DNA from: Blautia sp.
GTDB lineage: Bacteria > Bacillota > Clostridia > Lachnospirales > Lachnospiraceae
Length of the DNA stretch: 64,000 nt
Assembly (NCBI GenBank): GCA_023663685.1
Contig: JAMPHB010000006.1
Location: 1-64,000, forward strand
Direction: 5' to 3'
Position numbers and translations under genes: made by a program. Shown here one piece after another: positions 1 to 64,000 of the stretch. Under the pieces are notes generated by a model. The model did no database searches. It was not told where the DNA came from and worked only from the letters and a program-made list of their open reading frames with translations. Each line of letters starts with the position of its first letter. Position 1 is the stretch's first letter.

Positions 1-2
1 TT

Positions 3-278
3 CTCAGGACGGGCATTCCGGTGAAGCTGCAGGGGCGTGTGTATGCATGTCGCAATACACTTCAATTTTTCACGATTCCGATAGGCTTGTTTATCGGTGG
101 TTTTATGGTAGATAACGTGTGCGAGCCATTTATGAGAGCATACGGCGGTCTGCCGGTTTTAAAAATGCTTTTTGGCATGGGGAAGGGCTCCGGCGCGGCG
201 CTTATGATGCTGCTGCTCGGTGTGAGCGGGAGCCTGATCTGTATCATCATGGGGCAGAAATTAAAGAAGTATCAGTAA
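3..278 (+). CDS. MFS transporter, C-terminal fragment (gene starts left of window)
   Basis: The reading frame is open from the first bases and the left edge cuts off most of the gene, so the GTG at 21 is not the true start. About 91 residues remain. They contain a [10 protein letters not shown] stretch followed by two hydrophobic helices (around [15 protein letters not shown] and [19 protein letters not shown]), which matches the last two membrane helices of major facilitator superfamily exporters of Firmicutes. The protein ends in a short basic tail. It lies 22 bp upstream of glpK on the same strand, but nothing shows that it carries glycerol. The substrate cannot be told from this piece. 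Confidence 0.65.
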
Positions 279-300
279 TTTCACAGAAAAAGGGGGACTT

Positions 301-1797
301 ATGGAAAGCTATATCATGGCGCTGGATCAGGGGACGACGAGCTCAAGGTGTATCCTGTTTGACAGGCAGGGAAATATCTGCGCAATGGCTCAGAAAGAGG
401 TGGGGCAGCTTTTCCCGCAGCCCGGCTGGGTGGAGCAGAAGCCCAGGGAGATCTGGTCGTCGCAGATGTCGGTGATGACCGAGGCGATGGCGGAGCTTGG
501 CGTGGGTCCGGAGAACATAGCGGCCATCGGCATCACGAACCAGAGGGAGACCACCATCGTATGGAACAAAACGACCGGGAAACCGGTATATAACGCCATC
601 GGCTGGCAGTGCAGGCGCACCGCGCCGATGATCGACAGGCTAAAAGAAGAGGGGCAGGATGCACTGATCCGCGAGCGCACCGGGCTGGTTGCCGATGCCT
701 ATTTCAGCGCCAGCAAGATTGCATGGATCTTAGGGAATGTAGCGGGCGCAAGGGAGGCGGCGGAGGCGGGAGAGCTTCTTTTTGGGACAGTGGACACATG
801 GCTTTTGTGGAACCTGACGGGGGGAGCGGCGCACCGGACGGATTACACCAACGCCTCGAGAACCATGCTTTTTGACATTCATAAGCTCTGCTGGGACAGG
901 GAGCTTTTGGAGCTTTTTCATATCCCGGAGTCCATGCTTCCGGAGGTGGCGCCCTCCGGCGCCGTCTTTGGCTATACCGACGAAAAGCTGATGCCGGGGA
1001 AAACCGTCATAGCGGGCATGGCGGGAGACCAGCAGGCCGCGCTGTTCGGACAGTGCTGCTTTTTGCCGGGGGAGATGAAAAATACATACGGAACCGGCTG
1101 CTTTTTACTGATGCATACCGGAAACCGTCCGGTGTGCTCCGGGAAGGGACTGATTACCACGGTTGCGGCAGGACTGACTACGGTGGCCGAATATGCGCTG
1201 GAGGGGAGCGTGTATGTGGCGGGAGCCGCCGTCCAGTGGCTCCGGGACGGAATGCGGCTGGTAGAGAGCGCCGCCGAGACAGAAAGCTATGCGGCAGCTG
1301 TGGAGGATGCGAACGGCATGTATCTCGTCCCGGCCTTTGCGGGCATGGGCGCGCCCTACTGGGATCCCTATGCGAGGGGGACAGTGGTGGGACTTACGAG
1401 GGGATGCCGGAAGGAGCATTTTATCCGGGCAACGCTGGAGTCTATAGCCTATCAGGCATATGATGTGATCCTTGCCATGGAGCAGGAGGCGGGGGAGGCG
1501 CTAAGGAGCCTAAAGGTAGACGGCGGCGCGAGCGCCAACAATCTGCTGATGCAGTTTCAGGCGGATATCACCGGGACGAGCGTATACCGGCCGAGCTGCA
1601 TTGAGACCACGGCTCTCGGGGCGGCGTACCTCGCCGGACTGACGGTGGGTTACTGGAAGGACAAGGAGGAGCTTCGAGGGAACTGGCAGCTGGAGAGCAG
1701 CTTTTTGCCGGAGATGGGGGAAGATCAGCGGAGAGCGCTCTTAAAGGGCTGGCATCGCGCTGTAGACTGTGCCCGCTTTTGGGCGAGGGAGGAGTAG
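301..1797 (+). CDS. glpK: Glycerol kinase
   Basis: ATP-dependent phosphorylation of glycerol to sn-glycerol 3-phosphate, a cytoplasmic step feeding glycolysis and lipid synthesis. The 498-residue length matches family members of about 500. The FGGY-kinase fold is clear: the phosphate-binding DQGTTSSR at residues 9-16, the substrate-side GITNQRETT region, the second ATPase-fold half beginning near [12 protein letters not shown], and the NTYGTGCF and DGGASANN motifs. A GGGGGA ribosome binding site lies just before the ATG at 301. No glycerol facilitator, regulator or glycerol-3-phosphate dehydrogenase is seen beside it, and no promoter is recognisable in the short gap, so it may be read from upstream. 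The assignment is firm. Confidence 0.96.
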
Positions 1798-1853
1798 GAA
1801 CCGTCTGCGTTTTTTTGCATAGAATGGAAATGACAGAAAACCAGAGGTTCATT

Positions 1854-2312
1854 ATGGTAGGGGAAAGACCGACTGCACATGCGAAAATTTATGGGAGTGA
1901 CAATTGTAAAAAGCTGACGGGATTGTTGTACTTATTTCCGGCGCAGGGAGGAACGATTGTATGGGTGGAGCTGCGGGAAGTGACGGATACAGACGGAAAG
2001 CCGGCGCAGGGCTTCCGGGGCTTTCATATCCACGAGGGAGGCGCGTGCACGGGGAATGAGCAGGATCCCTTCGCCGATGCCGGCGGACACTATAATCCCA
2101 CAGGGCAGGAGCATCCGGATCATGCGGGGGATCTGCCCCCGGTGCTGGTGTGCAACGGCTATGCGTGGATGCAGGTCTATACAAGCCGTTTTCGCCCGGA
2201 GGAGGTGGTCGGCCGCACCGTGATCGTTCACGGGATGCCCGACGATCTTCACACGCAGCCAGCCGGGGATTCTGGAGTCAGGCTGGGCTGCGGCTTAATT
2301 GAGCCTATGTAG
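1854..2312 (+). CDS. Cu/Zn superoxide dismutase family protein
   Basis: Predicted to dismutate superoxide to peroxide and oxygen. Counted from the ATG at 1854 (152 residues) all classical ligands are present: H58 and H60 in GFHIH, H79 in GGHYNP, H87, H90 and D93 in EHPDHAGDLP, and H126 in VIVHG. C65 and C146 can form the conserved disulfide and R143 is the anion-guiding arginine. No signal peptide is seen, so it is probably cytoplasmic, unlike the periplasmic or lipoprotein bacterial forms. Start choice: 1854 has AGAGG six bases upstream; in-frame ATGs at 1824 and 1830 lack a good site, and one at 1779 would overlap glpK. It is the second gene after glpK on the same strand. The complete ligand set separates it from copper-site-deficient homologues such as B. 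subtilis YojM. Confidence 0.88.
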   Translation: MVGERPTAHAKIYGSDNCKKLTGLLYLFPAQGGTIVWVELREVTDTDGKPAQGFRGFHIHEGGACTGNEQDPFADAGGHYNPTGQEHPDHAGDLPPVLVCNGYAWMQVYTSRFRPEEVVGRTVIVHGMPDDLHTQPAGDSGVRLGCGLIEPM

Positions 2313-2328
2313 GCCGCGGCAGGCAAAA

Positions 2329-2868
2329 CTAAGCTGCCGGAAAATTCTCCCAGTCCCATAGATAGCTGATTAAAAGCACCGCTCCCGCCCGGCGGATATA
2401 ATGGTAGTCCCGGGCGATGCAGGGTCTTCCTGCCGCGTAGTGCCCGTGGAGCCGGACAATGTAGCCGGGCAGGGCGGAGACTGGCATGGGACGGCAGACA
2501 TCCGGCGGCAGGGGACGCCTCCGGTGATCCCAGGCGCAGATGGCAAGCCTGCACTCGTGGGAGAAATGCCTCTTTGTTCCGTGGGTGAACCAGTCGTTGT
2601 GGGGATAAGTAAAATAGTCCTCCACATAGTGCAGGATATATCCCAGGCGCAGAAAAGACAGACAGTCCCGCCTGCCGGAGCGCGCAAGCTTTTTCATTTT
2701 ACCAAAGACCATCTCCTGCGTGGAGCTTCTCCTGTGTCCGCCCGCGTAGGTGTATACAAGGATATCCGGCAGAATACTCCCGAAGGTCAGGCAGAAGCGA
2801 TGCCTTCGTTTTAGATCCATGCCGCGAATCAGATTTTTCGTAATTGTCACATGTCCGAATTTGTTCAT
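2329..2868 (-). CDS. Zinc-dependent phospholipase C family-like protein
   Basis: About 179 residues from the ATG at 2868, which has GGAGG nine bases upstream; a longer open frame to 2958 would overlap the kinase gene and lacks such a site. The central motif GYILHYVEDYFTYPHN (about residues 76-91), preceded by GSILPDILVY and followed by a histidine cluster (HFSHE, 101-105), resembles the His/Asp zinc-binding pattern of the zinc-dependent phospholipase C/S1-P1 nuclease-like family found in many Clostridia. No signal peptide is visible, so action on external lipids is doubtful; the substrate is unknown. It lies 61 bp downstream of the hybrid sensor kinase on the same strand and could share its transcript. 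Confidence 0.6.
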   Translation of the reverse strand: MNKFGHVTITKNLIRGMDLKRRHRFCLTFGSILPDILVYTYAGGHRRSSTQEMVFGKMKKLARSGRRDCLSFLRLGYILHYVEDYFTYPHNDWFTHGTKRHFSHECRLAICAWDHRRRPLPPDVCRPMPVSALPGYIVRLHGHYAAGRPCIARDYHYIRRAGAVLLISYLWDWENFPAA

Positions 2869-2929
2869 ACCGCAATTCCTCCGTGCAGCTTTGTCCGCTA
2901 CGGCATCAGTTTCCCCGTTTCCCTTTATT

Positions 2930-5900
2930 TTATCCCAGATACTTTTGCAGAGCCGCACTCAGCTTTTTCAGCTCAATGGGCTTTGACAGATGGTCGTTCA
3001 TTCCGGCGGCGCGGGCAGCTTCGATGTCCTCCACAAAGGCGTCGGCGGTCATGGCCACGATAGGGATTTTTGCCGCATCCGGATGATTTAAGGCGCGGAT
3101 TGCTTTAGTTGCCTCGTAGCCGTTCATCAGCGGCATCTGTATATCCATCAGAATCAGATCATAGTAGCCGGGCTCGGAGGCGGCGAATTTTTCAACGGCC
3201 TCCCTGCCGTTTTCTGCTTCGTCCGGCCGAAGTCCCGCCATTTTCAGGATTTCCCGTGCAATCTCCCGGTTCAGGATATTGTCCTCCACCAGAAGGAGGC
3301 GGGCATTGCTGTAGTCTTTGGACTCAAGTGCCTGCAGGGACTGCGAATTGCCCTCCTGCGCGTTCTCCCCGTTCTGAAGCTGCCGGAAGACACGGATCAG
3401 GCCGGATTTGAATACCGGCTTGCTCAGAAAAGCGTCCACGCCCGCCTCCTTTGCTTCCGTCTCGACGTCAGAGCGGTCGTAGGCAGAGAGAATAATGACG
3501 GGAAAGCTTTGGCCGAGCTGCTCTTTGAGAGCCTTTAGCGTCTCAAGGCCGTCCATACCCGGCATCCGCCAGTCGAGAATGGCCGCGTGAAGGGCAGGGT
3601 CTGTTTTGCGCCTGTTTCTTACCGCTTCCAGAGCCTCCTGTCCGCTGGTATAGCTTTCGCCCTTCATGCCGAGTTCGTCCAGAAGCCTGTTCAGCGACTC
3701 GCAGACGTCCGGGTCATCGTCAACCACCAGCACAGGAAGACCGGCGAGAGCAGAGTAGTCGAGCTCCTGCGAATCCTGCACCTTGAGGAAAATGGTGACT
3801 GTGAAGCGCGAGCCCTTCCCGACCTCGCTCTCCACCTTGATGCTTCCGTTCATCAGCTGTACAATGCCGTGGGTGATGGCCATGCCAAGTCCCGTCCCCT
3901 GGATTTTGCTGGTGCGCAGATCCTCTTCCCTGGAGAAGGGCTCAAAAAGGTGCTCCAGATATTCCGGCGACATGCCTATGCCGTTGTCCTCAAAAACAAA
4001 CTGGTAACAGCCGAGCTTTGGCGTGCGCATGGGCTGCTCCTCCACCGAGAGCGTGATTTTGCCGCCGTCGGGGGTATATTTGATGGCGTTGCTCAGAATA
4101 TTCACAAACACCTGCTGGATGCGCAGGCTGTCGCCCACCACATCCTCGTGGCAAATGTTTTTTGTGTGGACGCTTAAGCTGTGATGATGGCTTTCAATCT
4201 GCGGCTGAACCATCACCAGCAGGCTGTTCAGCTGCTCGGAGAGGTTAAAGGCCTCTTCCGTCAGGCTGATGGTGCCGGATTCAATCTTGCTCATGTCCAG
4301 TACCTCGTTGATTAAGCCCAGCAGATGTCTGCTGGAGGTGGTAATCTTATTCAGCGCATCCTGCACCCGTTCGGGGGCGTTTACATTGGCGGAGGCGATG
4401 GTCGTCATGCCGATAATAGCGTTCATGGGCGTGCGGATATCGTGGGACATCTTGGACATAAAATCGGATTTTGCAAGGCTGGCGCGTTTGGCGGCCTCCA
4501 GAGAGTCCATGAGGAGCTGCCGCTGCTCCCGCTCCTGCCGGGCGGCCTCGTCCACACAGCGGATGCCGGACACCATGACAAGCTCATTCTCATCTGTACT
4601 GACGTCAACAAAATGCATCTCGTAAAAGTCCATATGCTCCGCATTGGGCTTAACCTGATAGCGTATGGAAAAATCCGTCTCCTCTTTCAGGCGCGTATGG
4701 ATTGCCAGCGGCTCACAGAGCGCAAGCAGGCTTTCCCGGTGCTCCTCTCTGACGTAGGTATTCACATATTGCCGCAGAGCCTCAGAGTGGAAGGCTTCGG
4801 ACGGGAGAAAGCCGCAGGCTGCCGTCTTTTCAGGAGATGCAGTGCGGATTGTCTCAAAGGAATCTGTATTTAAGTTTACATAGTAGATGGCCGTGTAGCT
4901 GCGGCTTAAGGCCGCCACGATTTTAAGCTGGTGTTTTTCAATCTCTGCCTCACGCCTCTGGGCTTCCGCGCGGAGCCTGCGTATACGCAGGATGGAGATG
5001 CCTACGGTGAGCAGTACTAAAATGATGAAGCTAAAGCCTGCCAGTATAAAGCGGGCGGTGTACAGGATGTCCATGAGGTCGGCAGAGACATAGGGCATAT
5101 TGAGGTATTCATTGACGACCGCGTCGGTGTATTCCGGCTGGAGAAAGCCTACCGACTTATTAAAAACAGAGAACATTGTGGAATCTACATCTGCGGCGGC
5201 GGTCAGACTCACGCCGGAGGTGAAGCGGTAGGGCTCCCATTGGATCAGGGTAGAAAAACGGTCGTTTTTGGTATGATAATTGAACTCGATATTGTTGAGC
5301 AGAGTCGCGTCCGCCCTGCCGCTTTGGACAGCGTTTAAGCATTCCTTGGCGGTACGGTAGTATGTAATCTCCGCCTCACCCAGCATAGATTCCAGATAGT
5401 CGGCCCAGTAGGCTCTGCCCTGTGTCAGGGCAATCTTTGGAACGTCCAGCTCAGTAAAACGGCATTTGTAGTCGGTGATCAGCACATTTTCGTATTCCAG
5501 CAGGGGATCAGTGGTACACAAAAGAGGGTCTTCTACAGCAATCATCGCCGAGGAGCCGATGTAAAAGTCGATATCATGGCCTGCAAGAAGCTCCTGCCAG
5601 CTCTCGTTCCGGCTGACGGGGCGGAATGTCAGGTTTAAGCCGGAGGTCTCACGGATATTCTCCAGCAGGCGGATATAGATGCCGTCGTAGTTTCCGTCGT
5701 CGCTGACATAGGCGAGCGGCTCCGTATTTTCATAGAAGCCGATGACAATCTCTGTCCCGGATTCGATGAATTCCCGCTCCCGCTCGGTCAGCGCCAGCGA
5801 GCTGGGATTATTTCCGACGAGACAGCTGTGCTGTGTATCGGCGACGAGGTCGGGGAAGCTGTTCAAAAGCTGCTGCATACCGTGATTCAGCTCCGTAAGG

Positions 5901-6580
5901 AGAGTGTCGTTTCCGGATTTTACTGTATAGTAGAAGGGTTGCGCTTCCAAAACAGCCGCGAGAACCGCATTGGGAAGCTCATTGGAGGCGTTGAAGATGA
6001 CCATGTCCACCTCGCCCTGCTCCAGCGCGCGCGTCTTTTCTTCCGCGGAGTCGATATAGACCGGCTCATAGGTAAAGCCCCGGTTTTTAGCAAATTCGAT
6101 AAGCTCCAGTTCATTGGAGGTGTCCTTTGTCACGGCGATTTTTGCGCCGTTAAAGGAGGCGAAATCCTCATAGTAATAGCCGCTGTCCGCTTTGGTAAAA
6201 AGACCGGGGGCAACATAGCCGCCTGCAAGACTGGAAAAATCCATGGCCTCTGCCCGTTCGGGGGTGTAGTTGGTGGGAAAAAGCAGGTCAATTTCCCCGG
6301 TTCCCAGCATTTCGACCGCCTCCGTCCATGTGGTGTCCACATATTCGTATTCCCAGTTGTTGATTTCCGCCAGCTTGTCAAGGTAAGCATTGCAGTTCCC
6401 GGCAGGTTCGCCGCTCGCGTCAAGGTATAAAAGAGAGTTGATTCCGCAGGGGATGCGGACAGTCCGCTTTTTCTCCGCAGCCTCCGGTACAGAAGTCCCA
6501 AAAACAGGGGGACACAAAAGTATTGCAAGCAGCAGGATACGCGCCCGCTGAAAAAACTTTTTTGCCGATCCAGAACTCAT
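2930..6580 (-). CDS. BvgS-like hybrid sensor histidine kinase with two periplasmic-binding domains
   Basis: A 1216-residue membrane sensor. Order of parts: signal/anchor helix (about 13-29); two type-3 solute-binding domains outside the cell (about 40-255 and 270-500); a membrane helix (508-530); a PAS-like linker (about 555-680); a dimerisation/phosphoacceptor domain with SHDIRTPMN and H713; an ATPase domain with N-box NILSNAIKY, DNGIGM (865-870) and GTGLGM (895-900); and two receiver domains with phosphoacceptors D1003 (ILDWRMPGMD) and D1146 (LILMDIQMP). There is no C-terminal HPt domain, unlike BvgS/EvgS. Such receptors usually sense small solutes, often amino acids; the ligand is unknown. 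The start at 6580 has a GAAGGGAG site. No DNA-binding response regulator is encoded next to it, so the output is unclear. Confidence 0.93.
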   Translation of the reverse strand: MSSGSAKKFFQRARILLLAILLCPPVFGTSVPEAAEKKRTVRIPCGINSLLYLDASGEPAGNCNAYLDKLAEINNWEYEYVDTTWTEAVEMLGTGEIDLLFPTNYTPERAEAMDFSSLAGGYVAPGLFTKADSGYYYEDFASFNGAKIAVTKDTSNELELIEFAKNRGFTYEPVYIDSAEEKTRALEQGEVDMVIFNASNELPNAVLAAVLEAQPFYYTVKSGNDTLLTELNHGMQQLLNSFPDLVADTQHSCLVGNNPSSLALTEREREFIESGTEIVIGFYENTEPLAYVSDDGNYDGIYIRLLENIRETSGLNLTFRPVSRNESWQELLAGHDIDFYIGSSAMIAVEDPLLCTTDPLLEYENVLITDYKCRFTELDVPKIALTQGRAYWADYLESMLGEAEITYYRTAKECLNAVQSGRADATLLNNIEFNYHTKNDRFSTLIQWEPYRFTSGVSLTAAADVDSTMFSVFNKSVGFLQPEYTDAVVNEYLNMPYVSADLMDILYTARFILAGFSFIILVLLTVGISILRIRRLRAEAQRREAEIEKHQLKIVAALSRSYTAIYYVNLNTDSFETIRTASPEKTAACGFLPSEAFHSEALRQYVNTYVREEHRESLLALCEPLAIHTRLKEETDFSIRYQVKPNAEHMDFYEMHFVDVSTDENELVMVSGIRCVDEAARQEREQRQLLMDSLEAAKRASLAKSDFMSKMSHDIRTPMNAIIGMTTIASANVNAPERVQDALNKITTSSRHLLGLINEVLDMSKIESGTISLTEEAFNLSEQLNSLLVMVQPQIESHHHSLSVHTKNICHEDVVGDSLRIQQVFVNILSNAIKYTPDGGKITLSVEEQPMRTPKLGCYQFVFEDNGIGMSPEYLEHLFEPFSREEDLRTSKIQGTGLGMAITHGIVQLMNGSIKVESEVGKGSRFTVTIFLKVQDSQELDYSALAGLPVLVVDDDPDVCESLNRLLDELGMKGESYTSGQEALEAVRNRRKTDPALHAAILDWRMPGMDGLETLKALKEQLGQSFPVIILSAYDRSDVETEAKEAGVDAFLSKPVFKSGLIRVFRQLQNGENAQEGNSQSLQALESKDYSNARLLLVEDNILNREIAREILKMAGLRPDEAENGREAVEKFAASEPGYYDLILMDIQMPLMNGYEATKAIRALNHPDAAKIPIVAMTADAFVEDIEAARAAGMNDHLSKPIELKKLSAALQKYLG

Positions 6581-6611
6581 CTGTTTACGCTCCCTTCTTA
6601 CTCATAAATCT

Positions 6612-6640
6612 ATTATCATACCAATCCAAAAAATTGTCAA
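6612..6640 (-). promoter_or_regulatory. Sigma-A promoter for the hybrid sensor kinase
   Basis: On the minus strand TTGACA is followed after 17 bases by GATAAT. Both boxes are close to consensus and sit about 30 bp upstream of the kinase start. Confidence 0.65.
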
Positions 6641-6657
6641 AACTTTTTGAATTTTTC

Positions 6658-6686
6658 TTGCGTCATTTGTCCAGGATGTCTATACT
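6658..6686 (+). promoter_or_regulatory. Sigma-A promoter for the D,D-carboxypeptidase gene
   Basis: TTGCGT, 17 bases, TATACT on the plus strand, ending 47 bp before the start at 6734. It lies back to back with the kinase promoter. Confidence 0.5.
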
Positions 6687-6733
6687 TTTTATAGGCGTCC
6701 GCGCCAATAAACGAGGAGAAGGAATAGTAAGGC

Positions 6734-7858
6734 ATGAAAGATTTTGATTTTGAGGACGAGCTTTGGGATATAGAGGAGCAGATCAGGCAGGAGGCACGCC
6801 GCCGGGAGCGGAGGCAGCAGACACAAAACAGGCAGAGCCGCCGCCGCATGACGCTTGCAGTATCGGCGGCCGCCGGGGTGCTGGCAGTCTCGCTCGCAGT
6901 GCTCGTAACCGTACTGGGGCTGCGGGGGAAGAAGGAGGATCCCAGGTATATTGCGCCGACGGAGAGTGAAACGCTCATTTCAGCGGCAGTCCCGGAGACA
7001 GAGACACAGACAGGGGCAGAGAGCGGGGCGGTTCCTGTCTTTAGCTTTGAGGCACACACGACCGGGGATACCGGGGGCTTTCACGAGAGCGTGGTAAGCG
7101 GCAACGGTGTTTTGATTGATGTGGAAAAGGAAGAGATTCTTGCCGGGAATGGCGTGTACGAGAGGATCAGCCCGGCATCCATGACAAAAATCCTTACGGT
7201 GCTGGTGGCTTCCGAGCACATTTCTGAGGAGGAGCTGGATGCGCCCTTCACCATGACAAGAGAGATCACAGATTACAGTTATATACACGATTGCAGCAAT
7301 ACGGGCTTTGAGGTGGATGAGGTGATGACCGTCCGGGATCTGTTCTACGGGACAATCCTTCCCTCGGGTGCGGATTCCGCGGTGGGGCTTGCCACCTATG
7401 TGGCGGGTTCCCATGAGGCATTTGTGGAACTGATGAATGAAAAACTTGCAGATATGGGGCTTGCAGAGAGCACGCATTTTACCAATTGCGTCGGACTCTA
7501 TGACGAGGAGCATTACAGCACGGTCTATGATATGGCGGTGATCTTAAAGGCGGCGACGGACGATCCGTGGTGCCGCGAGGTGCTTTCCGCCCATAAATAC
7601 ACGACGAGCGTGACCGAACAGCATCCGGAGGGAATCACGATCTCCAACTGGTTCCTCCGCAGAATTGAGGACAAGGACACCCACGGAGAGGTGCTGTGCG
7701 CAAAGACCGGCTATGTGAACCAGTCCGGGAGCTGCGCAGCCAGCCTTGCCAGTGACCACAGCGGAAGAGAGTACATCTGTGTGACCGCAGGCTCCAGCAG
7801 CAGCTGGAGATGCATCTACGATCATGTGGATATCTACACACAATATCTGGCCGAATGA
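6734..7858 (+). CDS. Membrane-anchored serine-type D-Ala-D-Ala carboxypeptidase
   Basis: Penicillin-binding peptidase that trims the terminal D-alanine from peptidoglycan stem peptides outside the cell. A charged, arginine-rich cytoplasmic tail (1-38) precedes one membrane helix (about 40-62), giving a type II anchor instead of the cleaved signal and C-terminal amphipathic helix of classical DacA/DacF. The nucleophile box is S149-M-T-K152 and the third box K324-T-G326. The second box reads S211-G-A213, where most family members have an asparagine (SxN), so an alanine replaces it. Length (374) is normal for the catalytic domain plus anchor. The ATG at 6734 has a GAGGAGAAGG site. Only 61 bp of convergent space separates it from the HD-GYP gene. 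Confidence 0.88.
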   Translation: MKDFDFEDELWDIEEQIRQEARRRERRQQTQNRQSRRRMTLAVSAAAGVLAVSLAVLVTVLGLRGKKEDPRYIAPTESETLISAAVPETETQTGAESGAVPVFSFEAHTTGDTGGFHESVVSGNGVLIDVEKEEILAGNGVYERISPASMTKILTVLVASEHISEEELDAPFTMTREITDYSYIHDCSNTGFEVDEVMTVRDLFYGTILPSGADSAVGLATYVAGSHEAFVELMNEKLADMGLAESTHFTNCVGLYDEEHYSTVYDMAVILKAATDDPWCREVLSAHKYTTSVTEQHPEGITISNWFLRRIEDKDTHGEVLCAKTGYVNQSGSCAASLASDHSGREYICVTAGSSSSWRCIYDHVDIYTQYLAE

Positions 7859-7919
7859 ATATCAGGAAAACATCCAAATAAACATCCGGCCAGGAATGCA
7901 ACGCGGGTATAAAATCAAA

Positions 7920-9020
7920 TCACAATATAATAATGCTTGCGCAGTTTAAATCTTCCCCCAGTTCGTACACCTTTCCGGTGGAAAGACCCACCACGGTGGG
8001 GCGGAGGATATAGTGGGGAATATTTTTTACGACCTTTGCCTTCTCCCCGTTGCTCAGCTCTACGATGCTGCCGACAGGGTAGAGGATCATGCTCTCGAGG
8101 AAACTCTTCATCGCCTTCATGTCCAGCTCCATGGTCATGGACATAATCATCTCCACCGCATCCCGCTGGGAAAATGCCTTCTTGTAAGGGCGCTCAGTCA
8201 CCAGCGCGTCGTAGATATCCGCCACGGAGAGAATCCGGGCATAGGGAGAGAGCTGCTTGTCGGTGACGCCCATGGGATAGCCCCTGCCGTTGGTCTTCTC
8301 ATGGTGCTGAAGCACGCCGAGACAGACCGCCGGGGAGACCTCCGGGCGGTCCTTGATAATCTGGTAGCCAAAAATCGAGTGCTGCTTCATCACGGCAAAT
8401 TCCTCATCGTCCAGCTTGCCGGGCTTGTTTAAGACCTCTAAGGGCACCTTGGTCTTGCCCACGTCATGCAGGAGTCCCGTGACGCCAATCTCGTGAATCT
8501 CCTGCGGCGTACAGCCCTGCTGCTTGGCGATGATCATGGCGATCGTGGCCACGTCCACGCTGTGCTTGAAAGTGTACTCGTCGCTGGTCTTAAGGGCGGA
8601 GATATCAATGGCGATCGCGTTATTATCATTGATGGCGCTCATCAGATCGTCGGCGATGCTGACGGTGGCGCTGGTCATCTCCGCGGAATCCGTGTTGTTG
8701 TATATGTACTGAATGCCCTCGGCCACCCGCGCACGCACGCTGGCGCTTAAGGTGACGTTGGCGCGATCCTCTGTGTGGAGCTTTTCGATATTGCGCTTCG
8801 CCTCCTCGCACATCGGGATTTCCTTTTCCTTCTCCTCTTCCGGTTCGTCCTCCTGCACATACACGCTCATAATGCCCATCTTGATCATGGCTTCGATCAT
8901 GTACTCGTCCAGCGCGGCGCCCCGGGCGACAAGGTTGCGTCCCAGCCGGTCCACCACCGGGTGATCCAGCTTCATGCCGGGCTTCAATTGTCTCGTTCGC
9001 ATGTACTTTCGGTTATTCAC
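7920..9020 (-). CDS. HD-GYP domain c-di-GMP phosphodiesterase-like protein
   Basis: 366 residues. An N-terminal segment of about 130 residues (DUF3391-like, with a charged EPEEEKEKE stretch) is followed by an HD-GYP domain with LLHDVGK (183-189, metal-binding H185/D186) and the diagnostic HHEKTNGRGYP (239-249). Members hydrolyse cyclic-di-GMP through a di- or trimetal centre; some use other dinucleotides. No membrane segment or receiver domain is visible, so it is a stand-alone cytoplasmic enzyme. A C-terminal stretch (PVGSIVELSNGEKAKVV) is common in clostridial members. Together with the GGDEF protein at 41611 it shows that the organism makes and breaks c-di-GMP. The start at 9020 is preceded by GAGGG. 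Confidence 0.92.
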   Translation of the reverse strand: MNNRKYMRTRQLKPGMKLDHPVVDRLGRNLVARGAALDEYMIEAMIKMGIMSVYVQEDEPEEEKEKEIPMCEEAKRNIEKLHTEDRANVTLSASVRARVAEGIQYIYNNTDSAEMTSATVSIADDLMSAINDNNAIAIDISALKTSDEYTFKHSVDVATIAMIIAKQQGCTPQEIHEIGVTGLLHDVGKTKVPLEVLNKPGKLDDEEFAVMKQHSIFGYQIIKDRPEVSPAVCLGVLQHHEKTNGRGYPMGVTDKQLSPYARILSVADIYDALVTERPYKKAFSQRDAVEMIMSMTMELDMKAMKSFLESMILYPVGSIVELSNGEKAKVVKNIPHYILRPTVVGLSTGKVYELGEDLNCASIIIL

Positions 9021-9050
9021 GGCCTACCCTCTTTTCTGTGTATTACCTCT

Positions 9051-9079
9051 ATTATACAGCGTTTGTACAGTATTGCCAA
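9051..9079 (-). promoter_or_regulatory. Sigma-A promoter for the HD-GYP gene
   Basis: On the minus strand TTGGCA, 17 bases, TATAAT; the -10 box is perfect and about 30 bp upstream of the start codon at 9020. Confidence 0.65.
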
Positions 9080-9089
9080 GCACTAATTT

Positions 9090-10460
9090 TTATGAAAGAG
9101 TGCGCAGCCCCTTGGGATAGTGGTTTTTCATTACATTCCCGGCAAGCTTGCCCCAGCCGATGCTGTATCCGTCCACGGTGATCAGATACCAGCCCTTCGG
9201 CCCGTCTGCGGGGAAGGTCTGCCCGTTTAAGTAGGCGCGTATCGTACTGTCCGTGGAGGGCAGCTCCCACACATGGGCGGCCGAACCCGGCGGCAGTGCG
9301 AGCGCAAGGGCATGGGCGGGCTCAAAACGGTTCTTTTTCAGCGTGCCCAGATGCAGGCCGGGGCGCAGCACACGAAGCCCCCGGATGGAGGGAAGCTCCT
9401 CTGGGGCAAGGTAGAGCTGCTCCCCAAAGCGGAGCAGCCTGCCCGCTGGCCGCGACAAGAGGGCGCTGTCGCAAAATTCCAGATACTCCTTACAGTCCTT
9501 TTCCGGAACATCGGCCTTGTCCCCGCCGGGGAACAGCCGCCGGGAGCCGGGTTCCCCCTCCTTTTGCAGCAGGGCGAGAAAATGTCCCTCCCCGCAGAGG
9601 CAGTGCGGAAAAAGCCGGACGGTGTGCTCGATACCGGGAGCCGGGTCGTTTATCCAGGCAGGATTCCCGGCGGACATGGACGGGTGGGGATTAGCGGGAA
9701 CGGCCGAGAAGTCCGGATGCGCTTTTAAAAAGCGGCTGACAGTCCCCTCGTTCTCCTCCGGGGCGAAGGTGCAGGTGCTGTAGACCATGCGTCCGCCGGG
9801 GCGGAGCATGGAGGCCGCGCAGGATAAGATCGCAAGCTGGCGGTCGGCGCAGAGTCTCACATTCTCCGGACTCCACTCGGCGCAGGCGTCGGGATTCTTT
9901 CGAAACATTCCCTCCCCGGAGCAGGGGGCGTCCACGAGAATTTTGTCAAAAAATCCCTCGAAGATGCCTGCGAGAGCCTCCGGGGACTCGTTTAGCACCA
10001 GACAGTTGGCAACTCCCATGCGCTCGATATTTTCCGAGAGGATTTTCGCCCGGGCGGGGTGGATTTCATTGCTGACGAGAAGCCCTTCGCCACGCATGGC
10101 TGCCGCAAGCTGTGTGCTCTTGCCGCCGGGAGCGGCACAGAGATCGAGTATCCTCTCCCCCGGCCGGGGCGCAAGGCAGGGGACGGCCGCCATGGCGCTG
10201 GCCTCCTGAATGTAATACACCCCTGCCGCATGGTAGGGGTGTTTGCCGAAGGCTTCCGTGGAGGCATAATAGAAACCGTCCGCCTCCCATGGAACAGGAC
10301 GCAGGGTAAAGGTAGGGTTTCTTAAAAGCAAATTTGATTTTTCTTTTAACGGATTGATTCGCAGGGAATGACAGCATTCCCTGCTATAGCTGTCAAGAAA
10401 TGCGGGGTAGTTGTCCCCCAGCATTTCCTGCATTCTTTTTAAAAACTCTTCTGGAAGCAT
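9090..10460 (-). CDS. RsmF/RsmB-type rRNA (cytosine-C5) methyltransferase
   Basis: SAM-dependent m5C methyltransferase, probably acting on 16S rRNA (RsmF/YebU-like) or tRNA. From the ATG at 10460, which has GGAG nine bases upstream, the protein has 456 residues; longer open sequence upstream overlaps the TPM gene and is not coding. The SAM motif DLCAAPGGK is at 107-115, the release/catalytic cysteine C180 lies in DAPCSGEGMF, and nucleophile C230 in YSTCTF. The C-terminal third resembles the RsmF RNA-binding (PUA-like) extension and ends with a tail containing YSIGWGKLAGNVMKNHYPKG, typical of the Firmicute family. The nearest upstream same-strand gene is the TPM protein, 26 bp away, so they may be co-transcribed. 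Confidence 0.92.
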   Translation of the reverse strand: MLPEEFLKRMQEMLGDNYPAFLDSYSRECCHSLRINPLKEKSNLLLRNPTFTLRPVPWEADGFYYASTEAFGKHPYHAAGVYYIQEASAMAAVPCLAPRPGERILDLCAAPGGKSTQLAAAMRGEGLLVSNEIHPARAKILSENIERMGVANCLVLNESPEALAGIFEGFFDKILVDAPCSGEGMFRKNPDACAEWSPENVRLCADRQLAILSCAASMLRPGGRMVYSTCTFAPEENEGTVSRFLKAHPDFSAVPANPHPSMSAGNPAWINDPAPGIEHTVRLFPHCLCGEGHFLALLQKEGEPGSRRLFPGGDKADVPEKDCKEYLEFCDSALLSRPAGRLLRFGEQLYLAPEELPSIRGLRVLRPGLHLGTLKKNRFEPAHALALALPPGSAAHVWELPSTDSTIRAYLNGQTFPADGPKGWYLITVDGYSIGWGKLAGNVMKNHYPKGLRTLS

Positions 10461-10486
10461 ACTTTCTCCATAAAATATAATGACGA

Positions 10487-11293
10487 TTAAATGGAATGGC
10501 CGCCACCGCCGCCGCTGTGGCCGCCGCCACCACCACCGCCGCCACCGCCACCGTGGCCGCCGCTGCCGGAGCTCTGCGGGCTGTAGGTCTTGGTCTGGTG
10601 TATGAAGCGGACATTCGTGTTTGCAACGTGAAAGCCCGTGTAGGTACCGGAGAGCACCTGCTGGACGTCCGGCTTTTTCGCGCGGGACAGACACATGACG
10701 ATGATGTAGTTGATTAGAAGTGCCAGAATAATGGCCAGCAGTGCGCTGCATATGTACTTCATGGGTTCTGCAATCCGCCTGCCGTTTAACAGGGCAAGTA
10801 CCTGCTCCATCGTCTTGTAGCTGCAGGTATAGTAGTCGTAATCCCGGGAGCTGGTCGCATAGATATAGGTGTTGTCCGTAATCGAGTACGCCTTGGAATC
10901 CGTGATGGTTTTTCTGGCGTCCCCGTCGCTGTAGAGAAAAATCTCGTTCAGGTGACGGTCAATGACAAACAGCGTACCGCTCGTGTGGGAGCCAAAGCAG
11001 TTCTCGAAATAGGTTCCGGCAAAATCCTCCGTATTGTAGCCGTCGTGGTCGGTCGTGGTGACAACCGCCACGTTGCAGTATTCGGTGATCTCCTCCATCA
11101 GCGTCTGCAGGGCCCGGGTCTCGGAATCCGAAAAATAACCGGCCGAATCGTCGATGAGGAGCGTGTAGCCCGTGCTGTCGTTTGTGTCCTGCACGATGGC
11201 GTGGGCAGGAGTGACGGACAGCAGCAGGACGAGAAGAGCCGCCGCAAGATGGAATATGTTTTTGAAAGAAATATGTTTTTTACGCACGGTCAT
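10487..11293 (-). CDS. TPM-domain protein with membrane anchor and Gly/His-rich tail
   Basis: A signal peptide (about 15-32, ending in PAHA) leads into a TPM domain (roughly 40-165, with DDSAGYFSDSE near its start), then a membrane helix (about 200-225) and a tail of runs of glycine with serine and histidine. TPM (TLP18.3/Psb32/MOLO-1) domains are found in exported proteins of uncertain function; some act as phosphatases or in photosystem repair. The Gly/His tail may bind metal or simply be flexible; that is inference. The 5' end overlaps the zinc-ribbon gene by 14 bp. The ATG at 11293 is only two bases from GGAGG, so the in-frame GTG at 11287, spaced eight bases, may be the real start. Confidence 0.75.
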   Translation of the reverse strand: MTVRKKHISFKNIFHLAAALLVLLLSVTPAHAIVQDTNDSTGYTLLIDDSAGYFSDSETRALQTLMEEITEYCNVAVVTTTDHDGYNTEDFAGTYFENCFGSHTSGTLFVIDRHLNEIFLYSDGDARKTITDSKAYSITDNTYIYATSSRDYDYYTCSYKTMEQVLALLNGRRIAEPMKYICSALLAIILALLINYIIVMCLSRAKKPDVQQVLSGTYTGFHVANTNVRFIHQTKTYSPQSSGSGGHGGGGGGGGGGGHSGGGGGHSI

Positions 11294-12893
11294 CACCTCC
11301 CTGCTTTTCAAACTGGGGCAGCGGCCGGGTGGACAGAATATTGTAGTTGCGTATAATGTCCCACATACAAAGGCCGACAGCGATAAGTCCCCCGATTCCC
11401 GCACTGTAATAGTAGAGATCGGACACGGGATGTAAAATCAGGACAAGAGCACCGAGCACAATCGCCAGAATGGAGGATATATAGCCCACCACGCTCTTGG
11501 CGCTGCTGGCCGGCATCTCCGGCAGCCCGTCGCTTGCCTTTGGCTTTTTGGCGAGCTTCACAATAATCACGAACAGCGCAATTGCGCCAACGCCCACCAG
11601 CAGCGTAGTCATAATCGTCCCGGGCAGCAGGGCAAACAGCGGCCATATATTGAAAAGAACAATGATAATGACAAACGCTGATATCCAGTAGTCCGCACTG
11701 GATTTTTTGCTGGGCGCCGCCGTCCGCGTGCCGATGCGGATTCCCTTCTTATAGAGCCTGCCCCGGTCGTCTGCGCCGGAATCCTTCTTCCGTATCTTAC
11801 CGATCTCCACGGAGTAGAGAATCAGCGCCAGTACGGCGAGGAAGATGGTGACGCCCACCAGTACCTTTGGCAGCAGGGTAAAAAGCATAAGCACAAAAAA
11901 CAGCGGAACCGCCAGCAAAAGAGAGCTGAGGAAATATTTCATGGGGGCGATCGGGATATCCGCCGCAATTTTTCCGGTCTGCCCGTTCACTGTTACATAG
12001 GCCACGCGGTCCCTCCTGCGGTAGGACATGAACCACACCGGAAACATGGTGCTGTCCACATGCTCCGTTTTGGTGTGGAGCGCCTGGGTGGCGGCCGAAT
12101 CCTTGATGCTGTAGCTGGCGAAAGCGGGAACGCGGCCGATCTGCTTTACGCTCTGCTCTGTGGCCGTGGCTTCCGCCTCCGGCTGGTACACCGAGGGGGC
12201 AACGTCCGCCGTGTCCGCGTAAAAACCGCTTAAATAGGCGGGAGTGAAGGCCTTCATTCCTTTCAGGTCATAGGGCGCCAGAGTCTCGCTGATGCTGTCG
12301 TCGTAGGAGGAGGAGGCGTCGTAGGAGAGCCCCTTGTAGTAGGCGTCCAGGCTGCCGTCCAGGCTAAAGTGATCCTTATAGATGTAGTCGCCCCGCCTGT
12401 ACTCCTTGTAGGCGGGAAGCTGCATGGCTCCTTTTTGTGTGATGAAGAATGCCCAGTAGGGCATGTAAATCCCGCGGAAGCTGTCGATGTACGACGGATC
12501 CTTTAGCTCCTTCGGGGCAAAAATCGCCTTCTTCATCAGCTCTGCGTAGGCCTGCTTGCAGTCCTCCTTTGTCTTTTTAAACGGAATGATGAAATTGGGG
12601 CGTCTTTCGTGGCTGATTCTGCTGTACAGAATCGTCGAGGCTCCGCAAAAGCTGCAGAAGCCGGCGGCTGCGTTGTCTGTGCTTAAAATCTCTCCGCCGC
12701 ACTGGGGACATGTAAAGATGGTTACCTCGAATTCGCCGTCTTCGGTCTGTTCACTGGAGGTCGATTCCTCGGCGTCTTTTGTCTTGTCCTCAAAGGCATA
12801 GGGGTCAAAGCGCTCATGGCAGAAGTCGCAGGTGAGTTTCTGGGAGGGAATGTCGAATTTGACATTACCGCCGCAGCTTGGACATGAAATCAT
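11280..12893 (-). CDS. Zinc-ribbon multi-pass membrane protein of unknown function
   Basis: 537 residues. Two N-terminal zinc ribbons are visible: CPSCGG with CDFCH (residues 4-25) and CPQCGG with CSFCG (about 62-83). A soluble region of about 230 residues follows, including DSFRGIYMPYWAFF, which is typical of this family in Clostridia. Then come about six hydrophobic helices in two groups (about 320-365 and 400-520). It overlaps the TPM gene by 14 bp, and such zinc-ribbon/TPM pairs recur in Lachnospiraceae, so the two products may work together at the membrane. The function is not known. The start at 12893 has AAAGGGA upstream. Confidence 0.7.
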   Translation of the reverse strand: MISCPSCGGNVKFDIPSQKLTCDFCHERFDPYAFEDKTKDAEESTSSEQTEDGEFEVTIFTCPQCGGEILSTDNAAAGFCSFCGASTILYSRISHERRPNFIIPFKKTKEDCKQAYAELMKKAIFAPKELKDPSYIDSFRGIYMPYWAFFITQKGAMQLPAYKEYRRGDYIYKDHFSLDGSLDAYYKGLSYDASSSYDDSISETLAPYDLKGMKAFTPAYLSGFYADTADVAPSVYQPEAEATATEQSVKQIGRVPAFASYSIKDSAATQALHTKTEHVDSTMFPVWFMSYRRRDRVAYVTVNGQTGKIAADIPIAPMKYFLSSLLLAVPLFFVLMLFTLLPKVLVGVTIFLAVLALILYSVEIGKIRKKDSGADDRGRLYKKGIRIGTRTAAPSKKSSADYWISAFVIIIVLFNIWPLFALLPGTIMTTLLVGVGAIALFVIIVKLAKKPKASDGLPEMPASSAKSVVGYISSILAIVLGALVLILHPVSDLYYYSAGIGGLIAVGLCMWDIIRNYNILSTRPLPQFEKQGGDDRA

Positions 12894-13082
12894 GTGTTAT
12901 TCCCTTTCTTCCTTGGTGCTGTGATGTATAACTCCTTCTTTATCCTAATACATTTTTCGTCCGGCGTAAACAAAAAAAGAAAGATTGCAGGTAGGAAATT
13001 CTGCCCATTTGTGCTATAGTGGTATAGGAATGCCCCGCGCATCGGGCTTTCCAATTACCTTTAGATGGAGAGCGGCAGAGCA

Positions 13083-13865
13083 ATGGAATACATGACGGCA
13101 AACTATCATACCCACACATGGCGGTGTAAGCACGCTACGGGAACAGAGCGTGAGTATATCGAGCTGGCGATGCAGATGGGAATCCGGGAGCTTGGCTTTT
13201 CCGACCATGTGCCTTTTCCTGCGGACTGTGGCTATGTGTCCGGGATTCGCATGGGAATGGAGCAGGCTTCGGAGTATGTGCAGACGATCCGGCAGCTTGG
13301 CAGGGAGTACCGGGGACGTATCCGGCTGTATGTCGGCTTTGAGGCGGAATATATTAAGGAATATTTTGATGACCAGATGTATATGTTCCGGATGCTGGAC
13401 TGTGATTACCTGATTATGGGGCAGCACTTTCTGGGAAATGAGGCGGATGGCTGTTATACCGGGACGCCCACCGGGGACGAGGGGCGCATCCGGGAGTATG
13501 TGGACACGGTGATCGCCGGGATGGAGACGGGCAGCTTTTTATATCTGGCGCACCCGGACATGATGAACTATCAGGGGCTGGATTCGGTGTACGACTGGGA
13601 AATGACGCGGATGTGCTCTGCGCTTAAGAAGATGGATATCCCGCTGGAGCTGAATATGAACGGCATGAGCAGCGGCAAACATTATCCGGCGGAGCGTTTC
13701 TGGCGGCTTGCCGGGGAGGTGGGGAACAAGGTGCTTTTAGGCATTGACGCCCACAGCACAGAGCAGATGGCGGACACAGTGGGCTACAAGGGCTGTATGG
13801 ACATAGTGGATAAATTCAATCTAAATTTAATTAAAAGAATAGATGTTAAAAACGCGGAGGACTGA
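13083..13865 (+). CDS. PHP-family histidinol-phosphatase
   Basis: Metal-dependent phosphoesterase of the PHP fold, HisJ/HisK class, expected to convert histidinol phosphate to histidinol. Counting from 13083, the metal motif HTHT is at residues 9-12, FSDHVPF follows near residue 40, GFEAEY and GQHF lie centrally, LAHPD sits near 155, and the C-terminal GIDAH supplies the last ligands. The length of 260 residues is normal. Start: 13083 has GGAGAG ten bases upstream; an ATG at 13065 is in frame but less likely. No other his gene is nearby, which is common for this enzyme in Firmicutes. A different phosphoester substrate cannot be excluded from sequence alone. Confidence 0.82.
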   Translation: MEYMTANYHTHTWRCKHATGTEREYIELAMQMGIRELGFSDHVPFPADCGYVSGIRMGMEQASEYVQTIRQLGREYRGRIRLYVGFEAEYIKEYFDDQMYMFRMLDCDYLIMGQHFLGNEADGCYTGTPTGDEGRIREYVDTVIAGMETGSFLYLAHPDMMNYQGLDSVYDWEMTRMCSALKKMDIPLELNMNGMSSGKHYPAERFWRLAGEVGNKVLLGIDAHSTEQMADTVGYKGCMDIVDKFNLNLIKRIDVKNAED

Positions 13866-13866
13866 G

Positions 13867-15249
13867 ATGGGCGAAGAGCAGCGTAAGAATGATAACATGG
13901 ATTTTACGACGGGAAGTATCTTTAAAAAGCTGGTAGGCTTTATGCTCCCGATACTGGGAGCGCTGATTTTACAGACCATGTACGGCGCGGTGGACGTTCT
14001 CGTGGTGGGAAGGTTCGGGACGGACGAGAGCATCTCCGCGGTGTCCACCGGGAGCAGCCTGATCAATATGGTCGTGTTTATCCTCTGCGGCCTGGCCATG
14101 GGCGTTACAGTTCTCATGGGCCGCTATATCGGCGAGGGGGAGCGCAGGCGATTAGGGCAGGTGATCGGCGGCGCCATTCTGGCCTTTGCCCTGATTGCGG
14201 CGGTGCTCACGGTGTTGCTTCTTATCCTTGCCCCGGCGCTTGCGTCGCTCATGCAGGCGCCTGCGGATGCATACCAAAAGACCGTCAGCTATATCCGCAT
14301 CTGCGGCGGCGGCATCGTGTTCATTATCGGCTACAATCTAATGAGCAGTATTTTCAGGGGAATCGGGAATTCGAGGCTGCCGCTTTTGTTTGTGGGGATT
14401 GCCTGCGCGGTCAATGTGGTCGGAGACCTGCTGTTTGTCGCGGTCTTCCGCTGGGACGTGGCGGGTGCGGCCTTCGCCACGGTGCTCGCGCAGGCGGTGA
14501 GCCTTGTGCTCTCTCTTCTGGTGTGCAGGAGAATTGATCTGCCCTTTTCCCTGCAGAGGTCAGACCTTGCCTTTTCCTCCGAGGTGAAGCGGTTCATACT
14601 TTTGGGAATCCCCATCGCCTTTCAGGAATTTCTGACCCAGCTCTCCTTCATGTGCCTGCTGTCCTTCGTAAACGGTATGGGCACCACCGAAGCCATGCGG
14701 CTGGCGGCTTCTTCGGGCTACGGCATCGCCAACAAGCTGGTGTCCGTCGTGATGCTCGTGCCCTCGGCGCTGATGCAGTCCATGTCCTCGTTTATCGCCC
14801 AGAATGTGGGGGCGGGAAGAGAGCGGCGGGCGCAGAAGTCCATGGGCTACGGGATGCTTTTCGGCGGCTGTATCGGGATTGCCATGACGGCGGCGGCTTT
14901 CTTTGGCGGGCAGGTACTGGCCTCCCTCTTTACTGACAATGCCCTCTACCAGCTAAAGGCGGCGGAGTATCTGCAGGGCTTTAGCCTCGAGGCGATTGTG
15001 ACCTCGATCCTCTTTTCCTTTATCGGGTACTACAACGGCCATAACCAGACGCTCTTTGTTATGCTGCAGGGCATCGCCCAGTCCTTTCTCGTGCGCCTGC
15101 CCATGGCTTACGCCATGTCGCGCTATATGCCGGACTCGCTGGTCTATATCGGTGCGGCGGCGCCGACGGCCACGGTTTTTGGAATTGTGATCAATCTGGT
15201 GTACTTTCAGATTTACTCGAAAAAAGAGCTGCAAAAGGAAAAACGGTGA
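13867..15249 (+). CDS. MATE family efflux transporter
   Basis: 460-residue multidrug and toxin extrusion family protein with twelve predicted membrane helices in two six-helix halves. The N-terminal half begins FKKLVGFMLPILGALILQTMYGAVDVLVVGRF, and the second half contains FLTQLSFMCLLSFVNGMG and the family-typical SSFIAQNVGAGRERRA. Members exchange cationic or organic substrates for Na+ or H+; the substrate is unknown. GGAGG lies six bases before the ATG at 13867, and the stop codon of the histidinol phosphatase is one base upstream, so the two genes are translationally linked. An in-frame ATG at 13843 would overlap the previous gene. A second, distinct MATE gene lies at 46448. Confidence 0.92.
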   Translation: MGEEQRKNDNMDFTTGSIFKKLVGFMLPILGALILQTMYGAVDVLVVGRFGTDESISAVSTGSSLINMVVFILCGLAMGVTVLMGRYIGEGERRRLGQVIGGAILAFALIAAVLTVLLLILAPALASLMQAPADAYQKTVSYIRICGGGIVFIIGYNLMSSIFRGIGNSRLPLLFVGIACAVNVVGDLLFVAVFRWDVAGAAFATVLAQAVSLVLSLLVCRRIDLPFSLQRSDLAFSSEVKRFILLGIPIAFQEFLTQLSFMCLLSFVNGMGTTEAMRLAASSGYGIANKLVSVVMLVPSALMQSMSSFIAQNVGAGRERRAQKSMGYGMLFGGCIGIAMTAAAFFGGQVLASLFTDNALYQLKAAEYLQGFSLEAIVTSILFSFIGYYNGHNQTLFVMLQGIAQSFLVRLPMAYAMSRYMPDSLVYIGAAAPTATVFGIVINLVYFQIYSKKELQKEKR

Positions 15250-15256
15250 GCCCTAA

Positions 15257-15302
15257 CCGATTTTGTCCATTTCGTCAAGTGAAAAATTGGACAAAAGATC
15301 GG
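15257..15302 (+). terminator. Imperfect hairpin after the MATE gene
   Basis: CCGAT..TTTGTCCA at 15257-15269 can pair with TGGACAAAAGATCGG at 15288-15302 with small bulges. No long U tract follows, so it may be a weak terminator or a dyad for a regulator of the next operon. Confidence 0.35.
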
Positions 15303-15403
15303 CTCCTATTTGTGAGAATTGCCTTATAGCCTTTGGCTACAACATATTGTATAATGAGAAAAGTTGAGAACAATATATAAGACTTTTTGAGAAGGAGAAT
15401 GTG

Positions 15404-15577
15404 ATGGCGGACGAAGTGCTGGATGATGTAATGCTGAGGGGCAGCTGTAAGGGCAAGGCAGATGCGATTGTGAACTGCCAGTGTAACATTGAGAGCGCCC
15501 CGGCTCGCTGCAGCGAGGCGGAGCATTGTATGTTTTATTCCTATTACAAGTGCAGCAGACAGTGGAAACGTTTGTAA
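15404..15577 (+). CDS. Small cysteine-rich protein, 57 residues, unknown function
   Basis: A complete small gene starting with ATG at 15404 behind a GAAGGAG ribosome binding site and ending with TAA at 15577, three bases before the YfcE gene. The product is 57 residues with six cysteines at 15, 25, 27, 36, 42 and 50 and an aromatic, basic C-terminus (YYKCSRQWKRL). Six cysteines in so short a protein suggest metal (zinc) binding or an iron-sulfur site; there is no signal peptide, so disulfides are less likely. Tight spacing suggests an operon with yfcE. I do not recognise the family. The good ribosome binding site and close coupling support a real gene. Confidence 0.65.
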   Translation: MADEVLDDVMLRGSCKGKADAIVNCQCNIESAPARCSEAEHCMFYSYYKCSRQWKRL

Positions 15578-15580
15578 TTT

Positions 15581-16063
15581 ATGAAAAAAATCTTAGTTCT
15601 GAGTGACTCCCACGGCAATCTGAATAACATGGTTTTCGCGGCAACAGCGGTCTCCCCCGATATGATCATACATCTGGGGGACTGTTGGGCGGATGCCGGG
15701 CAGCTAAAGAGGAAGTTCCCGACAATCCCCATGGAGCGGGTGCCGGGGAACTGTGACTATGAGCATGAATTCCTGGAACGCGTGCTTTTGATTGAGGGGA
15801 AGCGGGTGCTGCTCTGTCACGGGCACACCTTCAACGTCAAGGCGGGGTATCTGGCTCTGGAGCTGGGAGCAAAGGAGCGGGAGGTGGACGCCGCCCTTTT
15901 CGGGCATACCCACCGGGTATTTTACGAGACACATAATGGAATCACCCTTCTGAATCCGGGCAGCATTGGCTCTCCGCCCTATGGGGTGCCGCCCTCTTAC
16001 GGGATTCTTGAAATCGACGGCGGAACCGGAGCCATGAGCTATGACGTCCGGTATATCGAATAA
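15581..16063 (+). CDS. YfcE/MJ0936-family metallophosphodiesterase
   Basis: 160-residue calcineurin-like phosphoesterase. All motifs of the dinuclear metal site are visible: D9-S-H11 in SDSHGN, HLGD with D34, GNCD with N57, H80 in CHGH, and GHTH (108-111). YfcE and MJ0936 hydrolyse artificial phosphodiesters with Mn or Ni; the natural substrate is not settled. LNPGSIGSPP near the C-terminus is typical of the family. It follows the 57-residue cysteine-rich gene by three bases and has only a weak ribosome binding site of its own, so its translation is probably coupled. It is followed by the aspartokinase promoter. Confidence 0.88.
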   Translation: MKKILVLSDSHGNLNNMVFAATAVSPDMIIHLGDCWADAGQLKRKFPTIPMERVPGNCDYEHEFLERVLLIEGKRVLLCHGHTFNVKAGYLALELGAKEREVDAALFGHTHRVFYETHNGITLLNPGSIGSPPYGVPPSYGILEIDGGTGAMSYDVRYIE

Positions 16064-16077
16064 TTTCCAGAAAAAAA

Positions 16078-16107
16078 TTGACGAATCTCACAGGAAGGTC
16101 GTATAAT
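16078..16107 (+). promoter_or_regulatory. Sigma-A promoter for the aspartokinase gene
   Basis: TTGACG, 18 bases, TATAAT, about 50 bp upstream of the start at 16159. The leader is too short to hold a lysine riboswitch. Confidence 0.6.
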
Positions 16108-16158
16108 GGTTACTGTTCGTTATAGAATGAAGAAATGAGATATGAGGAGCAGTGCAAA

Positions 16159-17478
16159 ATGGTTAAAGTTGTTAAATTCGGAGGAAGCTCCCTTGCGAGC
16201 GCAGAGCAGTTCGCGAAGGTGGGGCAGATTATCCGCGCGGACAAATCGCGCAAATATGTAGTGCCGAGCGCGCCGGGCAAGCGGAACGCTAAAGATACGA
16301 AGGTCACGGATATGCTGTATTCCTGCTATGCCTTAGCGGAGAAGGACGAGGAGTTCCGTGTGCCGCTTATGAAGATCAAAGACAGGTACGATTCGATTAT
16401 CAATGGTCTGAGCTTAAAGCTTTCCCTGGACGAGGAGTTTAAAACCATCTCAGAGAATTTCAAACACAAATGCGGTGTGGATTACGCGGCATCCCGGGGC
16501 GAATACTTAAATGGAATTATCATGGCGAAGTACCTCGGCTATACATTTATCGACGCGGCGGAGGTGATTTTCTTTGATGAGGACGGAAACTTTGACGCGG
16601 AGAAGACCGATAAGGTACTGTCCAAACGCCTCGAAAAATGCGAGCGCGCTGTGATACCCGGCTTTTACGGCGCGGGGGCGGACGGCAGTGTAAAGACCTT
16701 CTCCCGGGGCGGCTCAGATATCACGGGCTCCATCGTGGCAAAGGCCTGCCATGCCTCTATGTATGAGAACTGGACGGACGTGTCCGGCTGTCTGGTGGCG
16801 GATCCGAGAATCATTGAGAACCCTAAGGCGATTAAGGTGATCAGCTACAGGGAGCTGCGGGAGCTGTCCTACATGGGCGCATCCGTCCTGCACGAGGATG
16901 CAATCTTCCCGGTGCGCAAGGCGGGCATCCCCATCAATATCCGCAACACCAACGACCCGGAGGCGGAGGGCACGCTGATCGTGGAGAGCACCTGCCAGAA
17001 GCCGGAGTATACGATTACCGGAATCGCAGGCAAAAAGGGCTTTGTGGCGGTCAATATCGACAAGGACATGATGAATGCGGAGGTGGGCTTCTGCCGGAAG
17101 GCGCTGCAGGCATTTGAGGAGAACGGCATATCCATCGAGCACATGCCCTCGGGCATTGATACCATGACGGTATTTGTCCATCAGGCGGAGTTTGAGGGCA
17201 AGGAGCAGCAGGTGATCAGCGCGATACGCCGGCTGGTGCAGCCCGATGTGATTGACCTGGAGGCGGATCTTGCACTGATCGCAGTGGTGGGGCGCGGCAT
17301 GAAGTCCACCAGAGGGACGGCGGGAAGGATTTTCTCCGCTCTGGCGCACGCCAGCATCAATGTCAAGATGATCGACCAGGGCTCCTCGGAGCTGAATATC
17401 ATCATTGGCGTGAGCAATGATGATTTCGAGGAGGCCATCCACGCCATCTATGATATCTTTGTCGAGACACAATTATAA
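16159..17478 (+). CDS. Aspartate kinase
   Basis: Phosphorylates aspartate, the first step to lysine, threonine, methionine, diaminopimelate and dipicolinate. The catalytic domain begins with KFGGSS (residues 6-11), contains the SRGEYLNG and FSRGGSDITGS substrate motifs and ends near residue 290. Two ACT domains follow (about 300-439), including VGRGMKST and INVKMIDQGSSELNI, so feedback inhibition by lysine and/or threonine is expected. The ATG at 16159 has GAGGAG nine bases upstream; an in-frame ATG at 16135 has no such site. Its position directly before dpaAB mirrors the B. subtilis spoVFAB-asd-dapG locus and suggests precursor supply for spore dipicolinate, although the hairpin at 17490 separates the transcripts at least partly. 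Confidence 0.93.
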   Translation: MVKVVKFGGSSLASAEQFAKVGQIIRADKSRKYVVPSAPGKRNAKDTKVTDMLYSCYALAEKDEEFRVPLMKIKDRYDSIINGLSLKLSLDEEFKTISENFKHKCGVDYAASRGEYLNGIIMAKYLGYTFIDAAEVIFFDEDGNFDAEKTDKVLSKRLEKCERAVIPGFYGAGADGSVKTFSRGGSDITGSIVAKACHASMYENWTDVSGCLVADPRIIENPKAIKVISYRELRELSYMGASVLHEDAIFPVRKAGIPINIRNTNDPEAEGTLIVESTCQKPEYTITGIAGKKGFVAVNIDKDMMNAEVGFCRKALQAFEENGISIEHMPSGIDTMTVFVHQAEFEGKEQQVISAIRRLVQPDVIDLEADLALIAVVGRGMKSTRGTAGRIFSALAHASINVKMIDQGSSELNIIIGVSNDDFEEAIHAIYDIFVETQL

Positions 17479-17489
17479 TATGAACGCTT

Positions 17490-17530
17490 AAACGCTCCCT
17501 TTCATATGATATATGGAAGGGAGCGTTTTA
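17490..17530 (+). terminator. Strong hairpin: aspartokinase terminator overlapping the dpaA ribosome binding site
   Basis: A 14-bp stem (17490-17503 with 17515-17528, one G-U pair), an 11-base loop and a short TTTTATT tract. The 3' arm contains GGAAGGGAG, the ribosome binding site of dpaA, nine bases before its ATG. The structure can therefore end aspartokinase transcripts and also mask dpaA translation on read-through RNA. Confidence 0.75.
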
Positions 17531-17532
17531 TT

Positions 17533-18402
17533 ATGGCCGGAAATACAGCAGTCTTTGTTACAGATGCCAGACAGAGGCACATTGCAGATTATCTTTCAGG
17601 CAGGGTATGTCCGGTGGACTGGAAGCGAAGATACGACGAGAAAAAGGCGGGAGAGCTCCTGGGCTCCTGTGACCGAATCATTCTTCCAACACCCGTTTCA
17701 AAAATAGAAAAACATGCGAAGATAGTAAAGTTATTAAATGAGGAATTAACCAAGGAAAGACAGACGCCGCTGACGGTGATGGGAGGCAGCTTTTCCGACA
17801 GCTGGGTGAGAAATTTCACAGATAAAAATATATTATATTACGATTTAATGAAAGATGAAAACGTTGCAGTGCGAAATGCCCGCATCACAGCGGAGGCGAC
17901 AGTGGCGGAGCTTCTCAAGTACAGTGATTACTCGATTCTGGGGCAGAAGATCATCGTCACCGGGTACGGCCGCTGTGGCAGGGAAGTGGCGAACCTGTTA
18001 AAGGCCATGGGGGCGAAGGTGACGGTTCTCGCTAGGAATCCCAAAGACCGGAAGCGGGCGCAGGCGGAGGGGCATGTGGCGGTGGATTTCTCCTACGGGC
18101 CGGAGGAGGTCTATGGGGCAAGAACCATCATCAATACTGTTCCCGCCATGGTGCTAAAGGAGCCGATGCTAAAGGAGATGCACCCGGATACGGTGATTTT
18201 AGATATCGCCTCCCGCCCCGGCGGCACGGATCTTGCGGCGGCGGAGGTACACAGCATCCAGGTGATTCCCGCGCTGGGGCTGCCGGGCATCTACACCACG
18301 AAGAGCAGCGCGAAGGTACTGGCGGATGCAATTGGCGGCTATGCGCACCCTGAGGAAGAAAAGAGAGAGGGTATATCATGGATTTTTCAAATTGTAATAT
18401 AG
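17533..18402 (+). CDS. dpaA: Dipicolinate synthase subunit A
   Basis: Together with DpaB it oxidises a dihydrodipicolinate-derived intermediate to dipicolinic acid in the mother cell during sporulation. The 289-residue protein has a DpaA N-terminal domain (residues 1-130) and a Rossmann-type NAD(P) domain with VTGYGRCGREV near residue 142, LARNPKDR, and DIASRPGGTD near the substrate side. The ATG at 17533 follows GGAAGGGAG by nine bases; the in-frame ATG at 17506 lies in the hairpin loop without a site. The 3' end overlaps dpaB by 25 bp. It is probably driven by a mother-cell sigma factor; I could not identify a sigma-K promoter by eye. Confidence 0.93.
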   Translation: MAGNTAVFVTDARQRHIADYLSGRVCPVDWKRRYDEKKAGELLGSCDRIILPTPVSKIEKHAKIVKLLNEELTKERQTPLTVMGGSFSDSWVRNFTDKNILYYDLMKDENVAVRNARITAEATVAELLKYSDYSILGQKIIVTGYGRCGREVANLLKAMGAKVTVLARNPKDRKRAQAEGHVAVDFSYGPEEVYGARTIINTVPAMVLKEPMLKEMHPDTVILDIASRPGGTDLAAAEVHSIQVIPALGLPGIYTTKSSAKVLADAIGGYAHPEEEKREGISWIFQIVI

Positions 18403-18962
18403 GATACGGGATTACCGGTTCCTTTTGCACATTTGCCAAGACCCGCAAAGAGGTGGTGCGTCTGACGGAGATGGGAGCAAACGTGATTCCCATCTTTTCT
18501 TATCAGGCACAGAGCTGCGACACGCGCTTTGGCAGCGCAAAGGAGTTCGTGGAGGGAATCTGCGAGATTACCGGGAATGAGGGGATACTTTCGATGCAGC
18601 AGGCGGAACCCATCGGCCCCAACAATTTTTTAGACATTATGGTGATTGCGCCCTGTACGGGCAATTCCGCCGCGAAGCTGTGCAACGGCATCACGGATAC
18701 GCCGGTGCTCATGGCCTCCAAGGCGCACATGCGAAACGGCAAGCCCTTAGTGATCGCAATCTCCACCAACGACGCGCTGGGGGTGAATTTTAAGACCATC
18801 GGCGGACTGATGAACATGAAGAATATCTATTTTGTCCCCTTCGGGCAGGATAATTTCAAGAGCAAGCCCAACTCCATGATCGCGAAGATGGAGCTACTGC
18901 CGGAAACCATTGAGGCGGCCATGCGGGGCAGACAGATACAGCCGATTATCCGGGCGGAATAA
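18378..18962 (+). CDS. dpaB: Dipicolinate synthase subunit B
   Basis: 194-residue flavoprotein of the Dfp/UbiX-like fold, partner of DpaA in spore dipicolinate synthesis. Visible features are the N-terminal IGYGITGSFCTF (flavin-binding GxTGS region), VIPIFSYQAQ, VIAPCTGNSAAKLCNGITD (flavin phosphate contacts) and the DALGVNFKTIGGLMNMKNIYFVPF stretch diagnostic for DpaB. Its start overlaps the end of dpaA, so the two are translationally coupled. Dipicolinate presence implies that the organism forms true endospores. The assignment is firm. Confidence 0.94.
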   Translation: MDFSNCNIGYGITGSFCTFAKTRKEVVRLTEMGANVIPIFSYQAQSCDTRFGSAKEFVEGICEITGNEGILSMQQAEPIGPNNFLDIMVIAPCTGNSAAKLCNGITDTPVLMASKAHMRNGKPLVIAISTNDALGVNFKTIGGLMNMKNIYFVPFGQDNFKSKPNSMIAKMELLPETIEAAMRGRQIQPIIRAE

Positions 18963-18964
18963 AA

Positions 18965-18990
18965 GAGCGGGATGACCCCGCTCCTACATA
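18965..18990 (+). terminator. Hairpin after dpaB
   Basis: GAGCGGG (18965-18971) pairs with CCCGCTC (18977-18983) around a five-base loop immediately after the dpaB stop. The tail is only moderately T-rich. Confidence 0.5.
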
Positions 18991-19052
18991 GTTTCTCAGT
19001 GCAGGTCAACAGAAAATTCATAAAAAGTTCATAAAACATTTCCAACCCACAG

Positions 19053-19081
19053 TTGTGAAAACCCTTGAAAAGTGATACAAT
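19053..19081 (+). promoter_or_regulatory. Sigma-A promoter for secA
   Basis: TTGTGA, 17 bases, TACAAT, ending 31 bp before the secA start, with an AGGAG ribosome binding site in between. Confidence 0.6.
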
Positions 19082-19111
19082 AGTGGCATTCTATGTGATA
19101 GGAGTAAATTT

Positions 19112-21679
19112 ATGGGAACATTATCCAAAATTTTTGGTACGCACAGCGAGCGGGAGCTGAAGCGCATTTATCCCCTCGTGGACAAGGTAGAGGGTTATAG
19201 GGAAGAGATGGGGAAGCTCTCGGACGAAGAGCTTAAGGACAAGACGAGACAGTTTAAGGAGCGGCTGGAAAAGGGAGAGACGCTGGACGATCTGCTGCCG
19301 GAGGCATATGCGGCAGTCCGGGAGGCGGCGCGCCGGGCGCTTGGCATGGAGCACTACCGCGTGCAGATCATCGGCGGCATCATTCTCCATCAGGGACGTA
19401 TCGCGGAGATGAAGACCGGAGAGGGAAAGACTCTGGTGTCCACGTTGCCCGCGTATCTGAATGCCTTAGAGGGAAAGGGCGTATATATCGTCACGGTCAA
19501 CGACTATCTGGCGAAGCGTGACGCAGAGTGGATGGGACAAGTCCATGAGTTTCTGGGACTGACCGTGGGCTGTGTGCTGAACGATATGACCAGCGACGAG
19601 CGCAGGGAGGCCTATGCATGTGATATTACATATATTACGAACAACGAGCTGGGCTTTGACTATCTGCGCGACAACATGGTAATTTACAAGGAGCAGCTCG
19701 TACAGCGGGGACTCCACTATGCGATTATTGACGAGGTGGACTCGGTGCTGATCGACGAGGCGCGCACACCGCTCATCATTTCCGGCCAGAGCGGCAAGTC
19801 CACAAAGCTCTATGAGGCCTGCGATGTTTTAGCCCAGCAGCTGAAAAGGGGCGAGGATATTCCTGAGTACTCCAAGATGGACGCGCTCATGGGTGTGGAG
19901 CAGGAGGAGACGGGAGACTTCATCGTCAACGAGAAGGATAAGGTCGTGAACCTGACGCAGGAGGGCGTGCACAAGGTCGAGCAGTTCTTCCATATTAAGA
20001 ATCTGGCGGATCCGGAGAATCTGGAGATCCAGCACAATGTGATCCTCGCACTCCGGGCGCACAACCTCATGTTCCGGGATCAGGACTATGTGGTCAAGGA
20101 CGACGAGGTGCTGATCGTGGACGAGTTCACGGGTCGTATTATGCCGGGGCGCCGCTATTCCGACGGCCTGCATCAGGCAATCGAGGCGAAGGAGCATGTG
20201 AAGGTGAAGCGGGAGAGCAAGACGCTGGCGACCATCACCTTCCAGAATTTCTTTAATAAGTTCGAAAAGAAGGCCGGCATGACCGGAACGGCGCTGACGG
20301 AGGAGAAGGAGTTCCGGGACATTTACGGCATGGACGTCATCGAGATTCCCACCAACTGTCCGGTTGCCAGAGTGGATCACGACGACGCTGTATATAAGAC
20401 GAAAAAGGAGAAGTTCCACGCAGTCGTGGAGGAGGTGAAGACAGCCCACGCAAAGGGTCAGCCGGTGCTGGTCGGCACCATCACCATCGAGACCTCCGAG
20501 CTGATCAGCGGCATGTTGAAGCGCGAGGGGATTAAGCATACGGTGCTGAATGCGAAGTTTCACGAGCAGGAGGCGGAGATTGTCGCGCAGGCAGGCCAGC
20601 ACGGTGCAGTGACGATCGCCACCAACATGGCGGGGCGTGGTACGGATATCAAGCTGGATGACGATGCGAGGGAGGCCGGAGGCCTGAAAATCATCGGTAC
20701 GGAGCGACATGAGTCACGGCGTATCGACAATCAGCTCAGAGGACGTTCCGGCCGTCAGGGAGATCCGGGCGAATCCCAGTTTTTCATTTCTCTGGAGGAC
20801 GATCTGATTCGTCTGTTTGGCTCGGAGCGCATGATAGACGTGTTCAACGCGCTGGGAGTGCCGGAGAATGAGCAGATTCAGCACAAGATGCTGACCAGTG
20901 CCATAGAGAAGGCACAGCAGAAGATTGAGTACAACAACTTCGGCATCCGCAAGAACCTGCTGGAGTACGATCAGGTGAACAACGACCAGCGCGAGATTAT
21001 ATACGCGGAGCGCATGTCCGTGCTTAACGGCGAGAGTATGCGCGACGCTGTTTTCAAGATGATCCAGGATCAGGTGGAGCACACGGTGGATACCTGCATC
21101 TCCTCGGAGATTGACCGGAACGAATGGGATTTAAACGAGCTGAACGAGCTGCTGATTCCGGTGATTCCGCTGGAGCCGGTCAGGGAGAGTGCGATATCTT
21201 CTATAAAGAATGCCAAAGAGCTAAAGCAGTACTTAAAGGAGCAGGCGGTGCTCTTGTACGAGGCCAAGGAGACGGAATTCCCGGAGGCGGAGCAGTTCCG
21301 GGAGCTGGAGCGCGTGGTGCTGTTAAAGGTGATCGACCGCAAGTGGATGGATCATATCGACGACATGGATCAGCTGCGGCAGGGAATCGGCCTGCAGGCA
21401 TACGGACAGAGAGATCCCCTTGTGGAGTATAAGATGGCGGGCTTTGATATGTTTGACGAGATGACCGCCGCAATCCAGGAGGATACCATCCGCCTTCTCT
21501 TCCATGTGAAGGTGGAGCAGAAAGTGGAGCGTGAGCAGGTGGCGAAGGCGACCGGAACCAACAAGGACGATTCGGCGTCCTCCGGCCCGAAGAAACGCCA
21601 GCACGCCAAGGTTTATCCGAACGATCCCTGCCCTTGTGGCAGCGGCAAGAAGTACAAGCAGTGCTGCGGCAGAAAGTAA
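19112..21679 (+). CDS. secA: Protein translocase ATPase SecA
   Basis: Motor of the Sec pathway that pushes unfolded preproteins through SecYEG at the membrane. 855 residues, a usual size for clostridial SecA. Walker A is MKTGEGKT (100-107), the DEAD-type Walker B is DEVD (207-210), followed by [15 protein letters not shown]; the second helicase half has [12 protein letters not shown] and [12 protein letters not shown]. The helical scaffold and wing regions follow, and the C-terminus has the zinc-binding [13 protein letters not shown] motif for SecB or ribosome contact. The ATG at 19112 has AGGAG upstream, and a good promoter lies at 19053. Only one secA is present here. In many relatives prfB follows secA; it does not here. 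Confidence 0.98.
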
Positions 21680-21755
21680 GGAATGAGAAGGTCAGGCTCT
21701 GCATATGGCGAAAGGCTGTGTGCGGGGGCTGGCCTCTTTTTGAGGAGGAGTAAGT

Positions 21756-23111
21756 ATGTACCGAATTACCGTGCGCCCGGGGCATTCCCTCTGGGAGGAG
21801 CTGGCGGAGAAGAATATAAGGCTTGCCCGGCCTTGCGGCGGGAGGGGAGAGTGCGGGCAGTGCGCGGTGGTATTGCGGGACGGCAGGAGCGTGCCGGCCT
21901 GCCAGTACAGGACGGCAGGGACGGTAGAGATTGAGAAACTCCCGGAGACGGCCGATGCCGAAGCGGACAGGCGCTTTACGGCTGTGCTGACGGCGCGGGA
22001 GGGGGAGAGCGGTTTTTATGCTGATACTCCGGTGGCGGCAATGGATCTGGGGACGACAACGGTGGTGCTTACGCTGTTTTGGAGAAACCGGTGTGTGACC
22101 GCGGGCTTTGTAAATCCCCAGAGGAGTTTCGGGGCGGATGTGATGAGCCGCATCCGTGCCGCGAATGAGGGACATGGGGAGGAGATGCGGCAGATACTCA
22201 TGGAGAAAATCCACATGGCGCTTGCGCAGGCGATGGCCGATGCGCAGGGGGACGGGCTGCTTCTGCCCGCGCCGCCCTGCCGGCTGATCGTCAGTGCGAA
22301 TACCACCATGCAGCATCTTTTGGAGGGGCTTTCCTGCCAGCGGCTGGGAGCGGCGCCCTTCGTTCCGGAGAGCCTTGCGCTTCGGGGCTTTCAGGAGGAT
22401 GGACTTTCGGTGGTTCAGCTTCCGGGGATCTCCGCCTTTGTGGGTGCGGATATCGTAAGCGGGCTTGCGGCAATTGATATTTTGCATGAGGATGCGCCGG
22501 TGCTGTTTGTGGATCTGGGAACGAACGGTGAGCTGGCTCTGGGGTGTGGGCAGAGACTTCTCGTCACCTCCACGGCGGCGGGGCCGGCCTTTGAGGGGAG
22601 CGCGCCTGCGCTGAGGCTTCACGGTGCGGGGCTCCTTAAGCTTTTGCATGAGCTGCTTGAGAGGGGGCTTATGGATATGTACGGAACCCTGCAGGAGCCC
22701 TGGTTTACCTCGGGTTATCCCGTGGGAGAGGATGTCGTTTCGCAGGAGGATATCCGAAATCTGCAGATGGCGAAGGCCGCAGTCTGCGCCGGGGCGGAGA
22801 TGCTGTTAGCGGCATACGGGATTCCGGCGGCGCAGGTGAAAACCGTGTATCTGGCGGGGGGCTTCGGGCATTATCTTGACCCGGAGGATGCGCTGGCAGT
22901 TGGGCTTTTGCCGGAGGCTCTTCGCGGGAGGATTACGGCGGTGGGAAACACCTCGCTGGAGGGAGCTGCCGCCTATGTACAAAAGCCCGGGGAATACGGG
23001 GCGCGCATGGAGGAAATCTGCAAAAGGGCAGAGCTGCTTTCGCTGCCGGAGTGCGAGGGCTTTGGGGAACGCTATATTGAGAGGATGAATTTTGGATTAT
23101 ACAGTAATTGA
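21756..23111 (+). CDS. RACo-like ferredoxin/ASKHA protein (corrinoid reductive activator family)
   Basis: 451 residues. An N-terminal [2Fe-2S] ferredoxin domain has C27, C33 and C36 in PCGGRGECGQC plus C49 in PACQ. An ASKHA-fold domain (DUF4445-type) follows, with AMDLGTTTVVLTL (phosphate 1 loop) near residue 95, NTTMQHLLEGL, FVGADIVSGL, LFVDLGTNGELAL and YLAGGFGHYLDP. This is the layout of RACo/RamA-type proteins, which use ATP and low-potential electrons to reduce Co(II) corrinoid proteins back to Co(I). No corrinoid protein or methyltransferase is encoded nearby, so its partner is unknown. A GAGGAGG site precedes the ATG. The 3' end overlaps the exonuclease gene by 20 bp. Confidence 0.85.
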   Translation: MYRITVRPGHSLWEELAEKNIRLARPCGGRGECGQCAVVLRDGRSVPACQYRTAGTVEIEKLPETADAEADRRFTAVLTAREGESGFYADTPVAAMDLGTTTVVLTLFWRNRCVTAGFVNPQRSFGADVMSRIRAANEGHGEEMRQILMEKIHMALAQAMADAQGDGLLLPAPPCRLIVSANTTMQHLLEGLSCQRLGAAPFVPESLALRGFQEDGLSVVQLPGISAFVGADIVSGLAAIDILHEDAPVLFVDLGTNGELALGCGQRLLVTSTAAGPAFEGSAPALRLHGAGLLKLLHELLERGLMDMYGTLQEPWFTSGYPVGEDVVSQEDIRNLQMAKAAVCAGAEMLLAAYGIPAAQVKTVYLAGGFGHYLDPEDALAVGLLPEALRGRITAVGNTSLEGAAAYVQKPGEYGARMEEICKRAELLSLPECEGFGERYIERMNFGLYSN

Positions 23112-23793
23112 CTTAGAGATGACGGGGCTTTCGGTAAAGACGGACAAAATTATAGAGATTGGAGCCGTCAGGGTGCGTGGAGGAGAGATTGTGGACAGCT
23201 ACGGGACTCTTGTGAATCCACGTCGGCCGGTTCCGGCGGAAATCTCAGGTCTGACGGGAATCACAGGGGAGATGGCTGCCGTCGGGGAGGAGGAGGACGT
23301 GGCTGTTTCCCGGCTGCTCGAGATGATAGGCGGGGACGTGCTGGTCGGACACAATGTCAGCTTCGACTACAGGTTTTTGAAGCAGTGGGCGGTCAATCAT
23401 GCGGTGGAGCTGGAGCTTGCGGCCATCGACACCCTGCGGCTGGCGCGGACGCTTTTGCCGCCGGGGCAGTCGAAAAAGCTGGAGTGTCTGTGCGAATACT
23501 TTCAGATTCCGAGGGCGAACGCCCACCGTGCGCTGGAGGACGCAAAGGAAACCCAGCAGATTTTTGAGCTGCTGTATCCGCTCGCGGTGGAAAAAGTGCC
23601 GGAGCTGCTTGTGCCCAGAAAGCTTGTCTTTCACACGAAGAAGCAGGTTCCGGCAACGCCCCGGCAGATAGAAAGACTTGTGGAATTTAGGGAGAGGCAC
23701 CGGATCGCGGACGAGATCTGCTGGGAGACGCTCACCAAAAGTGAGGCGTCCCGGCTGCAGGACAAATATTACAGTGTCTACGGGCGGGCATAG
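23092..23793 (+). CDS. DnaQ-like (DEDDh) 3'-5' exonuclease
   Basis: 233 residues. The exonuclease domain carries the DEDDh residues: D7 and E9 in IDLEMTGL, D92 in GHNVSFDYRF, H145 in ANAHRALEDA and D150. It resembles the proofreading domain of PolC and DNA polymerase III epsilon, but stands alone; a C-terminal extension (about 165-233) with TPRQIERLVEFRERH may add nucleic acid or partner contacts. The start codon is TTG at 23092, with GAGAGG seven bases before it, inside the end of the RACo-like gene, which suggests coupled translation. Role in replication fidelity or repair is inference. Confidence 0.85.
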   Translation: MDYTVIDLEMTGLSVKTDKIIEIGAVRVRGGEIVDSYGTLVNPRRPVPAEISGLTGITGEMAAVGEEEDVAVSRLLEMIGGDVLVGHNVSFDYRFLKQWAVNHAVELELAAIDTLRLARTLLPPGQSKKLECLCEYFQIPRANAHRALEDAKETQQIFELLYPLAVEKVPELLVPRKLVFHTKKQVPATPRQIERLVEFRERHRIADEICWETLTKSEASRLQDKYYSVYGRA

Positions 23794-24151
23794 TACGCGC
23801 GCACGTCAGGCTTTACCGCAGGCGAATTGCAGGAGCCGGGCATTGCCATGGGAGATGGCGCGCACGGAAGGTTTTGCGGCGGGCGGAAGCGCGTGCAAAA
23901 AGGGCTCCACGCTATCGGTTCCGTCAAATGGATTTTCGGATATTCTTAGGAAGGTTTCTTCTTTTGACGCGACCGCCCGCAATTCGCCGTCGTGGCTCAG
24001 TGCGGGCTTTACGGGACGTCCATGTCCCGCAATCGCTGACTTTGTACAGAATATGCGAAACTCCAATTTTCCTCCACAAAGATAGCTGTGGCAGCCTTTT
24101 GCACACGCTGCCGCCCACCGCAAAGCCTTCCGTGCGCGCCGTGCGATGGGT
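23794..24151. other. Non-coding 358-bp intergenic region
   Basis: No credible gene is seen between the exonuclease (plus) and the TPR gene (minus): open frames here lack ribosome binding sites and resemble no protein family. Nearly the whole stretch is taken up by the long inverted repeat listed separately. Confidence 0.6.
23857..24140. repeat. Long near-palindromic element (MITE-like or structured RNA)
   Basis: A left arm at 23857-23946 is matched by the reverse complement of 24048-24140. The outer 46 bp agree at all but about five positions (GGCGCGCACGGAAGG at each outer end); the match weakens and then returns strongly near the inner ends (TTTCGNATATTCT). The roughly 100-bp centre contains two more hairpins: GCCCGCA 23975-23981 with TGCGGGC 24001-24007, and CGGGAC 24012-24017 with GTCCCG 24024-24029. 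It fits a small non-autonomous mobile element or a highly folded RNA at a convergent gene junction. No target-site duplication was seen. Confidence 0.65.
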
Positions 24152-24748
24152 TTAGCCGTCCGCCCCGTCCATTTTCCCGAGGGTCTGCACGATGATGCGC
24201 CCGGAGAGGGAGTCGTAGCTTCTGGCGGTTTCAAGAAGAGCGTTCTGCCTGTCGGTATCCCCGGCGTCCCGGTACAGCTTTGAGAGCATGGTAAAGATTT
24301 TGGAGGAATCCGCCCGGCATTCCACGGCAAATTCCAGGAGCTCCCGGGCGGCGGCTTCCTGCCCCGCGTCTATGAGCTCTTCGGCATACACCGGAAGCAC
24401 GGCGACAAAGCGCGAGAAATTCGCGTCGTATTTGCTTAAGGCATCCAGATTGGCAACGCCGTACTTTAGTTTCAGATCGGTGTTCGTCTGGTCTGCCAGA
24501 TTTAAGAGCTTTTCGGAGGCGAGAGCCACCAGCTCCTGCTCCGAAGCCGTGTGAAGGTTTTGTGGAATTTTTTCCAGAGGTATGCTAATATAGTCCAGTG
24601 TGCTGATGTCCTGCCTGCGGGTATTGTTCGCCGCAAGCTCCCGCTCCCAGAAGCGGTGCCCGTCGTCCGCCTGCGTCCGGTTCAGCCGGCGCAGAGAGAT
24701 ATTCAGCACAATTATAAATATGAAAAAGACAGTAAAAATGGGAAACAT
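24152..24748 (-). CDS. Membrane-anchored TPR-like protein of unknown function
   Basis: 198 residues. An N-terminal membrane helix (residues 2-18, FPIFTVFFIFIIVLNIS) is followed by a soluble helical part. The second half reads like two or three tetratricopeptide repeats: AEELIDAGQEAAARELLEFAVECRAD, then SKIFTMLSKLYRDAGDTDRQNALLETARSY. Such proteins usually serve as scaffolds; no enzymatic motif is visible. AAGGA lies upstream of the ATG at 24748. It is transcribed away from the VanW region and toward the long palindrome. Confidence 0.6.
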   Translation of the reverse strand: MFPIFTVFFIFIIVLNISLRRLNRTQADDGHRFWERELAANNTRRQDISTLDYISIPLEKIPQNLHTASEQELVALASEKLLNLADQTNTDLKLKYGVANLDALSKYDANFSRFVAVLPVYAEELIDAGQEAAARELLEFAVECRADSSKIFTMLSKLYRDAGDTDRQNALLETARSYDSLSGRIIVQTLGKMDGADG

Positions 24749-24784
24749 ATTTTTTCCTTTCCGGTAATTTACAGAGTATGTTCG

Positions 24785-24809
24785 GCATTGCTTTCATCGG
24801 GAGCAATGC
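24785..24809. repeat. 8-bp inverted repeat in a divergent promoter region
   Basis: GCATTGCT at 24785-24792 and AGCAATGC at 24802-24809 form a perfect dyad between the divergent TPR gene and the small membrane peptide gene. It could be an operator; nothing further is known. Confidence 0.3.
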
Positions 24810-24856
24810 AGGGAACAGTATAATTATAACGCATTTTTGGAAAGAGGTGAACAGGG

Positions 24857-24967
24857 GTGTACAATTTTAATGGCTCAAAAAAGAAAAAACAAAGGATCGC
24901 GCTCATTGCGCTCATTCTCATCGGCGCGATGGTCGTCACGACAGTGGTTGCGGGGCTGTTCGTATAA
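24857..24967 (+). CDS. Small basic single-helix membrane peptide, 36 residues
   Basis: GTG start at 24857 preceded by AAAGAGGTGA; the frame ends at TAA 24967. The 36-residue product has a basic N-terminus (NGSKKKKQR, residues 5-13) and then one long hydrophobic helix to the end, which predicts an inner-membrane peptide with its N-terminus inside. It lies about 80 bp upstream of the VanW gene on the same strand. The strong ribosome binding site and the clean positive-inside pattern favour a real gene, but a peptide this short cannot be proven by eye. The function is unknown. Confidence 0.5.
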   Translation: MYNFNGSKKKKQRIALIALILIGAMVVTTVVAGLFV

Positions 24968-24974
24968 TTTTGAC

Positions 24975-25002
24975 TTGAAAAACTAAGACTTTGTGTTACA
25001 AT
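24975..25002 (+). promoter_or_regulatory. Sigma-A promoter for the VanW gene
   Basis: TTGAAA, 16 bases, TACAAT, about 48 bp upstream of the start at 25050. Confidence 0.5.
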
Positions 25003-25049
25003 AAGTAATCAAACACAAGCAAACAAGGTTGAGAATTCAGAGGAAGATT

Positions 25050-26690
25050 ATGAAGAAAGAAAGATTTTTAGGAGCTTTAGCGACAATGTCCCTGGCGGCG
25101 GCAGTGCTGTTTGCCGGGGGAAATTCGGTGAAGGCCGAAGAGAATCCGGCGGCCGGGGAGGATATCCACATTTTAGAGGGAGTCTATATCGGCAATGTCA
25201 ATGTGAGCGGAATGAATGAGCAGCAGGCGCGCTCGGCGGTGGAGGTGTATGTGAACGGACTTTTGAGCACCACCTTTACCCTAAGCGGTGAGAACGGCTC
25301 GATCGAGATGACCGCGGAGGATATGGGCGTGTCGGCGGACGCGGAGGAGGCTGTCGCCGCCGCATTGAACGCGGGGCGTGCAGGGAGCCTGATCAACCGC
25401 TACAAAGTGACGGAGGATCTAAAGAAAGAACCGCTGGTTTTGGATATGAATCTGTCTGTGGATAAGCAGGCCACCGCCCAGAAGCTTTACAAGAATTCCG
25501 GCAAGCTCAGCATTGAGGCGGTGGACAATTCCTTAGTGCGGGAGGATGGCGAGTTCCGCTTTGTGCCCGGCAAGGAGGGCATTGAGGTAGATATCGTAGA
25601 GTCGGTGTACGCGATCAATGATTTTCTGGCCAGCGGCTGGGACGGCACGGACAACGAGATCACACTGGTGAGCGCGGTCGTGGAGCCGAGGGGCAGCAGG
25701 GAAGAGCTGGAGCAGGTGAAGGATCTGTTAGGCGGCTTTAGCACGAATTTTAGCTCGTCCAGTGCGGGCAGGGCAAAAAATGTCACGACGGGCACGAGCA
25801 AGATCAACGGGACGATCCTCTATCCGGGGGAGGAGTTTGAGCTTCGCCCGACGGTAAGTCCCTTCACACAGGAGAACGGCTATGAGCTGGCGGGAGCTTA
25901 CCAGAACGGGACGACGGTGGAGTCCTTTGGCGGAGGCATCTGTCAGGTGGCCACGACGCTCTACAATGCAGCGATACGCGCGGAGCTGGATATCACGATG
26001 CGCTTTAATCACTCCATGCAGGTGTCCTATGTGAGGCCTTCCATGGATGCGGCAATCGCGGGAGATTACAAGGATCTGCATTTTAAGAACAACTATGACA
26101 CGCCGATTTACATTGAGGGATATTGCAGCGGCGGTATCCTGTACTTTAACATCTTCGGCAAGGAGACGCGTCCCTCCAACCGGGAGATCAGTTTTGTGAG
26201 TGAGACGCTGACGGTGGCAGACCCGGAGCTTGAATTTAATCTGGATTCCAGTCAGCCCTTGGGCTACTGGAATGTGGAGCAGTCCGCCCATGTGGGATGT
26301 ACGGCACAGCTCTGGAAGGTGGTTACGGTGGACGGTCAGGAGGAGAGCCGTGAGCTGTTCAACAAGAGCAGTTACCAGTCCTCTCCCAAGATTATTACCA
26401 TCGGCACAAACGGCCTGTCCGGCGAGCAGCTTGCGACGCTTAAGGCGGCGGCGGACAGCGGCGATGAGGGGACGGTTAAAGCGGCAATCTCTGCAATTAA
26501 AAAGGAGATTGCGGACAAGGATAAGGAAGACAAGAAGGACGACGACAAGAAAGACGACGACAAAAAGGACGACGATAAGAAGGACGACGACAAGAAGGAC
26601 GATAAGAAGCCGGACGAAACGGATGACAAGCCGGATCCCGATGAAGGAAACGGCGGGGATGCCGGGGAGGAATCTGACAGCGGGGAATGA
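25050..26690 (+). CDS. VanW family secreted protein with Lys/Asp repeat tail
   Basis: 546 residues from the ATG at 25050, which has AGAGGAAG upstream. A signal peptide (1-29, ending VKA) directs export. Putative peptidoglycan-binding segments (YIGNVNVSGMNEQQA) precede the VanW domain (about 235-365) with NPGEEF-like YPGEEFELRPTVSPFT, SFGGGICQVATTLYNAA and the MQVSYVRPSMDAAI block. VanW occurs in some vancomycin-resistance operons and widely in Clostridia; its biochemical role is not established. The last 60 residues are an acidic/basic low-complexity tail of KKDDD units, with no sortase motif or anchor helix. There are no other van genes here, so a resistance role should not be assumed. Confidence 0.88.
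   Translation: MKKERFLGALATMSLAAAVLFAGGNSVKAEENPAAGEDIHILEGVYIGNVNVSGMNEQQARSAVEVYVNGLLSTTFTLSGENGSIEMTAEDMGVSADAEEAVAAALNAGRAGSLINRYKVTEDLKKEPLVLDMNLSVDKQATAQKLYKNSGKLSIEAVDNSLVREDGEFRFVPGKEGIEVDIVESVYAINDFLASGWDGTDNEITLVSAVVEPRGSREELEQVKDLLGGFSTNFSSSSAGRAKNVTTGTSKINGTILYPGEEFELRPTVSPFTQENGYELAGAYQNGTTVESFGGGICQVATTLYNAAIRAELDITMRFNHSMQVSYVRPSMDAAIAGDYKDLHFKNNYDTPIYIEGYCSGGILYFNIFGKETRPSNREISFVSETLTVADPELEFNLDSSQPLGYWNVEQSAHVGCTAQLWKVVTVDGQEESRELFNKSSYQSSPKIITIGTNGLSGEQLATLKAAADSGDEGTVKAAISAIKKEIADKDKEDKKDDDKKDDDKKDDDKKDDDKKDDKKPDETDDKPDPDEGNGGDAGEESDSGE
26529..26612 (+). repeat. 15-bp coding minisatellite (KKDDD units)
   Basis: About five near-perfect copies of a 15-bp unit within the 3' part of the VanW gene. 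Third-position differences (gac/gat, aag/aaa) separate the copies. The unit number could vary between strains by slippage without breaking the frame. Confidence 0.7.
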
Positions 26691-26697
26691 TGGCGGT

Positions 26698-27672
26698 ATG
26701 AAGGCAGGAAAGCTTTCCGGGGCAGTGCTGGGACGCTCGGTCTTAAAGCAATTGCATACAAAAAGGGACGAGGTGCTGGCAGGTGCTGCGGCAGGGCAGG
26801 ACAACGCGGTTTTTCGGGCGGAGGGAGAGGTGGTCTGTGCGCTTTCTTCCATGCCGGCCGCTGCCGGGATGCTCGTGCCGGTCACGGTCTATACAGCCTG
26901 CAACAGCATTGCCTGCGGCGGCGCGCAGCCGCTGGGGATTCTGGTGAGCCTGCTCCTTCCCACCGCGTCCGATGAACAGAGGCTGCGGGATATGATGTGC
27001 GGCATCGAGGCGATTTGCGCTGCAGAACACATGCAGGTGCTGGGCGGGCACACCGAGGTGACGAGGACGGTCACGGAGCCGGTGCTTTCCGTCACGGCAT
27101 TTGGCACGCGCCCGGCAGGAGCTGTCTGTGGGGAGGCGCGCCCGGGCATGGACATTCTGGTGACGGGGCGGGTCGGTACAGCCGGGGCGGCGATTCTGGC
27201 AAATGAGAGGCGGGAAGCCCTGCAGAGCCGTTACGCACAGCCCTTTCTCGACAGGGCTCTGCCGCCGGAGAAAGCCTTGTCGGTGCGCCGTGAGGCGGCA
27301 GTTGCCGCAGAGGCAGGCGCGGCAATGCACGACATTTCGGAGGGCGGGATTTACGGCGCACTCTGGGAGCTGGGGCAGCGTTTCCACGTTGGACTGGAAG
27401 TGAATCTAAAACAAATCCCCATTCGTCAGGAGACAGTTGAAATCTGTGAGTTTTTCCAGCTGAACCCCTACAAGCTTTTGTCCACCGGAAGTCTGCTGAT
27501 TGCAGCGGGGGACGGCAACGCGCTCGCGGCGGAAATCCGCCGCGCGGGAGGAGAGGCGGTGGTGATTGGAAGGATTACGGAGGGAAATGAACGGGTGCTT
27601 CTCTGTGAGGAGGAGCGGCGTTTTCTGGAGACGGCGCAGACGGATGAGCTGTATAAAATCATAAGGAGCTGA
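26698..27672 (+). CDS. AIR synthase-related (PurM/HypE-fold) protein
   Basis: 324 residues with the two-domain PurM/HypE/ThiL fold: an N-terminal ATP-binding half with GQDNAVF near residue 34 and SIACGGAQPLGILVSLLLP, and a C-terminal half with MDILVTGRVGTAGAAIL, MHDISEGGIYGALWEL and STGSLLIAA. HDISEGG and GGHTE match the catalytic signature of hydrogenase-maturation HypE and selenophosphate-synthetase-like enzymes. No hydrogenase or selenium genes are nearby, so the substrate is unknown. Start taken at 26698, eight bases after the VanW stop. In relatives this gene often precedes an Lrp/AsnC regulator and an aminotransferase, as here. Confidence 0.78.
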   Translation: MKAGKLSGAVLGRSVLKQLHTKRDEVLAGAAAGQDNAVFRAEGEVVCALSSMPAAAGMLVPVTVYTACNSIACGGAQPLGILVSLLLPTASDEQRLRDMMCGIEAICAAEHMQVLGGHTEVTRTVTEPVLSVTAFGTRPAGAVCGEARPGMDILVTGRVGTAGAAILANERREALQSRYAQPFLDRALPPEKALSVRREAAVAAEAGAAMHDISEGGIYGALWELGQRFHVGLEVNLKQIPIRQETVEICEFFQLNPYKLLSTGSLLIAAGDGNALAAEIRRAGGEAVVIGRITEGNERVLLCEEERRFLETAQTDELYKIIRS

Positions 27673-27675
27673 TGC

Positions 27676-28158
27676 ATGATGAGAGAAAAAATTTTGTCCT
27701 ACATAGAGCAGAACAGCCGGATTGGACTCCCGGAGCTTTCCGCGATGCTGGACATGGACGAGACGGCGGTGATGAATGAGCTGGAGGCCATGGAGCAGGA
27801 GGGGATCATCTGCGGCTATCACACACTGATCGACTGGGATAAGGTGGGGGTGGAGAAGGTGACCGCCCTGATAGAGGTGCGGGTCACACCGCAGAGAGGC
27901 ATGGGCTTTGACAAGGTGGCGGAGCGCATCTACAACTACCCGGAGGTCAACTCGGTGTATCTGATCTCCGGCGGCTTCGATCTGATGGTGACGCTGGAGG
28001 GGCAGACCCTGCGGGAAATTTCCCAGTTTGTCTCTGACAAGCTCTCCGCCCTGGATCAGGTACTGAGCACCAAGACGAATTTTATTTTGAAAAAATACAA
28101 GGATCACGGCACGGTCATGGCCGCGCCCGCAAAGGATGAAAGGATTATGATGGCGTAA
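27676..28158 (+). CDS. Lrp/AsnC family transcriptional regulator
   Basis: 160 residues. An N-terminal winged helix-turn-helix (about 1-55, ILSYIEQNSRIGLPELSAMLDMDETAVMNELEAME) is followed by the RAM/ligand-binding domain (about 65-145, VTALIEVRVTPQRGMGFDKVAERI and VNSVYLISGGFDLMVTLEG). The family forms octamers and senses amino acids. It has AAGGAG seven bases before the ATG, four bases after the AIR-synthase-like gene. Its stop overlaps the start of the aminotransferase (TAATG), so the pair is co-translated and the aminotransferase is a likely target or ligand source. The effector is unknown. Confidence 0.9.
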   Translation: MMREKILSYIEQNSRIGLPELSAMLDMDETAVMNELEAMEQEGIICGYHTLIDWDKVGVEKVTALIEVRVTPQRGMGFDKVAERIYNYPEVNSVYLISGGFDLMVTLEGQTLREISQFVSDKLSALDQVLSTKTNFILKKYKDHGTVMAAPAKDERIMMA

Positions 28159-29339
28159 TGAGAGATCCATTATCAAAAACAATTGTAACCATAGAGCCCT
28201 CCGGGATTCGAAAGTTTTTTGATATTGTCAGTGAGATGAAGGATGCGATCTCCCTCGGCGTGGGGGAGCCGGATTTTGATACGCCCTGGCATATCCGGGA
28301 GGAGGGCACATATTCTCTGGTCAAGGGACGTACCTTCTACACCTCCAACTCAGGCTTAAAGGAGCTTAAGATTGAAATTGCGCGGTTTCAGAAGCGCAGA
28401 TACGGCTTAGATTATGACTATAACAAAGAGCTTTTTGTCACGGTGGGCGGCAGCGAGGCGATCGACGTTGCGATGCGCACCATGCTTGATCCCGGGGATG
28501 AGGTGCTGATTCCCCAGCCGAGCTATGTGTCCTATGTGCCCTGCTGTGTGCTGGCGAACGGCACTCCGGTGATCATTGAGCTTAAGGCGGAGAATGATTT
28601 CCGCCTGACGCCGGAGGAGCTGGAGGCCGCGGTTACGCCGAGAACCAAGCTTCTGGTGCTTCCGTTCCCGAACAATCCCACCGGCGCCATTATGGAGAGG
28701 AAGGATCTGGAGGGGATTGCGGCGCTTGTGGAAAAATACGATCTGTTTGTGCTGAGCGACGAGATCTACTCCGAGCTCACCTATCTGGATAAGCATGTCT
28801 CCATTGCGTCCCTGCCGGGGATGAAGGAGCGCACGGTTGTGATCAACGGCTTTTCCAAGTCCCACGCGATGACGGGCTGGCGGCTCGGCTATGCCTGCGG
28901 CCCGGAACGGATCATTGAGCAGATGCTCAAAATCCACCAGTTTGCGATTATGTGTGCGCCCACGACCAGCCAGTATGCGGCGGTGGAGGCCATGCGCAAC
29001 GGCGACGGGGACGTGGCGGTGATGCGGGAAGAATACAATGGCCGCCGCCGTTATGTGCTCCGGCGGTTTCAGGAGATGGGGCTTTCCTGCTTTGAGCCGT
29101 TCGGCGCGTTCTATGCCTTTCCCTGCATCAGGGAATTCGGCATGACAAGCGATGCATTTGCGACGAGGCTTTTGCAGGAGGAGAAAGTGGCGGTGGTGCC
29201 GGGTACGGCATTTGGAGCCTGCGGAGAGGGATTTATCCGCATATCCTACGCCTATTCGCTGGAGGATTTAAAGGAGGCGCTCGGACGGGTGGAGCGCTTC
29301 ATCAGCCGGCTTAGGGACGGCCAGGAGGAAGAACAGTAG
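28158..29339 (+). CDS. PLP-dependent class I/II aminotransferase
   Basis: 393 residues of fold type I. Visible: GVGEPDFDTPWHI near 34-46, YTSNSGLKELK, the NNPTG motif (172-176), DEIYSELTY (201-209) and the PLP lysine K234 in NGFSKSHAMTGWRLGY. It is close to the aspartate or aromatic amino acid aminotransferases of Firmicutes (PatA/AspC-like). The exact donor is not clear; the regulator next door suggests amino acid metabolism. It overlaps the Lrp/AsnC gene by one base and is followed two bases later by trmL. Confidence 0.9.
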   Translation: MRDPLSKTIVTIEPSGIRKFFDIVSEMKDAISLGVGEPDFDTPWHIREEGTYSLVKGRTFYTSNSGLKELKIEIARFQKRRYGLDYDYNKELFVTVGGSEAIDVAMRTMLDPGDEVLIPQPSYVSYVPCCVLANGTPVIIELKAENDFRLTPEELEAAVTPRTKLLVLPFPNNPTGAIMERKDLEGIAALVEKYDLFVLSDEIYSELTYLDKHVSIASLPGMKERTVVINGFSKSHAMTGWRLGYACGPERIIEQMLKIHQFAIMCAPTTSQYAAVEAMRNGDGDVAVMREEYNGRRRYVLRRFQEMGLSCFEPFGAFYAFPCIREFGMTSDAFATRLLQEEKVAVVPGTAFGACGEGFIRISYAYSLEDLKEALGRVERFISRLRDGQEEEQ

Positions 29340-29341
29340 TC

Positions 29342-29842
29342 ATGGGTTTTCACATTGTATTGTACGAGCCGGAGATTCCCTCCAATACCGGAAATATCGG
29401 CCGCACCTGCGTGGCGACCGGGACGACGTTGCATCTCATTGAACCGCTGGGCTTTTCCCTTTCGGAAAAACAGTTGAAACGGGCCGGGATGGATTACTGG
29501 AAGGAACTGGACGTGCACACCTATGTAAACTGGCAGGATTTTGCGGCGCGCAATCCCGGGGCAAGGCTGTTCTTTGCCACGACGAAGGGGCGCAGGCTTT
29601 ACAGCGGGGCGGAATTTCTGCCGGAGGATTATCTGGTGTTCGGCAAGGAGAGCGCGGGTCTGCCGGAGGAGCTGTTAAAGGAGCACAAAGAGGCCTGCCT
29701 GCGGATCCCGATGCTTGGGGAGACGCGCTCCTTAAATCTGGCGAATTCCGTTGCGGTCATGCTCTACGAGGCGCTTCGGCAGAATCAGTTTGACCATATG
29801 AAGCTGGAAGGAAATTTACACAGATTGAATTGGGACGAGTGA
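29342..29842 (+). CDS. trmL: tRNA (cytidine/uridine-34 2'-O)-methyltransferase TrmL
   Basis: 166-residue SpoU-class (SPOUT) methyltransferase that 2'-O-methylates the wobble base of certain tRNA-Leu species. The start MGFHIVLYEPEIPSNTGNIGRTC is highly typical of TrmL, and the knotted C-terminal motifs VFGKESAGLPEELL and RIPMLGETRSLNLANSVAVMLYEA are intact. The minimal length without an extra RNA-binding domain distinguishes it from TrmH. AGGAGG lies upstream, within the end of the aminotransferase gene. The next gene, ecfA1, starts one base after its stop. Confidence 0.95.
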   Translation: MGFHIVLYEPEIPSNTGNIGRTCVATGTTLHLIEPLGFSLSEKQLKRAGMDYWKELDVHTYVNWQDFAARNPGARLFFATTKGRRLYSGAEFLPEDYLVFGKESAGLPEELLKEHKEACLRIPMLGETRSLNLANSVAVMLYEALRQNQFDHMKLEGNLHRLNWDE

Positions 29843-29843
29843 A

Positions 29844-30716
29844 ATGGGTATTATCAAATCAAGTCAATTAGTCCACGAGTTCATCCGCAGAGATGAGGAG
29901 GGCAACGTGGAGTCTATCACGACTGCGCTGGATCACATAGATCTTGAGGTAGAGGCGGGGCAGTTTATTGCGATTCTCGGACATAACGGCTCCGGCAAAT
30001 CCACGCTTGCAAAACATATCAACGCCCTGCTGGCGCCCACGGAGGGAAGTCTCTGGGTGGACAATATGGACGTGCAGAAGGAGGAGAATGTGATTCCGGT
30101 GCGTAAGACTGCCGGAATGGTGTTCCAGAACCCGGACAACCAGATTGTCGCCAGCGTGGTGGAGGAGGATGTGGGCTTTGGCCCGGAAAATATCGGCGTT
30201 CCTACGGACGAGATCTGGGAGCGGGTGAAGAAAAGCCTCGCCGCGGTGGGCATGACGAAATACCGCAGCCATTCCCCGAACAAGCTGTCGGGGGGACAGA
30301 AGCAGCGCGTGGCTATCGCGGGAGTGGTGGCGATGGAGCCCAAGTGCATCGTGTTTGACGAGCCCACCGCTATGCTGGATCCCAACGGCCGCAGGGAGGT
30401 CATTGCGGTGGCTCACGAGCTGAACAAAAAAAAGGGCGTTACCATTGTGCTGATCACCCACTATATGGAAGAGGTAGTGGGGGCGGATTACGTCTATGTC
30501 ATGGAGAAGGGGAAGATTCTTATGAGCGGAACGCCCAGACAGATTTTTTCCCGGGTGGACGAGCTCAAGGCTCACCGGCTGGACGTGCCGCAGATGACTC
30601 TGGTGGCGGATGCGCTGCGCAGGGGAGGACTTGCGCTTCCCGCAGGGATTCTGACGAGGGAAGAGCTCGTGGAGCATATCGTGCAGCTGGCGCAGGGGAA
30701 GGGAGCTTTGAAGTGA
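29844..30716 (+). CDS. ecfA1: ECF transporter ATP-binding protein EcfA1
   Basis: One of two ATPases of the shared energising module of energy-coupling-factor vitamin/metal transporters. 290 residues with Walker A GHNGSGKST near 48-56, Q-loop region QNPDNQIVASVVEEDVGFGPEN (diagnostic of EcfA), signature LSGGQKQR, Walker B CIVFDEP and the switch histidine in ITHYMEE. The N-terminal IITALDHIDLEV section is normal. It is followed one base after its stop by ecfA2. No substrate-binding S component is encoded here, so the module is probably shared by S proteins from elsewhere in the genome. Confidence 0.96.
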   Translation: MGIIKSSQLVHEFIRRDEEGNVESITTALDHIDLEVEAGQFIAILGHNGSGKSTLAKHINALLAPTEGSLWVDNMDVQKEENVIPVRKTAGMVFQNPDNQIVASVVEEDVGFGPENIGVPTDEIWERVKKSLAAVGMTKYRSHSPNKLSGGQKQRVAIAGVVAMEPKCIVFDEPTAMLDPNGRREVIAVAHELNKKKGVTIVLITHYMEEVVGADYVYVMEKGKILMSGTPRQIFSRVDELKAHRLDVPQMTLVADALRRGGLALPAGILTREELVEHIVQLAQGKGALK

Positions 30717-30717
30717 T

Positions 30718-31563
30718 ATGTCGATCCTGTTAAATAAAGTAAATTACTGTTATGGAGAGGGAACAGCCTATCAGATTCAGGCGTTAAAGGATATTGAGCT
30801 GGAGATTTTGGACGGACAGTTTATCGGGGTGATCGGGCACACCGGTTCCGGGAAATCCACCCTCATGCAGCTGATGAACGGTCTTTTAAAAGCTACCTCC
30901 GGGGGCATCTATGTAGATGGCCGGGATATCTACGAGGAGGATTACGATATGCGCGCCCTGCGCAGCAAGGTGGGGCTTGTGTTCCAGTACCCGGATCATC
31001 AGCTTTTTGAGACTACGAATTTTGAGGATGTGTGTTTTGGCCCCAAAAATCTGGGGCTTGACCGAAAGACGGTGGAGCTTCGTGCCTTTGAGGCGCTGCG
31101 GAGCGTGGGTCTGCCGGAGGAGCTGTATTACCAGCCTCCCTTCGATCTGTCCGGCGGGCAGAAGCGCCGGGTGGCTATCGCGGGCGTGCTGGCGATGAAG
31201 CCGGACGTACTGATACTGGACGAGCCCACGGCGGGCTTAGATCCGGCGGGCAGAGATGAGATTCTGGGTCTGGTGGCGGATATGCACCGGGAGCTGGGGA
31301 TCACGATTTTGCTCGTGTCCCACAGTATGGAGGATGTGGCGAAATATGTAGACCGCCTGATTGTGTTAAACCGTGGCGAGATCATGCTGGACGGGACGCC
31401 GAAGGAGGTGTTTCCGCATTACCGGGAGCTTGAGGCGGTTGGGCTTGCGGCTCCGCAGGTGACGTATCTCATGCATGAGCTTAAGGAGAAGGGGCTGCCG
31501 GTTGGGCTGGATGCGACTACTGTGGAGGAAGCGGCGGGGGAGCTTCTTAAGATTTTAAAATAG
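30718..31563 (+). CDS. ecfA2: ECF transporter ATP-binding protein EcfA2
   Basis: Second ATPase of the ECF module, 281 residues. Walker A GHTGSGKST, QYPDHQLFETTNFEDVCFGPKN (EcfA-specific Q-loop stretch), signature LSGGQKRR, Walker B VLILDEPTAGLD and a switch histidine in VSHSMED. It forms a heterodimer with EcfA1 that grips the EcfT coupling helices. It sits between ecfA1 and ecfT with one and 21 bases of spacing, the standard Firmicute order. Confidence 0.96.
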   Translation: MSILLNKVNYCYGEGTAYQIQALKDIELEILDGQFIGVIGHTGSGKSTLMQLMNGLLKATSGGIYVDGRDIYEEDYDMRALRSKVGLVFQYPDHQLFETTNFEDVCFGPKNLGLDRKTVELRAFEALRSVGLPEELYYQPPFDLSGGQKRRVAIAGVLAMKPDVLILDEPTAGLDPAGRDEILGLVADMHRELGITILLVSHSMEDVAKYVDRLIVLNRGEIMLDGTPKEVFPHYRELEAVGLAAPQVTYLMHELKEKGLPVGLDATTVEEAAGELLKILK

Positions 31564-31584
31564 AGTGACAGTAAGGAAAAAATT

Positions 31585-32388
31585 ATGCTTCGAGACATTA
31601 CAATAGGCCAGTATTATCCGGCGGATTCCGTCATACATAAGCTGGATCCGAGAGTCAAGCTTTTTTCAACTTTAATCTATATTATTGCGCTGTTTACCTT
31701 CCGGGGGATTCTGGGCTTTGCCGTCATCACGGCATGGCTCGTGTGCGTGATTACGATTTCTAAGGTGCCCTTTAAGTTCATGGTGAAGGGCTTAAAGGCG
31801 ATTATCATTCTTTTGCTCATTACGGGAATTTTTAATCTGCTGTTCACACCCGGCAATGTGGAGTACTGGAGCTGGGGACCCTTCCGGCTGACGGATACCG
31901 GAATCAGCAACGCGGTGCTCATGGTGATGCGGCTGGTATACCTGATACTGGGAACATCCCTTATGACGCTGACCACCACGCCGAACCAGCTGACGGACGG
32001 GCTGGAAAAATCCCTGCACCCTTTGAATAAAATCCATGTGCCGGTGCACGCCATTGCGATGATGATGTCCATTGCCCTGCGTTTTATCCCGATTCTTCTG
32101 GAGGAGACGGATAAGATTATGAAGGCACAGATGGCCAGGGGCGCGGATTTCGAGCACGGCAACCTGATCCGGCGGGCAAAGAGCATGATCCCCCTGCTGA
32201 TTCCGCTGTTCGTGTCGGCATTCCGGCGGGCGGACGATCTGGCGATGGCGATGGAAGCGCGCTGCTACAGCGGCGGCGAGGGACGGACAAAAATGAAGCC
32301 CCTGCGCTACGGAAGGAACGATTATCTTGCCTATCTGCTGGATTTTGTGTTTCTCGGACTGGTCATCTGTATCGCGAGGTTTTTATGA
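31585..32388 (+). CDS. ecfT: ECF transporter transmembrane protein EcfT
   Basis: 267-residue membrane scaffold joining the EcfA ATPases to interchangeable S components. Several hydrophobic helices are visible (for example LIYIIALFTFRGILGFAVITAW and AIIILLLITGIFNLLF). The cytoplasmic coupling region contains AQMARGADFEHG and AMEARCYSGGEGRT, matching the two Ala-Arg signature boxes. TAAGGA precedes the start. Its stop overlaps the start of truA by four bases (ATGA), so both are translated together. Confidence 0.95.
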   Translation: MLRDITIGQYYPADSVIHKLDPRVKLFSTLIYIIALFTFRGILGFAVITAWLVCVITISKVPFKFMVKGLKAIIILLLITGIFNLLFTPGNVEYWSWGPFRLTDTGISNAVLMVMRLVYLILGTSLMTLTTTPNQLTDGLEKSLHPLNKIHVPVHAIAMMMSIALRFIPILLEETDKIMKAQMARGADFEHGNLIRRAKSMIPLLIPLFVSAFRRADDLAMAMEARCYSGGEGRTKMKPLRYGRNDYLAYLLDFVFLGLVICIARFL

Positions 32389-33131
32389 GAGTAAAACTGA
32401 TTGTCGCTTATGACGGTACAGCCTATTGCGGCTGGCAGCTCCAGCCCAACGGCGTGACGGTGGAGCAGAAATTGAACGAAGCGCTCTCTTCTCTTTTCGG
32501 GGAGGAAATCCATGTCATTGGCGCAAGCCGCACGGATGCGGGCGTGCACTCGCTGGGAAATGTGTGCGTGTTTGACACGGATACCCGGATGCCCGCGGAG
32601 AAAATCTGCTATGCATTAAACCAGCGGCTGCCGGAGGATATCGTGGTGCAGAGCTCCTGCGAGGCGGATGCCTCCTTTCACCCGCGCTATGCGAAGAGCC
32701 GCAAGACTTACGAGTACCGAATCTTAAACCGGAGCTTTCGCCTGCCAGACCGCAGACTTTATACTTATTTTTACCACTATCCGCTGGATACAGAGAAGAT
32801 GGATCAGGCGGCGCGGCTGCTGGAGGGGGAGCATGATTTTAAGAGCTTTAGCGCGGTGAATGCGCAGGTCAGGAGCACGGTGCGCAATATCTATCACTGT
32901 TCGGTGCACAGAGACGGAGAGATCATTACGATCCGCGTGACCGGCAGTGGTTTTTTGTATAATATGGTGCGGATTATTGCAGGAACCCTGATCCGGGTGG
33001 GGGCGGGGGAGCTTTTGCCGGAGCAGATTCCGCAGATTCTGGCTGCAAAAGACCGCTCCGCCGCGGGCCCCACGGCTCCGGCACAAGGTCTTACGATGAT
33101 TGGGATTGTGTATGAGGAGGGGGAGGAGTAG
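32385..33131 (+). CDS. truA: tRNA pseudouridine(38-40) synthase TruA
   Basis: Makes pseudouridine at positions 38-40 of the anticodon stem-loop of many tRNAs. 248 residues, the usual size. The catalytic aspartate lies in GASRTDAGVHSLGN (about 46-59), and YDGTAYCGWQLQPNG near the start, YEYRI and GSGFLYNMVRIIAGTL are classical TruA motifs. It is the last gene of the ecfA1-ecfA2-ecfT-truA order. In most Firmicutes rplM and rpsI follow directly; here about 6.5 kb intervene. Confidence 0.97.
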   Translation: MRVKLIVAYDGTAYCGWQLQPNGVTVEQKLNEALSSLFGEEIHVIGASRTDAGVHSLGNVCVFDTDTRMPAEKICYALNQRLPEDIVVQSSCEADASFHPRYAKSRKTYEYRILNRSFRLPDRRLYTYFYHYPLDTEKMDQAARLLEGEHDFKSFSAVNAQVRSTVRNIYHCSVHRDGEIITIRVTGSGFLYNMVRIIAGTLIRVGAGELLPEQIPQILAAKDRSAAGPTAPAQGLTMIGIVYEEGEE

Positions 33132-33686
33132 ATGGATTATCTGAATCAAAATATATCCCTGAATCTGAGAAGAATCCGCCTTGCGCGCGGCTACAGTCTG
33201 GATCTGGTGGCGGAGCAGACCGGGGTGAGTAAGAGTATGCTGGGACAGATTGAGCGGGGCGAGGCGAATCCGACGATTGGCACTCTTGGAAAGATAGTGA
33301 GCGGACTTCGGGTGGAGCTTACGGATCTGACGGAGACGCCGGGCTCCGGCGTATATTTTATTGAGCGGAAAAGACTCCTGCCGACCAAGGAGGCCGCAGG
33401 TCAGTACCGGGTATATACCTATTTCCCATATGAGAAGGAGCGCACATTTGAAATCTACGAGATGGAAATTGAAGCGGGAGCCTCTTATTTCAGCGGCGGC
33501 CATGGGGAGCGGACAAGAGAATATATTACAGTTCTGCAGGGGTGTCTGACTCTGTTGATCGAGGGGGAGGAATATACAGTATCCACGGCAGATGCGATGC
33601 GCTTTGATACAGAGCGGGATCACATCTATTGCAATCGGGGACAGGAGCTGCTCCGGCTGATCTGCGTGTTCGCCTATAATACATGA
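33132..33686 (+). CDS. XRE-family regulator with C-terminal cupin domain
   Basis: 184 residues. An N-terminal Cro/C1-type helix-turn-helix (about 8-65, LRRIRLARGYSLDLVAEQTGVSKSMLGQIERGEANPTIGTL) is followed by a cupin barrel (about 105-180) with EMEIEAGASYFSGGHGERTREYITVLQG. This layout (PuuR-like) is typical of regulators of amino acid, polyamine or organic acid catabolism that sense a small ligand in the cupin. The ATG follows the truA stop without a gap, so it is read with the ecf-truA operon. The matched sites at 33695 and 33800 are its likely operators; the ABC transporter and enzymes downstream are the likely targets. Confidence 0.9.
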   Translation: MDYLNQNISLNLRRIRLARGYSLDLVAEQTGVSKSMLGQIERGEANPTIGTLGKIVSGLRVELTDLTETPGSGVYFIERKRLLPTKEAAGQYRVYTYFPYEKERTFEIYEMEIEAGASYFSGGHGERTREYITVLQGCLTLLIEGEEYTVSTADAMRFDTERDHIYCNRGQELLRLICVFAYNT

Positions 33687-33694
33687 AATGAGTG

Positions 33695-33709
33695 CAATAT
33701 AATGCACAT
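33695..33709 (+). promoter_or_regulatory. Candidate operator copy 1 (XRE-cupin regulator)
   Basis: A 15-bp sequence matching the one at 33800 with a single difference, and nested in the dyad GTGCA-N6-TGCAC (33692-33707). It lies just after the regulator gene and about 90 bp upstream of the transporter promoter. Confidence 0.5.
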
Positions 33710-33795
33710 GGATAGAAACATAGCTTAAGAATAAGGCAAATAATGGAGGGAAAATCAGACAAAATTGACAAAAAATGTTTTTTTGTGGAATAATA

Positions 33796-33824
33796 TTGAC
33801 AATATAGTGCACATCACATATAAT
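33796..33824 (+). promoter_or_regulatory. Consensus sigma-A promoter of the amino acid ABC transporter operon
   Basis: Perfect TTGACA, 17 bases, perfect TATAAT, about 97 bp before the start of the binding-protein gene. So strong a promoter makes tight repression likely. Confidence 0.8.
33800..33814 (+). promoter_or_regulatory. Candidate operator copy 2, inside the transporter promoter
   Basis: CAATATAGTGCACAT, one base different from copy 1. It covers the end of the -35 box and most of the spacer, a position where bound repressor would block RNA polymerase. Confidence 0.5.
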
Positions 33825-33856
33825 GACATTATCAAATAAATAGCTATATGTGAACG

Positions 33857-33891
33857 ACGGCGTTTACTTCTGTTGAGGAGGTAAGCGCCGT
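33857..33891 (+). other. Leader hairpin of the transporter operon
   Basis: ACGGCGTTTAC (33857-33867) pairs with GTAAGCGCCGT (33881-33891), an 11-bp stem with one G-U pair, followed by ATTTATTTG. The loop carries GAGGAG. It could be a weak attenuator or an mRNA-stabilising 5' hairpin. Confidence 0.5.
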
Positions 33892-33920
33892 ATTTATTTG
33901 AGGAAAGGGAGGAATGAATT

Positions 33921-34823
33921 ATGAGAAAGAGAATGATGAGTGTATTGCTGGCGGCTGTTATGGCGGCAGGATTTTTAGGAGGCTGTGGCTCTGGAACAGC
34001 AGCTTCCGGTGGAGAGGGAACGGGGAGCGAAGCGGCCAAAGAGGAAGCTGCGGGAAATGTGCTCCGGGTGGGCATGGAGTGTGCCTATGCTCCCTTTAAC
34101 TGGACGCAGGAGAGCCCGGAGGTGCCAAACGGGGACGAGGCGGTTCCGATTTACGGAACGAATTATTATGCTTACGGCTATGATGTTATGATGGCGAAGA
34201 AGCTGGCACAAGAGCTGGGAATGGAGCTTGAGATTCACAAGGTGGAGTGGGATTCTATTGGACTTGCGATGGATTCCGGGCAGTATGACTGTATCATTGC
34301 CGGTATGGGAAAAACGCCGGAGCGGGAGGCCTCCTATGCCTTCACGGAGCCGTATTACTACAGAGATAACTGTCTGACGGTAAAAAAGGGAAGCGGATTT
34401 GAGGAGATTACTTCTCTTGCAGATCTGGCAGGCAAAAATGTGTCTGTGACCACACAGCTTGGAACCGGCTGGGTAAGTCTTGAGGAGCAGATTCCGGACA
34501 TGGTGGCCGGTGCGAATTATGAAACGACGGCAGAGTGCTTTATGGCTATCACAAACGGAGTTGCAGATGTAGCACTGATTGATAAGCCTACGGCGGAGTC
34601 GGCGGCAATGACGAACGATCAGCTGGTGGTGATTACTTTTGAGGACGGAAACGGCTTTGTGGACGACAACGGTATGACAAATGTCTGTATTGCCACGAGA
34701 CTGAATGACACAGCATTAAGGGATAAGCTGCAGGGGGCAATGGATGCACTGGGCTGGAGCGACAAGGCGGTCATGGACGAGATGATGGCAGAGGCGATTC
34801 AGGTACAGCCTGCAGCGAACTAG
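33921..34823 (+). CDS. Amino acid ABC transporter substrate-binding lipoprotein
   Basis: 300 residues. A signal peptide ends at the lipobox LGGC with C22 as the lipidated residue; a short Gly/Ser/Glu linker follows. The type-3 solute-binding domain starts at VLRVGMECAYAPFNW (about 47) and includes YGYDVMMAKKLAQELGMELEIHKVEWDSIGLAMDSGQYDCIIAGM, the hallmark of polar amino acid binding proteins. The binding specificity cannot be read by eye. GGGAGG lies eight bases before the ATG. It begins the operon driven by the 33796 promoter, with permease and ATPase following. Confidence 0.92.
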   Translation: MRKRMMSVLLAAVMAAGFLGGCGSGTAASGGEGTGSEAAKEEAAGNVLRVGMECAYAPFNWTQESPEVPNGDEAVPIYGTNYYAYGYDVMMAKKLAQELGMELEIHKVEWDSIGLAMDSGQYDCIIAGMGKTPEREASYAFTEPYYYRDNCLTVKKGSGFEEITSLADLAGKNVSVTTQLGTGWVSLEEQIPDMVAGANYETTAECFMAITNGVADVALIDKPTAESAAMTNDQLVVITFEDGNGFVDDNGMTNVCIATRLNDTALRDKLQGAMDALGWSDKAVMDEMMAEAIQVQPAAN

Positions 34824-34836
34824 ACAGGAGGCGTTT

Positions 34837-35604
34837 ATGGCAGCAATTCTTGCAGCGGAGAATCCGACAAACTTTGGGGGCTGGATGTGGTTTCTGTGGG
34901 AAAAATATGCAAATATGTTCTGGCAGGGCATGTGGCTGACGCTCTATGTCGCAGTGGTCGGCACAGCTCTGGGCTTTCTGCTCGGATATGTGGTGGGGAT
35001 TGTGCAGGATGTCAGAATCAGCAGAGAGGATTACTTTTTGAAAAAAGGGCTGCTTGGGATATGTAAGGCAGTCTGTCTGGTCTATGTGGAAATTTTCCGG
35101 GGAACGCCGATGATTGTGCAGGCCATGGTTATTTATTTCGGTCTGCGGCAGGCGAATATCGAGATTGGTCTGGCGGCCGCGGGCATCCTTGTGACGGTGC
35201 TGAACACGGGAGCCTATATGGCGGAGACTGTGCGGGCTGGGATTAAGTCTATTGGAATAGGGCAGCGTGAGGGAGCTCTCGCCATGGGAATGTCCCCGAT
35301 GCAGGCGATGTTCACCGTGGTGCTGCCGCAGGCGTTCCGAAATGTTATCCCGGAGATGGCAAACACTTTTTTGACGAATCTGAAAATGACCTCGGTGCTG
35401 AACGTGATTGGGCTCTCGGAGCTGTTCATGGTGGCAAAAACCGTGGGTGGAACCTATTACAAGTATTTTGAGTCGTACCTGATCATTGCCGTGATTTACT
35501 TTGTACTGTGCTTTTTGTTCAACCGTCTGTTTTTGTTTATTGAGAGCAGACTGGCAGTAAAGAAGGACTATGTAATTGCGGTGGAATATATGGACAACGA
35601 GTAG
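34837..35604 (+). CDS. Amino acid ABC transporter permease
   Basis: 255-residue inner membrane subunit of the polar amino acid (HisM/GlnP) type. Several membrane helices are seen, with the [20 protein letters not shown] segment at the start of the permease domain. The ATPase-contact EAA loop is within [46 protein letters not shown]. The inserted region around 50-75 ([18 protein letters not shown]) is longer than in minimal members. AGGAGG precedes the ATG 13 bases after the binding-protein stop. Confidence 0.93.
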
Positions 35605-35614
35605 AGGAGGCGGC

Positions 35615-36355
35615 ATGGAAGAGCATATTATTGAGGTTAAGGAATTGGGAAAATCCTTTGGCGACCATGAGGTTCTGAGAAAAATAGATTTTTCTGTCGG
35701 GAGGGGAGAGGTAATCTGTATAGTGGGCTCCTCCGGTTCGGGAAAATCCACGCTGCTTCGCTGTATTAACCGGCTGGAGCATCCGTCAAGCGGAAAAATA
35801 CTCTATCATGGAAAGGAAATTCGGGATGTCCAAAAGGAGGTCAGTCATTATCGCTCGCAGGTCGGGATGGTATTTCAGTCTTTCAATTTGTTTGACAATA
35901 TGAGCGTGCTGAAAAACTGTATGGTGGGGGCGCGCAAGGTTTTGCATATTTCAAAAGAGGAGGCTTTCGACCGGGCGATTACAAGTTTAAGGTCTGTGGG
36001 GATGGCACCGTTTATCAACGCATATCCCACTCATCTCTCTGGCGGTCAGAAACAGCGTGTGGCGATTGCGAGAGCCTTGTGCATGAGGCCGGAGGTGCTT
36101 CTCTTCGACGAGCCCACCAGCGCCCTCGACCCTGAGATGGTGGGCGAGGTATTAAATGTAATGAAGGGTCTGGCGAAAACCGGACTGACGATGATTATTG
36201 TCACCCATGAGATGGGGTTTGCGCGGGATGTGTCTACCCGGACGATTTTTATGGACAGAGGATACATCGTGGAGGACGACGAGCCGGGAGAGCTTTTTTC
36301 CAACCCGAAAAATCCGCGAACCAGAGAATTTTTGAGCAGATTTATGGCGGGCTGA
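35615..36355 (+). CDS. Amino acid ABC transporter ATP-binding protein
   Basis: 246 residues from the ATG at 35615, which has GAGGAGG four bases upstream. Walker [11 protein letters not shown]-loop [15 protein letters not shown], signature LSGGQKQR, Walker [13 protein letters not shown] and switch histidine in [11 protein letters not shown] place it in the GlnQ/HisP group of polar amino acid importers. It completes a full importer with the two genes before it. The start lies just after the permease stop, so the three are one operon. Confidence 0.95.
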
Positions 36356-36369
36356 GAGAGGAGGAGAAC

Positions 36370-36999
36370 ATGGAGCATTTTGTGGTTACATTTGCCAGGG
36401 GCTTTGGTACGGGCGGCAAGGAGATTGCCTCCCGGCTGGCGGCGGAGCTGGGGATACATTGTTATGAAAACCGGATTTTAACGCTGGCCTCGCAGATGAG
36501 CGGTCTGGATGAAAAGCTGTTCAACGAGGTGAATGAGAAGGTGCGGGCGCACGGAAGTTTTGCAAGCCTGCTGAAAGGGCTGCCGCGCTCCAGACAGTAT
36601 ATCACGAAAAATGAAAAATTTGTTTCGGATGACAAGCTTTTTGAATATCAGAAGCAGATTATTGAAAATCTGGCGGATACCGAATCCTGCGTGATTGTGG
36701 GAAAGTGCGCGGACTGGGTGCTGCGTGGGCGGGACAATGTGGTGAGTATTTATATTGAGGCACCCCGGAATTTTTGCGTGAAGCGTACCATGGAGCACAT
36801 GGGAGTCACAGAGGAGGTGGCGGCTGCCACGATCGCCCACACGGATAAATACCGGGCGGACTACTACAGATATTACACGGGCGGGAATTACTGGACGAAC
36901 CCGGTAAATTATGACATGACGCTAAACAGCGAGCGGATAGGTGTTGATTTCTGCGTCGCTGTCATTAAGGATTATCTGAAAATGAGAGGTTTTATCTAG
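36370..36999 (+). CDS. Cytidylate kinase-like family protein
   Basis: 209 residues. A P-loop-like GFGTGGKE (11-18) follows VVTFARGFG, in which the usual Ser/Thr after the lysine is glutamate; later motifs include VIVGKCADWVLRGR and IYIEAPRNFCVKRTMEHMGVTEEVAAATIAHTDKYRADYYRYYTG. This matches the cytidylate-kinase-like family common in Clostridia, which is related to Cmk but has no proven reaction. It is embedded in the transporter/aminotransferase operon with short gaps (14 bases before, 12 after), so a role tied to that pathway is possible; that is inference. Confidence 0.82.
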   Translation: MEHFVVTFARGFGTGGKEIASRLAAELGIHCYENRILTLASQMSGLDEKLFNEVNEKVRAHGSFASLLKGLPRSRQYITKNEKFVSDDKLFEYQKQIIENLADTESCVIVGKCADWVLRGRDNVVSIYIEAPRNFCVKRTMEHMGVTEEVAAATIAHTDKYRADYYRYYTGGNYWTNPVNYDMTLNSERIGVDFCVAVIKDYLKMRGFI

Positions 37000-37011
37000 G
37001 AGGAAAGGATT

Positions 37012-38229
37012 ATGAAGCTAACAGAGACAGACTGTACGGCGGAGGCGATTAAACAGAAGGCGAAAAAGTATATGATTGAGACCTACGAGCGCTTCGATTT
37101 TGTCGCGGAGACCGCCAGGGATATGTATATATATGATACGCAGGGAGCCCCCTATTTGGATTTTTATGCGGGCATTGCCGTCAACAGTGTCGGAAACTGT
37201 AACGAGCGGGTGGTCGAGGCGGTGCAAAACCAGTGTGCGGAGCTGATGCAGACCTTTAACTATCCTTACACGATTCCGCAGGCGCTGCTGGCGGAGCGGG
37301 TGTGCACGACAATTGGAATGGATCGTATTTTCTACCAGAATTCCGGGACTGAGGCAAATGAGGCTATGATTAAAATGGCGAGAAAATACGGAGTAGAAAA
37401 ATATGGGTCAGACAAATACAATATTGTGACCGCCGAGATGTCCTTCCATGGGAGAACCTTCGGAGCCATGAGCGCGACAGGCCAGCCGGACAATGCGTGC
37501 CAGATTGGATTTGGAAGTATGACGCCGGGCTTTACCTATGCAAAATACAATGATCTGGAGTCGTTCCGGTCGGCAGTGACGGAGAATACCATCGGAATCA
37601 TGGTGGAGCCCGTGCAGGGGGAGGGAGGCGTACACCCTGCGACGGAGGAGTTTCTGGTGGGCTTGCGCCGCTTCTGCGATGAAAAGGGAATCCTGCTCTT
37701 ACTTGATGAGGTTCAGACTGGCTGGTGCAGAACCGGAGCGGTTATGAGTTACATGAACTACGGCATTAAGCCGGATATCGTTTCTATGGCGAAGGCCATG
37801 GGAGGCGGTATGCCGATTGGCGCCATCTGTGCGACAGAGGAGGTGGCGGCGGCATTTTCCATGGGTTCCCACGGAACAACTTTCGGCGGCCATCCCGTAT
37901 GCTGTGCGGCTGCGCTGGCGGCAATTGACGAGCTTTTGGACAGAGACTGTGCCGCAAACGCGAAGAAAATGGGCGATTATTTTGCCGCGGAGCTTGAGCG
38001 CCTGCCTCATGTGAAGGAGGTAAGGCATCAGGGACTGCTGGTGGGCGTGGAGTTTGAAGACTGTGTGAGCGCGGCGGAGGTGAAGCATGCCTGCTTTGAG
38101 CGAAAGCTCCTGCTCACGGCCATCGGCGGGCATATCATCCGTATGGTTCCGCCGCTGATTCTCACGGAGGAGGACTGTGATAAGGCCTGCGCAATCATAA
38201 AGGAAACTGTGGAGTCGTTAGGAGTATAG
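37012..38229 (+). CDS. Class III (omega) aminotransferase
   Basis: 405-residue PLP enzyme of the acetylornithine/ornithine/4-aminobutyrate/omega-amino acid group. Key residues: the NSGTEANEAMIKMARKYG phosphate-binding region (110-127), SFHGRTFGAMSATGQ (144-157), E205 in VQGEGGVHPA, D232 in LLDEVQTGW and the PLP lysine K261 in SMAKAMGGGMPIG. These enzymes move an amino group from the end of a substrate and often make an aldehyde. With an iron-type alcohol dehydrogenase directly after it, the likely sequence is omega-amine to aldehyde to alcohol. Candidate substrates include 4-aminobutyrate, 5-aminovalerate, beta-alanine or taurine; the sequence does not choose among them. Confidence 0.88.
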   Translation: MKLTETDCTAEAIKQKAKKYMIETYERFDFVAETARDMYIYDTQGAPYLDFYAGIAVNSVGNCNERVVEAVQNQCAELMQTFNYPYTIPQALLAERVCTTIGMDRIFYQNSGTEANEAMIKMARKYGVEKYGSDKYNIVTAEMSFHGRTFGAMSATGQPDNACQIGFGSMTPGFTYAKYNDLESFRSAVTENTIGIMVEPVQGEGGVHPATEEFLVGLRRFCDEKGILLLLDEVQTGWCRTGAVMSYMNYGIKPDIVSMAKAMGGGMPIGAICATEEVAAAFSMGSHGTTFGGHPVCCAAALAAIDELLDRDCAANAKKMGDYFAAELERLPHVKEVRHQGLLVGVEFEDCVSAAEVKHACFERKLLLTAIGGHIIRMVPPLILTEEDCDKACAIIKETVESLGV

Positions 38230-38230
38230 T

Positions 38231-39361
38231 ATGGAGTTCAATTATTTTTTACCGGTAAATCTGATTTTCGGGAGAGGCAGGACAGAGCAGCTCGGAGCAC
38301 TGGCAGCGGGCTTCGGGCGGCGGGCTCTTGTGGTGACGGGGAGCGGAAGCACAAAGAGGTCGGGACTTTTGAGCCGCGTGCAGGAGTATCTGGAAAGGGC
38401 GGGTGTGGAGGCGGTCATTTATGATGAGGTGCCGCAGAATCCGCTCACGACGACGGCCGAAAAGGGAGTGGACATGGCGCGGAAAAATGCCTGCGACGTA
38501 GTGATTGGCGTCGGCGGCGGAAGCGTCATGGACTGTGCGAAGGCTGTTGCCTTTCTCGCCGTAAATCCTGGCGATGTAACGGATTACATTTTTAGCCGCA
38601 GGACGGGGAGTGGCTGTATGCCGCTCATTTTGATTCCGACCACCTGCGGCACGGGGAGCGAGGGAAACGGCTTTGCTGTTCTCACCAACCCTGAGACCGG
38701 GGACAAGAAATCTCTCCGCTCAGACTGGATCGTTCCCAGAGCCTCCATTGTTGACTCGGAGCTGATGGAGACGATGCCAAAGCATATTCTTTCGTCGGTG
38801 GGGTTCGACGCACTGTGCCATGCCATGGAGGCGTATCTGTCGAAGAGGGCGCAGCCCATGACGGATGCTGTGTGTGAGTATGCAATGAGGCTGATCGGGA
38901 AAAACCTGATTCCGTTGTACAACGGGGAGAATTCGCCGGGCACATGGGATGCCATCACTTTAGCCAGCACTCTGGGCGGCATGGTGATCCACACCGCTGG
39001 GACAGTTCTGCCCCATGGGATGGAGCATCCGGCCAGCGGGCTGAAAAATATTGTCCATGGGCGTGGGCTGGCGGCGCTTGTTCCGGCCATAACGGAGGCC
39101 AGCGTGGATGCCGCATGTGCCCGGTACAGCACGATTTCCCAGTGTATCGGCGGGCAGAGTGAGAAGGACTGCGCTGCAGCCCTGCGGCGATTTTTAAATG
39201 CGATTCGCCTTACGGTGACGCTGGGAGAGCTGGGAATCACAGAGGAGGATATTCCGTGGCTGACGGATAACTGTCTGAAAATTTCCGGGGCAAGCATTGC
39301 GAACCACCCGAAGGAATTTGATGCGGCGGGAATTGCAGAGCTGTACCGCAGGGCGCTGTAA
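38231..39361 (+). CDS. Iron-containing alcohol dehydrogenase
   Basis: 376 residues of the group III (iron-type) family. The NAD(P)-binding GVGGGSVMDCAKA (about 96-108) and IPTTCGTGSEGNGFAVL motifs are intact, and metal ligands are expected in VDSELMETMPKHILSSVGFDALCHAMEAY and TVLPHGMEHPASGLKNIVHG. It starts one base after the aminotransferase stop with GGAG upstream, so it is the last gene of the accessory operon. It probably reduces the aldehyde made by the aminotransferase, regenerating NAD(P)+. Close relatives include 4-hydroxybutyrate and sulfoacetaldehyde-reducing enzymes, but specificity cannot be set here. Confidence 0.9.
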   Translation: MEFNYFLPVNLIFGRGRTEQLGALAAGFGRRALVVTGSGSTKRSGLLSRVQEYLERAGVEAVIYDEVPQNPLTTTAEKGVDMARKNACDVVIGVGGGSVMDCAKAVAFLAVNPGDVTDYIFSRRTGSGCMPLILIPTTCGTGSEGNGFAVLTNPETGDKKSLRSDWIVPRASIVDSELMETMPKHILSSVGFDALCHAMEAYLSKRAQPMTDAVCEYAMRLIGKNLIPLYNGENSPGTWDAITLASTLGGMVIHTAGTVLPHGMEHPASGLKNIVHGRGLAALVPAITEASVDAACARYSTISQCIGGQSEKDCAAALRRFLNAIRLTVTLGELGITEEDIPWLTDNCLKISGASIANHPKEFDAAGIAELYRRAL

Positions 39362-39366
39362 TTGCA

Positions 39367-39388
39367 GGGCGGAAATTTATTTCTGCCC
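39367..39388 (+). terminator. Hairpin after the alcohol dehydrogenase
   Basis: GGGCGGAAAT (39367-39376) pairs with ATTTCTGCCC (39379-39388), with one G-U pair. A U tract is missing, so termination efficiency is uncertain. Confidence 0.4.
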
Positions 39389-39477
39389 CTCCGCCGTCTG
39401 CCATCGCAAAATGGATCTCCATGTCAGCGCAATTTCTGTGTCAGCATATTATTCACAAGACGCTTCAATTTTTCCCC

Positions 39478-39506
39478 TTGACAGATGAAAAAACGCGTAA
39501 TATAAT
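39478..39506 (+). promoter_or_regulatory. Consensus sigma-A promoter of rplM-rpsI
   Basis: Perfect TTGACA, 17 bases, perfect TATAAT, giving a leader of about 140 bases. It makes the ribosomal genes independent of the accessory block upstream. Confidence 0.8.
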
Positions 39507-39512
39507 ATGTAA

Positions 39513-39653
39513 GTCTGTGAAAGTATGTAAATGTCTGCCATAGCCCCGGCGGGCATTTGCCATAGATTTTTCGAGCAGAGGAAGGAGCGTCCGGACATAC
39601 GAGCCTTCGCGGCTGCTTACTGTAACGCTTTTATTTATCAAGGAGGAAGTACC
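39513..39653 (+). promoter_or_regulatory. Structured leader of rplM (candidate ribosomal-protein leader)
   Basis: The untranslated leader contains a hairpin of ATGTCTGCC (39531-39539) with GGCGGGCAT (39548-39556) and a small GCC-TTCGC-GGC stem near 39604. Firmicute rplM genes often carry an autoregulatory L13 leader; I cannot confirm a covariance match by eye. Confidence 0.4.
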
Positions 39654-40082
39654 ATGAAGACATTTATGGCCAGCCCTGCTACCATTGAGAGAAAATGGTA
39701 TGTAGTTGACGCGGAAGGCAAGACACTGGGACGCCTGGCAGCTGAGGTTGCCAAGGTATTAAGAGGTAAGAACAAGCCGATTTTTACCCCTCACATTGAT
39801 ACCGGAGACTATGTGATTATTGTAAATGCAGAGAAGGTGAAAGTGACGGGACGCAAGATGGATCAGAAGCTTTATTACCGTCATTCAGGATATGTGGGTG
39901 GATTGAAGGAGACGACACTTCGCGAGATGATGGCAAAGTACCCGGAGCGTGTGATTGAGCACGCAGTAAAGGGAATGCTTCCGAAGGGAACGCTGGGACG
40001 CCAGATGTACAAGAAGCTGTTTGTATATGCTGGACCGGAGCACAAGCACGCGGCGCAGAAGCCGGAAGCTTTAACATTCTAA
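39654..40082 (+). CDS. rplM: 50S ribosomal protein L13
   Basis: 142 residues beginning [20 protein letters not shown], the textbook L13 start, with [31 protein letters not shown] and the [19 protein letters not shown] region all present. AAGGAGG lies before the ATG at 39654; in-frame codons upstream back to 39531 belong to the leader. It is the promoter-proximal gene of rplM-rpsI, 15 bases before rpsI. The product binds 23S rRNA early in 50S assembly. Confidence 0.98.
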
Positions 40083-40097
40083 GAGGAGGGAAAAAAG

Positions 40098-40493
40098 TTG
40101 GCGAATTCAGCAAAGTATTACGGAACAGGAAGAAGAAAATCGTCGGTTGCCAGAGTATATTTAGTGCCGGGCACCGGGAAGATTACGATCAATAAGAGAG
40201 ATATTGATGAGTATTTGGGACTTGAGACCCTTAAGCTTATTGTCCGTCAGCCGCTGGTGGCGACGGAGAACGTTGACAAGTTTGACGTGAAGGTGAACGT
40301 AAAGGGCGGCGGCTATTCCGGCCAGGCCGGAGCTATCCGCCACGGCATTGCCCGCGCCCTTCTCCAGGTGGACAATGATTACCGTCCGGTGTTAAAGTCT
40401 GCTGGTTTCCTGACCAGAGATCCGCGCATGAAGGAGCGCAAGAAGTACGGTTTGAAGGCTGCCCGCAGGGCGCCGCAGTTCTCCAAGCGTTAA
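40098..40493 (+). CDS. rpsI: 30S ribosomal protein S9
   Basis: 131 residues with a TTG start at 40098 behind GAGGAGGG. The [13 protein letters not shown]-terminal motif, the [19 protein letters not shown] core and the C-terminal RRAPQFSKR, whose last lysine-arginine pair reaches the ribosomal P site, are all intact. It is co-transcribed with rplM and followed by a strong terminator. Confidence 0.98.
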
Positions 40494-40523
40494 TTATAGG
40501 AGAATACAGAATTTCAAAGATAT

Positions 40524-40556
40524 ATGCTCCGCGGGTTTGTCTGCGGAGCATTTTAT
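40524..40556 (+). terminator. Rho-independent terminator after rpsI
   Basis: Perfect 9-bp stem ATGCTCCGC (40524-40532) with GCGGAGCAT (40543-40551), a ten-base loop and a TTTTAT tail. Confidence 0.85.
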
Positions 40557-40560
40557 CGTA

Positions 40561-40589
40561 TTAACATTTGAGAAGATTTGGGCTATAAT
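40561..40589 (+). promoter_or_regulatory. Sigma-A promoter upstream of the toxin-antitoxin locus
   Basis: TTAACA, 17 bases, perfect TATAAT, just after the rpsI terminator. It would transcribe a roughly 80-base AT-rich stretch with small hairpins (for example CAGTTC/GAACTG near 40630-40645) and on into the antitoxin. Confidence 0.6.
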
Positions 40590-40687
40590 GGTATTTGTAA
40601 GCATATAGAGGATGTTAAATGCTGATACCAGTTCCCATAAGAACTGACAAGATGTGATAAGACTTGTATTTTTGTGTAAAATGCCAG

Positions 40688-40716
40688 TGGATATTTATTT
40701 GAAAAATGAGTACAAT
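40688..40716 (+). promoter_or_regulatory. Possible proximal promoter of the antitoxin RNA
   Basis: TGGATA, 17 bases, TACAAT, placing the RNA start near 40723, directly before the first antitoxin repeat. The -35 box is weak. Confidence 0.4.
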
Positions 40717-40720
40717 GTAA

Positions 40721-40810
40721 TAAAGAAGGTCTCCATTAACCTTTGGTAGCCAATCCATAAAGAGATGAACATTAACGAGTGGGAAGTTGGTAAAACTTCC
40801 CACATTTTTT
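40721..40810 (+). ncRNA. Type III antitoxin RNA (ToxI-like) with two degenerate 36-nt repeats
   Basis: Two units are aligned by TAAAGA at 40721 and 40758 and CATTAAC at 40734 and 40770, giving a period of 36-37 bases, the size of ToxI-type repeats that fold as pseudoknots and bind the toxin. Outside these blocks the two copies differ widely (about 16 of 36 positions agree). The array runs straight into the terminator at 40779. Placement before the ToxN-like gene, as in known type III systems, is the main support. Confidence 0.55.
40779..40810 (+). terminator. Terminator between antitoxin RNA and toxin gene
   Basis: Perfect 10-bp stem GTGGGAAGTT (40779-40788) with AACTTCCCAC (40794-40803), a five-base loop and ATTTTTT. 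In type III systems such a leaky terminator keeps antitoxin RNA in excess over toxin mRNA. Confidence 0.85.
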
Positions 40811-40828
40811 AGGAAAAGGGGCAGCCGG

Positions 40829-41407
40829 ATGTTTGATTTTGATGGATATATGAAGTTTATTAACATAAATCAAAATTATATTAAGGAGCTGCACATAGTA
40901 TGCCCGGAAGTGTATTACAAATCTACCGGTTATGATAATAAACCGTACATAGGTATTTTAATAAACGAGAAAGAACGTTCATATGTAATTCCGCTGTCTT
41001 CTGCGAAAGAAAAACATAAAAATTGGAAGAATGTCAATCAGGGCTGTTATCTGGTGTATGAATATGCGTTAAAAACAAAAATGAGGGATGCAGATATTTG
41101 GGTGCAGGATACAGAAGGAAACATAGTTAAGCATATAATGTCGGTGATAGATATTAAAAAAATGATTCCGGTTAAGTCAGGTGTCTATAAAGAGATAAAT
41201 ATGAATAGACAAAATTCTGATACGCCGGAAATTGCAAAATATAAGGATTTATTAAATAAAGAGTATTCTTTTTGCCTGAAAATTCGAAGAGATATCATAA
41301 AGAAAGCAAATAAATTGTACGATAACCAGATGATTACTGGAAAAGTTAAAAAGTTTTGCTGTGACTTTAAAATATTGGAGCAAGTTTGTGATACATATAA
41401 AATTTAA
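40829..41407 (+). CDS. Type III toxin-antitoxin endoribonuclease toxin, ToxN/AbiQ family
   Basis: 192 residues. The core matches ToxN/AbiQ: KPYIGILINEKERSYVIPLSSAKEKHKNWKN (38-68; ToxN has a similar YIGIVL...APLSSPKEKH stretch), VIDIKKMIPVKSGVY (106-120), and the C-terminal helical part TPEIAKYKDLLNKEYSFCLKIRRDIIKKANKLYDNQ. These toxins cut cellular and antitoxin RNA and can abort phage infection. The start at 40829 has AAGGGG upstream; the ATG at 40850 (MKFINI) is an alternative, closer to the usual ToxN N-terminus. The gene is far more AT-rich than its neighbours, which points to transfer. The upstream repeat RNA and terminator complete the expected locus. Confidence 0.85.
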   Translation: MFDFDGYMKFININQNYIKELHIVCPEVYYKSTGYDNKPYIGILINEKERSYVIPLSSAKEKHKNWKNVNQGCYLVYEYALKTKMRDADIWVQDTEGNIVKHIMSVIDIKKMIPVKSGVYKEINMNRQNSDTPEIAKYKDLLNKEYSFCLKIRRDIIKKANKLYDNQMITGKVKKFCCDFKILEQVCDTYKI

Positions 41408-41476
41408 CACGCAGAACGAATAAAGCAGGCATTCTGCCATAGGAGGCGTGTACAGATTTTTTTCTTGTACAGATAC

Positions 41477-41527
41477 AAAAATTTCGTTGTTTTTCGCAAC
41501 TAAAACGAAAATTTTTCATTTTTTTAT
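41477..41527 (+). terminator. Terminator after the toxin gene
   Basis: AAAAATTTCGTT (41477-41488) pairs with AACGAAAATTTTT (41504-41516), with an inner GTTG/CAAC and a following CATTTTTTTAT tract. Confidence 0.65.
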
Positions 41528-41534
41528 ACATTTC

Positions 41535-41563
41535 TTGCACTCTTCCCGAAAGAATAGTATAAT
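41535..41563 (+). promoter_or_regulatory. Sigma-A promoter of the GGDEF gene
   Basis: TTGCAC, 17 bases, TATAAT, about 48 bp before the TTG start at 41611. Confidence 0.65.
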
Positions 41564-41610
41564 ATGCATAATAGTCGAGGAGTGTCGAGAACACGATTGG
41601 AGGTGAGGGG

Positions 41611-43248
41611 TTGCATTCCGTAAGAACAAGGATATTAGCACTGGCACTGGGCTGCGTCTTACTTTCCAATTTAATAGTAATATTTGTGGGTATTATCGGG
41701 GTATCGGGCACGGTCAATGATGATTCGAGCCAGGTGATTCAGGAGCTTGCGCAGCACAAGGCGCAGGAAGTAGACAAGCAGCTTCTTTTAGTCGAGCAGT
41801 CGGTTCAGACATTACATGCATATATTGCGCAGGAGGTCAGCAGGAATCCTTCCTTTTGGCAGAATACGGATGAGCTTGCGCAGCATCTGGACACAGTGCG
41901 CAGTATGGCGGGGCTTGCCATACAGAGCACGACGCAGGCGAAAAGCGTGTACTATCACCTTGCGCCCCAGATCGGTATGGCGGACTCCGGTGTTTACATT
42001 GTCCAGATGGGAGATGAGGTGTATTCAGATTTCCCTCTCTCCGATGCGAACGCCTACGGGGAAAGCGGAAGGCTTGAGGACGCTCTTGAGTCGGGCAAGG
42101 GCGCATGGCTTTTGCCCTATCGGAATGAGGCCGCGGGCAAGGATGTTATCTCCTATGTGATTCCGGTCATTCACGGCGCACAGCAGATTGGTGTTGTCGG
42201 GATGGACATTGATCTTAGCGGTATTCGGAGTATGCTCACCGTGGTAAAGGGATATACCGGCAGCTATGCGGTTTTGATGGACGCGGCGGGAGATTTTGTC
42301 TATCACCCGGATTACCCCAGCGGGGTTGCCGCGGCGAATTTCTCAGATTCCTATGACAAGATCAGCGATACGATGGCGAAGGCGCGCCAGACGGAGAAGG
42401 TCTGCGCTTACCGCTGGGAGGGCGAGCAGAGAAAGATTACATTCCGCAAGCTGGAAAACGGCATGTCGGTGGGAGTCTCGGTACCGCTCACGCAGGTGCG
42501 CAAGCCTGCCCGGGTGTTTGCCCTTGTTGCGCTCATCATTGTTGCGGTAGTGATTCTGGTGGCATATATTCTCACGGAGAAGCTGTCCGCATATATTGTG
42601 AAGCCTCTGCAGGAGCTTACGGAGGTGGCCGAAAAGCTTGCGGGCGGTGATCTGGATGTGAATATCCGCTGTCAGACGAACCACGACGAGCTGGAAGTGC
42701 TGGCGGAGAGCCTGCAAAAGACGGCCGACGAGCTGAAAAAGCAGGTGAGCTCGGTCAATGAATTTGCGCGGACGGATTCCCTGACGACGGTTCATAATAA
42801 GTCCGCCTATCAGGAGCAGATTAAGGCTCTCACGGAGGATATCGAGATGGATCGCGCCCAGTTTTCTGTGGCCGTGCTGGACGTGAACTCCTTAAAGCAT
42901 ATGAATGATACTTATGGACACGAGGCAGGCGATCTGTGGATTACGGGAGCGGCGACAGCGATGGAGCGCGCCTTTGGGCGGTCGCGGGTGTACCGCATCG
43001 GCGGAGACGAGTTTGCGGTGATATTCGAGCCGAAGGGGCGCAAGCATTATGACCGCATGATGACGGAGTTTTACAAGGAGATAGACCGTTTCAACAACCG
43101 GGACGACAAGATATACAAGGAGAAGCTTCAGGTGGCCTGCGGGCTCGCGGATTACGATAAGAGCATTGACCGTCAGTATGCGGATGTCTTCCGCAGGGCG
43201 GACGATGAGATGTACAAAAACAAAAAGTTCTTAAAAGGACTGGCATAG
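41611..43248 (+). CDS. Membrane sensor diguanylate cyclase (Cache-HAMP-GGDEF)
   Basis: 545 residues with a TTG start at 41611 after GGAGGTGAGGGG. Membrane helix 1 (about 9-30), an extracellular double-Cache-like sensor (about 40-300, with VISYVIPVIHGAQQIGVVGMDIDLS), membrane helix 2 (about 308-332), a HAMP linker (YIVKPLQELTEVAEKLAGGDLDV) and a GGDEF domain (about 388-545). The active-site GGDEF is intact at 464-468 and MNDTYGHEAGD supplies metal contacts. The RxxD inhibitory site expected just upstream (RSRVYRI here) is missing, so feedback by c-di-GMP is not expected. It probably makes c-di-GMP in response to an external ligand. The DUF6273 gene follows 15 bases later. Confidence 0.93.
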   Translation: MHSVRTRILALALGCVLLSNLIVIFVGIIGVSGTVNDDSSQVIQELAQHKAQEVDKQLLLVEQSVQTLHAYIAQEVSRNPSFWQNTDELAQHLDTVRSMAGLAIQSTTQAKSVYYHLAPQIGMADSGVYIVQMGDEVYSDFPLSDANAYGESGRLEDALESGKGAWLLPYRNEAAGKDVISYVIPVIHGAQQIGVVGMDIDLSGIRSMLTVVKGYTGSYAVLMDAAGDFVYHPDYPSGVAAANFSDSYDKISDTMAKARQTEKVCAYRWEGEQRKITFRKLENGMSVGVSVPLTQVRKPARVFALVALIIVAVVILVAYILTEKLSAYIVKPLQELTEVAEKLAGGDLDVNIRCQTNHDELEVLAESLQKTADELKKQVSSVNEFARTDSLTTVHNKSAYQEQIKALTEDIEMDRAQFSVAVLDVNSLKHMNDTYGHEAGDLWITGAATAMERAFGRSRVYRIGGDEFAVIFEPKGRKHYDRMMTEFYKEIDRFNNRDDKIYKEKLQVACGLADYDKSIDRQYADVFRRADDEMYKNKKFLKGLA

Positions 43249-43263
43249 AAGGGAGGAGTTTTT

Positions 43264-44826
43264 ATGAAGAAAAATGTATTCATGCGGGGGCTGGGTCTCG
43301 CGATGGCACTGGTGCTCGGCCTCGGGACGGCTGGGGTATCCGCCCCGGTGAGAGCGGAGGCGGCCAGCAAGACGCCGGGAAATCCGACGACGGAGAATGG
43401 CAGGACAGTTTGGGACTGTGTCTATTTTGGTAACTACTGGCAGACAAAGTGCTCGCAGGCGGACATGACAGCGGATGCTGAATATTTGACGCATGAGGAC
43501 GGCAGCTGCTACCGCTATGAGCCGATCAAATGGCGCGTGCTCAGTGTGGACGGGAACGACGCTTTTCTGATGGCGGACAAGAATCTGGATGTGCGTCCTT
43601 ACAATGAAAAGGAGGGAGCAGCGGCTGCCACATGGGAGGATTCTGATCTGCGCGCATGGCTGAACGGCGGGCTGTCGGAGGATGGATTTTTGCCGACAGC
43701 GTTTACGGATGCAGAGCTTTCCGCAATCAGGCTCACAGATGTCAAGAATACCAAAAACCCGTGGTCGGGGATCAGCGGCGGAAATGGCACACAGGACTAT
43801 GTATATCTGCTCTCGGTGGACGAGGCTCTGAGTGGTGAGTACGGATTTAGCTCTAATCCGGCGGAGACAGACAGCCGTCAGGTGGTCAATACAGATTATG
43901 CGAATGACGGGGGAGAGTTTTATCAGGATATCGCCGTTGACATTACGAACGGATACTGGCTGCGTTCGCCCGGTACAAAGGATTACCACCCAGCGTATGT
44001 CGGCTTGTTCGGGGATTCGCTCATACAGACGGAAGCGAGTGTTCACGATACGCGGGAGACTGGCAAGATGCGCGTGCGCCCGGTGCTTCATCTGGATCTG
44101 TCCAAAACTTCTGTCTGGACATATGCCGGGAGAGTGACGCCGGACGGAAAGACGGTAAAAGAGAAGACTGTAACAAAGCTGTCCCGCCCGACCATCAAGA
44201 GTGCGAAGAATACCTCCGGCACTACGGTCAAGGTTACGCTCTCCAAGAAGGTTGCGGATGCGACCGGCTATCAGGTACAGTATTCCTTAAAGTCAAACTT
44301 TAAGAGCGCAAAGTCAAAGAAATTTACGGGAACTTCTGTGAACCTGACGAAGCTGCAGAAGAAGAAATATTACATCCGCGTCCGCGCGTACTGTAAGCAG
44401 AACGGTAAGACCATCTACAGCTCATGGAGCAAGACAAAGACTGTCAAGGTTACGGGGAAAGCGAGCACGTCCACTACGACTTTTAGCACGGCAAATTACA
44501 GCCTGCAGATTCCGGGCGCGTGGAAGGGCTGCTATAAGACAGAGACCTTTAAGGACGGCGATTTTAAGGCGACCGCTTTCTATGAAACGTTGTGCAACAA
44601 AGAGATTCCCGATTGCGGCTGGCTTTTTTCGATATCGGAGTATAAGGATGACAGCTATTTAGACATGCCGTCCTTCGAGATACTCGGCAGCAAAAACGGC
44701 GTCACCTATGTGGCGGTTTTCCCGACAGACGTACAGTTTGAGGGGGCGTCCGCCAAGGCGCAGAAGCAGTACCAGACGCTTGCGGGTACGGTGGAAACGG
44801 TACTTAAGACCTTTAAGTTAAAGTGA
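43264..44826 (+). CDS. Secreted DUF6273 protein with fibronectin-like domain
   Basis: 520 residues. A signal peptide (1-33, ending AEAAS) is followed by a DUF6273 domain (about 45-280) with VYFGNYWQ, IKWRVLSVDGNDAFLMADKNLD, SDLRAWLNG, YVYLLSVDEA and WLRSPGTKD, a pattern shared by many surface proteins of gut Clostridia. A fibronectin type III-like domain (about 310-395, KLSRPTIKSAKNTSGTTVKVTLSKKVADATGYQVQYS) and a C-terminal module of about 120 residues complete it. No cell-wall anchor is visible. The function is unknown. It lies 15 bases after the GGDEF gene with GGGAGGAG upstream, so c-di-GMP signalling and this product are probably expressed together. Confidence 0.8.
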   Translation: MKKNVFMRGLGLAMALVLGLGTAGVSAPVRAEAASKTPGNPTTENGRTVWDCVYFGNYWQTKCSQADMTADAEYLTHEDGSCYRYEPIKWRVLSVDGNDAFLMADKNLDVRPYNEKEGAAAATWEDSDLRAWLNGGLSEDGFLPTAFTDAELSAIRLTDVKNTKNPWSGISGGNGTQDYVYLLSVDEALSGEYGFSSNPAETDSRQVVNTDYANDGGEFYQDIAVDITNGYWLRSPGTKDYHPAYVGLFGDSLIQTEASVHDTRETGKMRVRPVLHLDLSKTSVWTYAGRVTPDGKTVKEKTVTKLSRPTIKSAKNTSGTTVKVTLSKKVADATGYQVQYSLKSNFKSAKSKKFTGTSVNLTKLQKKKYYIRVRAYCKQNGKTIYSSWSKTKTVKVTGKASTSTTTFSTANYSLQIPGAWKGCYKTETFKDGDFKATAFYETLCNKEIPDCGWLFSISEYKDDSYLDMPSFEILGSKNGVTYVAVFPTDVQFEGASAKAQKQYQTLAGTVETVLKTFKLK

Positions 44827-44848
44827 TGAAATTGCATATGCCTCATTT

Positions 44849-44880
44849 ACAGTCCCTGCGTTGGCGGGGACTGTATTTTT
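44849..44880 (+). terminator. Rho-independent terminator after the DUF6273 gene
   Basis: ACAGTCCC (44849-44856) pairs with GGGACTGT (44867-44874), followed by ATTTTTGT. Confidence 0.8.
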
Positions 44881-44931
44881 GTAAGGATGAAAGGGGCGGT
44901 GACGGTAGAAAAAGTGTGTGCGGAATTGCCA

Positions 44932-44960
44932 TAGACAGCGCAGGGCTTTTCGTTTATAAT
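44932..44960 (+). promoter_or_regulatory. Sigma-A promoter of thrH
   Basis: TAGACA, 17 bases, TATAAT, about 48 bp upstream of the start at 45009. Confidence 0.6.
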
Positions 44961-45008
44961 GGGCATGTTGGATAAAGAATATGACTGTACAGATATACGG
45001 AGGGAAAA

Positions 45009-45611
45009 ATGGAAATAGTTTGTTTAGATCTTGAGGGTGTGCTGGTGCCGGAGATTTGGATTGCCTTTGCAGAGGAGACCGGGATTGCGGAGCTGAAACG
45101 GACGACGAGAGATGAGCCGGATTACGATAAGCTGATGAATTACCGGCTGGGAATTTTGAGGGAGCACGGTCTGGGCTTAAAGGAGATCCAGAGCACGATT
45201 GCGAAAATCGAGCCGCTGCCGGGGGCAAAGGAATTTTTGGACGAGCTGCGGGCGATGACGCAGGTCATTATCATCAGCGATACCTTTTCACAGTTTGCAG
45301 GGCCGCTGATGAAGAAGCTGGGCTATCCGACCATTTTCTGTAATACCCTTAAGGTGGCGGAGAGCGGAGAAATCACCGGCTTTCAGATGCGCTGTGAAAA
45401 ATCAAAATACACCACGGTGAAGGCGCTGCAGTCCATTGGCTACGACACGATTGCCAGCGGAGACAGCCACAATGATCTGGGTATGATCCAGGCGTCTAAG
45501 GCGGGCTTTCTCTTTAAGAGCACCGAGCAGATCAAGGCGGAGTACCCGGATATCCCGGCCTATGAGACCTATGAGGAGCTGCTTGGCGCAATCCGCGGGG
45601 TACTGGAATAG
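45009..45611 (+). CDS. thrH: ThrH-type phosphoserine phosphatase/homoserine phosphotransferase
   Basis: 200-residue HAD-family enzyme. It starts MEIVCLDLEGVLVPEIWIAF, with nucleophile D7 and acid/base E9 in the DLEG form that marks ThrH. Motif II is IISDTF, motif III K in CEKSKYT and motif IV GDSHNDLGM. In Pseudomonas ThrH dephosphorylates phosphoserine and can pass the phosphate to homoserine, linking serine and threonine synthesis. No ser or thr biosynthesis genes lie next to it. The start has AGGGA upstream and its own promoter at 44932. The AlkD-like gene follows about 60 bp later. Confidence 0.92.
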   Translation: MEIVCLDLEGVLVPEIWIAFAEETGIAELKRTTRDEPDYDKLMNYRLGILREHGLGLKEIQSTIAKIEPLPGAKEFLDELRAMTQVIIISDTFSQFAGPLMKKLGYPTIFCNTLKVAESGEITGFQMRCEKSKYTTVKALQSIGYDTIASGDSHNDLGMIQASKAGFLFKSTEQIKAEYPDIPAYETYEELLGAIRGVLE

Positions 45612-45674
45612 TGGAGCGACTGGACCGGGAGGTGCCGGAATCGCAGGGCGACAGGATTGAGAGGAACGGAAAAC

Positions 45675-46385
45675 GTGGAGACGAATCAGATTGAGAGGCG
45701 GCTTTGGGAGCTTTCGGATGCGAAATACAGGGAATTTCAGAGTAAGCTGATTCCCAATATAGATCCCGGAACCGTGATTGGCGTGCGTACGCCGGCGCTG
45801 CGCAGCTACGCGAAGGAGCTGCTGCGGGAGGCGAAGAAGGAGGCACAGATGCAGGAGGTGGTGGAAGCTTTTATGAACGGGCTTCCCCACCGCTATTTTG
45901 ATGAGAATAACCTGCATGGATTTCTGATAGAGGGGATTCGGGATTATGAGACCTGCGTGCAGGCACTGGAGCGTTTTCTTCCCTATGTGGATAACTGGGC
46001 GACCTGCGACCAGATGTCTCCGAAAGTGCTGGGAAAAGATAAGGAGCGGCTGCTTGCCGATATAGAGAGGTGGCTGGAAAGCGGGCATGTGTACACGGTG
46101 CGTTTCGGGCTGGGGATGCTGATGCGCTATTATCTGGACGAGGATTTTTCGCCCCGGTATCTGTCTCTTGCGGCCGCAAAATGCTGTGAGGACTATTATG
46201 TGAATATGATGGTCGCGTGGTATTTTGCGACGGCACTGGCCAAACAGTATGAGGCGGCGCTGCCATTTTTTGAAGGGCAGAGGCTGCCGGTGTGGACGCA
46301 CAACAAGGCGGTGCAAAAGGCGGTTGAGAGCAACCGCATCACGCCGGAGCAGAAGGTGTATCTGCGAACGCTAAAGCGCAGATGA
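45675..46385 (+). CDS. AlkD-like DNA alkylation repair protein (HEAT-like glycosylase family)
   Basis: 236 residues from a GTG at 45675, which has GAGAGGAA about eight bases upstream; a TTG at 45657 is in frame but weaker. The protein is all helical: LIPNIDPGTVIGVRTPALRSYAKEL at the start, then ALERFLPYVDNWATCDQMSPKVLGKD and the C-terminal YYVNMMVAWYFATALAKQYEAALPFFEGQRLPVWTHNKAVQKAVESNRI. These match the AlkD/AlkC superfamily (PF08713) of HEAT-repeat glycosylases that remove bulky or cationic alkyl adducts without base flipping. The VDNWATCD segment holds the W and D expected in the active cleft. Context gives no regulator. Confidence 0.88.
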   Translation: METNQIERRLWELSDAKYREFQSKLIPNIDPGTVIGVRTPALRSYAKELLREAKKEAQMQEVVEAFMNGLPHRYFDENNLHGFLIEGIRDYETCVQALERFLPYVDNWATCDQMSPKVLGKDKERLLADIERWLESGHVYTVRFGLGMLMRYYLDEDFSPRYLSLAAAKCCEDYYVNMMVAWYFATALAKQYEAALPFFEGQRLPVWTHNKAVQKAVESNRITPEQKVYLRTLKRR

Positions 46386-46447
46386 TTCAGGAGTGCAGGG
46401 AATTTTAGCAGACGGATAATAGATTTGACGAAAAGGAAGTGCAGACG

Positions 46448-47812
46448 ATGGGGACGGGGACAGCGAGGGAGTCGGATCTGGGAAGTGACCGGATCGGAGG
46501 CCTTTTGTTTAAGCTGGCGCTGCCGGCGATTTTGGCGCAGATCATCAATCTTTTATATAATCTGGTGGACAGAATGTACATCGGCCATATCCGGGAGGCG
46601 GGGCCTGTTGCACTGACCGGGGTGGGGGTGACGCTGCCCGTGATTATGTGTATCTCCGCCTTTGCCGCGCTTGTCAGCATGGGCGGAAGCCCGAGAGCCT
46701 CAATTATGATGGGAAAGGGAGACCACGCGGAGGCGGAGCGGATCCTCGGCAACTGTACCACCATGCTGCTCATTACGGCGGCGGTTCTCACGCTGGTGGT
46801 GCAGTTCTGGGGAAGGGATATTCTGCTGGTGTTTGGCGCCAGTGAGAATACGATTGCCTATGCATGGGATTACATACAGATTTATTCCCTTGGGACGGTT
46901 TTCGTGCAGCTTGCGCTGGGGCTGAATGCTTTTATCAATGCGCAGGGCTTTGCGGCGACCGGGATGCTGACCGTGGTGATCGGGGCGGTCTGCAATATCA
47001 TTCTCGATCCGATTTTTATTTTCGGTCTGCGGCTGGGCGTGCGGGGAGCGGCGCTTGCGACGATTCTCTCCCAGTGTGTTTCCTGCGTGTGGATTCTTAT
47101 TTTTTTGACGGGGAAAAGAACCAGTCTCAGGCTCCGGGTGAAAAATATGCGGCTTTCGGCGGCGACGATCGGGCCCTGCGTGGCGCTGGGAATTTCGCCC
47201 TTTATCATGCAGTTTACGGAGAGCATCTTAAATATCTGCTTTAATACAAGCCTTTTAAGGTATGGCGGGGATACGGCGGTGGGAGCGATGACGATCCTTT
47301 CCTCTGTGATGCAGATGTCCATGCTGCCCCTGCAGGGCTTAAGTCAGGGAGCACAGCCCATCGTGGGCTTCAATTACGGCGCGCGGAAAATTGACCGGGT
47401 GAAGCAGACGTTTCGGCTTCTGCTTAAGTGCTCGCTCGGCTTTACGACGGTGCTGTGGCTGTCTGTGATGCTCGCGCCCCGGCTTTTTGTGGGAATCTTT
47501 ACGAACGATGCAGCGCTGATGGATTTTTCCGTGTGGGCGATCCGCATCTATATGGCGATGGCGCTGATTTTCGGAATCCAGATTTCCTGCCAGCAGACCT
47601 TTATCGCTCTGGGCAACGCAAAGACATCTATGTTTCTTGCGCTGCTGCGGAAGGTCATTCTTTTGATTCCGTTGATCTATATCCTGCCGTGCATTTTCCC
47701 GGATAAGGTGTTTGCGGTATTTCTTGCGGAGCCGGTGGCGGATTTTGCCGCGGTGGCGACCACGGCGACGCTCTTTTACAGACAGTACCGGAGGCTGGGG
47801 GCAGGAGATTGA
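46448..47812 (+). CDS. MATE family efflux transporter
   Basis: 454-residue twelve-helix exporter of the MATE/NorM type, with two symmetric halves: LGSDRIGGLLFKLALPAILAQIINLLYNLVDRMYIGHI near the start and FNYGARKIDRVKQTFR in the second half. It resembles the DinF/MepA-like subgroup. The ATG at 46448 has AAGGAA nine bases upstream; a GTG at 46439 is in frame but too close to that site. The substrate is unknown. It is only distantly similar to the MATE gene at 13867. The galactanase gene starts 42 bases after its stop with no clear promoter, so read-through is possible. Confidence 0.92.
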   Translation: MGTGTARESDLGSDRIGGLLFKLALPAILAQIINLLYNLVDRMYIGHIREAGPVALTGVGVTLPVIMCISAFAALVSMGGSPRASIMMGKGDHAEAERILGNCTTMLLITAAVLTLVVQFWGRDILLVFGASENTIAYAWDYIQIYSLGTVFVQLALGLNAFINAQGFAATGMLTVVIGAVCNIILDPIFIFGLRLGVRGAALATILSQCVSCVWILIFLTGKRTSLRLRVKNMRLSAATIGPCVALGISPFIMQFTESILNICFNTSLLRYGGDTAVGAMTILSSVMQMSMLPLQGLSQGAQPIVGFNYGARKIDRVKQTFRLLLKCSLGFTTVLWLSVMLAPRLFVGIFTNDAALMDFSVWAIRIYMAMALIFGIQISCQQTFIALGNAKTSMFLALLRKVILLIPLIYILPCIFPDKVFAVFLAEPVADFAAVATTATLFYRQYRRLGAGD

Positions 47813-47854
47813 TAGATGTGCAGAAAACTAAGCAAGTAGTGAAAGGAGAATGCT

Positions 47855-49900
47855 ATGAGAAAAGGAAACAAGTGTATGGCGGCAATTCTGGCGTCTGTGC
47901 TGATGCTTGGAGCCTGCGGCAGCGGCGGCGGGGGCGGTCAGACCGTGAAGGAGGGAGCTGAACCGGGAATCACGGTGCTTCCGGTGGAAAATCTGTCGGA
48001 GGATTTCACCATGGGCGTGGATATCTCTTCCCTGATTGCGGAGGAGGAGAGCGGGGTCAAGTATTACGATGTGAACGGAGAGGAGTCGGATCTGATTACG
48101 CTGCTGAAAAATGCAGGCGCAAACTGTGTCCGTATCCGCGTGTGGAACGATCCCCATGACGCGGACGGCAACTCCTACGGCGCGGGAACCTGTGATGTGG
48201 AGACGGCAGTGAAGATCGGCAAGCGCGCGACTAAGGCGGGGCTCGGTGTGCTGATAGACTTCCATTACTCTGATTTCTGGGCTGACCCGAATAAACAGCG
48301 GTCGCCGAAGGCATGGGAGGGCATGTCGATTGACGAAAAGACCGAGGCGCTCTCGGCGTTTACGACGGACAGCCTGAATACGCTTAAGAAGGGCGGCGTC
48401 AAGGTCACTATGGTGCAGGTCGGCAACGAGATTAACAACGGCATGAGCGGCGAGAACTCGGACGACAATGTCTGCGCGCTTTTAAAGGCAGGCTCGGAGG
48501 CGGTGCGCGCTTTTGATCCGGATATTCAGATTGTGATGCACTACACCGATCCGATGAGCAGCGGCTACCTTGCGGGCAAGGCGGAGATGCTCAGACAGCA
48601 CGGCGTGGACTACGATATACTGGGCACCTCCTACTATCCCTTCTGGCACGGAGACGTCAATGACCTGACGGGCGTGTTAAAGGACGTGGCGGACACTTAC
48701 GGAGTGAAGGTGATGGTTATGGAGACCTCCTATCTGTTCACGGACGAGGACGGGGACGGCTACGGCAATGTGGTAAACTCCGGAAATTCGGGTCAGACCT
48801 TCAAATATCCGGTCAGCGTGGAGGGGCAGGCGACTGCGGTGCGCGATGTGATAGAGGCTGTGTCCGACGTGGGCGATGCGGGAGCAGGCGTATTTTACTG
48901 GGAGCCTGCATGGATTCCGGTGAAGGCATATGACGGCGATGCGGACATACTTTCCGGCAACAGGGAGATATGGGAAAAATACGGAAGCGGCTGGGCCTCC
49001 TCCTTTGCATCGGAGTTTGACCCGGAGGTAAAGGATAAATATAACGGAGCCACCTGGGACAATCAGGCATTTTTCGATTTTGAGGGAAATGCGCTGGAAT
49101 CCATCAATGTATTCAAATATGTATATACCGGCTGCAAGGGGCCGCTCTCTGTGCGCGGCGTGGACGCCCCGGCATTGGAATTTGCCTACGGAGAGGCGAA
49201 TAGTCTGCCGGAGACCGTGACGGTGCACTTTAACGACGGGACGGACGGTGAGGCTCCGGTCGTATGGAACGAGAGTGACGCCGCGGCGGTTTTGGATGAC
49301 CCGGATTTCGGTGACTATGAAGTACGCGGCACAGTGTCGGGACTTGAGAAGGACGGCGAGGCTGTGGAGGGCGAGTATGAGATAGTCTGCTCCGTCAAGG
49401 TGGGCGCGCACAGCTATCTGGAGAACGGCACCTTTGAGACCGGGGATCTGAGCGGCTGGACAGTGGAGAACGCTTCCGGAACAGGAGAGCCGAAGGTGGA
49501 CAGCAATAAGGAAAATGCAAAAGAGGGCGAATATTATTTTACGGCATGGGATATGGAGGGCTTTGACTGTACACTGTCCCAGACCATTGAATCCGGCATG
49601 GAGGCGGGAACCTACCGCTGCTTTGCGTCTTTCCAGGGGACGGGCGCGAAGAATCCTTCGGACAGCCAGCTTAAGGTCATTGTGACAGCGAAGGACGGAA
49701 CCAGCCAGGAGTATACGTCGGATATTACGATTCCGAATGAGTGGAAGAATTTCTATCTGGCGGATATTTCGGGAATTGTGGTAGATGAGAATACTGCCTC
49801 TGTGACAGTGCTCGCGCAGCTGTCCTTCGGTTTTGACAGTGACACCGGGGCAAACGGCGTGTGGGTGGTTATGGACGATGTGAATCTGCTAAAAGAATAA
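47855..49900 (+). CDS. Endo-beta-1,4-galactanase lipoprotein (GH53) with Ig-like and C-terminal binding modules
   Basis: 681 residues. A lipobox LGAC with C21 predicts a surface lipoprotein. The GH53 barrel (about 50-400) has the acid/base E192 in VQVGNEINNG and nucleophile E290 in VMETSYLFT, plus CVRIRVWNDP and GVLIDFHYSDFWADP, all conserved in arabinogalactan endo-galactanases. A bacterial Ig-like domain (about 440-515, ETVTVHFNDGTDGEAPVVWN) and a beta-sandwich module (about 525-680, LENGTFETGDLSGW...) that looks carbohydrate-binding follow. It should cut beta-1,4-galactan side chains of pectin into galacto-oligosaccharides. No transporter, beta-galactosidase or LacI-type regulator lies beside it, so the rest of the utilisation system is elsewhere. 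Confidence 0.92.
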   Translation: MRKGNKCMAAILASVLMLGACGSGGGGGQTVKEGAEPGITVLPVENLSEDFTMGVDISSLIAEEESGVKYYDVNGEESDLITLLKNAGANCVRIRVWNDPHDADGNSYGAGTCDVETAVKIGKRATKAGLGVLIDFHYSDFWADPNKQRSPKAWEGMSIDEKTEALSAFTTDSLNTLKKGGVKVTMVQVGNEINNGMSGENSDDNVCALLKAGSEAVRAFDPDIQIVMHYTDPMSSGYLAGKAEMLRQHGVDYDILGTSYYPFWHGDVNDLTGVLKDVADTYGVKVMVMETSYLFTDEDGDGYGNVVNSGNSGQTFKYPVSVEGQATAVRDVIEAVSDVGDAGAGVFYWEPAWIPVKAYDGDADILSGNREIWEKYGSGWASSFASEFDPEVKDKYNGATWDNQAFFDFEGNALESINVFKYVYTGCKGPLSVRGVDAPALEFAYGEANSLPETVTVHFNDGTDGEAPVVWNESDAAAVLDDPDFGDYEVRGTVSGLEKDGEAVEGEYEIVCSVKVGAHSYLENGTFETGDLSGWTVENASGTGEPKVDSNKENAKEGEYYFTAWDMEGFDCTLSQTIESGMEAGTYRCFASFQGTGAKNPSDSQLKVIVTAKDGTSQEYTSDITIPNEWKNFYLADISGIVVDENTASVTVLAQLSFGFDSDTGANGVWVVMDDVNLLKE

Positions 49901-49925
49901 GCGCACTAAATCATTAGTGCGCAGA
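49901..49925. terminator. Terminator between convergent galactanase and DUF4097 genes
   Basis: Perfect 9-bp stem GCGCACTAA (49901-49909) with TTAGTGCGC (49914-49922), loop of four. It can act on both strands, though T-tracts are short. Confidence 0.55.
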
Positions 49926-49975
49926 TTCTGAAAGTCTGATAGTTTTGTCTATGGTTTATGTCCGGTATTTTACAG

Positions 49976-50758
49976 TTAGTAGCTGAGTGAGATGTCTCCG
50001 GTGGAGTTGTATAAGGATACGCTTTTGCCGGAGACACCCTCTTGTTCGTAGCTTCTGCGGTAGTCTCTGTCGTTGACGCTGACCTCGCCGATATCTGTGC
50101 TGAGGTCGATGGTATAGTCGGAGAGATCCTGCGCGCTTTCCACGTCGATGTCTCCCACGGAGGCATTTGTCTCAATGGTGGTAAAGCTGCATTTCTCTAT
50201 GTCCACGTCTCCGACGTCCGCATTGATTTCCATGTTTTCAAAGCTGCAGTCCTCTATGTCGATATCTCCCACGGCGGTCTCGAGTTTCAGGACGTTTCCC
50301 TGCAGCCTGCTCAGGTCGATATCTCCCACATCGGAGGAAATCTCTATGCAGTCATAGAAACTATCCCGCGGTACGGTGATGGTAACGTTGCATTTCTTAT
50401 TTCCCCAGAATTTGTTAATCTTTGCATTCTGTGTCACGATCAGCTCATTTCCACTCACTTCATATGTGGGGGCAAGCTTTTTGTTGCCCTTGTAGGAGAT
50501 GGACGCCGTCTCTCCCGGCTGAATGGTGAGGCTCATAACGCTTGCGTCTACCGAGATGGCGGAAAAGTCTTCCAGCCCATTGGCATCGGTGATGACAGGA
50601 CCCGCGTCCTGCTTTTCCTCTCCGCTGCTCCAGAAGGGGGTGTCAAAGATGTTCTCCATGAGGTCAACGCCCCAGCCAATGATATGGTAGCAGCTTCCGG
50701 CAATGATACAGATCACCGTCACAACGGTCAGTATTGTTAGATAAACACTTTTTTTCAT
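49976..50758 (-). CDS. DUF4097 family beta-strand repeat membrane protein
   Basis: 260 residues. An N-terminal membrane helix (about 6-28) anchors an extracellular domain. From about 130 on the sequence is made of short repeated strands, each around 20-25 residues with a VGDIDIE core (SSDVGDIDLS, TAVGDIDIED, ADVGDVDIEK, ASVGDIDVES, TDIGEVSVN), typical of the DUF4097 beta-helix seen in proteins encoded next to PadR/HAAS genes and in LiaX-type envelope proteins. The start overlaps the HAAS gene stop by four bases. It is the last gene of a padR-HAAS-DUF4097 operon. A role in envelope stress response is a family-based guess. Confidence 0.82.
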   Translation of the reverse strand: MKKSVYLTILTVVTVICIIAGSCYHIIGWGVDLMENIFDTPFWSSGEEKQDAGPVITDANGLEDFSAISVDASVMSLTIQPGETASISYKGNKKLAPTYEVSGNELIVTQNAKINKFWGNKKCNVTITVPRDSFYDCIEISSDVGDIDLSRLQGNVLKLETAVGDIDIEDCSFENMEINADVGDVDIEKCSFTTIETNASVGDIDVESAQDLSDYTIDLSTDIGEVSVNDRDYRRSYEQEGVSGKSVSLYNSTGDISLSY

Positions 50759-51762
50759 AGATTTCCTCCTTGGTCGCTCAACAGATTTTTAATCAGTGAA
50801 TGGATAATGGACGCGATGGGCCAGATGATCCATGTAATCCACCAGTCGAAGCTCAGAAAGCTCCAGATCAGGTACAGGCATGTCACGGTCGGCCAGTACA
50901 CGGACATAATGGCCTGCGTTGTTTTGCTGCTGTAGTGGGGCACATTCTGCTGGGAGGTGGTGTAGCTGCCGCCCACTGTGCCCTGCTGGTTGAGACGGAG
51001 CAGATAGTTGATGCTTCCCAGTTTCATGGAGCCGAGCACAATGAGAAATACGCCGAGCCCCACAAGGATAAATAAAAAGGCGCCGGAGACGTTATCCCAG
51101 AAAGAGTTGTAGGAATACAGACCGTCCAGCACTATCGACGGAAGGAGGCTGATGATGCACAGCACGACGCCAATCGTCAGAAGCAGCGCATAGGTGGGCT
51201 TGTAGGCTTCGTGAGCCTGATGCAGATATTCCGTCGTGGAAAAATCTGTCACATAGCGCTCGGTCTTTAGGTGATTCCAGCGGCTGACAGATACCCCCGA
51301 GTAGATAAACAGCCCCACGGCAATCGCGATAATGACAAAGAGCGAGCAGCCGCCCAGTATGTTAAACAGATATTCCCTGCTGCTGTATTCGCCGATGGCC
51401 GAGAACAGAATCGGGCCGGTGACGGCGACGATGCACAGCAGGACGCCGAGGGCGGTCAAAAGCGCATGCCTTGCGTAATCTTTTAAGTATTTTTTCACGT
51501 CATCCAGCGACAGCGGCCTGCCGTTTGGCAGGGGATGCTCATGGATAACCCGGTCGATGCCTAAGTCCTTTGCCAGCTCGTCGAGGTTTCCGAACTCGGA
51601 GATTACGGTGCCCACCGCCTCGTTTTCGGATTTCCCTTCTGCTTTCAGCTCCGTATACTTATCCTCCATCATCTGCCAGAGCTCGTTTTTGGCCTTGTAG
51701 ACTTCCGGCGTGTTTGGAAGATTTAAAAACATGGTTTCCAGATAGCTCCTAATTGCTTCCAT
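50755..51762 (-). CDS. HAAS/DUF1700 domain membrane protein
   Basis: 335 residues. The first 80 or so (MEAIRSYLETMFLNLPNTPEVYKAKNELWQ... NLDELAKDLG) form the HAAS signalling domain known from proteins encoded with PadR regulators; a short loop then leads to several membrane helices (about 97-120, 130-155, 195-220, 225-255, 290-325). It overlaps padR by 14 bases and DUF4097 by four, so the three are translationally coupled. HAAS domains are thought to contact PadR or other partners at the membrane, giving a sensor-repressor pair; that link is inference here. GGAGA precedes the ATG. Confidence 0.82.
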   Translation of the reverse strand: MEAIRSYLETMFLNLPNTPEVYKAKNELWQMMEDKYTELKAEGKSENEAVGTVISEFGNLDELAKDLGIDRVIHEHPLPNGRPLSLDDVKKYLKDYARHALLTALGVLLCIVAVTGPILFSAIGEYSSREYLFNILGGCSLFVIIAIAVGLFIYSGVSVSRWNHLKTERYVTDFSTTEYLHQAHEAYKPTYALLLTIGVVLCIISLLPSIVLDGLYSYNSFWDNVSGAFLFILVGLGVFLIVLGSMKLGSINYLLRLNQQGTVGGSYTTSQQNVPHYSSKTTQAIMSVYWPTVTCLYLIWSFLSFDWWITWIIWPIASIIHSLIKNLLSDQGGNL

Positions 51763-52105
51763 TGCAATCTCCTTTCCATTTGATAAAATTCTCCACGACC
51801 TCCTGCGTCAGCCGCCATTCCTCACACTTTTCCCGGTAATACTCAAGTCCCTTCGGGGTGATGGAGTAGTAGGTGCGGCGCTTGCCTGCGGCGTTGTCCT
51901 GGTCGGAGAAGGATGCGATGTAGCCGTTCTTCTCCATGCGGGTGAAGGCGGAGTACAGCGTCGTCTCCTTGATCACATATTTTTCTCCGGACAATTGTTT
52001 GATCTGCTTGGAAATCTCGTAGCCGTAGGACGGTTTTTCCAGCAGGAGGCAGAGGATCATGGTGTCATTGTATCCGCGAATGACGTCGCTTGAGATACTG
52101 TTCAT
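51749..52105 (-). CDS. PadR family transcriptional regulator
   Basis: 118 residues, a winged helix-turn-helix of the short PadR type: MILCLLLEKPSYGYEISKQIKQLSG (winged-HTH start), ETTLYSAFTRMEKNGYIASF and GKRRTYYSITPKGLEYYREKCEEW (wing and dimer helix). PadR proteins repress their own operon and release DNA on binding small molecules or partner proteins. The ATG at 52105 has AAGGAGG upstream. The 12-bp palindrome at 52249-52290, just downstream of the operon promoter, is its likely operator. Confidence 0.92.
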   Translation of the reverse strand: MNSISSDVIRGYNDTMILCLLLEKPSYGYEISKQIKQLSGEKYVIKETTLYSAFTRMEKNGYIASFSDQDNAAGKRRTYYSITPKGLEYYREKCEEWRLTQEVVENFIKWKGDCNGSN

Positions 52106-52122
52106 GGATATCCTCCTTCCTT

Positions 52123-52245
52123 AATACCCCTGCGGGGCATTACAAGTGGAGCAAACCACATAAGAGTCTGCTGAGCAGAGTGGTTTGCGTAGGTAATACC
52201 CCTGCGGGGCATTACAATGGGCAATACCCCTGCGGGGCATTACAA
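52123..52245. repeat. Three copies of a 23-bp palindromic repeat in the padR leader
   Basis: The unit AATACCCCTGCGGGGCATTA plus CAA occurs at 52123-52145, 52195-52217 and 52223-52245 (spacings 72 and 28 bases). Each contains the small dyad CCCCTGCGGGG. Between copies 1 and 2 lies another stem, GCAAACCAC with GTGGTTTGC (52151-52188). The copies fall in the roughly 180-base untranslated leader of the padR operon. Confidence 0.85.
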
Positions 52246-52248
52246 TGG

Positions 52249-52290
52249 TACGACAGACGTTGGTACGTCAATAGTAGTACGTCTGTCGTA
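52249..52290. promoter_or_regulatory. Candidate PadR operator palindrome
   Basis: TACGACAGACGT at 52249-52260 is perfectly inverted at 52279-52290, 18 bases apart, and TACGTC recurs inside. On the minus strand it begins just downstream of the -10 box at 52294, a roadblock position. Confidence 0.6.
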
Positions 52291-52293
52291 GTA

Positions 52294-52322
52294 AATATAA
52301 CAGAGAAGGGTGGAGCTGTCAA
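52294..52322 (-). promoter_or_regulatory. Sigma-A promoter of the padR operon
   Basis: On the minus strand TTGACA, 17 bases, TATATT, directly after the small XRE gene and followed by the candidate operator. Confidence 0.7.
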
Positions 52323-52330
52323 GAGATTTT

Positions 52331-52537
52331 TTATTTTTTATTGTCAGAGAGTCCCAAAATGTAATCTGTACTACAGTGATAGAATTTTGCAAGCTGAATA
52401 ATCACAGATACGGGAACATCCCGTCTTCCCAGCTCATAGTAAGAGTAGGCAACCTGCGAACAGTTAAGATAGGCGGCAATTTCCTTCTGCGTTAAATCAT
52501 TATCTTCCCTTAGATTTCTTATACGTTCAAAAACCAT
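52331..52537 (-). CDS. Small XRE-family transcriptional regulator
   Basis: 68 residues, essentially one Cro/C1-type helix-turn-helix: MVFERIRNLREDNDLTQKEIAAYLNCSQVAYSYYELGRRDVPVSVIIQLAKFYHCSTDYILGL. This compact form is common in mobile elements and as stand-alone regulators of Firmicutes. Its start codon overlaps, on the opposite strand, the apparent start of the acyltransferase remnant, and I see no ribosome binding site, so it may be leaderless or its promoter lies within the remnant. It is AT-rich relative to the padR genes. The target is unknown. Confidence 0.8.
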   Translation of the reverse strand: MVFERIRNLREDNDLTQKEIAAYLNCSQVAYSYYELGRRDVPVSVIIQLAKFYHCSTDYILGLSDNKK

Positions 52538-53234
52538 GCCGAATATAAAAATCGTATTGCCTGAAAAGCCGGTAATCTATTCGTCAAATCATCATTTTAA
52601 GGATAACGGTTTGTGCTCATATCTGGCAACGATGCGACCGTCCTATATTTTGTTTGGCAGTATCCCTCAATTTTATAATACGGTTGATGGAATTTTAGCA
52701 AATATGGTTGGTTCTCCAATTGTTCCAATTGTAAACTATGTTTATGATCCGACCATGCAAATTAACTGTAAACTAAATCCCATACATACCATAATTGACG
52801 AGCCGATTGATATTACCAATTTATCTGAAAAGGAAGGTCTAAAGCGGCTGAGAGATGTCATGGCGACATGGTACTATTTGATGATGGAAAAGTATGGCAG
52901 TCAGATTCGCCGTAAGGAGATGCTGGATTATTATTACGAACGATATATGAAAAATTGTTGGGAGTTGCGACAAAAACCAATGAATCGTGCTATGTTTTCA
53001 ACGCATAGTGCCTTTGAAATATATCTAAAGGATTTGAATAGTATAGTCGCGTGGTATGATTCGAAAATAGAAACATCGTATGATTTTCGTTCTAAGGAAA
53101 TTCATAGACCGGAAGATGTTTTTGAACCAATCACTCATATCCAGAATGTGACGCCGCAAAATATTGGAAATGTGCTTGCGGCTGTGGAGTTGGTTCAGAC
53201 GAGGAGCCAGGAGGATTATCAAAGAAGGTTTTGA
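52536..53234 (+). pseudogene. Lysophospholipid acyltransferase remnant with internal deletion
   Basis: The 232 codons read in one frame and recall a clostridial 1-acyl-glycerol-phosphate acyltransferase-like family: KPVIYSSNHHFKDNGLCSYLATMRPSYILFGSIPQFYNTVDGI at the start, WYYLMMEKYG in the middle and RPEDVFEPITHIQNVTP...EDYQRRF at the end. In relatives as I recall them, roughly 50 residues carrying the substrate-binding FPEG box stand between LANMVGS and PIVPIVNYVYD; here these join directly. The HX4D motif also reads NHHFKDN, with asparagine for the catalytic aspartate. The ATG at 52536 overlaps the XRE start codon and lacks a ribosome binding site. Both catalytic elements are lost, so it is treated as a pseudogene. 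The family is named from memory. Confidence 0.7.
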
Positions 53235-53279
53235 GAATTTCAGAGTATGTAAACCGAAAAGATTACAGTAAATTTAGAG

Positions 53280-53310
53280 AGCGTCACTTGGCAACAAGTG
53301 GCGCTTTTTA
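53280..53310 (+). terminator. Hairpin terminator after the acyltransferase remnant
   Basis: AGCGTCACTTG (53280-53290) pairs with CAAGTGGCGCT (53295-53305), four-base loop, then TTTTAG. Confidence 0.75.
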
Positions 53311-53372
53311 GTTGTTGCAATCCAATTATGTGATAGAAGAGGGAGATAATAAGCTTCGGATAAATCACGGAC

Positions 53373-53401
53373 TTGATTCTGCGCTTGTGTTGCGGTAAAA
53401 T
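53373..53401 (+). promoter_or_regulatory. Sigma-A promoter of the AAA-like ATPase gene
   Basis: TTGATT, 17 bases, TAAAAT, ending 37 bp before the start at 53438. Confidence 0.5.
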
Positions 53402-53437
53402 GTAAGCGTAGGAATTATGGTGAAGGAGCGTGCGGTC

Positions 53438-55099
53438 ATGGATATTCGATTTCCGTTAGGGATTGACAGTTTTTCAGAAGTGAGAGACGGGGATTACTAC
53501 TATGTCGATAAAACGGAAATGATCCGGGAATTGCTGAATAAAGGATTTCAGGCCAATCTTGTCACCCGCCCGCGCCGTTTTGGAAAGACGCTCACCATGA
53601 GTATGCTGGAGGATTTTTTGGATATCCGGCGCGACAGCAGCGCGCATTTTGCGGGTCTGCAGGTCACAGAGGACGAGGGATTCTGCAGAGTATGGATGAA
53701 TCAGTGGCCGGTTTTATTTCTTACATTTAAGGATGTGGATGGCAGGAATTTCCCGCTGGCCTATGAGCGGCTGGAAATTTTACTTTCAGATTTCTGTGTA
53801 AAGAACAGCTATTTGGCTCAGAGCGATTTGGTGAACATGGAGGATCAAAAAGGCTTTCAGAGGCTGCTGGAGAAAAGAGCTTCAGAGGCGGAGCTTGGAA
53901 ACAGTCTGTTTTTGTTGACTCGATTGATGTGTTCCTATTATGGAAAACCAGTGGTTTTATTGCTTGATGAGTACGATGTGCCTCTTGCTAAGGCCAGTGA
54001 GTTCGGCTACTATACGCAGATGCTGGATTTGATTCGGGCGCTTATGGGAAAGGCATTGAAAACAAATGAGTTTTTGAAGCTGGCGGTGGTAACAGGCTGC
54101 TTACGAATTGCGAAGGAAAGTATTTTTACAGGGACAAATCATTTTGTGACTGATGCGATAACGGGGGATCGTTTTAACGAATACCTGGGCTTTACGGAGA
54201 CCGAGGTGAGAAAGCTGCTGGTGGATGCAGGACTTGCTGGCCATGAAGAAGAAATGAAGCGATGGTATGACGGCTATTGTTTTGGGGAGATAGATGTATA
54301 CTGCCCATGGGATGTTTTGAATCATGCATCGGCCTTACAAGGAAATTCTGAAAGGAAGCCGAAGAACTATTGGGGCTCCACGAGCCATAATAATATTATT
54401 TATCAGTTTATCAGCCGGGAGGAGCTGGACGTAAACCAAAAGCTGGAGGCACTTTTGGCGGGAGCCTGTATCTGGGAGGAGATTACGGATGAGCTTACCT
54501 ATGATACATTGCATTCCACGGAAAAGAATCTTTGGAGTCTTTTGTATCTTACGGGATATTTGACACTGGCTAAAGAGGAGCAGAGCTATGAAAACAAGCT
54601 TGCGCTGCGGATTCCAAATGAGGAAGTAAAATCCATTTTTAAAACGGCGATTGTGGAGTGGTTTTATGCATCCGTTCAGACGAAGGACAGGGGAGAGCTG
54701 TTTGGGGCTCTTTGGAGTGGAAATACGGACAGGGCGGCTGTTTTAATCTCCGACATTTTGTTTGAGACAATCAGTTATCACGATTACGCGGAGAGTTATT
54801 ACCATGCGTTTATTGCCGGGATTTTCGCGGGAGCCGGCTATGTCGTGGAATCCAACGCGGAGTATGGAACAGGGCGGCCGGATGTAGTCGTAAAGGATCG
54901 CAAAAACCGCCGGGCGATTGTTATGGAGATGAAGCGTGCCCCATGCATGGAAAAAATGTCTGCTGCATGTGATTGTGCCGTAGAACAGATCAGAGAGAGA
55001 AAATATTGCAGGGGCATTGAACACGGTTACCGGGATGTGACTGCCTATGGAATTGCATTCTATGGAAAGGAATGCATGATGAAAATATTAGAAGAATAA
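53438..55099 (+). CDS. AAA-ATPase-like protein with C-terminal PD-(D/E)XK domain
   Basis: 553 residues from the ATG at 53438 (GAAGGAG upstream; an ATG at 53417 is also possible). The N-terminal half starts FPLGIDSFSEVRDGDYYYVDKTEMI, carries the Walker A variant TRPRRFGKT (43-51) and Walker B VVLLLDEYDVPL, as in the AAA-ATPase-like family (PF09820). The C-terminal part has AGYVVESNAEYGTGRPDVVVKDRKNRRAIVMEMK, a PD-(D/E)XK nuclease-like core (PF08011). Such proteins occur in many paralogous copies in gut Bacteroidetes and Clostridia; their biological role is not established, though ATPase-nuclease pairing hints at nucleic acid processing or mobility. Confidence 0.88.
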   Translation: MDIRFPLGIDSFSEVRDGDYYYVDKTEMIRELLNKGFQANLVTRPRRFGKTLTMSMLEDFLDIRRDSSAHFAGLQVTEDEGFCRVWMNQWPVLFLTFKDVDGRNFPLAYERLEILLSDFCVKNSYLAQSDLVNMEDQKGFQRLLEKRASEAELGNSLFLLTRLMCSYYGKPVVLLLDEYDVPLAKASEFGYYTQMLDLIRALMGKALKTNEFLKLAVVTGCLRIAKESIFTGTNHFVTDAITGDRFNEYLGFTETEVRKLLVDAGLAGHEEEMKRWYDGYCFGEIDVYCPWDVLNHASALQGNSERKPKNYWGSTSHNNIIYQFISREELDVNQKLEALLAGACIWEEITDELTYDTLHSTEKNLWSLLYLTGYLTLAKEEQSYENKLALRIPNEEVKSIFKTAIVEWFYASVQTKDRGELFGALWSGNTDRAAVLISDILFETISYHDYAESYYHAFIAGIFAGAGYVVESNAEYGTGRPDVVVKDRKNRRAIVMEMKRAPCMEKMSAACDCAVEQIRERKYCRGIEHGYRDVTAYGIAFYGKECMMKILEE

Positions 55100-55119
55100 T
55101 ACATTTTTAGGAGAACGAT

Positions 55120-57006
55120 ATGAAGAACCTCAGGAGAAAAGTTACCTTATTGATTTTAGCATTTGCCGCGATTTTTGTGCTGCCTGTGGCAGCCTCAGCG
55201 CAGTCGATTCCCGGCGGCAGCGTGGAGAGCCTGCAGTTTCGCGCACAGTCCGGCACTTTTACCCAGACAATCTATTTTTCGGATGCGGACGAGCTCTGGT
55301 ACAGCTATGTGCCGGAATCTACGGGCTATTATGGCTTTTCCGTGGAGAATGCCGAGCTGGCTGTTTATGACGCTGGCGGGAATATGCTCGACGGCTGGCA
55401 GGGCTTCTTTTTAGAGCAGGACAAGACCTATTATTTTTGTTTTACGAAATGGGAGACCTCTTATGGCGTGGCGACGGTGACGATTGCGCCCGAGGTGGAT
55501 TTTGGCTATGACGGCTCGCTGGGGCTGGCGAAGGAGACATCGCTTTCCCTTGTGCTTTACAATCAGGTGTGGGTGCGGAATATTACATGGAGCAGCAGCG
55601 ATCCCTCGGTGGTGAGTGTGGACGCGCAGGGTGTGGCGACGGCTCTGGCGGATGGCTCCGCCATGATTACGGCCAGCGGGACGACTCTTGCGGGAGAGAG
55701 CTTCACGGCTTATGTGACCATTCAGGTGACTGACCCGGCATTGAACAGGGACGAGCTCTCCATGAATCTTTATACCGGAACGAAGCTTACATGGGGCAGT
55801 GCGGAAGGCTTTTACCAGTGCGAGGATTATATTGTGCTGGTGCAGGGCGTGACGGCGGGAAATGAGATTTCTGTGCGGGTATTAAACGCCGACGGAAAAG
55901 AGACGAAGAAGGTCTATGTGGAGCAGGGCGGTTTTGATTATTACAGTGGCGCGTACGAGCTGCGCATCTACCCGAAGTCGGTCGGAGATTACACGGTGGA
56001 GGTGGGTGTGGCCGGAAAGACGCTCACCTGCAGGCTTCATGTGTACAAGATGTATTTTAAGAGAAACTCTAAGACGGTGGCCGATGGAAAAAGTAAGCAA
56101 TGGCGGCAGTATTACAGTATGCTTGCCATGTATCCGAAGGAGACGACCGTGCTTACCGTGAAGGGCGCAAGCGGAAAAATCAAGTGGACGAGCAGCGACA
56201 AGAGTGTCGCAAAGGTCGATTCCAAGGGGAAAATTACGGCAAAGAATTATGGTTACGCAACGATCACCGCAACATCCGGGGACGCCGCAATCACTTATCT
56301 GGTGGGCGTTTCGGATAAGACGGCGATTACGGCACTCCGCAAATGTTACAGCATGTATGGAAAAACCGAGTATAGTCAGCCGAAGCGAATGAGCGCTGGC
56401 TATGCGGATTGCAGCTCTTTTGTGTGGAAGGGCTATAAGGCCGCGGGCAAGTATCTGGGGAGCAGCAGCTATGCGCTGACGGCGGCGGGGCTGTCCAACT
56501 GGTGCAAGTCGAAGGGATACCGCATTTTTTATGGGGAGGCAGATATTTCCTCGCTGCTGCCCGGCGATTTGATTTTCTGGTGCGGCGCGGATAACGGACG
56601 TACCGACGGAATCTATCATGTGGATCTCTATCAGGGGAATTACACGACGCTCACGGTGGAGCGGGAAAAATGGCTCTGGGGTACGCTCACGAACGTCATT
56701 ATCGCCAGACCCTGCATTCATACGACCTCCGGCGTAACGGTGAAAAATGCGGGCGGGCAGAAGCTGTCCGTTTCATGGAAAAAGCTCTACGGTGTAACGG
56801 GCTATGAGGTCTGCCAGAGCACCAGTCCGAACGGGGACTACAAGAAGGTGGCGACCGTGAAGGGGGATTCTGCGACGAGCTGGACGAGCGGAAAGCTCAC
56901 AAAGGGCAAGACCTACTACTATAAAATACGTCCCTACTGGCGGGCAAACAAGAAAACGTTCCGGGCGGGTTATACCTCGCAGGCTCATGTAAAAGTGAAG
57001 AAATAA
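55120..57006 (+). CDS. Secreted Big2/NlpC-P60-like surface protein
   Basis: 628 residues. A signal peptide (1-28, ending ASA) leads to a beta domain (about 40-125), a bacterial Ig-like Big2 domain (about 140-205, WSSSDPSVVSVDAQGVATALADGSAMITAS), a further beta region, a second Big2 domain (about 340-395, WTSSDKSVAKVDSKGKITAKNYGYATITA), an NlpC/P60-like domain (about 415-520) with catalytic Cys in YADCSSFVWKGYKAAG and His in YHVDLYQGN after LLPGDLIFW, and a C-terminal fibronectin-like domain (about 535-625). It probably cuts peptidoglycan cross-bridges or stem peptides outside the cell. There is no anchor motif. GGAGAA precedes the ATG 20 bases after the AAA-like gene. Confidence 0.85.
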   Translation: MKNLRRKVTLLILAFAAIFVLPVAASAQSIPGGSVESLQFRAQSGTFTQTIYFSDADELWYSYVPESTGYYGFSVENAELAVYDAGGNMLDGWQGFFLEQDKTYYFCFTKWETSYGVATVTIAPEVDFGYDGSLGLAKETSLSLVLYNQVWVRNITWSSSDPSVVSVDAQGVATALADGSAMITASGTTLAGESFTAYVTIQVTDPALNRDELSMNLYTGTKLTWGSAEGFYQCEDYIVLVQGVTAGNEISVRVLNADGKETKKVYVEQGGFDYYSGAYELRIYPKSVGDYTVEVGVAGKTLTCRLHVYKMYFKRNSKTVADGKSKQWRQYYSMLAMYPKETTVLTVKGASGKIKWTSSDKSVAKVDSKGKITAKNYGYATITATSGDAAITYLVGVSDKTAITALRKCYSMYGKTEYSQPKRMSAGYADCSSFVWKGYKAAGKYLGSSSYALTAAGLSNWCKSKGYRIFYGEADISSLLPGDLIFWCGADNGRTDGIYHVDLYQGNYTTLTVEREKWLWGTLTNVIIARPCIHTTSGVTVKNAGGQKLSVSWKKLYGVTGYEVCQSTSPNGDYKKVATVKGDSATSWTSGKLTKGKTYYYKIRPYWRANKKTFRAGYTSQAHVKVKK

Positions 57007-57013
57007 AAGAAAG

Positions 57014-57040
57014 CGGGCTCCTGATGTATGCAGGAGTCCG
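57014..57040. terminator. Bidirectional terminator between convergent genes
   Basis: CGGGCTCCTG (57014-57023) pairs with CAGGAGTCCG (57031-57040) with one G-U pair and a seven-base loop. T-rich tails lie on both sides (TCTTGTT on plus, CTTTCTTTTATTT on minus). Confidence 0.75.
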
Positions 57041-57045
57041 TCTTG

Positions 57046-57387
57046 TTAAGACTGAACATGCTTTATTATTTCGTCGTACTGTGCGTACATTTTCTGCACC
57101 TCGTTCTCCAGCAGATAGTAGTGCATAACATAGGGGACAAGCAGCACAAGCAGGAGCAGGGTGAGTACGGCGGCGCCAATGGATTCGGTCAGAAATACGG
57201 CGAATACTGTAATCAGGGTAAAAATAGCGAAAGCCAGCGTCACCATGAGGTGAATCAGGCGCTCATGCTGGAAAAAGGCTACCTGGATCAGATGCTCCTC
57301 AAGCACAGCGTTCCAGTCGGCGTCCGCAGGGTTCTCCGCAAGGAGGGCGTCTATCCGTCTGCGGTATTCAAGAATTCTTTTTTTCAT
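57046..57387 (-). CDS. Small two-helix membrane protein of unknown function
   Basis: 113 residues. A soluble N-terminus (1-45, MKKRILEYRRRIDALLAENPADADWNAVLEEHLIQVAFFQHERLIH) is followed by two membrane helices (about 46-66 and 70-92) and a charged C-terminal tail with a likely coiled segment (LENEVQKMYAQYDEIIKHV). Its start overlaps the end of nth by 20 bases on the same strand, so it is translated with the repair gene. Similar small proteins appear after nth in related Clostridia, but I know no function. Confidence 0.65.
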   Translation of the reverse strand: MKKRILEYRRRIDALLAENPADADWNAVLEEHLIQVAFFQHERLIHLMVTLAFAIFTLITVFAVFLTESIGAAVLTLLLLVLLVPYVMHYYLLENEVQKMYAQYDEIIKHVQS

Positions 57388-58030
57388 GGGCAGCCTCCTG
57401 GATATTTTTTCTGCAGATATCGTTCAGACAGCACTTATCACAGTAAGGCGTTGTGCGGGCTGTGCAGACTGCGCGGCCATGATCTACAAAGCGGTGGCAG
57501 AGATCGTTTCCCTCCTCTGGCGGAATAAGCTTCCACAGCGCCATCTCCACCTTTTTTGGTTCTTTGATATTGTCCACCAGCCCGATGCGGTTGCAAAGGC
57601 GGATACAGTGGGTGTCAGTGACGATGGCGGGCTTGTGGAACACATCCCCCATAATGAGGTTCGCGCTTTTTCTTCCGACTCCCGGCAGGGCTAAAAGGGC
57701 ATCAAAGTCCTCCGGCACCTGACCGTTATACTTGTCGCGAAGCTCCTTCATGCAGGCACTGATATCCCTTGCTTTGCTTTTTCCGAGGCCGCAGGGGTGG
57801 ACGATGGCCTCAATCTCTTCTACCGGGGCATTGGCCAGTGCGTTTACATCCGGGAATTTTTCATAGAGTGCGGGAACGATTCGGTTGACCCGCTCGTCCG
57901 TGCATTGCGCCGCCAGCCGCACGCTGATCAACAGCTTCCATGCTTCCGTGTACTCTAAAGTACAGTCCGCGCCCGGATATTCTTCCTTCAGGCGGCGGAT
58001 TACCTCCAGGGCAAGCTCTTTTTTTCTCAT
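57368..58030 (-). CDS. nth: Endonuclease III (base excision repair)
   Basis: DNA glycosylase/AP lyase that removes oxidised pyrimidines. 220 residues with the helix-hairpin-helix LPGVGRKSANL carrying catalytic K121, and D139 in VTDTHCIRLCNRIGL. A [4Fe-4S] cluster is expected at C189, C197, C200 and C206. The first spacing is seven residues (CTARTTPYC), one more than the usual C-x6-C-x2-C-x5-C of E. coli Nth; this variant appears compatible with the fold but is unusual. The gene is on the minus strand and overlaps the small membrane protein gene at its 3' end. Confidence 0.95.
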   Translation of the reverse strand: MRKKELALEVIRRLKEEYPGADCTLEYTEAWKLLISVRLAAQCTDERVNRIVPALYEKFPDVNALANAPVEEIEAIVHPCGLGKSKARDISACMKELRDKYNGQVPEDFDALLALPGVGRKSANLIMGDVFHKPAIVTDTHCIRLCNRIGLVDNIKEPKKVEMALWKLIPPEEGNDLCHRFVDHGRAVCTARTTPYCDKCCLNDICRKNIQEAAHEKKNS

Positions 58031-58119
58031 GGGTATGCATCCCTTTCGTATGTATACTATTATTTTAATATATACAATCGTACATTTAGAACTATGATTG
58101 CCACAAATTGTTTCTCTGA

Positions 58120-58980
58120 TTATACTAACTGCATAACTTCGGCTTCCAGTTCTTTAATGTCGTTATCAATCAAATCGGGAAAACAGTCAGATATTTCATC
58201 TATTTTTATTTTACCTAATTTTAAAAGCCTGCGGGCATTTTCCTTTGTTTCTTCATAGCGCTCACTCTTGATATAAGATTTTATAATCTGTTCTTCATCA
58301 AACAAGCTCATCATAATCGTCACAACCTCCTTTTCCCTGTCGAGCAGATATTCTCTTAAAACATTCCTGTCCTTGCATATGCGGATTGTTTCTGTAATCG
58401 CTGCCTTCGTCATTCCATATTGGTTTGTCTGTTCGTTAAAAACTTTACAAAAAATAATATACTGATTGATGATGTCGTCCTTATTGCTTTCGTAAATTAT
58501 CTTTGCTTTTACTTCAATGTCAGTATCCGCGCTTCCAAAAAATTCTTCTGACAAAGATATTATATCGGGTTTTCGCCCTTTGTTTCCGGTAAAAATAACG
58601 TAAAGTTCAGGCTTCGGCATTTTCACCTTTTTGCTCTTGTAATAGTTTTGGCTGGTGCGCTGAAAATATTCGTGATAGCTTTGTGCCAAATACAGAAAAA
58701 CTCTCACTAAAATATTCATCGTCCATGTAGATTGTGCTTCTATGAGAATCATTAGCTTATTGTTGACGATAAAGCCCAGGTCATTATATAGATTGTCGGT
58801 CAGGACATTTTCTATTGTTACATTTGTCAATGAGTCCTCTGTCGCCGCAGTATCTTCCGGGTGAAGAGTTTTATACAGCTTTAACAGATAACTCTTATTT
58901 TGAAAAAGATCAAGGAATACGCTGTTTTTTGCGGTACGTTTTGCCCTGATTTCCTGCGTCTGCTTTGTATCGTCCTGCAT
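58120..58980 (-). CDS. Rpn/PD-(D/E)XK nuclease family protein (transposase-like)
   Basis: 286 residues. The N-terminal part has AKRTAKNSVFLDLFQNKSYLLKLYKTLHPEDTAATEDSLTNVTIENVL and the nuclease core NDLGFIVNNKLMILIEAQSTWTMNILVRVFLYLAQSYHEYF, in which D, E and Q of a PD-(D/E)XK centre are visible. This matches the Rpn/RpnA-type recombination-promoting nuclease family (PF12784). The gene is much more AT-rich than its surroundings and stands alone between nth and the Na/Pi transporter. No terminal repeats were seen, so it is not a recognisable insertion sequence. A C-terminal helical tail (YEETKENARRLLKLGKIKIDEISDCFPDL) is typical of the family. Confidence 0.85.
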   Translation of the reverse strand: MQDDTKQTQEIRAKRTAKNSVFLDLFQNKSYLLKLYKTLHPEDTAATEDSLTNVTIENVLTDNLYNDLGFIVNNKLMILIEAQSTWTMNILVRVFLYLAQSYHEYFQRTSQNYYKSKKVKMPKPELYVIFTGNKGRKPDIISLSEEFFGSADTDIEVKAKIIYESNKDDIINQYIIFCKVFNEQTNQYGMTKAAITETIRICKDRNVLREYLLDREKEVVTIMMSLFDEEQIIKSYIKSERYEETKENARRLLKLGKIKIDEISDCFPDLIDNDIKELEAEVMQLV

Positions 58981-59006
58981 CTTATCACCCTGCCTTTCAT
59001 ACCTTA

Positions 59007-59035
59007 ATTATACAGAAAAAGATTTGAGTTTACAA
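59007..59035 (-). promoter_or_regulatory. Sigma-A promoter of the Rpn-family gene
   Basis: On the minus strand TTGTAA, 17 bases, TATAAT, ending about 26 bp before the start at 58980. Confidence 0.6.
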
Positions 59036-59160
59036 TAAATTTCACATTAAAATTCTTCCGCATCTGTTTACTCTGTGGAGCTGGCAGAAGGCCATAAGCC
59101 GCCTATGCATATTTTTACTTAAATTTTACAAAACTACCCCTATGGATTTTCCATGAAGAC

Positions 59161-59180
59161 CCTGCAATTCCAATTGCAGG
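59161..59180 (+). other. Perfect 20-bp palindrome upstream of the Na/Pi cotransporter
   Basis: CCTGCAATTC is followed at once by its near-complement CAATTGCAGG, and CAGG recurs. It lies 36 bp before the start codon at 59216 and could be an operator or a leader hairpin. Confidence 0.4.
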
Positions 59181-59215
59181 CAGGAAAAATTGCATGTCGA
59201 ATGAGGGGTAGACGG

Positions 59216-61000
59216 ATGGATATATTTGGAGCGCTGACAATGCTTGGCGGTCTCGCCATGTTTTTGTACGGGATGAATGCGATGGGGGACGGCCTTGCGA
59301 AGCTGTCCGGGGGAAAGCTGGAGCAGATTCTGGAGAAGCTGACCTCCCGGCGTCTGATGGCCGTTCTTCTGGGTATATTGGTGACGGCGGTGATACAGTC
59401 CTCCTCTGCAACGACAGTGATGGTGGTGGGATTCGTCAATTCCGGCATCATGCAGCTGTCGCAGGTGGTGGGGATCATCATGGGGGCGAATGTGGGAACC
59501 ACAGTGACCTCGTGGCTTTTGTCCCTGACGGGAATCGAGGGCTCCGGTGTGCTTGTACAGCTTTTAAAGCCCTCCTCCTTTGCCCCGGTGCTGGCGGCGA
59601 TTGGGATTGTAATGATTTTGTCCGCAAAGGAAAATACGGGAAAGAAGGATATCGGCAATATTCTGGTGGGCTTTTCCATTCTGATGTATGGCATGGAGAC
59701 CATGAGTGATGCAGTCGCGCCCCTGGCGGAAAATGAGCGTTTTACAGGAATTCTGACAATGTTTGAAAATCCTGTCTCCGGTATGCTTGCGGGGCTGCTC
59801 CTCACAGCGGTCGTCCAGAGCTCTTCCGCCTCTGTGGGTATTTTGCAGGCCTTGTGCGCGACCGGGGCGGTGAGCTACGGCTCGGCCATACCGATTATTA
59901 TGGGGCAGAATATCGGCACCTGCGTCACGACGCTGCTCTCCGCTGTCGGTGCGAACAAAAATGCAAAGCGCGCCTCCATGATACATCTGTATTTTAATCT
60001 CATTGGCACGGTTTTGCTTATGCTAATCTTCTATGGGAGCAATGCGTGGACGGGAGGCTTCCTATTTCTGCACAAGCCGGCAAATGCTGTTGGAATCGCG
60101 CTGGTGCACAGCATATTTAATATCGGCGCGTTAATCCTTCTGTACCCGTTTTCGAACCGGCTCGTGAAGCTTGCGGAGTTTACAGTGAGGGACAGGCAGG
60201 GGGAGACAGCCGTGGAGCCGGAGGCTCTGATGGTGCCGGACGAGCGTTTTTTAGGCCAGCCCGCCTTTGCCATGGAGCTTTGCCGGAATGCGGCCGTGAA
60301 GATGGCGGAGGAGGCGAGGGATTCGATTTTTCTCGCGCTGGAAAATTTAAAGGAATATAGCGGCGGTAAAGTAAAGAAAATCTTTCATATGGAAGATGTT
60401 GTAGACCGCTATGAGGATATGCTGGGGACTTATCTCGTGAAGCTGAATAACTGCAATCTGTCCATCGACGACAGCCGCACGCTGTCCATTCTTCTGCACT
60501 GTATCGGCAATTTCGAGAGAATCTCCGACCATGCTGTGAATATCACGGACTCTGCTGTGCAGATGCATAAAAAGGGACTGGCCTTCTCGAAAAAGGCTGT
60601 AGAGGAGATGAATGTTATAGCGGAGGCGGTGCATGACATCGTGGATGCTGTGATCGGGGCGTTTTCTGCAGGTGATCTTCTGGCGGCAAGGGAGATTGAG
60701 CCCTTTAAGCAGGTGATAGACGGGCTTGATATCGAGCTTAAGCAGCGGCATATCCGGCGGCTGCGCAGGGGAAAATGTACGATAGAGCTGGGGCTGCTTT
60801 TGGAGGATATGCTTACGAATTTTGAGCGGGTCGGCGCTCACTGTTCCAATATAGCAGTGTGTATGCTGCGTGTGAATGAGGACGACTTCGAAACGCATGA
60901 ATATCTGGGGGTGCTTAGGGAGGGGCACACGGACTGGTACCGTCTGCACTGTAAGGAGCTCTCAAAGCGGTATGCGCTTCCCGGGAAAAAGAAAAAATGA
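59216..61000 (+). CDS. Na/Pi cotransporter family protein with PhoU-like C-terminus
   Basis: 594 residues from the ATG at 59216 (GAGGGG upstream; in-frame ATG at 59153 is less likely). The membrane part (about 1-320) holds the inverted repeat motif QSSSA twice (61-65 and 201-205), which forms the substrate site of NptA/PNaS-type Na+-phosphate cotransporters. A cytoplasmic PhoU-like helical bundle follows (about 370-560, with VVDRYEDMLGTYLVKLNNCNLSIDDS and IGNFERISDHAVNITD). It may import phosphate or export it to control internal levels, as proposed for YjbB. No pho genes lie beside it. Confidence 0.92.
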   Translation: MDIFGALTMLGGLAMFLYGMNAMGDGLAKLSGGKLEQILEKLTSRRLMAVLLGILVTAVIQSSSATTVMVVGFVNSGIMQLSQVVGIIMGANVGTTVTSWLLSLTGIEGSGVLVQLLKPSSFAPVLAAIGIVMILSAKENTGKKDIGNILVGFSILMYGMETMSDAVAPLAENERFTGILTMFENPVSGMLAGLLLTAVVQSSSASVGILQALCATGAVSYGSAIPIIMGQNIGTCVTTLLSAVGANKNAKRASMIHLYFNLIGTVLLMLIFYGSNAWTGGFLFLHKPANAVGIALVHSIFNIGALILLYPFSNRLVKLAEFTVRDRQGETAVEPEALMVPDERFLGQPAFAMELCRNAAVKMAEEARDSIFLALENLKEYSGGKVKKIFHMEDVVDRYEDMLGTYLVKLNNCNLSIDDSRTLSILLHCIGNFERISDHAVNITDSAVQMHKKGLAFSKKAVEEMNVIAEAVHDIVDAVIGAFSAGDLLAAREIEPFKQVIDGLDIELKQRHIRRLRRGKCTIELGLLLEDMLTNFERVGAHCSNIAVCMLRVNEDDFETHEYLGVLREGHTDWYRLHCKELSKRYALPGKKKK

Positions 61001-61051
61001 GGCCGCCGCTCCACGAAAATCTGTTCGTGAAAGCAGCAGCCCCTTTCTTAC

Positions 61052-61579
61052 TTATTTGAAATTGTGGTTGCCAATCTTCAGGCGGCTTCCCTTAAGGTAT
61101 ACAGAGAAGAACAGATAAGAGCTCATGTCCGTCTTCTTGCCGTTCAGCTTTAAGGTATTTTTTCCCTTGAGGACAGCTTTGGCGGCCTTGATGCAGCTCT
61201 GCTCGTCCTCTGAGAATTTGCCCTTGTCGTAAAGATTCAGAGCCTTTTTCAGGGAGCCGTTGCTGACGGGGGAAAACTGGTGCTTCTGATAGATGACGCC
61301 CTTGACCGTGTTCGGGAACTTGCTGGAGTGAACCCGGTTCATAACCACCATGCCCACAGCGAGCTGACCCTTATAGGATTCTCCGCGGGCCTCACAGTAG
61401 ATGATGGAGGACATAAGCCGCAGATTCTTTTTGTTATAGTAGCTCTTTTCCGTCGTCTCTTTGCCTGACGCGGTATTGTCATTGCTTTTCGCAGCCTGAG
61501 CCGTGGCGGGGGTAGACCACACCATGGCGAGAGCGAGAAGCAGTGCGAGTAATCGTTTCCAAGCGTTTGTTTTCATCAT
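61052..61579 (-). CDS. SleB-type cell wall hydrolase
   Basis: 175 residues. A signal peptide (about 5-30, ending TAQAA) is followed by a linker and the hydrolase_2 domain (about 50-175) with LMSSIIYCEARGESYKGQLAVGMVVMNRVHSSKFPNTVKGVIYQKHQFSPV, matching SleB/CwlJ lytic enzymes. The catalytic glutamate is expected in YCEARGE. SleB degrades spore cortex peptidoglycan during germination; relatives without an N-terminal peptidoglycan-binding domain, like this one, also act in vegetative cells. The start is ATG at 61579 or 61576 after AAAGGGA. With dpaAB it supports a spore-forming host. Confidence 0.85.
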   Translation of the reverse strand: MMKTNAWKRLLALLLALAMVWSTPATAQAAKSNDNTASGKETTEKSYYNKKNLRLMSSIIYCEARGESYKGQLAVGMVVMNRVHSSKFPNTVKGVIYQKHQFSPVSNGSLKKALNLYDKGKFSEDEQSCIKAAKAVLKGKNTLKLNGKKTDMSSYLFFSVYLKGSRLKIGNHNFK

Positions 61580-61639
61580 AATGTCCCTTTCTTTGTTACG
61601 AAAAGTTGCTGATTTTGTAATTTTTCTGTAACAATTGTA

Positions 61640-61667
61640 ATAATACCATGATTTTTAAAAATGTCAA
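61640..61667 (-). promoter_or_regulatory. Sigma-A-type promoter of the SleB gene
   Basis: On the minus strand TTGACA, 16 bases, TATTAT, about 60 bp upstream of the start. It looks vegetative, not sporulation-specific. Confidence 0.5.
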
Positions 61668-61699
61668 GATGTTAGAAAAAAATATACATAAAAATATCC

Positions 61700-61728
61700 T
61701 TGAAATTATTGGAAGAAATCACTATATT
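61700..61728 (+). promoter_or_regulatory. Sigma-A promoter of the ABC exporter
   Basis: TTGAAA, 17 bases, TATATT, ending 45 bp before the start at 61773. Confidence 0.55.
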
Positions 61729-61772
61729 AGTATGATAAGGACGTGATGCAGGAGAAAGAAAGAGGACAGGGT

Positions 61773-63527
61773 ATGGGAACGGACTACCAGAAAATATTCA
61801 AGGAGAACCGGGGGAACAATCTAAAGACACTGATCGCCATGTACCGGGGAAAGTACTGGCAGCTGTTCTGGTCGATCATTTTCTTTATCATTAAGCATTC
61901 CCCGGTCTGGATCTCACCGATTATTCTCGCCAGCATGATCAATACGATCACAAACCCCGGGGAGGATACCGTAAAGCGCATTGTTTTAAATTCCGTGTTT
62001 ATGCTGGTGATGATCCTGCAGAATATTCCGACCAACTATGTCCATACATATTTTTACGCGAAAGCGATCCGGCAGGTGGAAAAGGAGCTGCGGTGCGCCA
62101 TGGTACATAAGCTGCAGCAGCTCTCGATTACCTACCACACGCAGATGGAGTCGGGGCGTCTGCAGTCGAAGGTGATGCGCGATGTGGAGCAGATTGAGAA
62201 TCTGAGCGCGCAGTTTTTTATCACACTTTTGAGCATTGCAGTCAATGTGCTGGCCGCCCTTGTAATCGTGATTTTCAAAAATGTCGTTGTGTTTTTATTT
62301 TTCCTTGGGACTGTGCCGATCGCTGTGCTGATCATGGTTCATTTTCGGGGGAAGATCAAGGGCTACAATAAAGATTTCCGAAAGGAGATGGAGGAGACCT
62401 CCGTGTCCGTCATGGAGATGGTGGAAATGATTCCCGTTACGAGAGCGCACGCGCTTGAAGAGCGGGAGACAAGAAAGATGAAGGCGCGGCTGGAGCAGGT
62501 GGCGGACAAGGGCTTTCATCTGGATATGATCCAGACCTATTTCGGCTCGGTGAGCTGGGTGGCCTTTCAGGTGTTTCAGGTATTCTGTCTGACCTTTACC
62601 TCCTTTATGGCGCTGCGCGGGAAAATCAGCGTTGGCGACGTGGCGATGTATCAGACCTATTTCGGGAGCATTGTGGGAAGCATTGCGAATATTGTGGGGC
62701 TGATTCCTACGGTCGCAAAGGGACTGGAGTCGGTCAGCTCTGCCGGAGATATTCTGCTGTGCGAGGATGTGGAGGTTTCGCAGGAAAACAGGAAAAGGAT
62801 TGAGGTACAGGGACAGGTGGAGTTCGACCATGTGAGCTTTCGCTACCGGGACAGCCGGGAGCCGGTATTTTCAAATCTGAGTTTTCTGGTGCCGCCGGGG
62901 GAGACGATTGCCTTTGTGGGAGCTTCCGGCGCGGGAAAGACGACGATCCTTAATCTGATCATCGGATTTATGCAGGCGACGGAGGGGACGATAAGAATTG
63001 ACGGCACGGATATGAAGGAGCTGGATCTGCACGCCTACCGGGAGCATATTGCGGTGGTTCCGCAGACGCCGATTCTGTTCAGTGGAACGCTGCGGGAGAA
63101 TATTACCTACGGTATGGAGGATGTGTCCCGGGAGCAGCTTGCGGAGGTGATAAAGGCCGCGAACCTGACGGAGCTCGTGGAGAGCCTTCCCGATGGTCTG
63201 GATACCCATATTCAGGAGCATGGGGGCAATCTCTCCGGCGGGCAGAGACAGCGCATCTCCATCGCCAGAGCGTTTATCCGCAAACCGAGGCTTTTGATTC
63301 TTGACGAGGCCACTTCTGCGCTGGATACGGCGTCGGAGCGGGCGATTCAGGAGGCGACCGACCGCCTGACAGAGAACCGCACGACCTTTATCGTTGCCCA
63401 CCGTCTCTCCACGGTGAGAAATGCGGACCGAATCGCTGTGATTGAGCCGGGCGGACTTAAGGAAATCGGGAGCTACGGGGAGCTGATGGAGAAGAAGGGT
63501 GCGTTTTACCGGATGTGCAGGATGTAG
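61773..63527 (+). CDS. ABC transporter, fused permease and ATPase (exporter type)
   Basis: 584 residues from the ATG at 61773 (AGAGG seven bases upstream; a GTG at 61743 and ATG at 61746 are also in frame). Six membrane helices (about 25-310) are fused to an ATPase domain with Walker A GASGAGKTT (near 386), Q-loop VVPQTPILFSGTLRENITYG, signature LSGGQRQR, Walker B LLILDEATSALD and switch histidine in VAHRLSTV. It is a half-transporter of the MsbA/BmrA kind that should dimerise. The cargo is unknown; no adaptor, peptide precursor or regulator is next to it. Confidence 0.93.
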   Translation: MGTDYQKIFKENRGNNLKTLIAMYRGKYWQLFWSIIFFIIKHSPVWISPIILASMINTITNPGEDTVKRIVLNSVFMLVMILQNIPTNYVHTYFYAKAIRQVEKELRCAMVHKLQQLSITYHTQMESGRLQSKVMRDVEQIENLSAQFFITLLSIAVNVLAALVIVIFKNVVVFLFFLGTVPIAVLIMVHFRGKIKGYNKDFRKEMEETSVSVMEMVEMIPVTRAHALEERETRKMKARLEQVADKGFHLDMIQTYFGSVSWVAFQVFQVFCLTFTSFMALRGKISVGDVAMYQTYFGSIVGSIANIVGLIPTVAKGLESVSSAGDILLCEDVEVSQENRKRIEVQGQVEFDHVSFRYRDSREPVFSNLSFLVPPGETIAFVGASGAGKTTILNLIIGFMQATEGTIRIDGTDMKELDLHAYREHIAVVPQTPILFSGTLRENITYGMEDVSREQLAEVIKAANLTELVESLPDGLDTHIQEHGGNLSGGQRQRISIARAFIRKPRLLILDEATSALDTASERAIQEATDRLTENRTTFIVAHRLSTVRNADRIAVIEPGGLKEIGSYGELMEKKGAFYRMCRM

Positions 63528-63571
63528 AGATCCGGCTTTGCGCTTATAGCAGTTACATGAGGTGTTTATGG

Positions 63572-64000
63572 ATGAGAGAGTATAATTTTATAGATTTATT
63601 TGCCGGCTGCGGCGGCCTGAGCGAGGGATTTTACAGACAGGGCTTCCATGCGCTTGCACATGTGGAAATTGATCCGACAGCATGTAAAACCTTAAGGACG
63701 AGAATGAACTATTATGGCTATGATAATGCAAAAGAAGCGGTACTGGAGCTCGATATCACCAGAGAAGAAATAATAGAAAAAATTGACAGCGCGGTGAAGG
63801 GGCAGAGCGTGGATATCATTATCGGGGGGCCTCCGTGCCAGGCGTACTCTACGCTTGGAAGGGCAAAAGATGATCATGCCATGAAGGATGACCCGAGAAA
63901 TTATCTGTTTGAAAGTTATGTAAAAGTGTTAAATCATTATAAACCCAGATTTTTCGTGTTTGAAAACGTAACGGGGATGCTTACTGCAAAAATAAATGGA
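63572..64000 (+). CDS. DNA (cytosine-5) methyltransferase, N-terminal part (cut by window edge)
   Basis: The first 143 residues are visible. They carry the SAM-binding FAGCGGLSEGF (10-20), the acidic residue in HVEID (30-34), the catalytic PCQ motif in GGPPCQAYS (C89, 85-93) and FENV (130-133). GAGGTG lies upstream of the ATG at 63572; an ATG at 63568 is in another frame. C5-cytosine methyltransferases of this class protect DNA in restriction-modification systems, so an endonuclease gene is likely further right, outside the window. The insertion between PCQ and ENV (AKDDHAMKDDPRNYLFESYVKVLNHYKP) is typical of the family. Its recognition site cannot be predicted here. Confidence 0.93.
   Translation, partial: MREYNFIDLFAGCGGLSEGFYRQGFHALAHVEIDPTACKTLRTRMNYYGYDNAKEAVLELDITREEIIEKIDSAVKGQSVDIIIGGPPCQAYSTLGRAKDDHAMKDDPRNYLFESYVKVLNHYKPRFFVFENVTGMLTAKING

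What the first reader, a model, noticed from the sequence alone, without database searches (positions are those of the whole stretch)
40561..41527. Type III toxin-antitoxin locus with a highly degenerate, two-unit antitoxin RNA
Seen: a ToxN/AbiQ-like protein (YIGIL...VIPLSSAKEKHKNWKN; VIDIKKMIPV) preceded by a perfect 10-bp terminator and, before that, two units sharing TAAAGA and CATTAAC with a 36-37-base period. Known: type III antitoxins (ToxI, antiQ) are tandem repeats of about 36 nt ahead of a leaky terminator. Here the units agree at fewer than half of their positions, and the array runs into the terminator stem, so the antitoxin may work with one or two divergent pseudoknots. A second promoter at 40561 adds about 120 extra bases of structured RNA. 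AT-rich composition suggests transfer next to rpsI. This may be a divergent subfamily.
Basis: partly seen in the sequence, partly recalled or inferred. Interest (0 to 1): 0.72.

Follow-up and report, generated by a model that had tools for sequence, protein, structure and literature searches.

The report
Toxin–antitoxin with a single-copy RNA antidote
This looks like a bacterial toxin–antidote pair of a known phage-defence type (ToxIN), but its RNA antidote, normally a row of repeated copies, is here one larger copy carrying an extra hairpin, which suggests that the repeats thought to define this type are not always needed.

Summary
The toxin is real: window 40829-41407 (192 aa) is a full-length ToxN (Pfam PF13958, 136.6 bits, cut-off 25; five catalytic-pocket positions kept). 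A 10-bp terminator precedes it. In 13 of 20 loci of the toxin's clade the unit recurs head to tail with a step of 52 or 53 nt, 2 or 4 times. The window, L002 and L012-L016 (7 of 20) have one copy, and one exact-pattern match per whole assembly. The 23 distinct units share a near-invariant core (they were picked by that core) with the geometry of short ToxI RNAs, plus an inserted hairpin in the crossing loop that changes on both sides at all four counted pairs. On the toxin tree the hairpin-only loci form one clade, and single-unit loci sit in three separate places. Best reading: a working ToxIN system with a monomeric antitoxin; function untested. It is a new variant of a known kind that published repeat-based criteria would miss. 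In passing: the same unit in five phage records with no ToxN match (records may be fragments), and an array before a probable sugar-kinase gene in one bacterium.

The parts
40524..40551 (+). terminator-like hairpin after rpsI (context, not part of the system)
   Evidence: 12 pairs, 7 G-C, then T-rich tail
40561..40589 (+). promoter-like site TTAACA-17-TATAAT; outside the shared stretch, role doubtful
   Evidence: 11 of 12 matches; homology to relatives starts only at 40669
40669..41407 (+). stretch shared with close relatives (promoter, antitoxin unit, terminator, toxN)
   Evidence: blastn: the 40669 piece matches in 5 of 17 relatives (L002, L003, L004, L006, L010), where a leader separates it from the unit; other matching relatives start at 40719 or later
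40688..40716 (+). likely antitoxin promoter TGGATA-17-TACAAT; expected start about 40723, the first bases of the unit
   Evidence: 9 of 12 matches; similar sequence in L002-L007 and L010; 11 nt from -10 to the pseudoknot here; start site inferred
40725..40775 (+). antitoxin unit, single copy (51 nt as aligned; step 52 or 53 in relatives)
40727..40730 (+). pseudoknot stem 1, 5' strand (AGGT)
40731..40733 (+). loop 1 (CTC)
40734..40737 (+). pseudoknot stem 2, 5' strand (CATT)
40739..40742 (+). pseudoknot stem 1, 3' strand (ACCT)
40744..40757 (+). extra hairpin inserted in the crossing loop (TGG ... CCA in register with the alignment, 3 pairs in this copy; TTGG/CCAA is a local alternative by eye)
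   Evidence: all four counted pairs change on both sides across units
40764..40767 (+). pseudoknot stem 2, 3' strand (GATG)
40768..40775 (+). 3' tail AACATTAA, A-rich candidate for ToxN cutting (cut site inferred)
   Evidence: array junctions of relatives
40779..40803 (+). terminator hairpin between antitoxin and toxin
40829..41407 (+). toxN, 192 aa, ATG start; pocket residues Y35, K38, S57, S58, K60

Best explanation
A ToxIN-family type III toxin-antitoxin locus with a one-unit antitoxin. A promoter at 40688-40716 starts an RNA at or within a few bases of the unit. Most transcripts stop at the 40779-40803 terminator and give a roughly 85-nt RNA: one H-type pseudoknot with an extra hairpin in its crossing loop, plus the terminator hairpin. 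Some read through and make ToxN, an endoribonuclease. ToxN is held inactive by the unit, probably after a single cut in the A-rich tail AACAUUAA, since the 5' end is already set by transcription start. When the short-lived RNA runs down, for example when a phage shuts off transcription, free ToxN cuts RNA and stops growth. Shown here: protein family, pocket residues, one unit, the covarying hairpin, terminator-like hairpin, no further exact-pattern unit in the assembly. Inferred: start site, cut site, toxicity, neutralisation, phage defence.
For: Pfam ToxN_toxin 1.1e-39, 136.6 bits, full length; PADLOC AbiQ 88.8 bits; solved ToxN chains 7d8o, 4ato, 2xd0 at 1.6e-8 to 7.7e-7; Y29, K33, T52, S53, K55 of 2xd0 map to Y35, K38, S57, S58, K60. 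Units per locus: 1 in 7, 2 in 12, 4 in 1 of 20 loci. The exact pattern matches once in the window's genome and once in each of six single-unit relatives. Structure on 23 distinct units: 95.3% of cells paired against 29-51% when slid; hairpin pairs change on both sides at 4 of 4. The stem 1-loop-stem 2 geometry recurs upstream of other toxN genes with other stem-2 sequences: 19 of 27 loci, 46 hits; shuffles mean 2.0 hits, at most 6. Tree: hairpin-only clade 97/84. In print: one CptI repeat alone gave full protection (PMC4627078, passages).
Against: For other systems the review reports need of 2.5 ToxI-Pa and at least 1.8 antiQ repeats (PMC5086642), so one unit might not protect at natural dosage. 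In the phylum sample 0 of 14 loci with an intact toxin had one unit (read by eye), and the single units seen outside the clade sit beside broken toxins (L134, L170). L002, also single-unit, keeps a leader with 118 nt between -10 box and unit, so a leaderless start is not shared by all seven; by eye some two-unit loci start close too. Stem 2 never varies in the 23 units, and these were picked by a pattern that spans both stem-2 strands (one substitution allowed in each half), so its pairing rests on analogy with other loci. The nested energy model gives neither stem 1 nor the pseudoknot (it cannot draw pseudoknots). The genome is 81.8% complete in 31 contigs; a repeat merged in assembly cannot be excluded at this one locus. 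Diverged units would escape the exact pattern.
Confidence: 0.78

Rival explanations
1. One reading: two divergent 36-nt ToxI units ahead of the terminator.
For: TAAAGA and CATTAAC recur 37 and 36 apart; 34-36 nt is the length of the characterised ToxI and antiQ units (PMC5086642).
Against: Relatives repeat the whole stretch as a block with a step of 52 or 53 nt; both motif pairs fall inside one block; similarity at lag 36 is reached by 46 of 2000 shuffles; covariation fits one unit with a hairpin.
Confidence: 0.03
2. A decaying locus: the array shrank to one unit because the toxin is no longer toxic.
For: Single units outside the clade go with broken toxins (L134, L170); L010 lacks 36 residues over the catalytic pocket while keeping two units; L156 and L168 carry stops.
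Against: The window toxin is full length with all five pocket positions; L012-L016 are five separate records with intact toxins and one unit; the window's unit is unchanged from those of its kin.
Confidence: 0.12
3. Assembly collapse: the true locus has two or more units that the assembler merged.
For: The window and L002 are close kin of two-unit loci, and their unit is identical to the first unit of several of those, as expected from either a real deletion or a merge.
Against: Two 52-nt units fit within usual short reads (general knowledge); five separate L012-L016 records all show one unit; two- and four-unit loci were assembled in L003-L011.
Confidence: 0.1

Closest known systems
ToxIN / AbiQ family (type III toxin-antitoxin; ToxIN-Pa, ToxIN-Bt, ToxIN-Ec, AbiQ)
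   Same: ToxN protein family and pocket residues; promoter, RNA, terminator, toxin order; stem 1-loop 1-stem 2 geometry of the pseudoknot as found in other toxN loci
   Different: unit of about 52 nt instead of 34-36; hairpin inserted in the crossing loop; one unit instead of 2.8-5.5 (PMC5086642) or 3-5.6 (PMC8860590)
CptIN (Eubacterium rectale, 4RMO)
   Same: longer antitoxin unit (45 nt, two genetic repeats); a single unit is active in the published test (PMC4627078, passages)
   Different: the window toxin matched ToxN/AbiQ chains, and no CptN chain was among the four hits at E up to 10; no inserted hairpin is mentioned in the passages I read
Pseudo-ToxI of phage PhiTE (PMC3475682, passages)
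   Same: antitoxin-like RNA carried by a phage outside a toxIN locus
   Different: 1.5 repeats of the 36-nt type, expanded in escape phages; my phage copies are of the hairpin type, one each
HMP2_3156, HMP2_5421, HMP2_14852 (PMC8040213, passages)
   Same: candidate structured RNAs directly upstream of toxN in Clostridiales and Leptotrichia (106, 68 and 38 bp)
   Different: their sequences were not compared here; one of them could be this RNA

Membership tests
Type III toxin-antitoxin, ToxIN family | toxin of the ToxN protein family | tested here: met
Type III toxin-antitoxin, ToxIN family | catalytic pocket Y29, K33, T52, S53, K55 (ToxN-Pa numbering, PMC5086642) | tested here: met
   Y35, K38, S57 (T to S), S58, K60
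Type III toxin-antitoxin, ToxIN family | Rho-independent terminator between antitoxin and toxin | tested here: met
   (sequence only)
Type III toxin-antitoxin, ToxIN family | promoter before the antitoxin | tested here: inconclusive
   9 of 12 matches at 40688-40716; 4 such sites found in the stretch, 2.2 expected; similar sequence in 7 relatives
Type III toxin-antitoxin, ToxIN family | tandem array of repeats upstream of the toxin | tested here: not met
   one unit in the window (Tandem Repeats Finder finds nothing); met in 13 of 20 loci of the same clade, which is why I file the locus as a variant of the kind rather than a standard member
Type III toxin-antitoxin, ToxIN family | antitoxin unit is an H-type pseudoknot | tested here: inconclusive
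   hairpin and outer pair of stem 1 covary, stem 2 is invariant among units picked by that core, but the same geometry with other stem-2 sequences recurs in other toxN loci
Type III toxin-antitoxin, ToxIN family | toxin cuts and is neutralised by the RNA | not testable with these tools
   needs expression and rescue assays
CptIN family | toxin closer to CptN than to ToxN | tested here: not met
   one search lists four ToxN/AbiQ chains and no CptN chain at E up to 10; sequence comparison only

The most novel reading that the evidence does not exclude
Tandem repeats are dispensable in type III systems: this clade evolved a self-sufficient monomeric antitoxin, with an added hairpin in the pseudoknot and, in most single-unit loci, a 5' end made by transcription start rather than by toxin cutting; large phages and a bacterium carry solitary copies of the same RNA as decoys against such toxins.
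Probability: 0.3. Interest if true: 0.68.

Novelty: new variant of a known kind. Interest (0 to 1): 0.46.

Why it matters
Search criteria in print ask for a tandem array before the toxin (PMC5086642; PMC8860590). With default Tandem Repeats Finder settings only 6 of 20 loci of this clade show a 52-nt repeat, so such rules undercount. A single-unit system is also a clean test of whether repeat number sets toxin-antitoxin balance, and of whether cutting of the precursor is needed for neutralisation. Solitary copies in phages would be ready-made candidates for RNA-based counter-defence.

Tried and rejected
Two 36-nt units: rejected. Promoter at 40561 as part of the system: outside the shared stretch. 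Rfam: one match in the whole window, far away; near the locus only matches at E 0.12-9.1, all far below their gathering scores. Stem CTC/GAG instead of CATT/GATG: the L009 unit with CAC breaks it, and the CATT/GATG register matches other ToxI RNAs; not counted formally. A toxin insert going with the hairpin: dropped, since by eye L127, L132 and L133 have the insert without the hairpin. Empty site in the genus: the two same-genus genomes have no toxN above cut-off, no match to the downstream gene at E 1e-30 (a search without a positive control) and no matching intergenic stretch, so no clean empty site. Phage relatives of the protein: none confirmed in viral contigs; two hits in phage records. 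Relaxed phage pattern: 3 of its 7 hits (L171-L173) share one sequence context, inside a long open frame in L172 and L173 and not resolved in L171, and were dropped. The covariation count used all 23 units, phage units included; no run without them was made. In that count two measures are weak: pairs with a change on both sides 5 (31 of 500 shuffles reach it) and further pair types 11 (218 of 500). L131 is the same contig stretch as L008 and was left out of tallies. L010, L128 and G973 are not in the tree.

Searches were repeated in frame (11, 12, 93, 13, 14); 20 was replaced by reading sections, 22 by 28, 81 by 85 (another control), 82 by 87 (another pattern); 86 was not repeated; paper not held (a 2012 classification of type III systems, known to me from memory), so its table of repeat lengths was not seen. 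That single-unit or hairpin-bearing ToxI is not described rests on searches only, of a library that lacks most subscription papers; sequences of the HMP2 candidates were not seen. In one search one junk 30-base row was included by mistake; the alignment was rebuilt without it.

Full report
THE PROTEIN. Window 40829-41407 encodes 192 residues. It matches Pfam ToxN_toxin over the full profile at 1.1e-39 and 136.6 bits, cut-off 25, PADLOC AbiQ at 88.8 bits, and the solved ToxN chains 7d8o, 4ato and 2xd0 at 1.6e-8 to 7.7e-7, with AbiQ 4glk at 0.04. NCBIfam gave no match at 0.01. The five pocket residues named for ToxN-Pa (PMC5086642, section read) fall on Y35, K38, S57, S58 and K60; four of these are invariant, and S57 is S or T, in a 14-row alignment of the clade. 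It is a ToxN, with nothing in the sequence to suggest that it is dead.

THE ANTITOXIN IS ONE UNIT. The protein search in the species-genome collection confirmed 15 relatives at 51-80% identity. Upstream of each of the 15 lies the same block as at window 40725-40775. Where it repeats, the step is 52 or 53 nt. Counting the window, L002-L018, L128 and G973 gives 20 loci: one unit in 7 (window, L002, L012-L016), two in 12, four in 1. Units were counted with a core pattern that allows one substitution per half, so a strongly diverged unit would be missed; by eye the upstream stretches of the single-unit loci show no other. Two of the 20 toxins are not whole in the record: L010 lacks 36 residues, L128 is cut by the contig end. 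Tandem Repeats Finder at default settings reports a 52-nt repeat in 6 of the 20. The window's genome and the six single-unit relatives each contain exactly one match to the unit pattern in the whole assembly.

STRUCTURE. Twenty-three distinct units were aligned: 18 from toxN loci and 5 from phage records. They were picked by their core, so the near-invariance of the core is partly by choice; the hairpin was left free. A named structure with stem 1, stem 2 (pseudoknot) and an inserted hairpin pairs 95.3% of cells; sliding the partners by 1-3 columns leaves 29-51%. The covariation score is 0.293 against 0.101 in shuffles, 0 of 500 reaching it; pairs with a change on both sides are 5 (31 of 500 shuffles reach that), and further pair types are not above shuffles (218 of 500). 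The hairpin changes on both sides at 4 of 4 pairs, though 13 of 23 units, the window's among them, lack the outermost pair; stem 1 changes on both sides at one pair; stem 2 never varies, which says nothing by itself. For stem 2 I looked at toxN loci outside the clade. A geometry noted first by eye, stem 1 (3), loop (3), stem 2 (4), one base, stem 1', is found in 19 of 27 loci with 46 hits, against a shuffle mean of 2.0 hits and a maximum of 6 in 200 rounds, with many stem-2 sequences such as CCGC/GTGG, TCTC/GAGA, CTCC/GGAG, GCTC/GAGC and TTCC/GGAA. Eight loci gave none: L023, L028, L156, L157, L159, L160, L161, L164; by eye several of these are ToxI-like with slightly other stems or spacings. 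The window's GGT-CTC-CATT-A-ACC ... GATG fits the geometry. The crossing loop is 22 nt in the window and 18-23 nt in the other units by their lengths, mostly 6-14 nt outside the clade. L019 has the hairpin in units 1 and 3 of its array and not in unit 2, and by eye L156 and L161 also mix.

DESCENT. A maximum-likelihood toxin tree of 36 rows puts the loci in which every unit has the hairpin in one clade (17 rows, 97/84), with the mixed locus L019 as sister (18 rows, 99/96). Single-unit loci sit in three separate places: the window, L002 and L012-L016; the direction of change was not tested. The window's and L002's unit is identical to the first unit of two-unit kin such as L003, L004 and L007, which fits loss of one repeat by recombination. 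In a sample of 388 genomes of the phylum 16 have a PF13958 match at 1e-8. Of 17 matches other than the window, 14 have intact toxins and, by eye, 2-5 units each; 3 are broken or truncated (L156, L168, L170), and L170 has one unit. So in what I examined a single unit beside an intact toxin was seen only in this clade.

EXPRESSION. The stretch shared with the closest relatives begins at 40669 (5 of 17 relatives in the search show that piece). It contains TGGATA-17-TACAAT at 40688-40716. In L002-L007 and L010 52-120 nt separate the -10 box from the first unit; in the window it is 11 nt, in L012 11, in L013-L016 12. So six of the seven single-unit loci are close to their promoter, and L002 (118 nt) is not; by eye some two-unit loci are close as well, so the feature is not tied to copy number. 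If transcription starts about 7 nt after the -10 box, the window's RNA begins within a few bases of the pseudoknot, and its 5' end would need no cutting. This is inference; the promoter scan finds 4 sites in this stretch with 2.2 expected. The terminator is a perfect 10-bp stem.

HOW IT WORKS. By homology, ToxN is an endoribonuclease that cuts A-rich RNA and is held in a closed complex by pseudoknot units (PMC8860590, section 18 and passages). Repeats were judged necessary in some systems (2.5 for ToxI-Pa, at least 1.8 for antiQ; PMC5086642), but one CptI repeat gave full protection (PMC4627078, passages). The window's locus would be a natural case of the latter, in the ToxN family. Whether it protects at natural dosage is the open point.

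COPIES WITHOUT TOXIN. An exact scan of IMG/VR for the 14-base core found 98 stretches, of which 5 hold the whole unit with hairpin. A gapped scan of the collection finds just these five, and a control with complemented letters finds none. None of the five records (29-218 kb) matches PF13958, while four records known to hold toxN do in the same call; the records may be fragments. Rfam sees only tRNAs there. The longest open stretch over the unit is 57-120 aa in four, and 278 aa on the opposite strand in L103. In 392 genomes of the order 6 match the pattern; five of these have toxN beside it, and one, 99% complete, does not: G1000 carries one pattern unit and a second by eye, a terminator-like hairpin, then a gene that I take from memory of the family for a rhamnulokinase, and has no PF13958 match above cut-off (best 14.3 bits). 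PhiTE's pseudo-ToxI (PMC3475682, passages) is the known precedent for phage copies; a decoy role here is a guess.

VERDICT. A new variant of a known kind: ToxIN with a hairpin-bearing, single-unit antitoxin. The toxin and the unit are firm; the mechanism is inferred.

Noticed in passing
L074 983-1034 (-), L079 7938-7985 (-), L081 2277-2326, L103 10834-10882, L108 8383-8432: Complete hairpin-type ToxI units in phage records of 29-218 kb without any ToxN match; L108 near four tRNA genes. Flanks of L081 and L108 look like longer structured RNA by eye.
   Followed up: partly
L103 about 10889-10925: Right after the hairpin-type unit a second unit of the short ToxI kind (GGTGTTCCACTACC...) by eye, upstream of a phage gene.
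   Followed up: no
L141 about 1499-1630 (G1000:C1:2479517): Antitoxin array (one unit by pattern, a second by eye) with terminator-like hairpin before a probable sugar-kinase gene; the genome has no ToxN match above cut-off: an antitoxin apparently left alone.
   Followed up: partly
L010 3001-3468: ToxN lacks 36 residues in frame over the catalytic pocket while two antitoxin units are kept.
   Followed up: no
L134, L135, L136, L156, L168, L170: ToxN loci with an internal stop or missing parts: decay of the toxin is not rare.
   Followed up: no
window 23916-24079 (-): TwoAYGGAY RNA, 108.2 bits against gathering 43.
   Followed up: no
window 41611-43248: GGDEF diguanylate cyclase gene downstream of toxN; no match at 1e-30 in the two same-genus genomes, in a search without positive control.
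   Followed up: no
L128 5448-5990: An unannotated 'Bacteriophage sp.' record from human stool ends in a two-unit locus of this clade, close by eye to the one in G973: possible carriage on a mobile element.
   Followed up: no
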